From NCBI GenBank assembly GCA_021736335.1, contig JAIPGC010000001.1, positions 87,700-130,279 on the forward strand: DNA of 42,580 nt. The letters are read 5' to 3'. The notes beneath the pieces are model-generated. The model was given only the letters and a program-made list of their open reading frames with translations, was not told the origin of the DNA and did not search any database. Source of the DNA: Acholeplasmataceae bacterium. GTDB taxonomy: Bacteria; Bacillota_I; Bacilli_A; Acholeplasmatales; Acholeplasmataceae. The position numbers and the translations under genes were made by a program. Positions 1 through 42,580 of the stretch are shown one piece after another. The first letter of the stretch is position 1, and each line of letters starts with the position of its first letter.

Positions 1-335
1 TTTATGAGATTATTAGTAACGATGATTCATCCATAGAAGTACTTATTTATGATATCGTAACACAAGGTATCAACGGTCCTATACACATTGTTATTGCTGT
101 AGATCCCAATATCGATACTATCGTTGGTTATGTTGTTGTATCTCAATTTGAAACTGAAGGTCTTGGTGCACTTTATGCTTCACCAGTGATGATCAACTCC
201 ATCATCAACCAAACTGTAGATGCATTTAATATTGATTTGATTGCAGGTGCAACTGTCACATGGGATGCATTAGAATTAATGATTCAAGATGTGGTTGCTA
301 ATTATACGAACGAGGAGGTAAGTCTCAATGGGTAA
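1..335 (+). CDS. FMN-binding RnfG/NqrC-like protein, C-terminal part (G1)
   Basis: An open frame enters the window at its left edge and stops at TAA 333-335, giving about 110 C-terminal residues. They match the FMN-binding domain of RnfG/NqrC: a strand IVGYVVVSQ, then ETEGLG in place of the usual ETPGLG, then IAGATVTW. The last Thr of GATVT is where ApbE-type transferases attach FMN through a phosphoester bond. The protein would be anchored by an N-terminal helix and face outward. It overlaps the next gene by 8 bases, so it is part of the same operon. The Trp after the flavinylated Thr, where Ser is usual, and the altered ETPGLG loop mark it as divergent. A second, more canonical copy lies at 2493-3113. 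The N-terminus is outside the window. Confidence 0.8.
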   Translation, partial: YEIISNDDSSIEVLIYDIVTQGINGPIHIVIAVDPNIDTIVGYVVVSQFETEGLGALYASPVMINSIINQTVDAFNIDLIAGATVTWDALELMIQDVVANYTNEEVSLNG

Positions 336-954
336 TGATATTAAAAATGAATTGAAAAATATACTTAATCAAGGCATTTTCAAACATAATCCTGTGTTTG
401 TATTAGCACTTGCTTTAACTCCAGTTCTAGCAGTTTCTAACACAATAGGAAAAGCTTTAGGATTAGGAATGACCGTATTATTCATTATGGTACTTTCAAA
501 TCTTATTGTCTCTATATTTAAATCAAAATTATCAGATGAAGTCATGACAATTGTCACACTTGCTATCGTTGCATTTTTTGTCACGGTTGCTGAAATGATT
601 ATTCAGGTTCGAAATATCGCTTTATATGAAGATTTAGGTATTTATTTACCATTAACAGCAGTAAGTGGTCTCATTCTTCATAGAGCATTATCATTTTCGA
701 AGCAAAACAATGTCATAAAAAGTGTTGTTGATGGTTTTGCATATGGTGTTGGTTATTTAGTTGCTTTAATCATTATCACGATCGTTAGAGTTATAATCAG
801 TACAGGAAGCATGACTTTATTCAATATGCGTATGCAATTATTTGATTCAGTTTATTCATTTGATTTAGCAGATACTGCTTTTGGTGCTCTACTTATCGTA
901 GGTCTGATTTTAGGTATCTTCAAGACGTTTCAACAAAGAGGTGAAACAAAATGA
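328..954 (+). CDS. RnfE-type membrane subunit lacking both Fe-S cysteines (E1)
   Basis: A 208-residue polytopic membrane protein of the RnfE/NqrD family with about six hydrophobic helices. It aligns by eye with RnfE through HNPVFVLALALTPVLAV near residue 20 and PLTAVSGLILHRALSF near residue 108. In the family these two half-helix motifs read GLCPLLAV and TNCIVxGRAEAF, and each gives one Cys to the [2Fe-2S] cluster shared with the RnfA/NqrE partner. Here the positions are Thr31 and Gly114, so neither ligand is present. The reading frame is intact, has a ribosome site (GAGGAGG at 311-317), and overlaps both neighbours, so it is not a decayed gene. It probably pairs with the next product. Its role without a cluster is unknown. 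Confidence 0.85.
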   Translation: MGNDIKNELKNILNQGIFKHNPVFVLALALTPVLAVSNTIGKALGLGMTVLFIMVLSNLIVSIFKSKLSDEVMTIVTLAIVAFFVTVAEMIIQVRNIALYEDLGIYLPLTAVSGLILHRALSFSKQNNVIKSVVDGFAYGVGYLVALIIITIVRVIISTGSMTLFNMRMQLFDSVYSFDLADTAFGALLIVGLILGIFKTFQQRGETK

Positions 955-1553
955 TTGAATTTACTTCATTAGCTCAACTTATCGTAGCTACAATCTTTTT
1001 GAATAATGTGCTATTATTCTCCTTTTTAGGATTGGAGTCAGTAACAACAGTTGAAGAAAAACCTAAAAACGCACTTAAATTAAGCATTGCGTTATTATTT
1101 GTTTTACCACTTGTGAGTGTTATAAGTTTTTGGATTTACCATAATGTACTATTGAAAGTAAATGATACAGGAGATATACTTAGAGATGTAACATATCTTC
1201 AGACCTTTGTCTTTGTTATCACAATTACTGTGGTTGTCGTCATTTTTAATGTGTTGATTAAAAAGGTTTTTCCAAAATTACATTCATTCTTAGGTCAACA
1301 ATCTATTCAATTGGTATCAAATACTGTAGTTCTTGGTGTTTTGTTAATCAATATAAGTAGTGTTGATACACTTGCAAATAGTTTTTATTTCAGTGTATTT
1401 GCAGCAATAGGATACGGTTTGGTATTGATGATTTTAACATTTATAGAAAAGCAACTTCAAGATGCACCAATACCTAAAGGATTTAAAGGATTGCCATTAC
1501 AACTCATTATCCTTTCAATCATTGCATTAATCTTTTACGGATTGAGTGTTTAG
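951..1553 (+). CDS. RnfA-type membrane subunit lacking both Fe-S cysteines (A1)
   Basis: A 200-residue membrane protein of the RnfA/NqrE family, overlapping the upstream gene by 4 bases (ATGA). Residues from FLNNVLLFSFLGLESV and LVSNTVVLGVLLINI line up with RnfA motifs VNNFVLVKFLGLCPF and TTNCAVLGVALLNI. The two cluster-binding Cys positions are Glu29 and Thr125. Together with the cysteine-less E1, the whole pseudo-symmetric E/A pair would have no [2Fe-2S] centre in the membrane. The C-terminal PIPKGFKGLPLQLI segment is conserved with RnfA/NqrE, so the fold is probably kept. Assignment to the family is firm. Function is open: it might transport a flavin or another electron carrier, form a structural scaffold, or regulate the second complex. 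Confidence 0.85.
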   Translation: MIEFTSLAQLIVATIFLNNVLLFSFLGLESVTTVEEKPKNALKLSIALLFVLPLVSVISFWIYHNVLLKVNDTGDILRDVTYLQTFVFVITITVVVVIFNVLIKKVFPKLHSFLGQQSIQLVSNTVVLGVLLINISSVDTLANSFYFSVFAAIGYGLVLMILTFIEKQLQDAPIPKGFKGLPLQLIILSIIALIFYGLSV

Positions 1554-1563
1554 GAGGATTATG

Positions 1564-2496
1564 ATGAATACAATTGAAACAAATAGTCAAGAAATAAAAC
1601 AAGAAACTCCAAGAGTAAATCACAAAAATCTTATCATCATGTCTATTTTGCTAGTCGTGCTTTTACTTGTAGGTGCTTTTGTATATACATTCTATGTATT
1701 ACTTATGGGTGCTGTAGCAATCGTAACTGCTTTAGTCATTGAGTATGTTTTTGCTCGTGTTAGAAAACTAGATTATGGGAAAGACATATATGGCGCATTT
1801 GTAACTCCGCTTATATTTACATTGCTCATGCCACCTGAATTGCCATTATATATGGTTGTCATAGGTGTAGGGTTTGGTGTATTTATGGGTAAAAGCATAT
1901 TTGGAGGATTAGGACACAATATCTTTAATCCCGCACTTGTAGGTTATTTATTTTTACTTGTAACATTCCCTGTTCAAGTAGGTCAATCATTTATTGATCC
2001 AAGTACAGGCGAGCTTTTACAATCCATAAGTATTTCAGACTTAACATTTACAGGAACTATCGATCACTTATTGGGTCTCATGCTAGGCCAATATGCAAAC
2101 ACGATTGGTTCGACTGTCATGGCAGCTGTATGGATTATTGGAGCAATCTTGCTATTTCTAAAAATAGCAGATTGGAAAATCCCACTGACAATATTAGTTG
2201 CTTCCGCAGCATTTACTGTTATTTTAGGAAGATTTTATCCAGAACAGTTTCACGACGCATTTTTCTCATTGTTTTTAGGCCAACTCATGTTTGCAGCTTT
2301 CTTTGTAGCAACTGATCCTGTATCTGGACCTCAAACGACTAGAGGAAAAATTCTATATGGTATAGGCATTGCATTGATTACTGTAGTCATCCGTGGTTTA
2401 GCAGATGCTGCAGAAGGTGTCGTATACGCAATCATTATCATGAATGCAGTTTCACCTATGCTTGAAAAGAGCTTAAAGGAGGAAGATGAATCATGA
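1564..2496 (+). CDS. rnfD: RnfD-type membrane flavoprotein subunit
   Basis: About 310 residues with roughly ten membrane helices, homologous to RnfD/NqrB, the ion-channel subunit of these redox pumps. Its motifs FGGLGHNIFNPALVGYLFLL, FPVQ and ATDPVSGPQTTRGKILYG are closer to RnfD than to NqrB, which reads GGTGKNFLNPALTGRAF. It is also RnfD-like in lacking the long N-terminal extension of NqrB. The usual covalent FMN motif (S/T-GAT) is not clear: candidates are STGE at residues 147-150 and TGT ending at Thr165. An ATG lies at 1561, but the one at 1564 has better spacing from AGGAGG at 1552-1557. It is the only D/B subunit seen in the operon and overlaps nqrC by 4 bases. Confidence 0.85.
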   Translation: MNTIETNSQEIKQETPRVNHKNLIIMSILLVVLLLVGAFVYTFYVLLMGAVAIVTALVIEYVFARVRKLDYGKDIYGAFVTPLIFTLLMPPELPLYMVVIGVGFGVFMGKSIFGGLGHNIFNPALVGYLFLLVTFPVQVGQSFIDPSTGELLQSISISDLTFTGTIDHLLGLMLGQYANTIGSTVMAAVWIIGAILLFLKIADWKIPLTILVASAAFTVILGRFYPEQFHDAFFSLFLGQLMFAAFFVATDPVSGPQTTRGKILYGIGIALITVVIRGLADAAEGVVYAIIIMNAVSPMLEKSLKEEDES

Positions 2497-3113
2497 AACA
2501 GTACATATCTTTAATCATCTTTATCGGTGTATTAGGGTTCATTACATCACTTGCTTTTGTTGGTATGGATCTCTTATTTTCAGCTAGAATTGAAGCTAAT
2601 GAAAATGCAGCTCTGTATCAAGCGATTTTATTACATAATGATGAGACGTTTACAGAATCCACATATTTTAGTGTATTTGAATCAGTTATCGTTGTAGAAG
2701 ATTATGTCGTTAATGGTCAAGATGTCAAGCTTTACATCAATACTGATACAAATCATATTTCATTCATATTTGGTATATTTGATGCAAGTGGTTATATCGA
2801 TGATATTGTTGGTGTATTAACAATTGAAGATGATTTCAAAACGATTGTTGATATTACCATCTTACAACAAGGAGAAACTCCAGGTTTAGGTGGTAAAGTG
2901 GTTTTAAGAGAGTTCTTAGATCAGTTTGTTGGACTAGAATTAGATGATACTACTGAATTTCCAGTTGTCATTGGACCTATAGGATCTACTGAAAATGCTC
3001 CAAATGAAGTTGATCAGATTGCTGGAGCAACCAATACTTCTAACGCATTTCAAGGCGTTTTAGCAGAGAGTTATTACATTTATAAAGATCTTTGGGAAAG
3101 TAGAGGGCAATAA
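2493..3113 (+). CDS. nqrC: NqrC-type FMN-binding subunit
   Basis: 206 residues with one N-terminal membrane helix (about residues 5-28) and an extracytoplasmic FMN-binding domain. The segment QQGETPGLGGKV and the flavinylation motif IAGATNTSNA are typical of NqrC; the Thr of the NTS triplet should carry FMN. It sits between rnfD and nqrD, exactly where nqrC lies in the nqrABCDEF order, and starts inside the upstream stop (ATGA) with AAAGGAGG just before. No ApbE-type flavin transferase gene is in the window, so it must be elsewhere. The domain is shorter than in marine NqrC proteins (about 255 residues), mainly in the linker after the helix. Confidence 0.88.
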   Translation: MKQYISLIIFIGVLGFITSLAFVGMDLLFSARIEANENAALYQAILLHNDETFTESTYFSVFESVIVVEDYVVNGQDVKLYINTDTNHISFIFGIFDASGYIDDIVGVLTIEDDFKTIVDITILQQGETPGLGGKVVLREFLDQFVGLELDDTTEFPVVIGPIGSTENAPNEVDQIAGATNTSNAFQGVLAESYYIYKDLWESRGQ

Positions 3114-3115
3114 TT

Positions 3116-3742
3116 ATGAACTTAATTCGTATAAAATATACAAAGTGGTTTAATATTTTTAAGAATGGTATTAAAACGAATAATCCTATTTTTGTTGCTG
3201 CTCTAGGTTTATGTAGTGCACTTGCAGTTAGTAATACGGTTGAAAATGCGATTGCCATGGGTCTTGGTGTTACATTTGTAACAATGGTAAGTTCTATGTT
3301 TGTTTCTATGTTTAGAAACTATATACCATCAAAACTAAGAATTGTGACTTATATGGTCATCATTTCAACTTTTACAATATTCGTTCAAAAATTCCTTCAG
3401 GCATACTTTCCTGATATTTATAGCTCATTAGGAGCTTATGTTGGTTTGATTATTACAAACTGTATTGTTATGGGTAGAGCTGAAGCATTTGCTGTTAAAA
3501 ATCCATATCGTTACTCATTAATTGATGGATTTGCAAGTGGTATGGGATATACATTTGTGCTTGTCTTTGTAGCTTTGATTCGTGAACCATTGGCGTTTGG
3601 TACCATATTAGGATATCAAGTCATGCCTGCTGGATTTACGTTATGGGCATCTATGGCAATTGCTCCTGGTGGTTTCTTTATCTTAGGTGTTATGATCTGG
3701 ATATTAAGAACCTGGGCAAAGTCATATGAACAGGAGATATAA
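3116..3742 (+). CDS. nqrD: NqrD-type membrane subunit with both cluster cysteines
   Basis: 208 residues, polytopic membrane protein. The motifs NPIFVAALGLCSALAV and VGLIITNCIVMGRAEAFA are almost identical to NqrD, with Cys33 and Cys116 as the expected ligands of the [2Fe-2S] cluster in the centre of the membrane. The subunit pairs with NqrE to move electrons from NADH-derived flavin across the membrane. It follows nqrC by 2 bases and precedes nqrE by 3. Compared with the paralogue at 328-954 it is much closer to the family consensus, so this is the copy expected to be catalytically standard. Confidence 0.92.
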   Translation: MNLIRIKYTKWFNIFKNGIKTNNPIFVAALGLCSALAVSNTVENAIAMGLGVTFVTMVSSMFVSMFRNYIPSKLRIVTYMVIISTFTIFVQKFLQAYFPDIYSSLGAYVGLIITNCIVMGRAEAFAVKNPYRYSLIDGFASGMGYTFVLVFVALIREPLAFGTILGYQVMPAGFTLWASMAIAPGGFFILGVMIWILRTWAKSYEQEI

Positions 3743-3745
3743 ATC

Positions 3746-4315
3746 ATGTTAGAACTATTTATTAACTCAATATTAAGCAATAATATAGCATTAACACTTA
3801 TATTAGGTATGTGTCCCTTGATTGCAATTTCTACGAATGTTAGAAATGCAAGAGGTATGGGAATTGCAGTCATTTTGGTTGTGACCATTACTGCAGTGAT
3901 AAATTATCCGATTTTTCAGTTATTGAAGATGACTGGAACTGAAGATGTTAGCTTATTGGTGTTTATTATCACAATTGCTGCAACAGTTCAGATTTTAGAA
4001 TTATTGTTAGAAAAGTATATACCTTCACTTTATTCTGCATTTGGTATATATTTACCACTAATTACTGTTAACTGTGTTGTCTTAGCAGTAAGTCAATTTT
4101 TCGTCAATAGAGATTATACTTATGGACAAACAACCGTATTTGCTTTAGGATCATCAATTGGATGGTTACTTGCAATTGTACTGGTAGCATCTATTCGTGA
4201 AAAACTTGCTGTTTATGGAAACTTACCCAAAGGTTTAAAGGGAAAAGCCATCGTATTTATGATTTTAGGTATTTTGGCGCTTGCTTTTGCTGGATTTAGT
4301 GGTTTATCATTATAA
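3746..4315 (+). CDS. nqrE: NqrE-type membrane subunit with both cluster cysteines
   Basis: 189 residues, six hydrophobic helices. ILGMCPLIAIS (Cys23) and YLPLITVNCVVLA (Cys110) match NqrE, and the later GSSIGWLLAIVLVASIREKL and NLPKGLKGKAIVFMI segments are characteristic. Together with NqrD it should hold the intramembrane [2Fe-2S] cluster. It is slightly shorter than the usual 198-200 residues. The stop is followed at once by AAGGAGG for nqrF. The paralogue at 951-1553 has Glu and Thr at the two ligand positions. Confidence 0.92.
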   Translation: MLELFINSILSNNIALTLILGMCPLIAISTNVRNARGMGIAVILVVTITAVINYPIFQLLKMTGTEDVSLLVFIITIAATVQILELLLEKYIPSLYSAFGIYLPLITVNCVVLAVSQFFVNRDYTYGQTTVFALGSSIGWLLAIVLVASIREKLAVYGNLPKGLKGKAIVFMILGILALAFAGFSGLSL

Positions 4316-4328
4316 GGAGGCAGACCAT

Positions 4329-5408
4329 ATGTTTATATATTTACCTTTAATCATTGTTGGTGTATTATTACTAATCACAGGTATTCTTATCTTGCTTGAC
4401 TACGTATTTGGTGGAAGCAGTGAAAAGCAAATTACACTTAATAATGATACCAAATTGACTGTTACAGGTGATGACTTTGTATTATCAACACTTGCAGCAA
4501 ACAAAATATTTATCCCATCAGCTTGCGGTGGAAAAGCAACTTGTGGATTATGCAAATTTCGTTTAGTAGATGACGTTCCAAAAGTAAAGCCAACTGAAGA
4601 GCCATTTCTTTCTAAAGAAGAAATTGCAGATGGTGTTCGTTTATCATGTCAAGTCAAAGTTAAAGACAAAATGAAGATTATTTTGCCAGAAAGTTTACTT
4701 ACTGCAAAAGAATTTAAGACTGTCGTAACTGAAATAGAAGAATTGACTTATGATATAAAGCGTGTTCGCTTTGAATTAAAAGATCCAAAAACTGTAGATT
4801 TTAAACCTGGACAATTTATGCAAATCAAGGTTCCAGGAATTGATGTGATTCGTGCTTATTCATTAGCATCTGATCCTTCTCATACGAATTATGTGGAAAT
4901 GCTGATTCGTTTGGTTCCAAAAGGTCAGGCAACAACATATGTTCATAAAGCTTTAAGAGTTGGTGATAAAGCAATATTAACTGGTCCTTATGGTGATTTC
5001 TTTTTGCAAGAGGATTCAGATAAGCCGATTGTATGTATTGCTGGTGGATCCGGCAAGGCACCTATTCGCTCGATATTATTTAGACTTAAAGAGATGGGCA
5101 TGTCAAGAAAAGTTCAGTACTTCTTTGGTGCTAAATCTTTGAAAGATTTATATTATACAGAAGAGTTTGAAGCTTTACAAAAAGAGTATCCTAATTTTGA
5201 GTATATTCCTGCATTGTCTTTGCCAGATGAAAATGATAACTGGACAGGAGAAAAAGGACTTATTACTGAAGTGTTAGATCGCAAAACTGGTGATTTAACT
5301 GATTATGAAGCTTATTTGTGTGGCTCTCCAGGTATGATTAAGGCATGTATCAATGTCTTAAACAAACATAAAATTAAGACTGAAAACGTATTTTTCGATG
5401 AATTCTAA
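4329..5408 (+). CDS. nqrF: NqrF-type NADH:acceptor reductase subunit
   Basis: 359 residues. An N-terminal membrane helix (residues 5-27) is followed by a plant-type ferredoxin domain with Cys66, Cys72, Cys75 and Cys107 for a [2Fe-2S] cluster, an FAD domain with RAYSLAS, and an NADH-binding half with AGGSGKAPIRSILF and CGSPGMI, ending in FFDEF. This is the electron-input subunit of Na+-NQR, oxidising NADH at the cytoplasmic side. The start at 4329 is chosen because AAGGAGG lies at 4314-4320; an upstream in-frame ATG at 4281 lies inside nqrE. NqrA, the quinone-site subunit, is not seen; it could be left of the window or absent. This is the last gene of the redox operon. Confidence 0.92.
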   Translation: MFIYLPLIIVGVLLLITGILILLDYVFGGSSEKQITLNNDTKLTVTGDDFVLSTLAANKIFIPSACGGKATCGLCKFRLVDDVPKVKPTEEPFLSKEEIADGVRLSCQVKVKDKMKIILPESLLTAKEFKTVVTEIEELTYDIKRVRFELKDPKTVDFKPGQFMQIKVPGIDVIRAYSLASDPSHTNYVEMLIRLVPKGQATTYVHKALRVGDKAILTGPYGDFFLQEDSDKPIVCIAGGSGKAPIRSILFRLKEMGMSRKVQYFFGAKSLKDLYYTEEFEALQKEYPNFEYIPALSLPDENDNWTGEKGLITEVLDRKTGDLTDYEAYLCGSPGMIKACINVLNKHKIKTENVFFDEF

Positions 5409-5435
5409 CGATTTTAATCGGTATAAAGTTCAATG

Positions 5436-5460
5436 GAGCTTGCTATTTGTAGCAAAGCTC
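5436..5460 (+). other. Hairpin between nqrF and tRNA-Gln
   Basis: A 10-bp stem (GAGCTTGCTA with TAGC-A-AAGCTC, one bulged A) closes a TTTG loop 27 bases after the nqrF stop and 5 bases before the tRNA. No T-run follows, so it is a poor intrinsic terminator. It may be an RNA processing or mRNA-protecting structure if the tRNA is read through from the redox operon. Confidence 0.45.
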
Positions 5461-5465
5461 TCAAT

Positions 5466-5539
5466 AGGGCTATAGCCAAGCGGTAAGGCAAATGGCTCTG
5501 ACCCATTCACCGCTGGTTCAAATCCAGCTAGCCCTGCCA
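5466..5539 (+). tRNA. tRNA-Gln (anticodon CTG)
   Basis: A full cloverleaf can be drawn: 7-bp acceptor AGGGCTA/TAGCCCT, D arm GCC/GGC, anticodon stem AATGG/CCATT with loop CTCTGAC, T arm CTGG/CCAG with GTTCAAATC, and an encoded CCA at 5537-5539. Anticodon CTG reads CAG (Gln). In an AT-rich genome the more usual tRNA-Gln has TTG, so a second tRNA-Gln gene for CAA should exist elsewhere. No clear promoter is visible just upstream. Confidence 0.9.
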
Positions 5540-5548
5540 TCTAATATT

Positions 5549-5577
5549 AAAAAATAGGAACATTGTTTCTATTTTTT
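5549..5577 (+). terminator. Intrinsic terminator after tRNA-Gln
   Basis: AAAAATAGGAAC pairs with GTTTCTATTTTT around a small ATT loop (one G-U pair), and the stem runs into a T-tract. It ends the tRNA-Gln transcript. Confidence 0.7.
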
Positions 5578-5631
5578 TATTTTATAGTAATTTTGAGTGA
5601 ATCTTCCTACTATAAAGCAGGAGGTAACAAT

Positions 5632-7182
5632 ATGAAAAAAACGATGATCTTTTTAATGCTTTTTTGTTTAGGGTTATTTTTGATTCATTTTGAATCAAGA
5701 GCAGAAGGAACTGATACTTTTCCAATCGGAAAGAATTATTTGAATTTGAGTAATTTGATCATGATTCCGGGTGATTCTGGGTGTGCATATACGAAAAACC
5801 CAATTTTAGTGAAACCTAATCAGCAATATACAATTGTGCTTGATTTTGGCTTTCTTGGACAACATAGTAATTGGCTTGGTGACATCATGATTAGCTTTGA
5901 AGAATATCCTTCACATGACATTTATGATGCTTTAATTTTAGCGGATTTCGTCAATGAAAGAGCCTATGTGGAATTTATGCCTAACGATGAGTATATACAT
6001 ATCACGAGTTTACCGATGCTTCCAGAAAATTATGATGCTATCCTTTATGAAGGCTTGTATTCGGACTTTTCTGGGTTTGAACCATACATCGATCAAAATG
6101 AAGAGATGGTATATTATGGTGTGCTTCCAATTGATTTTGATGAAAACATGACTGCTGAAGAAATAAAGGCCTATATCCATGCAAGTAATCCAGATGGAAC
6201 TCCCATAAGTTTTGAAACCGAATCTGATGAATATTCATCAGGAACAAAGACACCAGGTAATTATCAAATGGTCTTTATTACTGAATACAATTTGATTTCA
6301 AAAAGATATTATTTAGAAGTCAGGGTATTTGATCAAGCTGCTCCACTCATTATTGATCCCGGTATCATTTCTATCCCCTTAAGTGAGAAGGCAAGCTTAA
6401 GCGAGATCAAGCAGATGATTAGTGTCACTGATAATGTCGATTTGATGAGTTCTAGTGACCTAATAATCACTTTTGATACCTATTCATCAGCAATCACTGT
6501 AGGGACATATGAGATTACATTTCAAGCAATTGATTCAAGTTCGAATGAATCTTCACGTACGGTTACAATCAATTTGATTGATTTGAATGGTCCACAAATT
6601 ACTGGCCCTAATGATATTTATCTTTATACATCAGATAACCCATTATCTATTGAACAGATTAAGGATTACTATACATTTATTGATGATGTGGATGGGACAA
6701 ATGTAGGTGTTATATTTACAGTTGATGAGTATCAACAAACTCAAATTGAAGGTATTTATGACATAACGATCAAAGCGGTTGATCAACAGCTGAATTTTAA
6801 GGTTAAAAATATCAAGATACATGTCATTGAAAACCGCGGTCCAGTGTTCTCAACAGATGAGATTGTACTTGATATTGATACCGCTGATGCAATGACAGAA
6901 CAAGAAATCATCGATTGGTTTGTGAACCACACCTTATCGATGGGCTTTGATGTCTCACATGTGCGCGTCCTATATAATGAATATGAGAAACATCAAGATG
7001 TGGATGGTAGTTATTATGTTTACTTAAACTATGAGGTAAACGGGGAAACAACTTTATCACGTATCAGACTTGATGTTGAAGAGGCTAGTTCAGATATCAA
7101 TTTCTTACCATTCATAGTCATCGGTGTACCTTCAATTGGTGGTTTAATAACCGTTTTTGTCTTAAAGAAAAAAAACAAGTAA
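5632..7182 (+). CDS. Membrane-anchored surface protein with Ig-like domains
   Basis: 516 residues, not recognised as a named family. An N-terminal signal peptide (about residues 1-24, ending near SRA) is followed by a unique domain to about residue 210, then three or four Ig-like beta-sandwich repeats of about 75 residues. The repeats share DNVDLM/DDVDGT and TVGTYEITFQAIDSSSN-like signatures of the bacterial Ig (DUF5011/HYR-like) type. The C-terminus has one membrane helix and a KKKNK tail, with no LPXTG motif, so it is anchored as a type I membrane protein with domains outside. The start at 5632 follows AGGAGG; an earlier in-frame ATG at 5563 lies within the tRNA terminator. It is flanked by tRNA genes and stands alone. 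Adhesion or ligand binding is likely but unproven. Confidence 0.8.
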   Translation: MKKTMIFLMLFCLGLFLIHFESRAEGTDTFPIGKNYLNLSNLIMIPGDSGCAYTKNPILVKPNQQYTIVLDFGFLGQHSNWLGDIMISFEEYPSHDIYDALILADFVNERAYVEFMPNDEYIHITSLPMLPENYDAILYEGLYSDFSGFEPYIDQNEEMVYYGVLPIDFDENMTAEEIKAYIHASNPDGTPISFETESDEYSSGTKTPGNYQMVFITEYNLISKRYYLEVRVFDQAAPLIIDPGIISIPLSEKASLSEIKQMISVTDNVDLMSSSDLIITFDTYSSAITVGTYEITFQAIDSSSNESSRTVTINLIDLNGPQITGPNDIYLYTSDNPLSIEQIKDYYTFIDDVDGTNVGVIFTVDEYQQTQIEGIYDITIKAVDQQLNFKVKNIKIHVIENRGPVFSTDEIVLDIDTADAMTEQEIIDWFVNHTLSMGFDVSHVRVLYNEYEKHQDVDGSYYVYLNYEVNGETTLSRIRLDVEEASSDINFLPFIVIGVPSIGGLITVFVLKKKNK

Positions 7183-7197
7183 TAATTTTAAAAAGAA

Positions 7198-7226
7198 TTG
7201 ACACTCTTTAAAAAAAAGGGTATAAT
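7198..7226 (+). promoter_or_regulatory. Consensus sigma-A promoter of tRNA-Leu
   Basis: TTGACA at 7198-7203, 17-base spacer, TATAAT at 7221-7226: a perfect match to the vegetative consensus, with the expected start about 7233, just before the tRNA. It is one of the few full -35/-10 promoters in the window and fits strong constitutive tRNA synthesis. Confidence 0.92.
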
Positions 7227-7235
7227 TCTTTTTGC

Positions 7236-7320
7236 GCGGGTATGGCGAAATTGGCAGACGCACTAGACTTAGGATCTAGCGCCGCAAGGCGTGCAGGTTC
7301 AACTCCTGTTACCCGCACCA
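7236..7320 (+). tRNA. tRNA-Leu (anticodon TAG)
   Basis: Class II tRNA of 85 nt: acceptor GCGGGTA/TACCCGC, D arm with AAATTGGCAGAC, anticodon stem CTAGA/TCTAG with loop CTTAGGA (anticodon TAG, reads CTA and other CTN by wobble), a variable arm CGCCGCAAGGCG, T arm with GGTTCAACTCC, and encoded CCA at 7318-7320. Confidence 0.96.
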
Positions 7321-7332
7321 TAATTAAAAAAG

Positions 7333-7353
7333 AGACGACTTGGTCGTTTTTTT
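7333..7353 (+). terminator. Intrinsic terminator after tRNA-Leu
   Basis: Short hairpin ACGAC/GTCGT around TTG followed by seven T residues, 13-30 bases after the tRNA. The stem is short but the T-tract is strong. Confidence 0.75.
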
Positions 7354-7433
7354 ATTGAGAATAAACATTTTTAGAAGTTTTGTAATATGATGTGAAAATG
7401 TAAAAAAGCATTAAAAACTTTCTGAAAATGATG

Positions 7434-7439
7434 TATAAT
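7434..7439 (+). promoter_or_regulatory. -10 element of the peroxiredoxin gene
   Basis: TATAAT lies 38 bases before the chosen start. No good -35 is seen at the right distance. The in-frame ATG at 7444 would fall at or before the transcription start, which supports the start at 7477. Confidence 0.6.
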
Positions 7440-7476
7440 AAAAATGTTGATTAAACTACTCTTTTTGGAGGTAACT

Positions 7477-7932
7477 ATGTTAGAGGTTGGAACAAAAGTC
7501 AAAGACTTTACTTTGAATGATGCATTTGGGAAAGCACACGCCTTATCAGACTATCAAGGCAAGACAGTAGTTATCTATTTTTATCCAAAAGATGATACAC
7601 CAGGCTGCACAACACAAGCTTGTGCCTTTAGGGATGCCTATGATGACTTCAAGAAAAATGATATTGTTGTTCTTGGTATTAGTAAGGATTCTCCAGAAAG
7701 TCATAAGTTATTCATCGAAAAATATGATTTGCCATTTATTTTATTGAGTGATGAAGCACTTGATGTCATCAATTACTTTGGTGTTTATGTTGAAAAAAGT
7801 ATGTATGGTAAGAAATATATGGGTGTCAGTAGATCAACATTTATTTTAAATGGTTCAGGTATCATTACACATGTTTTTGAAAAAGCATCTCCAAGTGAGA
7901 ATGCAGACGATATATTAAAGGTTCTTAAATAA
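7477..7932 (+). CDS. bcp: Thiol peroxidase of the Bcp/PrxQ type
   Basis: 151 residues, thioredoxin fold. It reduces hydrogen peroxide and alkyl hydroperoxides in the cytoplasm using thioredoxin. The motif YPKDDTPGCTTQACAFRD carries the peroxidatic Cys44 and, five residues later, the resolving Cys49, the arrangement typical of the atypical two-Cys Bcp/PrxQ group. Length equals the family norm. The start is set by GGAGGT at 7467-7472. It lies 22 bases before the oxygen-sensitive PFOR gene with no terminator between them, so the two are probably co-transcribed and the enzyme may protect PFOR. Confidence 0.93.
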   Translation: MLEVGTKVKDFTLNDAFGKAHALSDYQGKTVVIYFYPKDDTPGCTTQACAFRDAYDDFKKNDIVVLGISKDSPESHKLFIEKYDLPFILLSDEALDVINYFGVYVEKSMYGKKYMGVSRSTFILNGSGIITHVFEKASPSENADDILKVLK

Positions 7933-7954
7933 GGATTAATCAGGAGGTATTATT

Positions 7955-10900
7955 ATGGTAGCAAAAAAAGTTATTAAATCCATGGATGGTAATGAAGCTG
8001 CAGCATATTGCTCTTATGCATTTACTGAAGTAGCGGGTATTTACCCAATTACTCCATCCTCACCAATGGCACAATATGTTGACCTTTGGGCATCAGAAGG
8101 CAAGAAGAATTTATTTGGAATGCCAGTGAAAGTCGTAGAAATGCAAAGTGAAGCTGGAGCAGCTGGAACTGTACATGGTTCATTGCAAATGGGTGTATTA
8201 ACCACAACCTATACTGCATCACAGGGTCTTTTATTAAAGGTTCCTAACATGTATAAGATTGCTGGTCAATTGCTTCCAGGAGTTATTCACGTTGCAGCAA
8301 GAAGTATTGCTTCTCAAGCATTATCCATCTTTGGTGATCACCAAGACGTTATGGCTGCACGCCAAACAGGATTTGCAATGCTAGCTTCTACAGGTGTTCA
8401 ATCTGCTATGGATATAGCAGGTATCGCACATTTAGCAGCAATCAAATCAAGTATTCCTTTCCTTCATTTCTTTGATGGCTTTAGAACTTCTCATGAAGTA
8501 CAAACTATTGAAGTCGTTGATTATGAAGTTTTTGATCGTTTGCTTGACAAAGAAGCAGTCGCTCAATTTAGATCAAAGGGATTAAACCCAGAACATCCAG
8601 TAACTCGTGGGACTGCACAAAGTGATGATGTCTATTTCCAAACAAGAGTATTACAAGCATCATATTATGCAAATGTTCCTAATGTTGTTAATGAATATAT
8701 GACAGAAATTTCTAAGGTTACTGGCAGACCATTGGCACCATTTGTTTACTATGGTGACAAGGAAGCTACTGATGTTATTATTGCTATGGGTTCAGTCATT
8801 GAAACTGCACAACAAACTGTAGATTTCTTGATGGCTCAAGGTAAAAAAGTAGGCTTACTATCTGTTCATCTTTATCGTCCATTTAGTGCTGAGTACTTCT
8901 TAAGTGCAATGCCTGGTACGGTTAAGAGAGTCACAGTCTTAGATAGAACAATTGAACCTGGCGCAACTGGAGATCCTTTATATCTTGATGTCAGATCGAT
9001 CTATTATGGTAAAGAAAATGCACCACTTATTTTAGGTGGAAGATATGGACTTTCATCAAAGGATACAACACCTGCAATGATCAAATCAGTGTATGAAAAT
9101 ATGGCTGGTGAACAAAAAGATCAATTTACGGTTGGTATTGATGATGATGTGACATTTACTTCACTTAAATTCGAATCAAGTGATGAGATTACAGATAAAG
9201 ATGCAACTGAGTTATTGTTCTTCGGTTTAGGTTCAGATGGTACTGTTGGAGCATGTAAGAATATCACTAAAATTCTTGGTGATCATACATCATTATATTC
9301 ACAAGCTTATGCATCATATGATAGCAAAAAAGCTGGTGGTGTAACACGTATGCACTTGCGTTTCTCTAAAAACCCAATTCGTTCAACTTATCTAGTTAAT
9401 TATCCAAATTTCGTATCATGTTCAACAGATACTTATTTGACAAAATACGATATGTTAAAAGGTCTTAAGCAAGGTGGAACATTCTTACTTAACACACAAA
9501 CACCAAAAGAAGATATTGAAAAATTACTTCCTAATAAGGTTAAACGTCAGCTTGCTCAAAAGAAAGCTAAGTTCTATATTATCAACGCAGTTGATATCGC
9601 ATATGAAATTGGCTTAGGCAGAAGAATTAATACGATCATGCAATCTGCTTTCTTCAAACTTAATGATCATTTAATGAATGCTGATGAAGCAAACAAATAT
9701 ATGAAGAAATATTCTGAAAAGACATATGGTAGAAAAGGCGATGCAATCGTTCAGATGAACGCAGCTGCTATTGATGCTGGTTATATCAATTTAGTTGAAG
9801 TTGAAGTTAAATCTGATTGGTCAGTTCTTGTTGATGAAGTTAAGGATGACTCAGCTTCAAGACCTGATTTCGTTAAAAAGATTGCTGATGTTGTTAATGC
9901 CATTGAAGGTGATTCACTTCCTGTATCTGCTTTCTTAGGATATGAAGATGCACACATGGAGAATGGTTCTACTGCATATGAAAAACGCGGTATAGCTAAC
10001 TATGTTCCAGAGTGGAGATCTGAAAACTGTATTCAATGTAATGCATGCGTATTCGCATGTCCTCATGCTGTCATTCGTGCCTTTTTAGCAGATGGAACAG
10101 AAGCTGCAAATGCACCTGAAGGTACGAAGTTATTAGATGCTAAAGGCAAGAATATGGAAGGTATGAAGTTCACCATTCAGGTATCGACATTAGATTGTAC
10201 AGAATGTGGAGTTTGCGTTCAAGTATGTCCAACTCCAAATAAATCATTAGCAATGGTTCCAATTGGAGAACAATTAGCTATAGGTTCTCAACAGATTGCT
10301 GATTACTTCTTTAATGAAGTAACATATAAGAATCTCGGTGTTGATAGCACTAAGAATTTAAGTTTCAACCAACCATTATTCCAATTCAGTGGAGCTTGTG
10401 CTGGTTGTGGTGAAACACCATATATTAAAGCATTAACTCAACTATATGGAGATCATATGGTATTTGCAAATGCTACTGGTTGTACATCCATTTATGGTGG
10501 ATCATTCCCATCTACACCTTATACAACCAATGCTGAAGGCTTTGGTCCTGCATGGGCAAACTCATTATTCGAAGATAATGCTGAATTTGGTTTTGGTATG
10601 AAGATTGCTTATGAAACCATAAGAGATCGCATTCAATCATTATTTGTCGATCATCTAGATGAAATGCCTGAAAGCTTGAAAGTACTTGTTGAAGAATGGT
10701 TATCAAATCGTAAGAGTGCTGAAATTACTAGAAAACTTAAGAAACCAATCATTGCTGAACTAGAAAAGATTAAGAAACCATATGCAAAAGAATTACTTGA
10801 TGTTAAAGAATATTTAGTCAAGGTTTCACAATGGATTATGGGTGGCGATGGCTGGGCATATGACATTGGATATGGTGGTATTGACCATGTTATCGCAAAT

Positions 10901-11500
10901 AGCGAAGATGTGAATATCCTTGTGCTTGATACAGAAGTTTACTCAAATACTGGTGGTCAGTCATCTAAATCGGCTCCATCTGGATCTATTGCTAAATTTA
11001 CAGCAGCTGGAAAGCCAGGTAAGAAGAAGGATTTAGGTGCAATCGCTATGAGCTATGGACATGTCTATGTCGCTCAAATTTCTCATGGTGCTTCTCCTGC
11101 TCAAGTCTTAAAAGCCCTTAAGGAAGCTGAAAGTTATGATGGTCCATCACTAGTTATTGCCTATGCACCATGTATTGAACATGGTATCAAAGGTGGTTTG
11201 ACCAACACATTTGCTCAAGCTAAGCTTGCTACAGAATGCGGTTACTGGCCAACATATCGTTTTGACCCAAGAAAAGAAGCTGAAGGAAAGAACCCATTAC
11301 AACTAGATAGCAAAGCTCCAGTTTGGGACAAATATCATGATTATCTATTAAGTGAAGCTAGATATGCTCAACTTGCACAAATCAATCCAGATCATGCAGC
11401 AGAGTTATTAGATAAGAACTTAAATGATGCTAAGAGAAGATACACAATGTACAAGAGATATGCAGCTATGGATTATTCATTACCTGAAGAAACAAAATAA
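7955..11500 (+). CDS. nifJ: Pyruvate:ferredoxin (flavodoxin) oxidoreductase
   Basis: 1181 residues, the full single-chain PFOR. It converts pyruvate and CoA to acetyl-CoA, CO2 and reduced ferredoxin. The N-terminal pyruvate-binding domain shows YPITPSSPMA near residue 30. Two [4Fe-4S] motifs follow, CIQCNACVFACP near 692 and CTECGVCVQVCP near 748. The TPP domain has GACAGCGETPY near 815, whose Cys belong to the proximal cluster, and GDGWAYDIGYGGIDHV with DTEVYSNTGGQ near 965. The C-terminus is the short type without the extension that gives oxygen tolerance in some sulfate reducers. AGGAGG precedes the ATG. A strong terminator follows. It is the main source of low-potential electrons in this window and a consumer of suf-made clusters. 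Confidence 0.97.
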   Translation: MVAKKVIKSMDGNEAAAYCSYAFTEVAGIYPITPSSPMAQYVDLWASEGKKNLFGMPVKVVEMQSEAGAAGTVHGSLQMGVLTTTYTASQGLLLKVPNMYKIAGQLLPGVIHVAARSIASQALSIFGDHQDVMAARQTGFAMLASTGVQSAMDIAGIAHLAAIKSSIPFLHFFDGFRTSHEVQTIEVVDYEVFDRLLDKEAVAQFRSKGLNPEHPVTRGTAQSDDVYFQTRVLQASYYANVPNVVNEYMTEISKVTGRPLAPFVYYGDKEATDVIIAMGSVIETAQQTVDFLMAQGKKVGLLSVHLYRPFSAEYFLSAMPGTVKRVTVLDRTIEPGATGDPLYLDVRSIYYGKENAPLILGGRYGLSSKDTTPAMIKSVYENMAGEQKDQFTVGIDDDVTFTSLKFESSDEITDKDATELLFFGLGSDGTVGACKNITKILGDHTSLYSQAYASYDSKKAGGVTRMHLRFSKNPIRSTYLVNYPNFVSCSTDTYLTKYDMLKGLKQGGTFLLNTQTPKEDIEKLLPNKVKRQLAQKKAKFYIINAVDIAYEIGLGRRINTIMQSAFFKLNDHLMNADEANKYMKKYSEKTYGRKGDAIVQMNAAAIDAGYINLVEVEVKSDWSVLVDEVKDDSASRPDFVKKIADVVNAIEGDSLPVSAFLGYEDAHMENGSTAYEKRGIANYVPEWRSENCIQCNACVFACPHAVIRAFLADGTEAANAPEGTKLLDAKGKNMEGMKFTIQVSTLDCTECGVCVQVCPTPNKSLAMVPIGEQLAIGSQQIADYFFNEVTYKNLGVDSTKNLSFNQPLFQFSGACAGCGETPYIKALTQLYGDHMVFANATGCTSIYGGSFPSTPYTTNAEGFGPAWANSLFEDNAEFGFGMKIAYETIRDRIQSLFVDHLDEMPESLKVLVEEWLSNRKSAEITRKLKKPIIAELEKIKKPYAKELLDVKEYLVKVSQWIMGGDGWAYDIGYGGIDHVIANSEDVNILVLDTEVYSNTGGQSSKSAPSGSIAKFTAAGKPGKKKDLGAIAMSYGHVYVAQISHGASPAQVLKALKEAESYDGPSLVIAYAPCIEHGIKGGLTNTFAQAKLATECGYWPTYRFDPRKEAEGKNPLQLDSKAPVWDKYHDYLLSEARYAQLAQINPDHAAELLDKNLNDAKRRYTMYKRYAAMDYSLPEETK

Positions 11501-11518
11501 ATGATAATTTAGAGTAAG

Positions 11519-11552
11519 GGCTTGAACTTAACCAAAGGTTCAAGCCTTTTTT
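11519..11552 (+). terminator. Intrinsic terminator after PFOR
   Basis: GGCTTGAAC pairs with GTTCAAGCC across a 10-base loop and runs into TTTTTT. It closes the bcp-nifJ unit. Confidence 0.92.
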
Positions 11553-11593
11553 GTTTTCTTCAAAGAAATATACCAAGGTTAATCATAAAAAAC

Positions 11594-11622
11594 TTGACAC
11601 TGCTAAGCAATCGTATTATGAT
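11594..11622 (+). promoter_or_regulatory. Promoter of the S41-like lipoprotein gene
   Basis: TTGACA at 11594-11599, 17-base spacer, TATGAT at 11617-11622. The start would be near 11629, giving a leader of about 28 bases with GAGGAAC before the ATG. Confidence 0.85.
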
Positions 11623-11656
11623 ATTATTAATAATAAAATAAGAGAAGAGGAACAAC

Positions 11657-14278
11657 ATGAAAAAAATCATACTCATTTTGGCACTATTTACTTTCCTGCT
11701 CTCATCTTGTACACAACCAGAAGAGGAAGTTATTACCTACACAGTTACTTTTGATAGTAATGGTGGTAGCACGGTTGCTAATCAGGATGTTGATAGTGGA
11801 GCTCTCGCAACAGAACCAGTAGACCCAACACGTGAAGGGTTTATTTTTGAATACTGGTATACAAGTGATGCAGAAGTTGCTTACGTTTTTTCTACACCAG
11901 TGACAGCTGATTTGACCTTAACAGCTTCATGGGAGGAAGTCATTCTAGAAATGACAGATGCAGAAAAAATAGCGATTGATATAGCAGAAATTGAAGCAAA
12001 TATACTTGTTGATCAATATCAATTGAATTTACCTATCAAAGGAGCAACTTATAGAAGCTCTATTAAATGGACAAGTCAATCAGACTATGTATCAAGTACA
12101 GGCTTTATTTTACCGGTTCCATTAGATGATGATACAACAGTAGGTCAAATTACTGGTGAATTTTCACTTAATGGCGTGAAGGTATCTCATGTATTTGAGA
12201 TTCCACTTTCGCATATGCAACAGGTTGAAATTGTTGATACACGCGTTGTACCATTTACAAATTTAACAACAGAATATACGGTTGAAGATGCAGATGTCAA
12301 TTTATATTTTGAAGATGGTGGCTATGTGCCATACATCAAAGTTGTAGATTTTTTCAGCTTATTAGAAGGATTTATTGATCCAGCTGTCGAATTTACATTT
12401 ACAAAAGGTGAAGGCACTCTAGAAATTTTCTACCAATATTATGATGAAGATTACGATGAAACATATGATCTCATTGTTACTATCGATGCCAATGACAATA
12501 CGATTACGACAAATGATCCTGGATTCTATTGGGCATATGTCTATTCAACTGAAACCAATTATGGTCGCCATATACAGTATGATATAGACAATCCAGATGC
12601 AAGTTATGTGGAAGGTGAAAATGTTGTTTATGATTTAGATGACTACAGCTTAGACATGACTGTTTATGAAGGTGAAGTTGTTTTGCCATATTATATCGTC
12701 AATCAATTGTTTGCTGGATCAAGCTATTACAATGTTTATTACAATTATGATGGTCTTTATGGTATTTACTCACTACCTGAGTCAGGTAGTAAAGAATATA
12801 ACTCCATAAAACGCAGTTCAATGAATAATGAAGACATTCCAGCTGATTTATTAGTTCATACATTTAATATGTTAGCATTCGATTTAGACAGTTTCTATGG
12901 GCTAAAAGACATCATGGAAGTTGATACTTATTATGATTTATTGATAGAACAAAGAAACAAGCTCTTATTAGATGATCCTGAGGATTTTGATTATGCTATT
13001 CGTGATTTACTGCTTAAACAAATTGATGAACCGCATACAAGTTATGGATATTCATCATATTTCAACAAAGTAACTTGGGCTGGTCCAGAAACAAATCAAC
13101 TCACATATTATGGTTCAAGATTTACACAATGGTACTATGATGGTTTGGTTGCCGTTGATGACGTACTTGAAGCTAAATGGGGTGTCAACCCAGAGGGTGG
13201 ATGGACTGCAGGATCACCAAATAGACCACATTATTGGTTCTTAAATGATGTATCAGTTTTGTTATCTTTGGATGATTTTTATACAGCAGATATTGAAGAA
13301 AGTGCAACATACGATGCAACATTAGCAGCAGATGCACTCAGCTTAAATGATGTAACTGATCTATTAGCTGAGATAGTAGGAGGAACAAAATATTTCTTCT
13401 ATAATAGTAGCAGTGAGAAATATAATCAATTAGAAGTGTTAGTCAAAGGACTAGATGATAATTATGTAGCAACATATGGTGCTGCACTCGTAGCATTAGG
13501 TTATGAATATAAATTAGAAACATCAGCAGATGCTAATAAACAAAATGGATATTATGAGATTACAGTTCCTAGTGAAGATGACCCATTAATTGATGTATCT
13601 TATATGGTTCAAATCGCATTTGATGAAGATCTTGGTTTATTTTATCTCGGTATTATTGATAATGTACCTTTAGATTATGCATCTTCTTGGCCATTTACTG
13701 TTGATGTATTTGATACTGTGAATTCTGACAGTGCAGTTTATATGGAAATGATGTTTGATCAAATTCTTGCTATTGCTCCAGGTTTAGAAAATGTCATGCT
13801 AGATTTGTCTTGGAATACTGGAGGTAACGTCGGTGCATTATACAGAATCGTTGGGTTCATTACCGATCAACCATTTAGAGTAAGCAGTATTGATCGTGAT
13901 ACTGGAGGATTCTCAAGTAGTTATGTAGTTATTGATGGTGTCCCTAATTATTCTCACTTGAATTGGTCTTTATTGATTACTCCAGTTACATTCAGTGCAG
14001 CCAATTCGATGGCAACCATTTTTATGGAAAATAATCTTGGACCAATTATTGGGAAACAATCAGGTGGAGGAGCTTGTTCAATCACTCCAATCTTACTTCC
14101 AAACGGTACTGCGTTTACAATGAGCAGCAATAATATCAATGCTTATAGAACAGGAACTGGAACAGAAGAAGATCCTTATGTTTATCACAATAATGAATTT
14201 GGTATAACTCCTGACTATCCAATTAATATTCAAGACATCTATGATATTGATACTCTTTTACAGGTTTTTGCTGACTAA
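11657..14278 (+). CDS. Lipoprotein with InlB-type repeat and S41-like peptidase domain
   Basis: 873 residues. A lipoprotein signal ends at the lipobox LSSC (Cys18). Residues about 26-93 form one Listeria-Bacteroides (InlB B) repeat: TVTFDSNGGS, EPVDPTREGFIFEYWYTSD and a closing LTASW. A beta-rich middle section precedes a C-terminal domain of the tail-specific protease (S41) type, with NVMLDLSWNTGGNVGALYRI and ITPVTFSAANSMATIFMENN; the Ser of FSAANSM is the likely nucleophile and the Lys some 25 residues on (IGKQSGGG) may be its partner. The region between is rich in Tyr, Asp and Glu. Anchored outside the membrane, it may degrade proteins or peptides for the Opp system encoded next. The protease assignment rests on motif likeness by eye. 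Confidence 0.75.
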   Translation: MKKIILILALFTFLLSSCTQPEEEVITYTVTFDSNGGSTVANQDVDSGALATEPVDPTREGFIFEYWYTSDAEVAYVFSTPVTADLTLTASWEEVILEMTDAEKIAIDIAEIEANILVDQYQLNLPIKGATYRSSIKWTSQSDYVSSTGFILPVPLDDDTTVGQITGEFSLNGVKVSHVFEIPLSHMQQVEIVDTRVVPFTNLTTEYTVEDADVNLYFEDGGYVPYIKVVDFFSLLEGFIDPAVEFTFTKGEGTLEIFYQYYDEDYDETYDLIVTIDANDNTITTNDPGFYWAYVYSTETNYGRHIQYDIDNPDASYVEGENVVYDLDDYSLDMTVYEGEVVLPYYIVNQLFAGSSYYNVYYNYDGLYGIYSLPESGSKEYNSIKRSSMNNEDIPADLLVHTFNMLAFDLDSFYGLKDIMEVDTYYDLLIEQRNKLLLDDPEDFDYAIRDLLLKQIDEPHTSYGYSSYFNKVTWAGPETNQLTYYGSRFTQWYYDGLVAVDDVLEAKWGVNPEGGWTAGSPNRPHYWFLNDVSVLLSLDDFYTADIEESATYDATLAADALSLNDVTDLLAEIVGGTKYFFYNSSSEKYNQLEVLVKGLDDNYVATYGAALVALGYEYKLETSADANKQNGYYEITVPSEDDPLIDVSYMVQIAFDEDLGLFYLGIIDNVPLDYASSWPFTVDVFDTVNSDSAVYMEMMFDQILAIAPGLENVMLDLSWNTGGNVGALYRIVGFITDQPFRVSSIDRDTGGFSSSYVVIDGVPNYSHLNWSLLITPVTFSAANSMATIFMENNLGPIIGKQSGGGACSITPILLPNGTAFTMSSNNINAYRTGTGTEEDPYVYHNNEFGITPDYPINIQDIYDIDTLLQVFAD

Positions 14279-14348
14279 TCTTTCAATTTTGAATAGAATG
14301 ACGAAAAAAGCATAAAACTAAGTAAAATTTATATAAAGAAGTCCTGTT

Positions 14349-14362
14349 AGAAAACGTTTTTA
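14349..14362 (+). promoter_or_regulatory. cre-like site before oppA
   Basis: AGAAAACGTTTTTA matches 12 of 14 positions of the catabolite-responsive element TGWAARCGNTTNCA and includes the palindrome AAAACGTTTT. It lies about 45 bases upstream of the oppA -10. A sister site sits at 25959-25974. A role for CcpA is inferred only. Confidence 0.4.
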
Positions 14363-14402
14363 TTAATATTTATGTGATTGATACTGTATTTTTAGATTTT
14401 TG

Positions 14403-14411
14403 TGGTATAAT
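14403..14411 (+). promoter_or_regulatory. Extended -10 promoter of oppA
   Basis: TGGTATAAT: TG, one base, then TATAAT at 14406-14411. A TTGATA at 14378 is 22 bases away, too far for a normal -35. AAAGGAGAG at 14436-14444 is the ribosome site. Confidence 0.75.
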
Positions 14412-14450
14412 TATACAAACCAATTTTAAGAAGAAAAGGAGAGAAAAAAA

Positions 14451-17267
14451 ATGAAATTCCCCAAAAAAATGCTTTTAGTATTTACACTTTTATTAGCAAG
14501 CGTCGTTTTATTAGCTTGTAAACCAGAAGTGGTAGATGTAGACCCTGTAATCTCAGGTGCTGGTGCTGTAGCAATTGATCTTTATGATGAATTTGATCCT
14601 CTTGCTGGCGTAACCGCTACTGATGAAGAAGACGGAACTTTGACAGTTACTGTTACATCGAATAACGTTGACAATACAGTTGTTGGTACATATCAAGTTG
14701 TCTATACTGTAACTGATAGTGCTGGTAATGTTGTTACTGTTACTAGAGTTGTTACTGTTAATGCTCTTGCAGTTGAAGATTATCCACTTGCACAATATTT
14801 AAGTGGTGTTGATTTATCTAAACTTCCTGCAGAAGATAAAGGTATCCTATTTGCTGCTGCTGAACGTTATCTATTAGAAAACGTATATGCAGGCGTGCCA
14901 CTTTACACTAGAGCTACTAGAGTAATGTATTCTGACAGAGTTCAATTATTCAGCCCAGAATATAATGGTGTTTTAGGATTCGGTACTGGCTTCTCACAAT
15001 TCTCTGAAGACGATTCAAATGTCTTAATGTATGGTAGCACTTATGGTAACGTAGGCGAATATACATGGAGAGCATCATTCAATACAGACCCAACAAGTCT
15101 AAACCCATGGAATGCTGATGATTCAAACACAGCTACATTTACAGATTTGTTTAATGGCGCATTGTATGATTTCTATTTCGATGCTTCCAAGACAGGTTAT
15201 GAAATTTTACCAAGTTTGGCTAAATCTGAACCAATCGCTGTTAATCCAACAGTCACAAATGGTAAGACATATGCTAAGATTTGGCAAATCGAATTAAAAG
15301 ATGATCTCAAATGGGCTTTCCATCCAGATACTGATACTTCAGCACTTCCTGCTGGATATGATGATCTAGATGCATCTGACTACTTATGGACATGGCGTTA
15401 TGCGCTTGAACATGACTGGTTCAGAGCTAGAACTGGTGGCGGAGACTTTGTAAGCCAAGGTATTAAGAACGCTGCTGAATTCCTAAATGGTACTGCTACT
15501 TGGGACCAAGTTGGTCTTCGTATGGCTGCTGGCAAGACAAACACACTAGAATTTGAATATACAAATGAAAAGAGTACATTCGATTTCAAATATGGTTTCT
15601 CTGGTCAAGTCTTAACTCCAATCAACCAAGAATTATTTGAAGAACTTGGTGAAGATTATGGTATGACTCCTGCTGATGTTGCTTCAAGTGGTATTTATGT
15701 ATTTGAAACTTGGACTCCAGGACAATTATTAACTTATACTAAGAATGAATTACATCCTGATGCTGCAATGTATCATTACACTGGTTACCAATATCGTTAT
15801 GTTGATGGTTCAGACAATATTTTTGCTGAATTCTTAGCTGGAAGACTTGAAAGTGCTTCAGTTCCTGCATCAGAAGTTACAAATTACGCATCAGATCCAC
15901 GCGTAAAGACTGCTCCAGATGCTACAACATGGCGTTTAATGATTAATGCATTCGGTACAGAAGAAGCTAGAGATGCTTATATTGAAGAATTCCCAGGTGT
16001 TGGTCTAAGTGAAACATTTGTTCCAGAACCTATTCTACAATATCTTCCAATGCGTCAAGCTTTATATTATGGTTTTGACAGATATTATGCAGCTGTTGAT
16101 CTAGTTAAACTTTATTTACCAGCTCATACATTATTTGCTCCAACCTATTTCCTTGATGGTGAATCAGGACTTTCTGTTAGAGGTACTGATGCTGGTCAAG
16201 CAATCGTTGATGACTTTGGTGGTGGATCTAATGGTTACTTCCCAGATGCTGCACTAGATTTATTTAAAGATGCAGTAGCCGCTGGTATTGCTGATGGATT
16301 CTATACTGCTGGTACAGCACAAGCTTATACTGAAATTGAATTGGTATTAACTTATGCATCAAGTGGTAATACATCTGCACAAGCTATGGTTTCTAACATT
16401 AAAGAACAATACGAAGAATTATTAGTTGATGAAGTTAACTTTGTTAAAGTCATTATCACTGTTAATGATGTTGCGTTCCCAAATAACTATTATGATTACA
16501 TGATGGTTGCTAATACTGACTTAGGTATTGGTGGTATTAGTGGTTCATTATTAGATGCTCCAAGTTTCTTGGATGTATTTGCTGATGACAACCGTGGTGG
16601 ATTTACTCTTAACTGGGGTATTGACACAACTACACCAAATATTCCTGTTGCATATACTAACCTAGAAGGTAAAGTAGTTTATGAAATGTGGAGTTATAAT
16701 GCGTTAATTGAAGCATTAACTGGTAAGATTTATGTTAAGAACGGTGGAGAACAAACTTCATGGTCAAGTGCTGACGATTTAATCGATGCATATCTTGATA
16801 TGAATGGTGAAGTTCTTGACTCTTCAAGTGACGGATCAGTCTTAGCTGGATATGTATTAGGTGATGATTTGGCTACAATCGCTGCAGATGAAGGATTTGA
16901 TTCTTTAGTTGCTAAGATTGTTGTTACTGAAAGTGGAGCTAACATGCTATATGTTATTTCTCTTGAAGGTTCAAATTACAGCATGTACGATCAAGCTGCT
17001 CTATACACAACTGCTGATGCTGCAATCGAAGCTGACTCTGGTTATGATTTAATTGCTCCTGCTGTATTATTAACAACAGATGCTGAAGTTGCTGCTAATG
17101 CTTACATCGCTGCAAGCTATGGTTACTTAACAATTGCTGAAGTTGCTGAAGAAACAGGCGCTCCTGCTGAATTTGTTGAAGTTTACGCTTGTGATTGGAA
17201 TGGTTGGTCAGATGCTTATGTTGTAGTTCACATTGGTGATTACTTCATTGGTTGGTACTGGTTATAA
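14451..17267 (+). CDS. oppA: Oligopeptide-binding lipoprotein with N-terminal Ig-like domain
   Basis: 938 residues. Lipobox LLAC gives lipid-modified Cys23. Residues about 30-105 form an Ig-like domain of the DUF5011 type (EFDPLAGVTATDEEDGT, TVVGTYQVVYTVTDSAGNV). The following section is a family 5 peptide-binding protein: WRASFNTDPTSLNPWNADDS, LKWAFHPDTDTSALPAGYDD and the later PMRQALYYGFDR are recognisable. The last ~200 residues, with repeats of Ala-Asp-Ala, go beyond the usual fold. Canonical OppA is about 540 residues. It delivers peptides to OppBCDF, encoded next. A strong hairpin after the stop separates it from oppB, as often seen where the binding protein is made in excess. Confidence 0.88.
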   Translation: MKFPKKMLLVFTLLLASVVLLACKPEVVDVDPVISGAGAVAIDLYDEFDPLAGVTATDEEDGTLTVTVTSNNVDNTVVGTYQVVYTVTDSAGNVVTVTRVVTVNALAVEDYPLAQYLSGVDLSKLPAEDKGILFAAAERYLLENVYAGVPLYTRATRVMYSDRVQLFSPEYNGVLGFGTGFSQFSEDDSNVLMYGSTYGNVGEYTWRASFNTDPTSLNPWNADDSNTATFTDLFNGALYDFYFDASKTGYEILPSLAKSEPIAVNPTVTNGKTYAKIWQIELKDDLKWAFHPDTDTSALPAGYDDLDASDYLWTWRYALEHDWFRARTGGGDFVSQGIKNAAEFLNGTATWDQVGLRMAAGKTNTLEFEYTNEKSTFDFKYGFSGQVLTPINQELFEELGEDYGMTPADVASSGIYVFETWTPGQLLTYTKNELHPDAAMYHYTGYQYRYVDGSDNIFAEFLAGRLESASVPASEVTNYASDPRVKTAPDATTWRLMINAFGTEEARDAYIEEFPGVGLSETFVPEPILQYLPMRQALYYGFDRYYAAVDLVKLYLPAHTLFAPTYFLDGESGLSVRGTDAGQAIVDDFGGGSNGYFPDAALDLFKDAVAAGIADGFYTAGTAQAYTEIELVLTYASSGNTSAQAMVSNIKEQYEELLVDEVNFVKVIITVNDVAFPNNYYDYMMVANTDLGIGGISGSLLDAPSFLDVFADDNRGGFTLNWGIDTTTPNIPVAYTNLEGKVVYEMWSYNALIEALTGKIYVKNGGEQTSWSSADDLIDAYLDMNGEVLDSSSDGSVLAGYVLGDDLATIAADEGFDSLVAKIVVTESGANMLYVISLEGSNYSMYDQAALYTTADAAIEADSGYDLIAPAVLLTTDAEVAANAYIAASYGYLTIAEVAEETGAPAEFVEVYACDWNGWSDAYVVVHIGDYFIGWYWL

Positions 17268-17281
17268 TTCTCAATAATTAA

Positions 17282-17309
17282 TTTAAACATTTACATTTAA
17301 ACATTTACA
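17282..17309 (+). repeat. Two tandem copies of a 14-bp repeat
   Basis: TTTAAACATTTACA occurs twice in perfect tandem (17282-17295 and 17296-17309), 14 bases after the oppA stop. Function unknown; it may be a slippage-prone tract. Confidence 0.85.
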
Positions 17310-17327
17310 ATAATTAAATAGTAATAA

Positions 17328-17372
17328 AAGGGGTGCTGTCGATAAATATAGATTTATATGATGGCCCCCCTT
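17328..17372 (+). other. Intercistronic hairpin between oppA and oppB
   Basis: AAGGGG...CCCCTT closes a long hairpin that continues with G-U pairs and an inner ATAAAT/ATTTAT stem around an ATAG loop. The C-run is unlike its AT-rich surroundings. Only TTATTAT follows, so termination would be partial. It may protect oppA mRNA or lower oppBCDF expression. Confidence 0.7.
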
Positions 17373-17383
17373 ATTATGCTATT

Positions 17384-17427
17384 TACATCGAATTTATGTG
17401 CTATTATTATTAATAGAATTTGATGTA
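17384..17427 (+). promoter_or_regulatory. Inverted repeat upstream of the oppBCDF promoter
   Basis: TACATCGAATT at 17384-17394 and AATTTGATGTA at 17417-17427 pair over 11 positions (one G-T) with a 22-base spacer. The right arm covers the place where a -35 would be for the -10 at 17446. This could be an operator or an RNA stem from read-through transcripts. Confidence 0.45.
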
Positions 17428-17442
17428 ATAACACATGAACTA

Positions 17443-17451
17443 TGATATAAT
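17443..17451 (+). promoter_or_regulatory. Extended -10 promoter of oppBCDF
   Basis: TGATATAAT, 28 bases before the oppB start, with AAGGAAGAG as ribosome site at about 17465-17473. It suggests oppBCDF can be transcribed apart from oppA. Confidence 0.7.
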
Positions 17452-17479
17452 TAAAAAAAATAAGTAAGGAAGAGACGAG

Positions 17480-18580
17480 ATGACAAAATACATTATTCAA
17501 AGAGTCGTATGGATATTCATTATCTTATTTACAACACTCACGATTACTTTTGTGTTGCTTAAATTAGCACCTGAATATCCGCCTACAAAAAATGAAGAAA
17601 AGGACACCTGGTTAGAAAAACAAGTAACAGATGGGTTCTATACCTCTGAATATTACGATGCTAATGATCCTCAAGCTATGCTTCAAGTAAGTATCATAAG
17701 AGATACACATCCCGGGATTAATAGAACAGTATTCATCGTAGCACCAGTAAGAGATAGTACCATTGTCAAGATTTTCTACCGTGTACCTATTGCAACTCAA
17801 TATTTCAGATGGTTAGAAAATGTCATTAGAGATTGGAATTGGGGTACTTCAACAAAAATTAGGGTTAATGTGCCAGCATTTGATATAATATCAGCAAAAA
17901 TGCCTTTGACATTATCGATTAATTTGGTATCTTTACTCTTTTATTTACCATTCGGTTTTCTATTTGGTATATTAGCTGCACTCAAAAAAGATACTTTCGT
18001 TGATAACTTTATGCAAATTGTTGTCATGGTCTTTTTATCTGTGCCAGCTCTAGTTTTCATATTAATTTTGATTATTCTACTGAGTTATAAGATGAATAAT
18101 TTCCTGCCTTCGTTATTCCCTTTAGTAGGGGTTGAATCGAATGCGGAAGTAGCAAAAGGATATATCATACCAGTACTTGCAGTTGGTTTACCATCGATTG
18201 CAGGGTTAACAAGAATTTTACGAGCTGAGTTATCCGAAGTATTGACTTCAGAGTTCGTTTTACTCGCAAAAACCAAAGGTTTGAGTCATACACAAGCTGT
18301 ATTAAGACATGCTATTAGAAATTCGTTGGTTCCTATGGTTCCAATCGTTATTGGTTCATTTGCAGGCCTACTTGGTGGTTCTTTCATCTTAGAAAGAGTT
18401 TATGCAATACCAGGTGTTGGTAGAGTTACATTGCAGGCTTTAGCTACAGCTAATTATGATTACAATGTTATTATGGTTTCAAGTGCTTTTTATAGTACGA
18501 TCGGATTATTTACCGTACTGATTGTCGACCTTTCATATGGATTAATCGATCCACAAATCAGAATGGGGGCTAGAAAGTAA
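17480..18580 (+). CDS. oppB: Oligopeptide ABC transporter permease OppB
   Basis: 366 residues. The first membrane helix (residues 9-28, after MTKYIIQRVVWIFII) is followed by an extracytoplasmic segment of about 95 residues, longer than usual, then five helices. The permease coupling motif is at ELSEVLTSEFVLLAKTKGLSHTQAVLRHAIRNSLVP, giving the EAA-type loop that docks on OppD/OppF. The C-terminus DPQIRMGARK is typical. It forms the peptide pore with OppC. The oppC start overlaps the stop by one base (TAATG). Confidence 0.93.
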   Translation: MTKYIIQRVVWIFIILFTTLTITFVLLKLAPEYPPTKNEEKDTWLEKQVTDGFYTSEYYDANDPQAMLQVSIIRDTHPGINRTVFIVAPVRDSTIVKIFYRVPIATQYFRWLENVIRDWNWGTSTKIRVNVPAFDIISAKMPLTLSINLVSLLFYLPFGFLFGILAALKKDTFVDNFMQIVVMVFLSVPALVFILILIILLSYKMNNFLPSLFPLVGVESNAEVAKGYIIPVLAVGLPSIAGLTRILRAELSEVLTSEFVLLAKTKGLSHTQAVLRHAIRNSLVPMVPIVIGSFAGLLGGSFILERVYAIPGVGRVTLQALATANYDYNVIMVSSAFYSTIGLFTVLIVDLSYGLIDPQIRMGARK

Positions 18581-20484
18581 TGAGTCAAAAAGAATATAGT
18601 AAAGACTTTTTTACATTAGTCCAAGAAAATGAACGTCTTTTAGATAAACCGCTTAAGACTAAACAATTAAGCTATTTTCAGGATGCAATGTTAAGATTCA
18701 CCAAAAATAAATATAATGTTATTGCGACAATTATCTTATCATTTATGATTTTATTATCAATATTTGTCCCAATTCTAACACCAAAAGACTTATACACTCA
18801 AACAAACTCTTCACTCGTTACACTTCCTCCTAGAGTTCCATTATTGGAAAAATTAGGTATTATGGATGGAACAAAGGAATTTGAAGGCCAACCTGTTGAT
18901 TTATCGACAATTGATCCCGTTACAGGACTTGGTTATCCAACAATTGGTTTCCAACCAGAATACATCTTAATGGATACATTGAAAAATGAAGAAATCATTG
19001 GTGCTGATAGAAGTGAACTATTTGTTGGTGGAACTAATGATTTATATGTGAACTTTGATCGTTTAGCATATGCTATTATTACGCCAACGATTCATAATTT
19101 TGTTACTGGTCAAACTATTGAAGTTGATATTGATGAACTCGTAGGTAATGGTGTTGTTAAAGTTTATTTAGCAGCTACTTTATCTGATGAAGGAATTGCT
19201 TCATGGGATGACCTGACTTTACTTGGTACTATTTCTACTACAGGTGTTAGCACCATAGATCCATTCACATCGATTACTTCAGGTACACCAGGTTATGTAA
19301 TTTATAAGTATGAATTACCAAGTCCTAGCGTATCAGGTAATGATTTTGTTTCATTCAACTCAGTTGGTATAAAAAACGCAAGTGATGCAGTTGTCGTTAC
19401 TTATACAGGATATAACTTGTCAACATTTAATCTATACTCACTTAGTGATGTTTTAGAAAATGGACGTTATGTTAGAGATAATGCAATTATGGTCGTAGCT
19501 TCTTTTAGATATAACGTTTATGAAGCATTATTTGGTGATAAACCTAGAACTATTGGCGAAGTACAATATCAAAAGATTTTAGATGATAATCCTGGCATGG
19601 AAGATTCAATTGAAGTAGATCCACTGGATCCAAATGCATGGACTTTTGGCGAAGGATTCCCTTTAACAGAAGTGACTGGTATTACTCAGATTACGATTGC
19701 CGGAAAAATCTATAGAAACTTTAATGTCATGATGAACGGAGCATATGACCTAGGATTTGAAACTGCTCCATACTTCTTATTTGGAACCAATGTATTTGGA
19801 CAAGATCTATTTACTTTGATTTGGTTAGGTCTAAGAACATCATTATTATTGGGCTTCATGGCTGCACTTGTTAATATCATTCTTGGTGTCATTTGGGGTG
19901 CTACAAGTGCTTATTATGGTGGTCAAGTTGATATATTAATGGAAAGATTCACAGATATCTGGGGATCATTCCCTCAAATTACAATGATCGGTATTATTAC
20001 CGTATTAATTGGACCAGGTTTTACCGCTTTATTTATCTTCATGATTTATGATGGATGGATAGGCGCTGCAAAGGTTACTAGATCACAGTTCTATCGATAT
20101 AAAGGCCGTGAATATGTACTTGCAGCAAGAACTCTTGGTGCATCGGATCGAAGAATCATATTTAAACATATCTTACCAAATGCTTTAGGAACCATTATCA
20201 CTAGAGTTATCTTAAGTATTCCTACAGTTATTTTCCTTGAAGTTAACCTATCTTATTTAGGGTTTGGTATTGGTAATGGTCAAGCTTTAAAAATTGGACC
20301 AATCTCATTAACAGGTACATCAATTGGTGTTATTTTGAATGATGGTCAACAACAAATTTTCGCTGGTAATCTTTGGATGGTTGTCTTCCCAACAATTATC
20401 ACATCAATATTGATGATTACTTTTAATATGTTCGGGAATGCATTGCGCGATGCACTCAATCCACAGTTAAGAGGTAGTGAATAA
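18580..20484 (+). CDS. oppC: Permease OppC with a large extracytoplasmic insertion
   Basis: 634 residues, about twice the usual 300. A cytoplasmic N-terminus and first helix (about 48-70, ending PILTP) are normal. Between residues about 75 and 400 lies a beta-rich domain, outside the membrane by topology, with VTYTGYNLSTFNLYSLSDVL and ITIAGKIYRNFNVMM-like strands. From GTNVFGQDLFTLIWLGLRTS the canonical OppC core resumes: SAYYGGQVDILMERFTDIW, the coupling motif EYVLAARTLGASDRRIIFKH, and LSYLGFGIG. The insertion occupies the point where OppC usually has a short loop. Its contact is probably with OppA. The insert was not recognised as a named domain. One-base overlaps join it to oppB and oppD. 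Confidence 0.9.
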   Translation: MSQKEYSKDFFTLVQENERLLDKPLKTKQLSYFQDAMLRFTKNKYNVIATIILSFMILLSIFVPILTPKDLYTQTNSSLVTLPPRVPLLEKLGIMDGTKEFEGQPVDLSTIDPVTGLGYPTIGFQPEYILMDTLKNEEIIGADRSELFVGGTNDLYVNFDRLAYAIITPTIHNFVTGQTIEVDIDELVGNGVVKVYLAATLSDEGIASWDDLTLLGTISTTGVSTIDPFTSITSGTPGYVIYKYELPSPSVSGNDFVSFNSVGIKNASDAVVVTYTGYNLSTFNLYSLSDVLENGRYVRDNAIMVVASFRYNVYEALFGDKPRTIGEVQYQKILDDNPGMEDSIEVDPLDPNAWTFGEGFPLTEVTGITQITIAGKIYRNFNVMMNGAYDLGFETAPYFLFGTNVFGQDLFTLIWLGLRTSLLLGFMAALVNIILGVIWGATSAYYGGQVDILMERFTDIWGSFPQITMIGIITVLIGPGFTALFIFMIYDGWIGAAKVTRSQFYRYKGREYVLAARTLGASDRRIIFKHILPNALGTIITRVILSIPTVIFLEVNLSYLGFGIGNGQALKIGPISLTGTSIGVILNDGQQQIFAGNLWMVVFPTIITSILMITFNMFGNALRDALNPQLRGSE

Positions 20485-22052
20485 TGAGTAGAGAAAAAAT
20501 ATTAGAAGTAAACAATTTATGTGTGTCATTTAAAACACCTAATGGTCTCGTTAGAGCGGTTAGAGACGTTTCATTTGACCTTTATAAGGGAGAAACACTG
20601 GCAATTGTTGGTGAATCTGGTTCAGGTAAATCTGTAACCAATCGAGCTATCATGGGTATTTTGGCGCGCAACGGTATCATTGATGGTGGAGAAATATTAT
20701 ATAGCAATCAAGATTTAACGAAGCTTTCTGAAGAAAACTTCCATTTGATTAGAGGTAACAAAATTGGTATGATTTTCCAAGATCCGCTATCAAGTTTAAA
20801 TCCTATTATGAGAATCGGTAAACAAATTACAGAAGCAATGCTTGTCAACGGTGACCGTGTTAAAAATAGACAACATGACTTATACCATAAGGAATATCAT
20901 GATTATCTTAATATGATAGCACGCATCAAACTTGCTGATAATGAGTTAAAAAATAAAATATTTGAGCTTAACACAAATAAAGAAATTGAAAAACCTGAAA
21001 AGAAAGAAAAGATTAAGGCATATAAAGCTAAGCATACAAAGGCTGTTCATGAACTCAAGGCATTATTGCCAGATCTAAAAGCAAAATATTTAGATTCTAA
21101 GCATAAGGCTGTTGTTCAGACAAAACAAGAAACTGCTGTTTTATTAGCTGAAAAGAAAGAAGTATTTGCTAAACTTAAGTTAGAATTAGGCAACAAGAGA
21201 AATGAACTGAAAGGTCTTCAAAGATCAGAAGATCGATATACAAAAATTGTAGATGAGATCAATCAGATCAAAGAAAAAATTGCTAACAATTCAGAAGAAT
21301 ACACAAGAAAATTCAAGGTTACTAGAAGAGAAGCCTATGAAAAAGCAATCTCAATTATGACAGAAGTAGGTATTCCAGAACCTGAAAAACGTTTTACTCA
21401 ATATCCATTCCAATTTTCTGGTGGTATGAGACAACGTATCGTTATTGCGATTGCACTTACTGCAAATCCAGAGTTATTGATTTGTGATGAACCAACAACT
21501 GCTCTAGACGTTACAATTCAAGGACAAATTTTAAATTTGATTCAAGATATTAAAAAAGAACGTGATTTATCAGTTATTTTCATTACGCATGATTTAGGTG
21601 TTGTTGCGAATATGGCTGATCGTGTTGCAGTTATGTATGCTGGTAAGATTGTCGAATATGGAACACTTAATGAAATATTCTACGAACCTAAGCATCCATA
21701 TACGTGGGCATTGCTATCAAGCGTCCCAGATTTGGATACAAAAGATAAGCTTTTATCTATTCCAGGTACACCTCCAGACATGCTCTTTCCACCAAAGGGA
21801 GATGCATTTGCCGATCGAAACCAATTTGCATTGAAGATTGACTTCTATGAAGAACCACCGTTCTTTAAAGTCAGTGATACACATTATGCAGCAACATGGT
21901 TGTTACATCCGGATGCACCAAAAATACCAATGCCTAAGATTATTCAAGATAGAGTTGATCGTTTTAAAGCTGAACATATTGAAAATGAAGCTCAAGATAA
22001 ACTCGATTTGAAGAAAAACAGCAGCAAGAAGAATGAAGGTGAGAATAAATGA
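20484..22052 (+). CDS. oppD: ATPase OppD with a coiled-coil insertion after the Q-loop
   Basis: 522 residues against about 335-355 usual. Walker A GESGSGKS (43-50), Q-loop IFQDP (Gln99), signature FSGGMRQR (about 311-318), Walker B LLICDEPTTALD and switch His in FITHDLG are all present, so it should hydrolyse ATP. Between the Q-loop and the signature, at about residues 125-290, lies a Lys/Glu-rich helical stretch with heptad character, for example near EKKEKIKAYKAKHTKA and LGNKRNELKGLQRS. The C-terminal oligopeptide domain near IPGTPPDMLFPPKGDAFADR follows; the family Cys residues that bind an Fe-S cluster in some Opp proteins are not visible. It ends in a Lys-rich tail and overlaps oppF by 4 bases. 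Confidence 0.92.
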   Translation: MSREKILEVNNLCVSFKTPNGLVRAVRDVSFDLYKGETLAIVGESGSGKSVTNRAIMGILARNGIIDGGEILYSNQDLTKLSEENFHLIRGNKIGMIFQDPLSSLNPIMRIGKQITEAMLVNGDRVKNRQHDLYHKEYHDYLNMIARIKLADNELKNKIFELNTNKEIEKPEKKEKIKAYKAKHTKAVHELKALLPDLKAKYLDSKHKAVVQTKQETAVLLAEKKEVFAKLKLELGNKRNELKGLQRSEDRYTKIVDEINQIKEKIANNSEEYTRKFKVTRREAYEKAISIMTEVGIPEPEKRFTQYPFQFSGGMRQRIVIAIALTANPELLICDEPTTALDVTIQGQILNLIQDIKKERDLSVIFITHDLGVVANMADRVAVMYAGKIVEYGTLNEIFYEPKHPYTWALLSSVPDLDTKDKLLSIPGTPPDMLFPPKGDAFADRNQFALKIDFYEEPPFFKVSDTHYAATWLLHPDAPKIPMPKIIQDRVDRFKAEHIENEAQDKLDLKKNSSKKNEGENK

Positions 22053-23461
22053 ACGACAACAGAGAAGAAATGAATGAAAGCAGAGAAGAAATATTAAGAG
22101 TATCTGGTCTTAAACAGTATTTCAAACTGGGTTCAGGCAAAAGCAAAATGGTGAATAAAGCTGTTGATGACATTTCTTTTTCAATCTATAAAGGTGAAGT
22201 ATTCTCACTGGTTGGTGAATCAGGCTGTGGAAAGACTACAACCGGTAGATCCATTATTAAGTTATATCAATCAACAGGTGGAGAAGTTTATTTCCATGGA
22301 ACTAGAATCTTTAGTGATGTAGCTAAGGAAAAAGAAATATACAAAGAAAAGAAAACTAAGCTTGATGAGCAAAAGAAACTTGAGATGGATAATCTTCAAG
22401 AAAAATTGACTGCAGGTAGAATTACAAAAGAAGATTTTACTGAAAAAGTCAGTGCCATCAATGAAAAGTACAATCAAGAACTTTCTGAAGCTCGTGATAT
22501 TCTTAAGAGTGCAAAAAGAGATAGAAGATTTGAATCAATTGTTGATGAAAAAGCCCTAAAAGCTAGAAATCAGATACAATCATTTCCTGAATATCAGGAA
22601 ATTGTCCAAAAGTATAAAGAACTCAATAGTAATCTTAAAGCTGAAATAGCAAAAGGTAAGATGGTCGAGAATTCAGCAGAATTGAAGAAATTACAAAAAG
22701 AGATTAAATTGAATGAAATTAGACAAAAACAGGATATTGCTAAATTAAAGTACAGCATGATTAATAAAAATCGTTTATTGATGCGCAAGATGCAGATGAT
22801 CTTCCAGGATCCAATTGCATCGCTTAATCCTAGAATGACTGTCAAGGAAATTATTGCAGAAGGACTTAGAATTAATGGCGTTAAAAATGAAAAAGAAATT
22901 GATGATCGTGTTAATGAGGCTTTAAAAACTGTTGGACTGGTTCCAGAACATGCGAGCCGTTATCCACATGAATTCAGTGGTGGACAACGCCAACGTATTG
23001 GTATTGCTCGCGCACTTGTTGTTGAACCTACATTCATTATTGCTGATGAACCAATCTCTGCACTAGATGTTTCCATTAGAGCACAGATTATCAATTTGCT
23101 TAATGATTTAAGAGAAACAAAAGGCATTACGATTATGTTTATTGCCCATGATTTGTCCGTAGTTAAATATTTCTCTGATCGCTTGGCCGTCATGTATTAT
23201 GGTCATCTAGTCGAAATTGGAGATAAGAATCGAATTTTTGATAACCCATTACATCCATACACATTATCACTTATGGCTTCGATACCACTACCGGATCCTG
23301 AGTACGAAAAGCGCAGAGGAAGAACGGTTAGATATAATCCTGCGAAACAACATGATTATTCTAAGGAAGCACCAAGCCTACGTGAAGTTGAACCAGATCA
23401 TTTTGTATTATGCAACACTGAAGAGTTCAATAGATATCAAGAGCAGCTCAAAAATAAATGA
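22049..23461 (+). CDS. oppF: ATPase OppF with a coiled-coil insertion before the Q-loop
   Basis: 470 residues against about 310-330 usual. Walker A GESGCGKTT (about 56-64), Q-loop MIFQDPIASLNPRM (Gln near 253), signature FSGGQRQRIGIARAL (about 309), Walker B FIIADEPISALD and MFIAHDLS are intact. The insertion, about residues 90-240, sits between Walker A and the Q-loop, whereas in OppD it follows the Q-loop. It is charged and helical (KEKEIYKEKKTKLDEQKKLE, LKAEIAKGKMVENSAELKK). The two inserts could pair as an antiparallel coiled coil below the transporter. ATGA overlaps join it to both neighbours. Confidence 0.92.
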   Translation: MNDNREEMNESREEILRVSGLKQYFKLGSGKSKMVNKAVDDISFSIYKGEVFSLVGESGCGKTTTGRSIIKLYQSTGGEVYFHGTRIFSDVAKEKEIYKEKKTKLDEQKKLEMDNLQEKLTAGRITKEDFTEKVSAINEKYNQELSEARDILKSAKRDRRFESIVDEKALKARNQIQSFPEYQEIVQKYKELNSNLKAEIAKGKMVENSAELKKLQKEIKLNEIRQKQDIAKLKYSMINKNRLLMRKMQMIFQDPIASLNPRMTVKEIIAEGLRINGVKNEKEIDDRVNEALKTVGLVPEHASRYPHEFSGGQRQRIGIARALVVEPTFIIADEPISALDVSIRAQIINLLNDLRETKGITIMFIAHDLSVVKYFSDRLAVMYYGHLVEIGDKNRIFDNPLHPYTLSLMASIPLPDPEYEKRRGRTVRYNPAKQHDYSKEAPSLREVEPDHFVLCNTEEFNRYQEQLKNK

Positions 23462-23823
23462 AATATTTTAGATTAGCAATCATTTTTGTTGCAATACTTG
23501 CGCTTTCGTTATTATTACATCTATTGGTTTATCAAAGTGATTTTACGTATGCAAATATATCAGATTCATTATTTGTAGTGAGTATCATCTTGTTCTTACC
23601 ATCTATTGTAGCAATGACTGGAGCATATCAGTTATTTCATGGATTCCGTTATGTTTTCAAAGTATTCGTGTCACCTTCTTTTAGAAGAAATTATCCTAAT
23701 TTTAGAGAATATAAAGAAGAAAGACAGACTGAGATTAAAACGACCTTCTTTAAAGAATTACTGATAGCCTCATTCATTATTATGATAGCTTCAATCATTT
23801 TAGCTAGAGTTGCAATGTCATGA
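23458..23823 (+). CDS. Small membrane protein, possibly DUF3899-like
   Basis: 121 residues with three hydrophobic helices (about 4-24, 37-60, 98-118) and a basic stretch between helices two and three (FRRNYPNFREYKEERQTEIK). It overlaps oppF and the next gene by ATGA, so its translation is coupled to the transporter. The length, the small-residue-rich second helix and the basic Tyr-rich loop resemble DUF3899 proteins of Bacillota, but this is only a guess by eye. It may be an accessory subunit of the Opp system. Confidence 0.6.
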   Translation: MKYFRLAIIFVAILALSLLLHLLVYQSDFTYANISDSLFVVSIILFLPSIVAMTGAYQLFHGFRYVFKVFVSPSFRRNYPNFREYKEERQTEIKTTFFKELLIASFIIMIASIILARVAMS

Positions 23824-24551
23824 GTGATGTAAAAAAAATAAACAGAAAATTTCTGTTTGCATTAATTTCATTTATTGTTTATATCCTATTTGTTGTAGCA
23901 TTTTTGATTTTTGGTGGATATATTATACCAATCGTTAATCTCGTTCTTGTTTTGGATGTTGTCTTATTAATTGGTTCTTTATTTGTCGTATCGGCATATA
24001 AAACCAAATTTGATCAATTAACCAATATTTCATATATCATTAAGATTCGTGCAAATCCGGGTGAACCGTTGCCTATGAATCACACACTGACACTTGATTA
24101 TTATAAAGGTTATTTGCAAAGTCAAGACTTTGTCTTGTATAATCACGATAAACAACATGCATTATATTATCGTTTGACAAAAGATAAAATTAAAAAAATG
24201 TTAAGCAGATATATGTTAGAAGTAGTTGTTGTTGAATTTTTAAAATCCGATTCATTTTTTCTAGACATTGTAGATTCTGAAATAGGAAAGATACAACAAT
24301 TATTCCTTTCAGAAAAGAAGACAATCGATCGAATGCTCATGACTCAGATTAAAGAAATCGACGATTTAGATGATAAAACGAGAGATTCCATCAAGGAAAT
24401 TGTGTTTTTTAGAACAAGAATTGGAATCATTTCTACAATTAATATAGGGTTGCACAGATCTTCAAAGACTGCAGTATTGCTTTATTCTGATACTTACAGT
24501 CCAAGCTTGTATTATCGACATCATGTCGATTTAATCAAAAAAATCATATAA
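23820..24551 (+). CDS. Two-helix membrane protein of unknown function
   Basis: 243 residues. Two membrane helices (about 10-33 and 37-58) are followed by a soluble domain, cytoplasmic if the Lys-rich N-terminus is inside. The domain is mixed alpha/beta with motifs LTLDYYKGYLQSQDFVLYNH and ALYYRLTKD; family not recognised. It is the last gene of the opp unit, sharing ATGA with its upstream neighbour and followed by a terminator. Its position suggests a role connected with peptide uptake. Confidence 0.75.
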   Translation: MSDVKKINRKFLFALISFIVYILFVVAFLIFGGYIIPIVNLVLVLDVVLLIGSLFVVSAYKTKFDQLTNISYIIKIRANPGEPLPMNHTLTLDYYKGYLQSQDFVLYNHDKQHALYYRLTKDKIKKMLSRYMLEVVVVEFLKSDSFFLDIVDSEIGKIQQLFLSEKKTIDRMLMTQIKEIDDLDDKTRDSIKEIVFFRTRIGIISTINIGLHRSSKTAVLLYSDTYSPSLYYRHHVDLIKKII

Positions 24552-24558
24552 ATAAAAG

Positions 24559-24589
24559 ACCTGATCTGACAAACACTGATCAGGTTTTT
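24559..24589 (+). terminator. Terminator of the opp operon
   Basis: ACCTGATC pairs with GATCAGGT around TGACAAACACT, followed by TTTTTC. It closes the transcript from oppB to the 243-residue membrane protein. Confidence 0.88.
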
Positions 24590-24593
24590 CTAT

Positions 24594-24621
24594 AAAAAAA
24601 CTCCCATAAATTGGGAGTTTT
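24594..24621 (-). terminator. Terminator of the minus-strand membrane protein
   Basis: Read on the minus strand: AAAACTCCCA, loop ATTTA, TGGGAGTTTT with a T-run of seven. It lies 17 bases past the stop of the convergent gene. The same stem also has a short T-run on the plus strand, so it may act both ways. Confidence 0.88.
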
Positions 24622-24637
24622 AACAAATCAAGAAGTT

Positions 24638-25579
24638 TTACTTGTTTTCAAGATACAACATTTTTTTCGTTCTAAATAATAGGACAACAGCCAAGATCAA
24701 AGATATTGAAGAAGAGATTGTTCTATAGCTTCCTCTACCCAGATAATTTAAATATATATTAAGGGTTGTCAACGCTAAGAACACTACAACTGCAACTATA
24801 CTCAATATGAGTAACAATTGATAGGTACTCTTAAAGAATGTTCTTGTGCAATCTTGATGTCTAGTTGTATAGAGAGTAAATGAAGGAATAAGTCCTGGAA
24901 GCACTGCAGTAAATCCAGTTAGAGCTAGAACCATTTCAATCGAGCCCAAGGTATCAAATCTATAAAGAAATAAATTGATGGATAAGAATGAACTCAGAAT
25001 TAAAAATGAGAATAGAGGAAAGACATAATTGTCAAATAAAAATGGATCATAGACATGATTTGGTTCATCTACTAATGTCATTCTGCCAATTGATACAACA
25101 CACAATTGAAATACCAAGGCTTCTGCAAAGAGGATAATTTCTGAATTAAATCCACTAAAAATTGTTGTAATATATGTCAGCGTTTTATAGTTTATTGCTG
25201 AAAAATCAAATACTAGAACTGGATTACCCTGAAGGATTTGGTTTTTAATGATACTTGCGGTTTCCAGAATTAACACATATTTGTACATGAATAAACTCAG
25301 AAAGTATGAAGCAAGAAGTGCAAAGGAAATATAAGCTACAATTTTCAAGTTTGAACGAGTTAATACAGCATCTTTATTTTTCAACCATGCAACAAGAATG
25401 ATGAACAACAATAAAAACGATAGTGTCTTCATGTATATTAGGATATCTGGTAATCCAAAGCCCTCCAATACTGGAGCAATATAAATATTTGTTATTATGG
25501 TTAAAATATCAAAAACTAAAATGATACCAGTGATGACTGTAATCATTGCTATTTTACTTTGATTAATTCTATTTAACAT
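24638..25579 (-). CDS. Polytopic membrane protein of unknown function
   Basis: 313 residues, hydrophobic throughout, with about eight helices grouped as two sets of four. No family was recognised. Between helices four and five lies a short hydrophilic loop, VDEPNHVYDPFLFDNYVF, and before helix seven TRHQDCTRTFF. The only Cys residues are in these and neighbouring segments. GGTGGG precedes the ATG on the minus strand. It stands alone, convergent with the opp unit, with an operator-like inverted repeat just upstream and a structured element farther upstream that could be its leader. It might be a transporter or a membrane sensor; neither is supported beyond topology. Confidence 0.8.
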   Translation of the reverse strand: MLNRINQSKIAMITVITGIILVFDILTIITNIYIAPVLEGFGLPDILIYMKTLSFLLLFIILVAWLKNKDAVLTRSNLKIVAYISFALLASYFLSLFMYKYVLILETASIIKNQILQGNPVLVFDFSAINYKTLTYITTIFSGFNSEIILFAEALVFQLCVVSIGRMTLVDEPNHVYDPFLFDNYVFPLFSFLILSSFLSINLFLYRFDTLGSIEMVLALTGFTAVLPGLIPSFTLYTTRHQDCTRTFFKSTYQLLLILSIVAVVVFLALTTLNIYLNYLGRGSYRTISSSISLILAVVLLFRTKKMLYLENK

Positions 25580-25607
25580 ACTTAACCCACCTTTTTTGAT
25601 GTTTATT

Positions 25608-25638
25608 TAATACATTTGACATGTATTAGAATATCATA
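25608..25638 (-). promoter_or_regulatory. -10 and operator-like inverted repeat
   Basis: On the minus strand TATGAT (25638-25633) is a likely -10. Just downstream, TAATACAT and ATGTATTA (25608-25628) form a perfect 8-bp inverted repeat around 5 bases, overlapping the expected transcription start and ending 29 bases before the start codon of the membrane protein. This position fits repression. No good -35 is seen. Confidence 0.5.
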
Positions 25639-25734
25639 AAATGATCAAAATTTCTACCCATTCATTTCATTACGTATTTAAAATAAAAAAAATATTCCTA
25701 TCATCATTTGTTCTTCACTGGATTTAATGTGGAA

Positions 25735-25850
25735 ATAAAAAAAAGACTTCATAAGAAGCCTCTATTTTGAGTGGCTCTTTTATGGTCAATCATTGTGGAT
25801 GGCAGTCCAATTGATTCACCAATGCGGAGCGAGCGCTTCATATTTTTTGG
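25735..25850 (-). ncRNA. Candidate structured RNA or regulatory leader
   Basis: The stretch 25769-25839 is about half G+C in AT-rich surroundings and encodes no convincing gene. Read on the minus strand, GAAGCGCTC (25839-25831) can pair with GAGGCTTC (25762-25755), enclosing an imperfect hairpin (25820-25784) and a mini-hairpin (25777-25769). The same GGCTTC can instead pair with GAAGTC (25750-25745), which leads into a T-run: a terminator. The two choices exclude each other, as in a riboswitch or attenuator. A TATAAT on the minus strand at 25914-25909 could start the transcript. Alternatives are a small stand-alone RNA or a copy of a repeated element. No known riboswitch consensus was recognised. 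Confidence 0.4.
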
Positions 25851-25925
25851 GAGAAAAATATTTTAGATGTAATCATCATTAAATAAAAGGTAACTAGATT
25901 ACACTTATATTATATTACAGTGTGA

Positions 25926-25937
25926 ATGAATATTCAT
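25926..25937. promoter_or_regulatory. 12-bp perfect palindrome upstream of suf
   Basis: ATGAATATTCAT reads the same on both strands. It lies 124 bases before sufC and near the possible minus-strand promoter at 25909-25914. A nearby looser inverted repeat is TGTAATC at 25868-25874 with GATTACA at 25897-25903. Either may bind a regulator; none is identified. Confidence 0.35.
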
Positions 25938-25958
25938 GATTATTTTCATAAATTTACA

Positions 25959-25974
25959 TTGAAAACGTTTCCCA
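25959..25974 (+). promoter_or_regulatory. cre-like site upstream of sufC
   Basis: TTGAAAACGTTTCCCA holds TGAAAACGTTTCCC, which matches 13 of 14 positions of TGWAARCGNTTNCA. It lies about 50 bases upstream of the suf -10, a position compatible with activation or roadblock by CcpA-HPr(Ser-P). Confidence 0.5.
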
Positions 25975-26022
25975 TATATAGGAAATTCTAATTTAGCATA
26001 TAAATAGCATAAATAGATGAAT

Positions 26023-26033
26023 TGTTATATAAT
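26023..26033 (+). promoter_or_regulatory. Promoter of the suf operon
   Basis: TGTTATATAAT holds TATAAT at 26028-26033, or an extended -10 TGTTATATA. No consensus -35. The start would be near 26040, 20 bases before ATG, with AAGGAGG at 26050-26056. Confidence 0.6.
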
Positions 26034-26060
26034 AGATTTGGTTAAATCAAGGAGGTCTAT

Positions 26061-26828
26061 ATGGCAAAATTAGAAATTAAAAACCTTCACGTTGGTATTG
26101 AAGGCAAAGAAATATTAAAAGGTGTTAACTTAACAGTTAATTCAGGTGAAGTCCATGCAATTATGGGTCCTAATGGTACTGGTAAATCTACATTGGCTAG
26201 TGCACTCATGGGGAGCCCAAAATATGAAGTCACTCAAGGTGAAGCATATTTGGATGGGAAGAACCTTTTAGAAATGGAAGTTGATGAAAGAGCACGCGCT
26301 GGATTATTCTTGGCAATGCAATATCCAGCTGAAGTTCCTGGTGTTACAAATAGTGATTTTATGAGACAAGCAATTAAAGCTACTTCAAAAAAAGATATAG
26401 GTTTATTTGAGTTTGCTCTGCAATATGAAAAAGCTGTTGAAGATCTGAAGATGCGTCCAGATTTGGCACATCGTTATTTAAATGAAGGTTTTAGTGGTGG
26501 AGAAAGAAAAAGAAATGAAATTCTCCAACTTAAAGTACTAAAACCAAAATTCGCTATCTTAGATGAAATCGATTCTGGATTAGACGTGGATGCATTAAAA
26601 ATAGTTGGCGATAATGTAAATAGTCTGGTAAATGATGAATTTGGTTGTATTTTAATTACACATTACCAAAGAATTTTGGATCATATCACGCCAAATTTCG
26701 TTCACATCATGATTGATGGTGTTATTGTATTAACTGGTGGTATGGAGTTAATTGAAAAAATTGATCGTAATGGATATATGTGGATTAAGGATGAGTTAGG
26801 TATTGATTTTGTTGAAGGCGAACAATAA
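26061..26828 (+). CDS. sufC: Fe-S assembly ATPase SufC
   Basis: 255 residues, ABC-type ATPase. Walker A GPNGTGKST is near residue 37, the signature FSGGERKRNEILQL near 147, and Walker B FAILDEIDSGLDVDAL follows; these are SufC-specific spellings. The His of ILITHYQRIL is the switch residue. SufC drives conformational change in the SufBCD scaffold, on which [4Fe-4S] clusters form with sulfur from SufS/SufU. First gene of sufCDSUB, the order usual in Bacillota, overlapping sufD by one base. Confidence 0.97.
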   Translation: MAKLEIKNLHVGIEGKEILKGVNLTVNSGEVHAIMGPNGTGKSTLASALMGSPKYEVTQGEAYLDGKNLLEMEVDERARAGLFLAMQYPAEVPGVTNSDFMRQAIKATSKKDIGLFEFALQYEKAVEDLKMRPDLAHRYLNEGFSGGERKRNEILQLKVLKPKFAILDEIDSGLDVDALKIVGDNVNSLVNDEFGCILITHYQRILDHITPNFVHIMIDGVIVLTGGMELIEKIDRNGYMWIKDELGIDFVEGEQ

Positions 26829-27703
26829 TGAAGTCAATCGTTATTAAAAACCACGAAGTCACTTCAAAACTTCCGAAAGACTTCATATTTAAAAATCAAC
26901 AACTTATTATCCCTAAAAACATCCAATATCAAGACCCTATCATGATTACCATAGAAGATGATAACAATGAATCATTTGAGATTATTGTCTCTGAAAATAC
27001 AAGTATCAAAATTATTTTGGAATTGGCTAGCAAAGATCAGGATGCCAATCATTTTAAGTTTAGCCTCGTTGCTAAGCCAAACAGTCAAGTCAAATATTTA
27101 CTCGTGAGTGAGCTAGAAAGCAAAAAAGCTTTATTAGAACACTATTTTACTGCTGAAAGAGATGCAAAACTTAATCTCATTGGTGGGTTTGTCAGCAATG
27201 TGTTAGATGCGAAAATGCACGTCGACCTCGTAGGTGAAGGTGCTGAAGTGAAGATGAGAGCCATTGCGATTTCATCAGATCAAAACGTACAGAACATCGA
27301 TGTACTTATTGTTCATAAAGCTCCTGAGACATTTGGCGATATGACAAATATTGGTATTGCAAATAAAGAAGGCAAAATCGTCTTAAATGGCGTTGAAAAA
27401 ATAGAGAAGGGAATGAAGCATGCAAATGCTTTCCAAACCTTAAAAGGAATCATTATGTCTGATCAAGCTATTGTTGAAGTGAATCCAATTCTGCTCATCG
27501 ATGAATATGATGTCAAAGCAGGGCATGGTGCAACAATTGGCAAGATTGAAGAAGATGCAATGTTTTACTTAAGAAGTAGAGGGTTGACAAAAGAAGAAGC
27601 TGAAAAACTCATTATCAATGGTTTCCTTAATCCTGTGATAAGCGAAATTGATGATGAACCTCTAAAGGAAAGATTTATAAGCGTCGTAAACTCAAGAATA
27701 TGA
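26828..27703 (+). CDS. sufD: Fe-S scaffold subunit SufD (short form)
   Basis: 291 residues, clearly shorter than the usual 420-440. The right-handed beta-helix core and C-terminal helices are present: GVEKIEKGMKHANAFQTLKGI, the DEYDVKAGHGATIGKIEEDAMFYL signature with the His important for cluster assembly, and SRGLTKEEAEKLIINGFL. The N-terminal helical domain is mostly lacking. It pairs with SufB in the SufBC2D complex. The stop overlaps the sufS start (ATGA). Whether the short form is a lineage trait needs comparison with relatives. Confidence 0.93.
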   Translation: MKSIVIKNHEVTSKLPKDFIFKNQQLIIPKNIQYQDPIMITIEDDNNESFEIIVSENTSIKIILELASKDQDANHFKFSLVAKPNSQVKYLLVSELESKKALLEHYFTAERDAKLNLIGGFVSNVLDAKMHVDLVGEGAEVKMRAIAISSDQNVQNIDVLIVHKAPETFGDMTNIGIANKEGKIVLNGVEKIEKGMKHANAFQTLKGIIMSDQAIVEVNPILLIDEYDVKAGHGATIGKIEEDAMFYLRSRGLTKEEAEKLIINGFLNPVISEIDDEPLKERFISVVNSRI

Positions 27704-28905
27704 TAGATTTAGATCGTATTAGAAAAGATTTTCCGATATACAGCAAACAACCTCAATTGGTTTATTTAGACTCTGCTGCATCATCACTTAAATTAAAATC
27801 TGTTATTGATCAAGTTGACAGCTACTATTTAACACTCGGTGTTAATGTGCATCGTGGTGCATACGATCTAGCCTATGAAGCAACAAGATTGTATGAAGAA
27901 GCTAGAGTTACAGTTGCTGAATTTATCAATGCTAAAAATGAAGAAATCGTCTTTACCAGAGGGACGACTTCATCTTTAAACATGATTGCAGGAAGCTATC
28001 GAGATATTTTAAAACCTGGTGATGAGATTATCACAAGCGAACTTGAGCACCATTCATCACTTTTACCATGGATGGTAACAGCTAAACATACGGGTGCCAA
28101 GCTTGTTTATATCCCACTTAACAAAGAAGGAAGAATTACAGTTGAAGCATTTCAATCAGTTTTAAGTGATAAGACTAAGATAGTTGCAATAACGCATGTC
28201 TCAAATGCAATGGGTTTCTTAACCCCAATTCTAGAAATTACAAAACTAGCTCACCAAAAACAAGCAGTTGTCATTTTAGATGCTGCACAATCAGCACCAC
28301 ACATTGAACTTGATGTTCAAAAGTTAGATGTTGATTTCATGGCTTTTTCAGGACATAAGATGTTTGGCCCATCAGGTGTTGGCGTGCTTTTTGGTAAAAA
28401 AGAACTTCTCAATCTCATAGAACCATTCGAATATGGTGGTGAAATGGCAGATGAAGTCAGTAAAGACATAGCGACATGGAAAGATGCACCTTTGAAGTTT
28501 GAAGCTGGTACACCTGTAATTAGCGGTGCCATAGGACTAGCAGAAGCCATCAGATATATTAAATCTCTAGGATTAAATGAGATGCATGAACATACACATG
28601 CTTTGCAAAAATATACATTAGAAAAACTTTCTCAAATCAAAGGTGTTACAATTTATAATTCAAGCAGTGAAAATCCAGTGATTACATTTAACATTGAAGG
28701 TATTCACCCACATGATATTGCAACAATGCTTGATCAGGATGCAGTATGTGTAAGAGCAGGACATCATTGTGCCCAACTTGTTAATAAATTTTTAGATGTG
28801 AATTCAACACTTAGAGCATCATTTCATATCTATAACAATTATGCAGATTGTGACACATTTGTTGAAAGCATAATCAAAGCTAAAAATTTCTTTGAAGGAT
28901 TCTAA
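27700..28905 (+). CDS. sufS: Cysteine desulfurase SufS
   Basis: 401 residues, class V aminotransferase fold with PLP. Lys220 in FSGHKMFGPSG forms the Schiff base, and Cys357 in VRAGHHCAQ is the persulfide-bearing residue on the mobile loop. EHHSSLLPW and AAQSAPH are other family motifs. It removes sulfur from cysteine and passes it to SufU, encoded next. The sufU ribosome site overlaps the stop codon. Confidence 0.97.
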   Translation: MIDLDRIRKDFPIYSKQPQLVYLDSAASSLKLKSVIDQVDSYYLTLGVNVHRGAYDLAYEATRLYEEARVTVAEFINAKNEEIVFTRGTTSSLNMIAGSYRDILKPGDEIITSELEHHSSLLPWMVTAKHTGAKLVYIPLNKEGRITVEAFQSVLSDKTKIVAITHVSNAMGFLTPILEITKLAHQKQAVVILDAAQSAPHIELDVQKLDVDFMAFSGHKMFGPSGVGVLFGKKELLNLIEPFEYGGEMADEVSKDIATWKDAPLKFEAGTPVISGAIGLAEAIRYIKSLGLNEMHEHTHALQKYTLEKLSQIKGVTIYNSSSENPVITFNIEGIHPHDIATMLDQDAVCVRAGHHCAQLVNKFLDVNSTLRASFHIYNNYADCDTFVESIIKAKNFFEGF

Positions 28906-28915
28906 GGAGATCATT

Positions 28916-29362
28916 ATGAATATTGAACAACTTTATAGACAAGTGATTATGGAGCATTATAAGAACCCTAAGAATAAGGGTTTTGTTGCTGATAATAGTT
29001 ATTTGACTATACATTTGAATAACCCATCTTGTGGTGATGAAATGACTGTTCAATTAAAGGTCGAAGATCACATGATAACAGACATCAAGCATCAAGGAAC
29101 AGGTTGTTCCATTTGTTGTTCTAGTGCCAGTGTGATGAGTGAAACACTTAAAGGAAAATCTATGGATGAAGCAATGAAGATCATCCATGAATTTTATGAA
29201 TTAATCAAGGGTTATCCTTATGATAAGGATATACTTGTTGGTGATGCAGTTGTTTATCAAGGTGTGGCTCAATTTCCAGCACGTGTAAAGTGTGCGACAT
29301 TAGCATGGAAAGCAACCGAACAAGGCATCAATAAAATCAAGGAGGATGAAACAAATGGATGA
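28916..29362 (+). CDS. sufU: Zinc-dependent sulfurtransferase SufU
   Basis: 148 residues of the IscU-like fold. Residues [23 protein letters not shown] and RVKCATLAW supply the Cys/Asp ligands that hold zinc and the Cys that accepts the persulfide from SufS. The 18-residue-or-so insertion that marks SufU as distinct from IscU lies around [15 protein letters not shown]. The start at 28916 follows AAGGAG at 28904-28909; an in-frame ATG at 28892 lies inside sufS. It overlaps sufB slightly. Confidence 0.95.
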
Positions 29363-30764
29363 CAATAAAAAGAAAATAGACGCCATCATTGGCGATTATC
29401 AATTCGGTTTTCATACCGAAAATACACCAGTATTTAATACAGGAAAAGGAATTAGTGAAGAAATTATTACAACAATCAGCAAGCATAAGAAAGAACCAGA
29501 ATGGATGCTTGATTTTCGTTTAAAAAGCTATCAGAAATTTCTTGAATTAAAGAACCCAAAATGGGGACCTGATTTATCATTTATTAACTTTGATGAATTC
29601 ACATATTTCATTAAAGCTAGTGATCGTGCTGAAACAAGCTGGGATGAAGTACCAGAAAACATTAAAAACACATTTGAAAAACTAGGTATTCCAGAAGCTG
29701 AAAGAAATTTCTTATCTGGTGTCTCTACACAATTTGAAAGTGAAGTCGTTTATCATAATACCCAAAAAGAACTTGAATCATTAGGCGTGATTTATGTAGA
29801 TACTGATACAGCACTTAGAGAACACCCAGAACTTGTGAAAAAATATTTTGGTAAAATGGTTCCTTATGGTGATAATAAATATGCAGCACTCAATTCAGCT
29901 GTTTGGAGTGGTGGATCATTCATTTATGTTCCTAAAGGTGTAAAAGTACCAAAGCCTCTACAATCATATTTTAGAATCAACTCAGATCAAATGGGTCAGT
30001 TCGAAAGAACATTAATCATTGTTGATGAAGGTGCATATGTCAATTATGTTGAAGGTTGTACAGCGCCGATTTATACTAAAGATTCTTTACATGCTGCTAT
30101 TGTTGAAATCGTTGTTGAAAAAGATGCTACATGCCGTTATACAACCATTCAAAATTGGTCAAATAATGTTATTAATCTTGTAACTAAACGCGCCTTTGTA
30201 TATGAAAATGGTCACATGGAATGGATTGATGGAAACATCGGAAGTGGTGTCAATATGAAATATCCATCATGTGTGCTATTAGGTGAAAGAGCTAAAGGAA
30301 CAACCATTTCTATTGCCTTTGCTGGAAAAGATCAGTGGCAAGATACTGGAGCTAAAATGATTCATGTCGCTCCAAATACAACTTCTACCATTATCTCTAA
30401 ATCAATTAGTCGTGGTGGAGGAACAGTTAATTATCGCGGTAAAGTTGATTTTGGCAAGAAAGCTAAAGGAGCTAAAGCACATGTTGAATGTGATACAATC
30501 ATCCTAGATGATTTCTCATTTAGTGATACAATTCCTACAAATATAGTTAGAAATAGCGATGTATTCTTAGAACATGAAGCTACCGTTTCTAAAATATCTG
30601 AAGAACAGCTTTTCTATTTAATGAGTAGAGGTTTAACTGAGGCTGAAGCTACAGAAATGATTGTTATGGGATTTATTGAACCGTTTGCTAAAGAATTGCC
30701 TATGGAATATGCGATAGAGTTAAATCAGTTGATTAAGCTTGAAATGGAAGGTTCTATCGGATAA
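29355..30764 (+). CDS. sufB: Fe-S scaffold subunit SufB
   Basis: 469 residues, the expected length. [60 protein letters not shown] and the C-terminal [31 protein letters not shown] are typical; the Cys of EGCTAP and CDT are possible sulfur-carrying residues. The ATG at 29355 is preferred because GGAGG at 29341-29345 is then 9 bases away; the ATG at 29346 directly abuts it. Last gene of the operon. Confidence 0.97.
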
Positions 30765-30780
30765 AATACGAAAAATAGTG

Positions 30781-30813
30781 AGATATTTGCTTATTTATGG
30801 CAAATATCTTTTA
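30781..30813 (+). terminator. Terminator of the suf operon
   Basis: GATATTTGC pairs with GCAAATATC around TTATTTATG and is followed by TTTTATTTT. Confidence 0.85.
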
Positions 30814-30857
30814 TTTTATGACGTTTTAAAGTAAAATAATGATACGAAGGTGATATC

Positions 30858-31655
30858 ATGAGAAAAATATTGATTGTTGTTATGATTTTCATCATTAGTA
30901 TGGGTTTATCAGCTTGTAGGACAGAAAAAACTTATGATGATCTTTATTTGGAGTACTTAAATCATTTAGAAGAAAATGAAGTTAACTACCAGTCAACCAT
31001 TGACTATTTTAATCATGTCTCTACAGAGGTCATTAAAAGTGTCGTCCATATTGAAAAATTAGTTTTTGGCATAGGATCATCTACAGGTTCAGGTGTCATA
31101 ATTAAAGCTGAGGCAAGTCATTACTATGTTTTAACAAACAACCATGTGGTTTATGTTGCAGAGAACATTGTACGTGTAGACTATGTAGTTACAGACTATT
31201 TAGGCAACGAATATACTGCTTTGTTGATATCAAGCAGTGAAGACTATGATTTGGCAATACTAAGAATTCCAAGAAAGACATTTGAATTGCCAGTGATTAC
31301 ATTTGCTCCGCATAACCCAGTTAAAGGTAGAAATTTAGCTATACTAGGATATCCAAGTTTTCAACTCAATGCGATCACTATTGGTGATGTCATTGATTAT
31401 GCACCAATTGAAGTATCTAGCACATCATATGATATTATCAACGTTTTATTCGATGTTTTGATATGTGATGCTCCAGTTAAATCGGGTAGTAGTGGTAGTG
31501 TTGTTATCAATCAGCAATTTCAGTTAGTTGGTATTGTATATGCAGGTAATTTTGCTGATACAAATGATGTATCAGAATATACTTTCTGCATACCTGTTGA
31601 AAAAGTTCTAGAATTCTTCCAATTGAAGCAATTCAGTTTGGAGGTTGAATCATGA
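30858..31655 (+). CDS. HtrA-like serine protease lipoprotein without PDZ domain
   Basis: 265 residues. Lipobox LSAC (Cys20) anchors it outside the membrane. A trypsin-like fold of the HtrA/DegP type follows: His96 in LTNNHVV, Asp131 in DYDLAIL and Ser212 in GSSGS form the catalytic triad, and GSGVII and VGIVYAG are family strands. No PDZ domain follows; the chain ends 50 residues after the catalytic Ser. It probably cuts misfolded or surface proteins. It shares ATGA with its downstream paralogue. A TAAAAT at 30832-30837 may be the -10, though no clear -35 is seen. Confidence 0.88.
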   Translation: MRKILIVVMIFIISMGLSACRTEKTYDDLYLEYLNHLEENEVNYQSTIDYFNHVSTEVIKSVVHIEKLVFGIGSSTGSGVIIKAEASHYYVLTNNHVVYVAENIVRVDYVVTDYLGNEYTALLISSSEDYDLAILRIPRKTFELPVITFAPHNPVKGRNLAILGYPSFQLNAITIGDVIDYAPIEVSSTSYDIINVLFDVLICDAPVKSGSSGSVVINQQFQLVGIVYAGNFADTNDVSEYTFCIPVEKVLEFFQLKQFSLEVES

Positions 31656-32407
31656 AAAAATTAATTTTACTATTGCTAGTTCTTTCAATCTTATTATCAG
31701 GTTGTATTAAAGTTATAGAAGAAGAAAATTCAGATGAGTATAAAGCATTATCATCACAATACGAAGCATTTATATCTCATGACATTCTTGATGATCAACA
31801 ATTTGAGGCTTTTATCAATACGACAACTTTCGATACAATACAATCAAATATCATGATTAAAGTTCAAATTTATGATGAATTAAATAATTTAGTGGAAACC
31901 AGATATGGCTCTGGTGTTGTCGTGGAAAAAGGTGTTTATTATTATGTGTTGACAACATCTGATTTGACTTATACGAGTGAGTATCATAATGTTTCATATC
32001 TTGCTACAGATTATCAAGGCCGTATTGCAAAAGCCTATATCGATCATATTTCTTTAGATTACGGTTTGACAATCTTAAGATATCAACGCGTTTTAGCAAC
32101 AAGATTACCAGTTATTGATTTTGCTCCAGCAACACCTTTGCAAGGAGAACCACTTTTGCAGTTTGGTTATAAAGGCGAAATCATGAATTCTATGTCTATG
32201 GGGTTGATGATTGAAGAAGATATTATTGATGGTCCAACAAACGATTATTTCTATACCTCTATAGCAACAGATGAATTTGCAAATGGTAGTGCAATTATCA
32301 ATATGAGCAATCAATTGGTAGGTATTCAAGTGAGTGTAGTCGATGGTATGAGTTATGCAATTTCAATTTCAGAAATCGTGCAATTCCTACATGTTTATGA
32401 GGATTAA
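31652..32407 (+). CDS. HtrA-like pseudoprotease lipoprotein
   Basis: 251 residues, paralogue of the preceding protein with the same plan: lipobox LSGC (Cys18), linker, trypsin-like domain. Aligned with its neighbour, the triad is gone: LTTSDL stands where LTNNHVV has His, DYGLTIL where DYDLAIL has Asp, and FANGSAIIN where GSSGSVVIN has Ser. GSGVVVEKGVYYYVLT and NQLVGIQ keep the fold. The reading frame is open and overlapped (ATGA), so the loss is likely selected, giving a binding or regulatory partner of the active protease. A terminator follows. Confidence 0.85.
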   Translation: MKKLILLLLVLSILLSGCIKVIEEENSDEYKALSSQYEAFISHDILDDQQFEAFINTTTFDTIQSNIMIKVQIYDELNNLVETRYGSGVVVEKGVYYYVLTTSDLTYTSEYHNVSYLATDYQGRIAKAYIDHISLDYGLTILRYQRVLATRLPVIDFAPATPLQGEPLLQFGYKGEIMNSMSMGLMIEEDIIDGPTNDYFYTSIATDEFANGSAIINMSNQLVGIQVSVVDGMSYAISISEIVQFLHVYED

Positions 32408-32420
32408 TCAAAGGTAAAAT

Positions 32421-32448
32421 AAAAGCGATTAACGAATCGCTTTTTTTT
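32421..32448 (+). terminator. Terminator of the protease pair
   Basis: AAAAGCGATT, loop AACG, AATCGCTTTT, then more T residues: strong intrinsic terminator 14 bases after the stop. Confidence 0.93.
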
Positions 32449-32508
32449 ATGCCTTAAGTTGATGAAGTATATGGTATATCACATAATTATTAAAAATGGA
32501 AATGGTCA

Positions 32509-32517
32509 TGCTATAAT
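32509..32517 (+). promoter_or_regulatory. Extended -10 promoter of the PucR-type gene
   Basis: TGCTATAAT, 19 bases before the ATG at 32537, so the leader is short. No consensus -35. Confidence 0.7.
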
Positions 32518-32536
32518 AATATAAAGGAATGATGAT

Positions 32537-33112
32537 ATGTATCGTTATCTAATTATTGAGAGTAAAAAAAGCATCCATAATGATGAGTCAATGATTATCT
32601 CTCTTTTCTCAGAATTCATTGATTTTAATAAAAAGGAGACGGATCATCACGCCATCTATCTTTTTTATACTCAAGAGGTAGATATCTCATTTTCTGAAGT
32701 CATCTTGAATATTATGAGTGATACTTTAAGTGATTTAAGATTATATGCTTCATACGGATTTGAAACAGAGCATGAATTAAATGTCCATCTTGAATTCATA
32801 AAGAAAAGATTAGCAACTATACCATTTATCAAACACGTTTTTTTAGATGATAAAGTGATAGTGAGCGAATCACTCAACACGATTGATGACAACTTAAGAA
32901 GCTTTATCCTTAAAAAATATACACATGATCAAGTCATTCTTCAAAGTATCAAAATCTACTTAGAATCAAACCAAAACACAAGTGTTGCATCAAAAAAGTT
33001 ATATGTTCATAGAAATACATTGGTTCAAAGACTCGATAAATTCAATCAAGTTACTGGGTTTGATGTTCGAATATTTCTTGATGCATATCTCATCTATCAC
33101 CTCTTAAAATAA
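32537..33112 (+). CDS. PucR/CdaR-type helix-turn-helix regulator
   Basis: 191 residues. The C-terminal 60 residues carry the PucR-type DNA-binding domain: IKIYLESNQNTSVASKKLYV, HRNTLVQRLDKFNQVTGFDV and a final DAYLIYHLL. The N-terminal part is short and lacks the GAF or sugar-diacid domains of longer members, so the signal is unknown. It stands between its own promoter and a terminator, directly upstream of the MsmK/UgpC-type ATPase, which has a separate promoter and may be its target. Confidence 0.82.
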   Translation: MYRYLIIESKKSIHNDESMIISLFSEFIDFNKKETDHHAIYLFYTQEVDISFSEVILNIMSDTLSDLRLYASYGFETEHELNVHLEFIKKRLATIPFIKHVFLDDKVIVSESLNTIDDNLRSFILKKYTHDQVILQSIKIYLESNQNTSVASKKLYVHRNTLVQRLDKFNQVTGFDVRIFLDAYLIYHLLK

Positions 33113-33114
33113 AT

Positions 33115-33138
33115 ATGTGCACATTGCACATTTTTTTT
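33115..33138 (+). terminator. Terminator after the PucR-type gene
   Basis: ATGTGCA pairs with TGCACAT around CAT or a similar small loop and runs into eight T residues. Confidence 0.88.
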
Positions 33139-33150
33139 ATATGTAATCAT

Positions 33151-33159
33151 TGCTATAAT
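33151..33159 (+). promoter_or_regulatory. Extended -10 promoter of the MsmK-like gene
   Basis: TGCTATAAT at 33151-33159. The in-frame ATG at 33158 overlaps it and so cannot be the translational start; the ATG at 33191 with GGGAGAAA before it is used. Confidence 0.8.
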
Positions 33160-33190
33160 GTACTTACAATGTAAAAAAAGGGAGAAAAAT

Positions 33191-34363
33191 ATGGCAACTT
33201 TAAAATTGAAAGATATTAACAAAGTTTATCCTAATGGTGTTCAAGCTGTTTTTGATTTTAGTTTGGATATTAGAGACAAAGAATTTATTGTATTTGTAGG
33301 ACCTTCTGGTTGTGGTAAATCAACAACACTCAGAATGATTGCTGGATTAGAAGAAATCACATCAGGTGAATTGTATATTGACAACGAACTTGTTAATGAC
33401 AAAGCTCCAAAAGATAGAAATATCGCGATGGTTTTCCAATCCTATGCGCTTTATCCACACATGACTGTTTATGATAACATGGCTTTTGGATTGAAATTAA
33501 GAAAAATGCCTAAAGATGTTATCAATGAAAAAGTTAATAATGCAGCTGAAATTCTTGGTTTAACACCTTATTTGAAGCGTAAACCAAAAGCTTTATCTGG
33601 TGGACAAAGACAACGTGTTGCTTTAGGTAGAGCAATTGTACGTAATGCAAAAGTTTTCTTAATGGATGAACCATTATCAAATCTTGATGCTAAATTACGT
33701 GTTCAAATGAGAGGCGAATTGATTAAGCTTCACAATCAAATCGAAACAACAACTATTTATGTAACACATGACCAAATTGAAGCGATGACAATGGCAAGTC
33801 GTATTGTTGTTATGAAAGATGGTTATATCATGCAAGTTGGTGCTCCTAAAGAAATTTATGATAATCCAAACAATCTATTCGTTGCTGGATTTATCGGTAC
33901 ACCTCCAATGAACTTCATCAGAGGTATTGTTGACACTAAAGCTGTATTTACTGCTGGTGTTCATACAATTAAAGTGCCTGATGACAAATTCGAAATCATC
34001 ACTGAAAATGGTATGGTTGGTAAAGAAATCGTATTAGGTATTAGACCAGAAGATATTCATGATGAACAAGTCGTTATGGATACATATCCAGGTGCTGTAC
34101 TTGAAATCGTAGTTGATGTTGCAGAACTTTTAGGTTCTGAAACAAATATTTATACCAACATTAATGAAAATCATATTTGTGCTGTAATCAATGCTCGTAC
34201 TGGAGTACGCATTGGTGATAAGATGAAATTAGCTTTAGATATGCACAAATGTCATTTCTTTGATCCAGCATCAGAACAACGTCTTGTTATTGATTTGAAT
34301 AAGGCAGCAAAGAAAGAGAAAAAGGCAACCGCTAAAGCACAGAAAGAAGCTACAGAAGAATAA
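33191..34363 (+). CDS. Carbohydrate ABC transporter ATPase, MsmK/UgpC type
   Basis: 390 residues. Walker A GPSGCGKST (about 38-46), SYALYPHMTVYDNMAFGLKLRK after the Q-loop, signature LSGGQRQRVALGRA, Walker B VFLMDEPLSNLDA and YVTHDQIEAMTMA define the CUT1 ATPase group, followed by a C-terminal OB-fold regulatory domain (VLGIRPEDIHDE, ETNIYTNINENHICAVI). The last ~20 residues are an unusual Lys/Ala/Glu-rich tail. No permease or binding protein is next to it, so like MsmK it may energise several sugar importers encoded elsewhere. It has its own promoter and terminator. Confidence 0.93.
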   Translation: MATLKLKDINKVYPNGVQAVFDFSLDIRDKEFIVFVGPSGCGKSTTLRMIAGLEEITSGELYIDNELVNDKAPKDRNIAMVFQSYALYPHMTVYDNMAFGLKLRKMPKDVINEKVNNAAEILGLTPYLKRKPKALSGGQRQRVALGRAIVRNAKVFLMDEPLSNLDAKLRVQMRGELIKLHNQIETTTIYVTHDQIEAMTMASRIVVMKDGYIMQVGAPKEIYDNPNNLFVAGFIGTPPMNFIRGIVDTKAVFTAGVHTIKVPDDKFEIITENGMVGKEIVLGIRPEDIHDEQVVMDTYPGAVLEIVVDVAELLGSETNIYTNINENHICAVINARTGVRIGDKMKLALDMHKCHFFDPASEQRLVIDLNKAAKKEKKATAKAQKEATEE

Positions 34364-34366
34364 TTA

Positions 34367-34388
34367 AAAGGCCATTAGGCCTTTTTTT
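34367..34388 (+). terminator. Terminator after the MsmK-like gene
   Basis: AAAGGCC, loop ATTA, GGCCTTT with seven T residues. It ends only 13 bases before the next ATG. Confidence 0.93.
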
Positions 34389-34401
34389 ATTGTAAAAATA
34401 G

Positions 34402-34815
34402 ATGATAGAATACATAGTAAATCATAGAAACGGATCATTAATTTATCAAAGTGATGCCATCCAACAATCAAATAAAACAAATCTGAGCGTCATTAAAAAA
34501 CTCTGCTTATCAGCCTTATTCACATATGATGGTTACTTAAAGGCTGTACAAAATAAGTTTGGCAAATCCTATCTCATACCTGTTTATATCAACGAAGAGC
34601 AGATGTTCATCCCTATCAAACGAACCAGGGATTATGAAAATATTTGGATAAATTATGCAGCATTGATCGATGTTGTCTCATATCATGATTATGTTAAAAT
34701 CATATTTGAAAGTAAAAGAATATTGAACATAAACATTTCCTTAAAATCATTACAAAAGCAAATAAAGTATTTAGAAGCAATTAGGAATGCAAAAGTAAAA
34801 CATTTTCATTTCTAA
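34402..34815 (+). CDS. ComK-like protein (tentative)
   Basis: 137 residues. Order of motifs resembles the competence regulator ComK: KKLCLSALFTYDGYLKAVQ, KSYLIPVYINEEQMFIPIKR, NIWINYAALIDV and a KIIFESKRILNINISLKSLQKQ end, comparable to the SYAGR, PIMVDPSNQIFLFPT, CGWISHVHV and VTFSNGKTMELPISYNSFENQ stretches of Bacillus ComK (192 residues). The C-terminal third is missing. An in-frame stop sits just before the ATG, so the start is fixed, yet no ribosome site is seen and a terminator lies 14 bases upstream; the mRNA may be nearly leaderless. If the family call is right it is a DNA-binding activator; otherwise unknown. Confidence 0.55.
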   Translation: MIEYIVNHRNGSLIYQSDAIQQSNKTNLSVIKKLCLSALFTYDGYLKAVQNKFGKSYLIPVYINEEQMFIPIKRTRDYENIWINYAALIDVVSYHDYVKIIFESKRILNINISLKSLQKQIKYLEAIRNAKVKHFHF

Positions 34816-34840
34816 AATTATAGAAAAAGTTTAGAAATAG

Positions 34841-34849
34841 TGTTATAAT
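34841..34849 (+). promoter_or_regulatory. Extended -10 promoter of the pgk operon
   Basis: TGTTATAAT at 34841-34849, 48 bases before the pgk start; TATAAT occupies 34844-34849. Confidence 0.75.
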
Positions 34850-34897
34850 AGGCATGGTTAAAATAATAGACGATTACATCATATAGGAGGAATAATG

Positions 34898-36094
34898 ATG
34901 GCTAAAAAAACAATAAGAGATATTCAAGTTAAAGGGAAAAAGGTTCTCATTCGTGTGGATTTCAATGTCCCATTGAAGAATGGCGAAATCAGCGATGAAA
35001 ACAGAATTGTTCAAGCTTTACCTACCATCGAGTACATACTTGAGCAAGGTGGAAGAGCAATTGTCTTTTCACATCTAGGACGTGTAAAAGATGAATCAGA
35101 TAAGGCAGACAATAGTTTAGAGGTTGTTGCAAAGAGATTAAGTGTACTACTTAATAAGAAGGTCAACTTTGTACCTGTAACTAGAGGGAAAGTCTTAGAA
35201 GATGCAGTCAATCAGCTTCAAGATGGAGAAATCTTGATGTTTGAAAACACAAGATTTGAAGATTTAAAAGGTAAAAAAGAAAGCAAAAACGATCCTGAAT
35301 TGGGTAAATACTGGGCGTCACTTGGAGATGTTTTTGTCAATGATGCATTCGGTACAGCTCATAGAGATGCTGCATCAAATGTTGGTATTGCATCAAACAT
35401 AAAAGATTGTGTTGCAGGATTCTTACTTGAAAAAGAAATTAATTTTATCGGTGGCACTTTAGAAAATCCAAAGAGACCTTTCGTTGCAATTTTGGGTGGA
35501 GCAAAAGTATCAGATAAAATTGAAGTTATAAAAAATTTATTAAAGGTTGCTGATAAGGTACTTATCGGTGGTGGTATGGCATATACATTCTTTAAGGCTC
35601 AAGGTTATGAAATTGGTAACAGTTTACTTGAAGCAGATAAGATTGATCTTGCAAAGGAATTACTAGAATTAGGCAAAGGTAAAATCGTCTTAGGTGATGA
35701 TGTCATTACAGCAAAAACATTTGATCCTGAAAGTGAAAAGAATGTAAGAAACATCACTTCAATTCCAGCTGATGAAATGGGTATGGATATTGGACCAAGA
35801 ACGATTGCACTTTTTGAAACTTACATTGCTACTGCAAAAACTGTGATTTGGAACGGACCTCTTGGTGTATTTGAATTCCCAAGATTTGCTGAAGGCACTA
35901 GAAGTATCGCTCAATCGATTACTGAAATCAAAGATCAAGCAACAACCATTATTGGTGGAGGGGACTCAGCTGCAGCAGTTATTCAATTTGGCTTAGCTGA
36001 AGGATTTACCCACATCTCAACAGGTGGTGGAGCTTCTCTTGAATACCTAGAAGGTAAATTGCTTCCAGGTATCGAATGTGTTGATAATAAGTAA
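34898..36094 (+). CDS. pgk: Phosphoglycerate kinase
   Basis: 398 residues, full length. [11 protein letters not shown] and SHLGRVKDE form the substrate site, [13 protein letters not shown] and [17 protein letters not shown] are hinge and nucleotide motifs, and GGGDSAAAV with [14 protein letters not shown] end the ATP-binding half. It makes ATP and 3-phosphoglycerate in glycolysis. Two ATGs lie in tandem at 34895 and 34898; the second has better spacing to AGGAGG. The stop overlaps the XRE-cupin gene by one base. Confidence 0.98.
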
Positions 36095-36633
36095 TGGATA
36101 TCGGGAAAAAGATTAGAGCTCTTAGATTGGGTAATAGTCTAACCCAAGAAGAACTTGCCAATCGATTAGAGTTAACAAAAGGCTATATATCGCAATTAGA
36201 AAACAATCTCACATCACCATCAATGCAAACTTTATTTTCACTTTTAGAAGTTCTAGGTACGGATGTCCATGAGTTTTTCTCTAAAGAGGAAGAACAAACC
36301 TACATCTATAAGAAAGAAGATTTCTACGAAAAAGAAAATGTTGATTTGAAGCATGTCATTAGCTGGATTGTTCCTAATGCGTTAAAATATGAAATGGAAC
36401 CCATTTTGATTGATCTTGAACCTGGTGGACAATCTGTTATAGATGATCCGCATCCAGGTGAGGAATTTGGATATGTCCTTGAAGGTCAAGTCACCCTAGT
36501 AATCAATAAAAAAAGATATATCATACGTAAAGGTGAAACATTTTATTATTTGGCAAACAAAGAACATTATCTCATGAACAATAGTCATCAAAATGCCAAG
36601 GTACTGTGGATTAGTACCCCACCAATGTTTTAA
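36094..36633 (+). CDS. XRE-family regulator with cupin domain
   Basis: 179 residues. The first 60 form a helix-turn-helix domain (NSLTQEELANRLELTKGYIS, QLENNLTSPSMQTLFSLLE). The C-terminal half is a cupin barrel with HPGEEFGYVLEGQVTLVI and FYYLANKEHYLMN, giving likely His/Glu residues for a metal or small ligand. This PuuR-like plan usually senses a metabolite. It lies inside a glycolytic gene set, translation being coupled to pgk by TAATG, an unusual place for this class; it may act as a local regulator in the manner that CggR does in Bacillus, though it is a different family. Confidence 0.92.
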   Translation: MDIGKKIRALRLGNSLTQEELANRLELTKGYISQLENNLTSPSMQTLFSLLEVLGTDVHEFFSKEEEQTYIYKKEDFYEKENVDLKHVISWIVPNALKYEMEPILIDLEPGGQSVIDDPHPGEEFGYVLEGQVTLVINKKRYIIRKGETFYYLANKEHYLMNNSHQNAKVLWISTPPMF

Positions 36634-36649
36634 TAGAAAGAGGAAAAAT

Positions 36650-36895
36650 ATGGAAAAAGAAATTTTAATTAAGAGTACATCAGGACTTCATGCAAGTCTT
36701 GCAGCAAAGGTTGTTCAAACAGCTTCGAAATATGCTGTTGAAATCGAACTTCACTATCAAGACAAAGTTGTTGACCTTAAGTCAATTTTAGCTTTAATGT
36801 CATTAGCAGTTCCCCATGGAAAGAATGTACGTATCGTTGCTAGAGGTAATCGCGCCGAAGAAGCAATTAAAGACGTATCTTCAATTTTAGGTTGA
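36650..36895 (+). CDS. ptsH: HPr-like phosphocarrier protein
   Basis: 81 residues. The fold motifs of HPr are present, with catalytic His14 in SGLHASLAAK and regulatory Ser45 in VDLKSILALMSLAV, the site HPr kinase uses in Bacillota. The usual Arg-Pro after HA (GLHARPA) is Ser16-Leu17 here. The Arg helps stabilise His phosphorylation, so phosphotransfer in the sugar PTS may be weak while the serine switch to CcpA could be kept. The start follows AGAGG; an earlier in-frame ATG at 36593 lies inside the upstream gene. No other PTS gene is in the window. Confidence 0.9.
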   Translation: MEKEILIKSTSGLHASLAAKVVQTASKYAVEIELHYQDKVVDLKSILALMSLAVPHGKNVRIVARGNRAEEAIKDVSSILG

Positions 36896-36900
36896 TTGAG

Positions 36901-37671
36901 ATGAGCAGAAAACCTTTAATAGCTGGAAATTGGAAGATGTATAAAACGAAGGATGATGCACTTGCCTTCATTTATGCAGTTAATCTAGAAGTGCCTGATA
37001 GAGATGTTGTAGAGTCAGTGATTTGTGCTCCTGCAATATTTTTAAGAGACTTGGTCAAAAGAGAAGGCGAAAATCTTCGCATAGGTGCACAAAATGTTCA
37101 CTATGCACAAGAAGGAGCTTTTACTGGAGAAATATCATCTGCTATGCTTAAATCTTATGGCGTAGACTATGTTGTTATCGGGCACAGTGAAAGACGCGCT
37201 TATTTCAATGAAACCGATGAAACTGTTAATCTTAAATTAATTGCTTCAGTCAATAGTGAACTTACACCAATTGTATGTGTAGGAGAATCACTTGAAATCA
37301 GAGAGTTAGGAACAACAGATTCAGTTGTTGGCAAACAAATCGAAAAAGCCTATTTGAATGTGGATGCTGATGAAGCATTAAAGACTGTTGTAGCGTACGA
37401 ACCTATTTGGGCAATTGGCACAGGTAGAACTGCTACACCTGATCAAGCAAATGACACAATCAAAGCTATTCGTTTAGTTTTAGAAAGACTCTATAGCAAG
37501 GATGTTGCAGAACAAATTCGCATCTTATACGGAGGATCTGTTAATACAAAGAATGTTGATGATCTATTATCTATGTCAGATATTGATGGTGCTCTTGTTG
37601 GTGGTGCATCACTTGATCCAAATTCATTCCTCACACTTGTTAAAGCAGCATACAAAAAACAAACTAAGTAA
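36901..37671 (+). CDS. tpiA: Triosephosphate isomerase
   Basis: 256 residues. GNWKMYK (Lys), VVIGHSERR (catalytic His), VAYEPIWAIGTG (catalytic Glu with the mobile loop) and YGGSVNTKN (phosphate site) are all present. It interconverts glyceraldehyde 3-phosphate and dihydroxyacetone phosphate. The ATG at 36901 is used; an in-frame TTG at 36892 overlaps the upstream stop. The ribosome site (TTGAG) is weak, so translation may be coupled to the HPr gene. It ends the pgk operon. Confidence 0.97.
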   Translation: MSRKPLIAGNWKMYKTKDDALAFIYAVNLEVPDRDVVESVICAPAIFLRDLVKREGENLRIGAQNVHYAQEGAFTGEISSAMLKSYGVDYVVIGHSERRAYFNETDETVNLKLIASVNSELTPIVCVGESLEIRELGTTDSVVGKQIEKAYLNVDADEALKTVVAYEPIWAIGTGRTATPDQANDTIKAIRLVLERLYSKDVAEQIRILYGGSVNTKNVDDLLSMSDIDGALVGGASLDPNSFLTLVKAAYKKQTK

Positions 37672-37687
37672 TTTATATCTAAACATA

Positions 37688-37714
37688 AACAAGAACAGCC
37701 GTTCTTGTTTTTTT
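37688..37714 (+). terminator. Terminator of the pgk-tpiA operon
   Basis: AACAAGAAC, loop AGCC, GTTCTTGTT followed by a T-run: strong intrinsic terminator. Confidence 0.95.
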
Positions 37715-37731
37715 TGTTTATTGAAAATGAA

Positions 37732-37762
37732 AAAAAAGATGATTCCGAAGATTCATCTTTTT
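37732..37762 (-). terminator. Terminator of rpsD
   Basis: On the minus strand AAAAAGATGA and TCATCTTTTT pair around a stem top closed by C(TTCG)G, a very stable tetraloop, then a T-run. It lies just past the rpsD stop. Confidence 0.92.
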
Positions 37763-37769
37763 GTTTTTG

Positions 37770-38369
37770 TTATCTGTTGTAGAATTCAACAATCAATTGT
37801 TCGTTGATTTCTTGTAGGAATTCATTGCGTTCAGGATAACGAACGAATGTTCCAACGCCATTGTCTTTATCAAATGATACAAACTCAACTGTTGCATATT
37901 GTCCCTCAAGAGCTTCTTGAACTACTTTCAAAGCTTTTGATTTCTCACGAAGTGCAATGTGTTGACCTGGTACTAAACGATATGATGGAATATCTACTTT
38001 TTTTCCATCAACAAGGAAATGACCATGATTTACCAATTGACGAGCTTGAGCTCTTGTTTTGGCAAGACCTAAACGATAGACAACATTGTCAAGGCGAGAT
38101 TCAAGTAAACGTAAGAAGTTTTCACCATGCTTACCTTTCATTTTATCTGCTTCGTTGAATGTCTTTCTAAATTGCTTTTCTGATACCCCATAAGTAAATC
38201 TTACTTTTTGCTTTTCATGAAGCTGAGTACCATAGTCGCTAGTCTTAGAACGACGTTGTCCATGTTGACCAGGTGCATAAGGGCGTTTTTTTAATTCAAT
38301 TCCTGTTTCGGAAATTGAATAACCCAAACGACGAGAAATTTTCCAAGTTGGTCCAGTGTAACGTGACAT
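37770..38369 (-). CDS. rpsD: 30S ribosomal protein S4
   Basis: 199 residues. [19 protein letters not shown] is the typical start; an S4 RNA-binding domain follows with [36 protein letters not shown]. The C-terminus LIVEFYNR matches the family. The zinc-binding Cys motif of the C+ form is absent (C- form). S4 starts 30S assembly at the 5' end of 16S rRNA and commonly represses its own mRNA. It is a stand-alone gene here, with a folded leader and its own promoter. Confidence 0.98.
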
Positions 38370-38529
38370 AATTTTTTACCTCCTCTTTTTTTTTGGTGGT
38401 AAAAAATGCAAATACCTTAATAAAAGTGATCCCGATGTTCTTTTCACCTTAAAGCAGAAAGGTTACTAGGGGCTCCAAAATGGGTAGGGATCGTTCTTTT
38501 AAAAATAGTTTGCCTGCTTTTTACCGACG
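38370..38529 (-). ncRNA. Structured rpsD leader, likely S4 autoregulatory site
   Basis: On the minus strand, AAAGCAG (38520-38514) pairs with CTGCTTT (38457-38451), and GATCCC (38492-38487), lying in that loop, pairs with GGGATC (38433-38428) outside it. The two helices interleave as a pseudoknot. GGTAAAAA at the 5' end can also pair with TTTTTTACC (38406-38398) near the ribosome site GAGGAGGT. Pseudoknotted leaders bound by S4 are known for rpsD in Bacillus and for the alpha operon in E. coli; no consensus comparison was possible here. Confidence 0.65.
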
Positions 38530-38535
38530 CTATTC

Positions 38536-38564
38536 ATTTTACCCTATAGGGTATTAAATGTCAA
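38536..38564 (-). promoter_or_regulatory. rpsD promoter with a 14-bp palindrome in the spacer
   Basis: On the minus strand TTGACA (38564-38559), 17-base spacer, TAAAAT (38541-38536). The -35 lies partly in the last codons of the upstream gene. The perfect palindrome TACCCTATAGGGTA (38540-38553) fills the spacer and enters the -10, an ideal place for a repressor. Confidence 0.85.
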
Positions 38565-39003
38565 TTGTTTTTACTAATAACTTTACGAATTGTTCAAGGA
38601 ATGAGACAGTTTCTGAATCAAAACGATTTAGAATTGGACTATCAACATCTAAAACACCAAAAAGCTTGTTTTTTACAATGATGGGAACAACAACCTCTGA
38701 GCGACTATTAGCATCACATGCAATATGATTATCATAGTTTAAGACATCAGCTACGACTCTTGTTTGTCTAAGACTTGCAGCCTCCCCACAAACACCTTTT
38801 CCTAGCTCAATGGTTGAACAGGCGACCTTACCTTGAAAAGGGCCAACAGTCAATTTATATCCATCATAAAGATAAAAACCAACCCAATTGAGTTCATGTA
38901 GAACATCATTTAAAAATGCCGAAGCATTCGCTAGGACTGATGTTGTATTTGGTTGAATTTGGAATAAACCTTCTGCAGATTGTAGCAAATCTTTATTTTT
39001 CAT
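38554..39003 (-). CDS. msrC: Free methionine-(R)-sulfoxide reductase (GAF domain)
   Basis: 149 residues, a single GAF domain of the fRMsr group. NWVGFYLYDG, GPFQGKVACSTI, GKGVCGEAA and HIACDANSRSEVVVPI are diagnostic. Cys62, Cys72 and Cys96 have the same spacing (10 and 24) as the three redox Cys of the E. coli enzyme. It repairs free oxidised methionine using thioredoxin. GGTGGTGAT precedes its ATG. It is divergent from thiI and is followed at once by the rpsD promoter, with no terminator, so some transcripts may run into rpsD. Confidence 0.94.
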   Translation of the reverse strand: MKNKDLLQSAEGLFQIQPNTTSVLANASAFLNDVLHELNWVGFYLYDGYKLTVGPFQGKVACSTIELGKGVCGEAASLRQTRVVADVLNYDNHIACDANSRSEVVVPIIVKNKLFGVLDVDSPILNRFDSETVSFLEQFVKLLVKTIDI

Positions 39004-39021
39004 GATATCACCACCGTCAAT

Positions 39022-39043
39022 ATTATATCATATATGATAAAAT
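39022..39043. promoter_or_regulatory. Divergent extended -10 promoters of msrC and thiI
   Basis: Minus strand: TGATATAAT with TATAAT at 39027-39022. Plus strand: TGATAAAAT with TAAAAT at 39038-39043. The two face away across the perfect palindrome TATCATATATGATA (39026-39039), so polymerase can bind only one side at a time. Confidence 0.7.
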
Positions 39044-39060
39044 AGTAATGGTGATAAAAC

Positions 39061-40305
39061 ATGAAGAAAAAAATCATTATCCGATTTGGCGATATGATGC
39101 TTAAAGGCCGAAACATAGGTTTTTTTATTAAAAGAGTTAGATTGCATCTTATAAATAAATTAAAAGACTTAGAAGTTAATTATGAGTTTACTCATGATCG
39201 TATATTTATAGGTTTCTTAAATGAAGATGAAGCAGAAATCATTTTACGATTGCATCAAATACCTGGATTGTATTCATTTAATGTTGCATACGTATCACAA
39301 CCAAATATAGAAGATATCATATCCATAGGAAGTCAAGTGTTAGATATAGAAGCAGATCAAGAAATGATGCATCTAAAAATTGAAACTAGAAGACATGATA
39401 AGACCTTTTCATTAACAAGCCAAGAAATCACTCAGAAAATTGCAAGTCCCATCTTAAAAGGGGCAAAAAGAAAATATACTGTTGATGTGAAAAATCCAGA
39501 AGAAATACTTTATATTGACTTAAGACAGAATGTTGCTTACGTCTATCTTAAAAAGATTAAGGGTATGGGTGGATATCCATATGGAACAGGTGGCAAGGGA
39601 TTAGTAATGATGAGTGGAGGTTTTGATAGTCCAGTCGCAGCTTATCTTGCTATGAAACAAGGAATAGAAGTTGAACTCTATCATTTCGAATCAACACCGA
39701 TGACACCACTAGAATCAGTACAAAAAGTGATTGATCTTGCAAAAATACTAAGTGAATATACTTTAACTGGTACAATTAATCTACATTTGGTGCCATTTGC
39801 TAAAATTCATGAAGAGATATTAAGTAAAGTGTTTGATTCATACATCATTACTGTTATGAGAAGAATGATGTATCGCTTAGGTGAAAGATTTTCAAAACGT
39901 AACAAATTATTATGTCTGATTAATGGTGAATCAGTTGGTCAAGTAGCTAGTCAGACTTTACAGAGTATGCAAGTTGTTGAAGGTGTGACTCGAATACCAA
40001 TATTAAGACCTCTGATTACATATGACAAAAATGATATCATAGAAATTTCTAAGAAAATAAAGACCTATGATATCTCAGTGCAACCATTTAATGATTGCTG
40101 CAGTATATATGTACCAAAGGCTCCTGTTACAAAACCTATGGAAGTCTATGCATCAAAATATGAACAAACGATTGATTTTGAGCCTTTATTAAAAGAAGCA
40201 ATGGAAAACACTTTATTGATACAAATTTCAAAAGACTCAGATATCATTTTAACAAATCATGGATTTACCGTTAAAGAAGCTTATAGCAATATGAAGAAGG
40301 ATTAG
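39061..40305 (+). CDS. thiI: tRNA 4-thiouridine synthase ThiI
   Basis: 414 residues. An N-terminal ferredoxin-like and THUMP RNA-binding part precedes a PP-loop ATPase domain with MMSGGFDSPVAAYLAMKQG near residue 183. LCLINGESVGQVASQTLQSM and FNDCCSIYVP follow. There is no C-terminal rhodanese domain, as in Bacillus ThiI, which needs a partner cysteine desulfurase; SufS encoded here or a NifS-like protein elsewhere could supply sulfur. It makes s4U at position 8 of tRNA and may serve thiamine synthesis. GGTGAT before ATG is a modest ribosome site. Confidence 0.96.
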   Translation: MKKKIIIRFGDMMLKGRNIGFFIKRVRLHLINKLKDLEVNYEFTHDRIFIGFLNEDEAEIILRLHQIPGLYSFNVAYVSQPNIEDIISIGSQVLDIEADQEMMHLKIETRRHDKTFSLTSQEITQKIASPILKGAKRKYTVDVKNPEEILYIDLRQNVAYVYLKKIKGMGGYPYGTGGKGLVMMSGGFDSPVAAYLAMKQGIEVELYHFESTPMTPLESVQKVIDLAKILSEYTLTGTINLHLVPFAKIHEEILSKVFDSYIITVMRRMMYRLGERFSKRNKLLCLINGESVGQVASQTLQSMQVVEGVTRIPILRPLITYDKNDIIEISKKIKTYDISVQPFNDCCSIYVPKAPVTKPMEVYASKYEQTIDFEPLLKEAMENTLLIQISKDSDIILTNHGFTVKEAYSNMKKD

Positions 40306-40308
40306 ATT

Positions 40309-41010
40309 ATGCTGATAACATCAAAACAGAATAGTTCATTTAAATTATGGGTCAAATTAAAACAAAAGAAATATCGTGATCAAAACGGTATGTTTTTAGT
40401 TTATGGAAAGCACTTAATTGAACAAGCAAAAAAACATCATGCTATTATCGATATCCTGACATCAGATCCAAATCAAGAGGGCATTCAATTAACTATCGAT
40501 TTGATGAATGAATTACAGCAAGCAGAAACCTATTTTGATCAAATTGGAGTATGTAAAAAGACAAATCCAATGATTATAAGCAATAAAATTCTTGTGTTAG
40601 ATGACGTACAAGATCCAGATAATGTAGGTGCTTTGATTAGAAGTGCATCCGCTTTTGGATTTTTACATATTATTGTTAGTTTGAAAACTGCTGATTTGTA
40701 TAATGAGAAAGTCATAAGAGCATCAAAGGGTGCACTTTTCGATGTATATGTTGAAAGAAGACCGCTCATTGGTGCGCTCACAGAGCTTAAGGAATCTGGA
40801 TACCAACTCATATATGCTGATGCACATGACATAGGAAAACCCAAGAAACAAGAAAAAACAGTACTTGTTATGGGCAATGAAGGGCATGGCATATCAGATG
40901 ATGTAAAGCATTTATGTGATCATGCTATCAGTATACCGACTCAAAATGTTGAAAGCTTAAATGTTAGTGTAGCTGGAGGGATTTTAATGTATGAATGGAG
41001 GAACTTATGA
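40309..41010 (+). CDS. SpoU-family RNA 2'-O-methyltransferase
   Basis: 233 residues, SPOUT superfamily with a knotted SAM site. An N-terminal substrate-binding domain (SKQNSSFKLWVKLKQKKYRD) precedes motif 1 LDDVQDPDNVGALIRSASAF, motif 2 VMGNEGHGISDD and motif 3 IPTQNVESLNVSVAGGILMY. It is likely a TrmH/RlmB-type rRNA or tRNA methyltransferase; the exact nucleotide cannot be told. It follows thiI by 3 bases and overlaps the next gene. Confidence 0.93.
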   Translation: MLITSKQNSSFKLWVKLKQKKYRDQNGMFLVYGKHLIEQAKKHHAIIDILTSDPNQEGIQLTIDLMNELQQAETYFDQIGVCKKTNPMIISNKILVLDDVQDPDNVGALIRSASAFGFLHIIVSLKTADLYNEKVIRASKGALFDVYVERRPLIGALTELKESGYQLIYADAHDIGKPKKQEKTVLVMGNEGHGISDDVKHLCDHAISIPTQNVESLNVSVAGGILMYEWRNL

Positions 41011-41912
41011 AACCGATCATTACTGGTTTTTTGGATTTTGATAGCACATCATCTTTTGAAGCGAAAATCGAATGTGCAACCAAGCATCAACTCAGTTATA
41101 TTTGTCTTAGAGAATTTAACCAAAGTCCATTAATAGAATTAAGTGAAAAAGAAATTAAGGATTTGCAATCCTCTCTTAGAGATGCAAAACTTAAAGTAGC
41201 AATTATCGATACCAATATCGAATCATATGATATCAATGATGATCGAAAACACTCGATTGCATTAGATGAGTTTAAATATATGGTTAAGTTTGCTGATAGA
41301 CTCAAGGTACAGCACCTCTATTATCAATTGCCTAAATTCAATGATGTGATTGAAGAATATGAAAATATTCAGAAACGATTAGAACCTTTTGTAGATTACG
41401 CCATGAGAAATAGCAAGAAAATAATTATTCTGCCATCGAACAATTATAAAGCAAATGTTTATGCCTTTATCTTTAAAAAGATGAAATCAAATGTTTTGAG
41501 CATTGCATTTGATCCTGTCCTAATCATGCAAAACAATGAATCAACAACCACAGCATATAGATTGCTGAAAAATAAGATTGGATCTTTTTCGACATGTGAT
41601 GCTGATCATCAGAATGTACCCAAACTGATTGGTTATGGGAAGACTGATATCGTTGCGCTTTTTAAGAAACTCATTAGAGATAGATATGATGGATATCTAC
41701 TTTTAGATAATAAGTTTCATGATGAAGTATTCAAAGAAGAACCAGAAAAAAAGGGATTACTTGCAAAATTGTTCAAAAGTAAGAATAAGAAAAAAGAGTC
41801 CCTGCTATCTGAACTCTCAAGTAAAATATTTCCCAATGAAGAAACAAAAAATGTCACCATCGATGACATTTTAGATAACCAAATCAAAGTATTAAAAATC
41901 ATTTTTAAATAG
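41007..41912 (+). CDS. Xylose-isomerase-like TIM-barrel protein
   Basis: 301 residues. FLDFDSTSSFEAKIECATKH at the start and ESYDINDDRKHSIALDEFKYMVKFADRL resemble sugar-phosphate isomerase/epimerase (AP endonuclease family 2) barrels. The expected metal-binding Glu of strand six is not seen (KIIILPSNN), while Asp in AFDPVL and His in DADHQN might remain; YDGYLLLDNKF replaces the usual final Glu with Asp. A Lys-rich stretch (residues about 248-275) follows the barrel. Activity is uncertain. GGAGG at 40997-41001 supports this start over the ATG at 40995. Its 3' end overlaps the convergent def gene by 8 bases. Confidence 0.75.
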   Translation: MKPIITGFLDFDSTSSFEAKIECATKHQLSYICLREFNQSPLIELSEKEIKDLQSSLRDAKLKVAIIDTNIESYDINDDRKHSIALDEFKYMVKFADRLKVQHLYYQLPKFNDVIEEYENIQKRLEPFVDYAMRNSKKIIILPSNNYKANVYAFIFKKMKSNVLSIAFDPVLIMQNNESTTTAYRLLKNKIGSFSTCDADHQNVPKLIGYGKTDIVALFKKLIRDRYDGYLLLDNKFHDEVFKEEPEKKGLLAKLFKSKNKKKESLLSELSSKIFPNEETKNVTIDDILDNQIKVLKIIFK

Positions 41913-42483
41913 TATCGTTTTCATCCTCGAGATGAAATGCTGGTTCTGCGAATGGTAATTCATTAAAGAGTTTTGTAGTAAACATAATACCATTAATATG
42001 ATCAAATTCATGTTGAAATACAATGCCTACATAGCCTTCTAGATGAAGTTCAATAGGAATCAATTGATCACTTTCAATATCATAAGACAATGCTTCGAAT
42101 GTTACAGATTTATATCTAGGAGTGATGCCCACAGTTTCTCGGTCAACACTCAAGCATCCTTCTCCACCTGGTACATAGATGATTTCTTTACTTTTGGATT
42201 TGAGTACAGGATTAACAAGAGCATATGAGTAAAGAATGCCATCAAAATCGGTAACATGGGCTGCAAACATGCGTTTAGAAATATTGATTTGTGGTGCAGC
42301 AATCCCTACAGCTGGACGGAGTTCATATTGGGTTGCTATTTCTTCATTTTGTGAATTGATTACAAATTGAAGCATTTCCTTAAGACATTTTTTATCGGCT
42401 TGGGATAATGGTAATTTGACTTCTTTAGCTACAGTTTCAAGAGTCTTATGTCCCTCGCGAATTATATTTTTCATTAGTATCAT
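41905..42483 (-). CDS. def: Peptide deformylase
   Basis: 192 residues. The three metal-site motifs are present: VGIAAPQ, GGEGCLSV with the Cys ligand, and FQHEFDHINGIMF with the two His and catalytic Glu. The longer insert-containing form is typical of Bacillota (type 2). It removes formyl from new proteins. The ATG at 42483 lies 8 bases after GAGGTG; another ATG at 42474 is possible. Confidence 0.97.
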   Translation of the reverse strand: MILMKNIIREGHKTLETVAKEVKLPLSQADKKCLKEMLQFVINSQNEEIATQYELRPAVGIAAPQINISKRMFAAHVTDFDGILYSYALVNPVLKSKSKEIIYVPGGEGCLSVDRETVGITPRYKSVTFEALSYDIESDQLIPIELHLEGYVGIVFQHEFDHINGIMFTTKLFNELPFAEPAFHLEDENDTI

Positions 42484-42504
42484 TCGACATACACCTCATA
42501 TTCA

Positions 42505-42513
42505 ATTATATCA
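42505..42513 (-). promoter_or_regulatory. Extended -10 promoter of def
   Basis: Minus strand TGATATAAT, with TATAAT at 42510-42505. The transcript would begin near 42498, giving a very short leader that starts just before the ribosome site. Confidence 0.6.
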
Positions 42514-42527
42514 TAAGGAGTTATATG

Positions 42528-42580
42528 ATGCGTATTGATAAATTTCTAAGCAACTTAAAATATGGAACAAGAAGCGAAAT
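42528..42580 (+). CDS. RsuA-type pseudouridine synthase, N-terminal start
   Basis: Only 17 full codons are in the window: MRIDKFLSNLKYGTRSE, the typical opening of the S4 domain in the RsuA/RluB group that makes pseudouridine in rRNA. AAGGAG at 42514-42519 is 8 bases before this ATG; a preceding ATG at 42525 is also possible. The rest lies beyond the right edge. Confidence 0.75.
   Translation, partial: MRIDKFLSNLKYGTRSE

What the first reader, a model, noticed from the sequence alone, without database searches (positions are those of the whole stretch)
328..1553. Rnf-type E/A pair lacking all four cysteines of the intramembrane [2Fe-2S] cluster
In every standard RnfE/NqrD and RnfA/NqrE pair two Cys per subunit hold a [2Fe-2S] cluster at the centre of the membrane. 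In this intact, overlapping pair the positions are Thr31 and Gly114 (E1) and Glu29 and Thr125 (A1), while the second pair in the same operon keeps Cys33, Cys116, Cys23 and Cys110. Selective loss of all four ligands with preserved fold and translation suggests a new function, for example a scaffold or a route for flavin, quinone or another substrate, joined to the flavinylated G1 protein.
Basis: partly seen in the sequence, partly recalled or inferred. Interest (0 to 1): 0.85.

Follow-up and report, generated by a model that had tools for sequence, protein, structure and literature searches.

The report
Cluster-free Rnf pair beside quinol-less oxidase
A wall-less bacterium carries an intact pair of membrane proteins that has lost the metal-cluster sites its characterised relatives use, and the pair travels with an oxygen-reducing enzyme that has lost most of its quinone-handling loop, hinting at a respiratory chain wired by flavins instead of quinones.

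Summary
Confirmed: E1 (328-954) and A1 (951-1553) are intact RnfE- and RnfA-type proteins without the four cysteines of the intramembrane [2Fe-2S] cluster; E2/A2 in the same operon keep theirs. In all five genomes found with this pair the sites are Thr/Ala, Gly/Ala, Glu/Asp and Thr. Both genes are under purifying selection.

The window cuts the operon. "G1" is the last of four FMN-binding repeats of a 947-residue protein with an RnfD-like front (D1). Order: cydA-cydB-D1(FMN)n-E1-A1-D2-G2-E2-A2-nqrF. A1 and cytochrome bd occur in the same 5 of 160 genomes of the order. That CydA keeps its haem ligands but has 28 residues where E. coli has 140 (quinol loop). No UbiA-type quinone enzyme was found in 88 genomes of the family.

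Cysteine-free E/A pairs recur in 13 genomes of the family, all with rnfB-less Rnf operons, and in 2 genomes of another family.

Best reading: D1-E1-A1 is a cluster-free membrane base carrying an FMN relay from an NqrA-less Nqr module to a quinol-independent bd oxidase. Anatomy and co-occurrence are shown; cluster absence and the electron path are inferred. No structure could be predicted.

The parts
1..335 (+). C-terminal end (last FMN_bind repeat) of D1, a 947-residue RnfD/NqrB-like membrane domain fused to four FMN_bind repeats; the rest lies upstream of the window (G000:C21, locus L012:7192-10035)
   Evidence: PF04205 43.2 bits on the window part; whole protein PF04205 in 4 stretches and PF03116 66.8 bits; GAT motif in all four repeats
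328..954 (+). E1, RnfE/NqrD-type subunit without the two Cys ligands (Thr31, Gly114)
951..1553 (+). A1, RnfA/NqrE-type subunit without the two Cys ligands (Glu29, Thr125)
1546..2496 (+). D2, RnfD/NqrB-type membrane subunit; no GA[ST] flavinylation motif in its membrane domain
   Evidence: PF03116 243.9 bits; alignment and motif count
2493..3113 (+). G2, NqrC/RnfG-type FMN_bind subunit with one GAT motif
   Evidence: PF04205 54.1 bits; motif
3116..3742 (+). E2, NqrD/RnfE-type subunit with both Cys ligands (Cys33, Cys116)
   Evidence: PF02508 199.7 bits
3746..4315 (+). A2, NqrE/RnfA-type subunit with both Cys ligands (Cys23, Cys110)
   Evidence: PF02508 169.8 bits
4329..5408 (+). nqrF-type NADH-oxidising electron-input subunit (membrane helix, 2Fe-2S, FAD and NAD domains); in-frame ATG at 4329, the ORF caller's TTG at 4281
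   Evidence: PF00111, PF00970, PF00175; TIGR01941 nqrF 270.9 bits, under its cut-off of 295; start

Best explanation
[quoted passage not shown] With the RnfD-like domain of D1 they make the membrane base of a second Rnf/Nqr-type core that has no electron-input subunit of its own and moves no electron across the membrane. Its job is to anchor and position the covalent FMN domains of D1 (1 to 4 copies) on the outer face. Proposed path: NADH to NqrF, to the E2/A2 cluster, across the membrane to the FMN of G2, to the FMN repeats of D1, to haem b558 of a cytochrome bd whose outer-face quinol loop is largely missing, to O2. The flavin relay would replace the quinone pool. SHOWN by sequence: missing ligands, intact fold-level homology, selection, operon order, co-occurrence with cydAB, shortened quinol loop with haem ligands kept, no UbiA family hit, no NqrA. 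INFERRED: that no cluster is bound, that E1/A1 pair with D1, the direction of electron flow and the FMN-to-haem step.
For: Ligands absent in 5 of 5 genomes with dN/dS 0.06-0.13. Operon order with gaps of -8 to +3 bases between neighbouring genes from cydA to A2 in the window genome, same order in four other genomes. A1 in 5 of 160 genomes of the order (301-341 bits, next best 118.7), CydA in the same 5 of 160. CydA: equivalents of E. coli H19, H186, M393, E445, E99, E107 kept, E257 in a gap in all five, R391 replaced in all five; 28 residues between the K252 and M393 equivalents in 4 of 4 measured, E. coli 140, fifth with the same gap; 389 residues against 448-522 in the 7 solved CydA chains. 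UbiA in 0 of 88 family genomes, 14 of 14 controls found. NQRA_N over cut-off in 0 of 160. FMN motifs in D1: 4, 3, 1, 1, 1; no GA[ST] motif in the D1 membrane domain, 10 of 10 rows. Without E1/A1, 14 loci from 13 genomes show the D2-G2-E2-A2(-F) block with no cydAB and no D1. Recurrence: 13 genomes with rnfB-less Rnf operons have Cys-free E/A and no PF04060 match (13 of 13). A review states that the [2Fe-2S] passes electrons from RnfB/NqrF to RnfG/NqrC (PMC12174285, passages); a cluster without an input subunit would have no use.
Against: E1/A1 share their operon with a nqrF, so the 'no input subunit' rule rests on reading that gene as the partner of E2/A2. On the gene tree the rnfB association gives only 1 independent pair and no significance, and one origin of all Cys-free pairs is not rejected (AU p 0.34). 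The five genomes lie in two genera, so cydA co-occurrence may be one or two events. All five are MAGs, 83-95% complete, and might use quinones from outside; K252 is kept. G000 also has a complete-looking Rnf elsewhere. Loss of Cys does not prove that no cofactor is bound. No structure or complex model was obtained.
Confidence: 0.45

Rival explanations
1. E1/A1/D1 serve extracellular electron transfer: the FMN repeats pass electrons from the Nqr module to acceptors outside the cell, such as iron, and cytochrome bd is merely a neighbour using scavenged quinol.
For: Multi-flavinylated proteins are proposed to do this, and partial NQR/RNF-like systems are proposed to be unidirectional (PMC8238504, passages; PMC11334425, section 9). 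The repeat number varies 1-4, as in a wire.
Against: Exact co-occurrence with cydA in 5 of 160 genomes, one operon, the shortened quinol loop and no UbiA hit.
Confidence: 0.25
2. The pair has become an ion carrier: the conserved carboxylate at the first A-site (Glu/Asp) replaces the redox cluster as the switch of the alternating-access E/A dimer, coupling Na+ or H+ movement to the flavin chain or letting it leak.
For: Acid at the first A-site in 15 of the 20 Cys-free genomes examined (5 with A1, 10 of g2/g3). Cys to Glu needs three base changes. A Na+ path through RnfA-E driven by the cluster is one proposal for A. woodii Rnf (PMC12174285, passages).
Against: The acid is absent in the other 5 (three g6, two f10); one alignment (G009) is shifted at this site. 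No transport evidence. g2/g3 and A1 may share ancestry (AU p 0.08 for that grouping).
Confidence: 0.12
3. Another cofactor, or a cluster with other ligands, sits in E1/A1 and still carries electrons across the membrane.
For: Thr and Glu are possible ligands in principle; the pair is under selection.
Against: Sites vary among Thr/Ala and Gly/Ala in E1, which cannot ligate a metal in all five; no electron-input subunit beyond the one nqrF.
Confidence: 0.08
4. Relic: a duplicated Rnf core in slow decay with no role of its own.
For: Faster protein evolution than E2/A2: 81% and 89% identity to G038 against 94% and 94%.
Against: dN/dS about 0.1, open frames in five genomes, 41-42% residue identity still held across two genera within overlapping genes.
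Confidence: 0.1

Closest known systems
RNF complex, RnfA/RnfE (for example C. tetanomorphum 7zc6, 9eri; A. vinelandii 8ahx; organisms of the entries partly recalled)
   Same: E1 and A1 match these subunits over nearly their whole length; gene order E-A as in Gram-positive rnf operons.
   Different: All four cluster cysteines missing; no RnfB or RnfC in the operon; D1 fused to FMN repeats and without a membrane flavinylation motif.
Na+-NQR (NqrBCDEF)
   Same: D2-G2-E2-A2-F has the NqrB-C-D-E-F order, cysteines and an NqrF-type input subunit.
   Different: No NqrA, no GA[ST] motif in D2's membrane domain; scores under the NCBI equivalog cut-offs for NqrB-F.
NQR/RNF-like and multi-flavinylated systems of Meheust et al. 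2021 (PMC8238504) and the 2024 follow-up (PMC11334425)
   Same: Partial Nqr/Rnf parts with FMN-binding domains, an RnfD-like domain without the flavinylated Thr, several FMN domains in one protein.
   Different: Theirs is a two-subunit system with an RnfD-NAD(P)H-reductase fusion and no E/A pair (section 9 read); here a whole D-E-A core remains and is linked to cydAB.
Cytochrome bd oxidases, including families without a quinol site (Murali et al. 2021, recalled; not held; cited in a passage of PMC8951039)
   Same: CydA/CydB with haem ligands.
   Different: Quinol loop cut to 28 residues between the K252 and M393 equivalents; fused by operon to a flavin system. Which Murali family it would join was not tested.
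   Same: Cys-free E/A, flavinylated G subunits, apbE.
   Different: They keep rnfC and rnfD with a flavinylation motif in most and have no cydA.

Membership tests
RnfE/NqrD and RnfA/NqrE protein family (PF02508) | Profile match over the curated cut-off | tested here: met
   136.2 and 89.6 bits, cut-off 23.8
RnfE/NqrD and RnfA/NqrE protein family (PF02508) | Four Cys ligands of the intramembrane [2Fe-2S] cluster | tested here: not met
   Thr, Gly, Glu, Thr in the window; none in five genomes
RnfE/NqrD and RnfA/NqrE protein family (PF02508) | Six transmembrane helices in inverted halves | not tested
RNF complex (RnfABCDGE) | RnfB electron-input subunit beside the pair | tested here: not met
   no rnfB in the operon; the genome's only PF04060 match is in the separate Rnf on C51
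RNF complex (RnfABCDGE) | RnfC NADH subunit in the same operon | tested here: not met
   no rnfC hit in the D1-E1-A1 operon (the rnfC query was added, run on other loci)
Na+-NQR (for the D2-G2-E2-A2-F block) | NqrA subunit | tested here: not met
   NQRA_N over cut-off in 0 of 160 genomes
Na+-NQR (for the D2-G2-E2-A2-F block) | NqrF with 2Fe-2S, FAD and NAD domains; E/D pair with Cys | tested here: met
   TIGR01941 270.9 bits is under its equivalog cut-off
NQR/RNF-like system of Meheust et al. | PF03116 domain fused to a PF00175 NAD-binding domain | tested here: not met
   D1 is PF03116 fused to PF04205; PF00175 lies in the separate nqrF
Multi-flavinylated protein | More than one FMN_bind domain in one extracytosolic protein | tested here: met
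   4 domains in D1 of the window genome, but 1 in three of the five genomes; location outside the membrane is inferred
Cytochrome bd quinol oxidase | Haem ligands of CydA | tested here: met
   H19, H186, M393, E445 equivalents
Cytochrome bd quinol oxidase | Q-loop for quinol binding (E257 and loop) | tested here: not met
   E257 in a gap in five, loop 28 against 140 residues; K252 kept

The most novel reading that the evidence does not exclude
A quinone-free aerobic respiratory chain: an NADH dehydrogenase of Nqr type hands electrons through a string of covalent FMN domains, held by a cluster-free Rnf-type core (D1-E1-A1), directly to a cytochrome bd whose quinol domain has been trimmed away. 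Covalent flavins do the work of the quinone pool.
Probability: 0.35. Interest if true: 0.92.

Novelty: new variant of a known kind. Interest (0 to 1): 0.74.

Why it matters
The intramembrane [2Fe-2S] cluster is held to be a fixed part of every Rnf and Nqr core; a review calls the cofactors of these subunits strictly conserved in both complexes (PMC12174285, passages). [quoted passage not shown] The tie between cluster loss and loss of RnfB is a simple rule for reading Rnf operons, which are often annotated as complete ion pumps. If the link to the loop-less cytochrome bd holds, it would be an oxidase fed by protein-bound flavin without quinones.

Tried and rejected
Sequencing or assembly error and pseudogene: rejected (five genomes, open frames, dN/dS). 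E1/A1 as a copy of E2/A2: rejected; the tree keeps the Nqr-type pairs as one clade (100/100) apart from E1A1. One ancient Cys-free lineage against several losses: undecided. The best tree needs 2 changes of Cys state and puts E1A1 with the Cys-bearing rows, but holding all 19 Cys-free rows together is not rejected (p 0.34), nor E1A1 with g2/g3 (p 0.08), nor g2/g3/g6 (p 0.22); branches are long. The independent-pairs test of Cys loss against rnfB loss gave 1 pair, so no statistical support beyond the counts; in that script I filled the trait by hand, left E1A1 out, and the class rows were not counted. Wider E1/A1 relatives: the class sample of 395 genomes and one scan of genome contigs (one locus, itself the contig of G038) gave no further carrier; a phylum search was not run. 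Quinone or flavin import by the pair: no evidence sought beyond. Haem synthesis and cydCD were not searched.

Full report
What was checked. E1 (328-954) and A1 (951-1553) are open, overlapping frames and match PF02508 at 136.2 and 89.6 bits. NCBIfam places them nearest RnfE-type (PRK12405, 141.5 bits; TIGR01948, 133.9) and RnfA-type (TIGR01943, 110.8) models, all under the curated cut-offs. In alignments with solved RnfE and RnfA chains (three shown for each) and with the genome's other pairs, the cluster positions are Thr31, Gly114, Glu29 and Thr125. E2/A2 (3116-4315) and the Rnf pair on contig C51 have Cys at all four.

The real locus. The window is G000:C21:87700-130279 of a 1.75 Mb, 99-contig assembly, 85% complete. 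The operon starts before the window: cydA, cydB, then a 947-residue protein, D1, made of an RnfD/NqrB-like membrane domain (PF03116, 66.8 bits) and four FMN_bind repeats. The 'G1' of the finding is the last repeat. The order is cydA-cydB-D1-E1-A1-D2-G2-E2-A2-nqrF; gaps from cydA to A2 are between -8 and +3 bases. The FMN repeats upstream are 88, 78 and 76% identical in DNA to the window copy.

Relatives. With E1 as query, 88 genomes of the family gave five strong matches (100, 81, 74, 41 and 38% identity); a second partial match in G085 is the other contig end of its split locus; the remaining matches listed were 36% or less. With an A1 profile, 160 genomes of the order gave five matches at 301-341 bits, the next being 118.7. 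The five are G000, G033 and G038 (genus g1) and G083 and G085 (g14). All five have cydA-cydB-D1-E1-A1-D2-G2-E2-A2-F, in G085 split over two contig ends. Sites in E1: Thr in four and Ala in one; Gly in four and Ala in one. Sites in A1: Glu in four and Asp in one; Thr in five. D1 carries 4, 3, 1, 1 and 1 GAT-type FMN motifs. The D2-G2-E2-A2 block alone, without cydAB, D1, E1, A1 nearby, was seen in 14 other loci from 13 genomes, with nqrF in 13 of them; one contig ends before it. Fetched E2/A2-type proteins had both Cys in 21 of 21 E and 21 of 21 A; fetched Rnf-type ones were also Cys-bearing in 36 E and 35 A, besides the Cys-free ones told below (rows include several from one genome).

Selection. 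dN/dS for E1 was 0.130 (NG86) and 0.059 (YN00) between G000 and G038, and 0.106 (NG86) between G038 and G033; for A1 0.069-0.080 and, by YN00 in one pair, 0.111. E2 and A2 gave 0.02-0.06. For the other combinations dS was saturated or the method failed.

The oxidase. PF01654 (CydA) was found in 5 of 160 genomes of the order, the same five; 10 of 14 control genomes rang. In all five, equivalents of the E. coli haem ligands His19, His186, Met393 and Glu445 and of Glu99 and Glu107 are present (His19 of G085). The quinol loop is not: between the equivalents of Lys252 and Met393 there are 28 residues in the four sequences measured against 140 in E. coli, and the fifth shows the same gap. Glu257 falls in the gap in all five, Arg391 is His or Leu, Lys252 is kept. 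Solved CydA chains matched are 448 to 522 residues long; this one is 389. [quoted passage not shown] That bd families without a quinol site exist is recalled from Murali et al. 2021, which is not held.

Quinones. PF01040 (UbiA family, which includes MenA and UbiA; recalled) was found in 0 of 88 genomes of the family, 0 of 51 near-complete ones, with 14 of 14 controls positive. NQRA_N was over its cut-off in 0 of 160 genomes; five weak matches under the cut-off lie in other genomes. A cultured family member, Peloplasma, had no detectable respiratory quinones and no cytochrome bd (PMC11122141, passages). Against this, authors on an Izemoplasma isolate, a related wall-less lineage, write that its complex I and cytochrome bd interact with the quinone pool (PMC8397711, passages).

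A wider rule. Cys-free E/A pairs also occur in 13 genomes of genera g2 (8), g3 (2) and g6 (3) of the same family, in operons rnfC-D-G-(G')-E-A-apbE with no rnfB (G010's and G017's contigs end within the operon). None of the 13 genomes has a PF04060 match, whereas all 20 genomes of g1 do. Nine of ten Cys-bearing Rnf loci examined have rnfB right after rnfA; in the tenth, G038, the contig ends there (L013). In the class sample of 395 genomes, 218 matched the A profile and 213 had PF04060. Comparing the two lists by eye, 16 had the first and not the second: G001-G007, G009, G015, G016, G164 and G175, all Cys-free; G234, with no intact frame; and G312, G447 and G487, which have the Nqr-type pair with Cys and nqrF next to it. 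G164 and G175 belong to another family, and their E/A are so changed that Pfam finds no PF02508 in them; their homology rests on weak A scores (26 and 14 bits) and on place in the operon. The reverse, Cys-free pairs in genomes with PF04060, was checked only for the loci fetched from that sample, where full-length E and A rows other than those of G015, G164 and G175 were Cys-bearing (42 E, 43 A; three further rows are cut at contig ends). G000, G033 and G038 have PF04060 in their separate Rnf and Cys-free E1/A1 as well.

History. A tree of 52 concatenated E+A pairs, ligand columns left out, gives E1A1 as one clade (100/100), the Nqr-type pairs as another (100/100), and puts E1A1 with the Cys-bearing rows (97/98). 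Two losses are the fewest on that tree, but a single Cys-free clade is not rejected (p 0.34). The first A-site is acidic in 15 of the 20 Cys-free genomes.

Mechanism. In Rnf and Nqr the cluster takes electrons from RnfB or NqrF and hands them to RnfG or NqrC on the outer side (PMC12174285, passages). A pair with no input subunit needs no cluster, and the rnfB-less Rnf operons show that pairs are kept without one. In the window operon the single nqrF can serve E2/A2. D1 has no flavinylation motif in its membrane domain and carries its flavins outside (inferred). The simplest reading is that D1-E1-A1 is a structural base for an FMN relay, and its exact company suggests what the relay feeds: a cytochrome bd whose quinol loop, which in known enzymes lies at the outer face by haem b558 (established knowledge), is mostly gone. 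The chain NADH to NqrF to E2/A2 to G2 to D1 to CydA to O2 is inference; the parts are shown.

What is in print. Partial NQR/RNF-like and multi-flavinylated systems are described (PMC8238504, passages; PMC11334425, passages and section 9). The evolutionary model of Nqr from Rnf through rnfB loss, with RnfC keeping a structural role as NqrA after losing its cofactor sites, is described (PMC4014512, passages) and is a close precedent for 'subunit kept, cofactor lost'. One paper notes that acholeplasmas have 'the Rnf complex' (PMC4221730, one passage). My full-text searches listed no paper that I recognised as describing Cys-free RnfA/RnfE pairs or a flavin-fed cytochrome bd; the library holds open-licence papers only and most listed papers were seen as listings.

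Noticed in passing
L188:6546-12050, L189:3348-8876 (G164, G175; another Bacilli family): rnfC-D(FMN)-G-E-A-apbE operon whose E and A are so divergent that Pfam finds no PF02508; no rnfB and no PF04060 match listed for these genomes.
   Followed up: partly
G000:C21:86400-88034 (end at window 335): FMN_bind repeats of D1 88, 78 and 76% identical in DNA to the window copy: a young tandem array; 1 to 4 copies among five genomes.
   Followed up: partly
20484-22052 and 22049-23461: OppD- and OppF-like ABC ATPases with long, charged, coiled-coil-looking insertions inside the nucleotide-binding domain (seen by eye in the translations).
   Followed up: no
30858-31655 and 31652-32407: Two tandem secreted trypsin-like proteins; the second seems to have a degenerate active-site serine motif (by eye).
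   Followed up: no
5563-7182: Uncharacterised secreted protein directly after the operon, also found there in G038 and G033, followed by a bcp-like peroxiredoxin and pyruvate:ferredoxin oxidoreductase.
   Followed up: no
G083:C50:109-330: A second partial cydA match in G083 at a contig start.
   Followed up: no
L013:117-4740 (G000:C51): A separate Rnf in the same genome with Cys-bearing E/A, a very short RnfB (105 residues, one FeS domain) and ApbE.
   Followed up: partly
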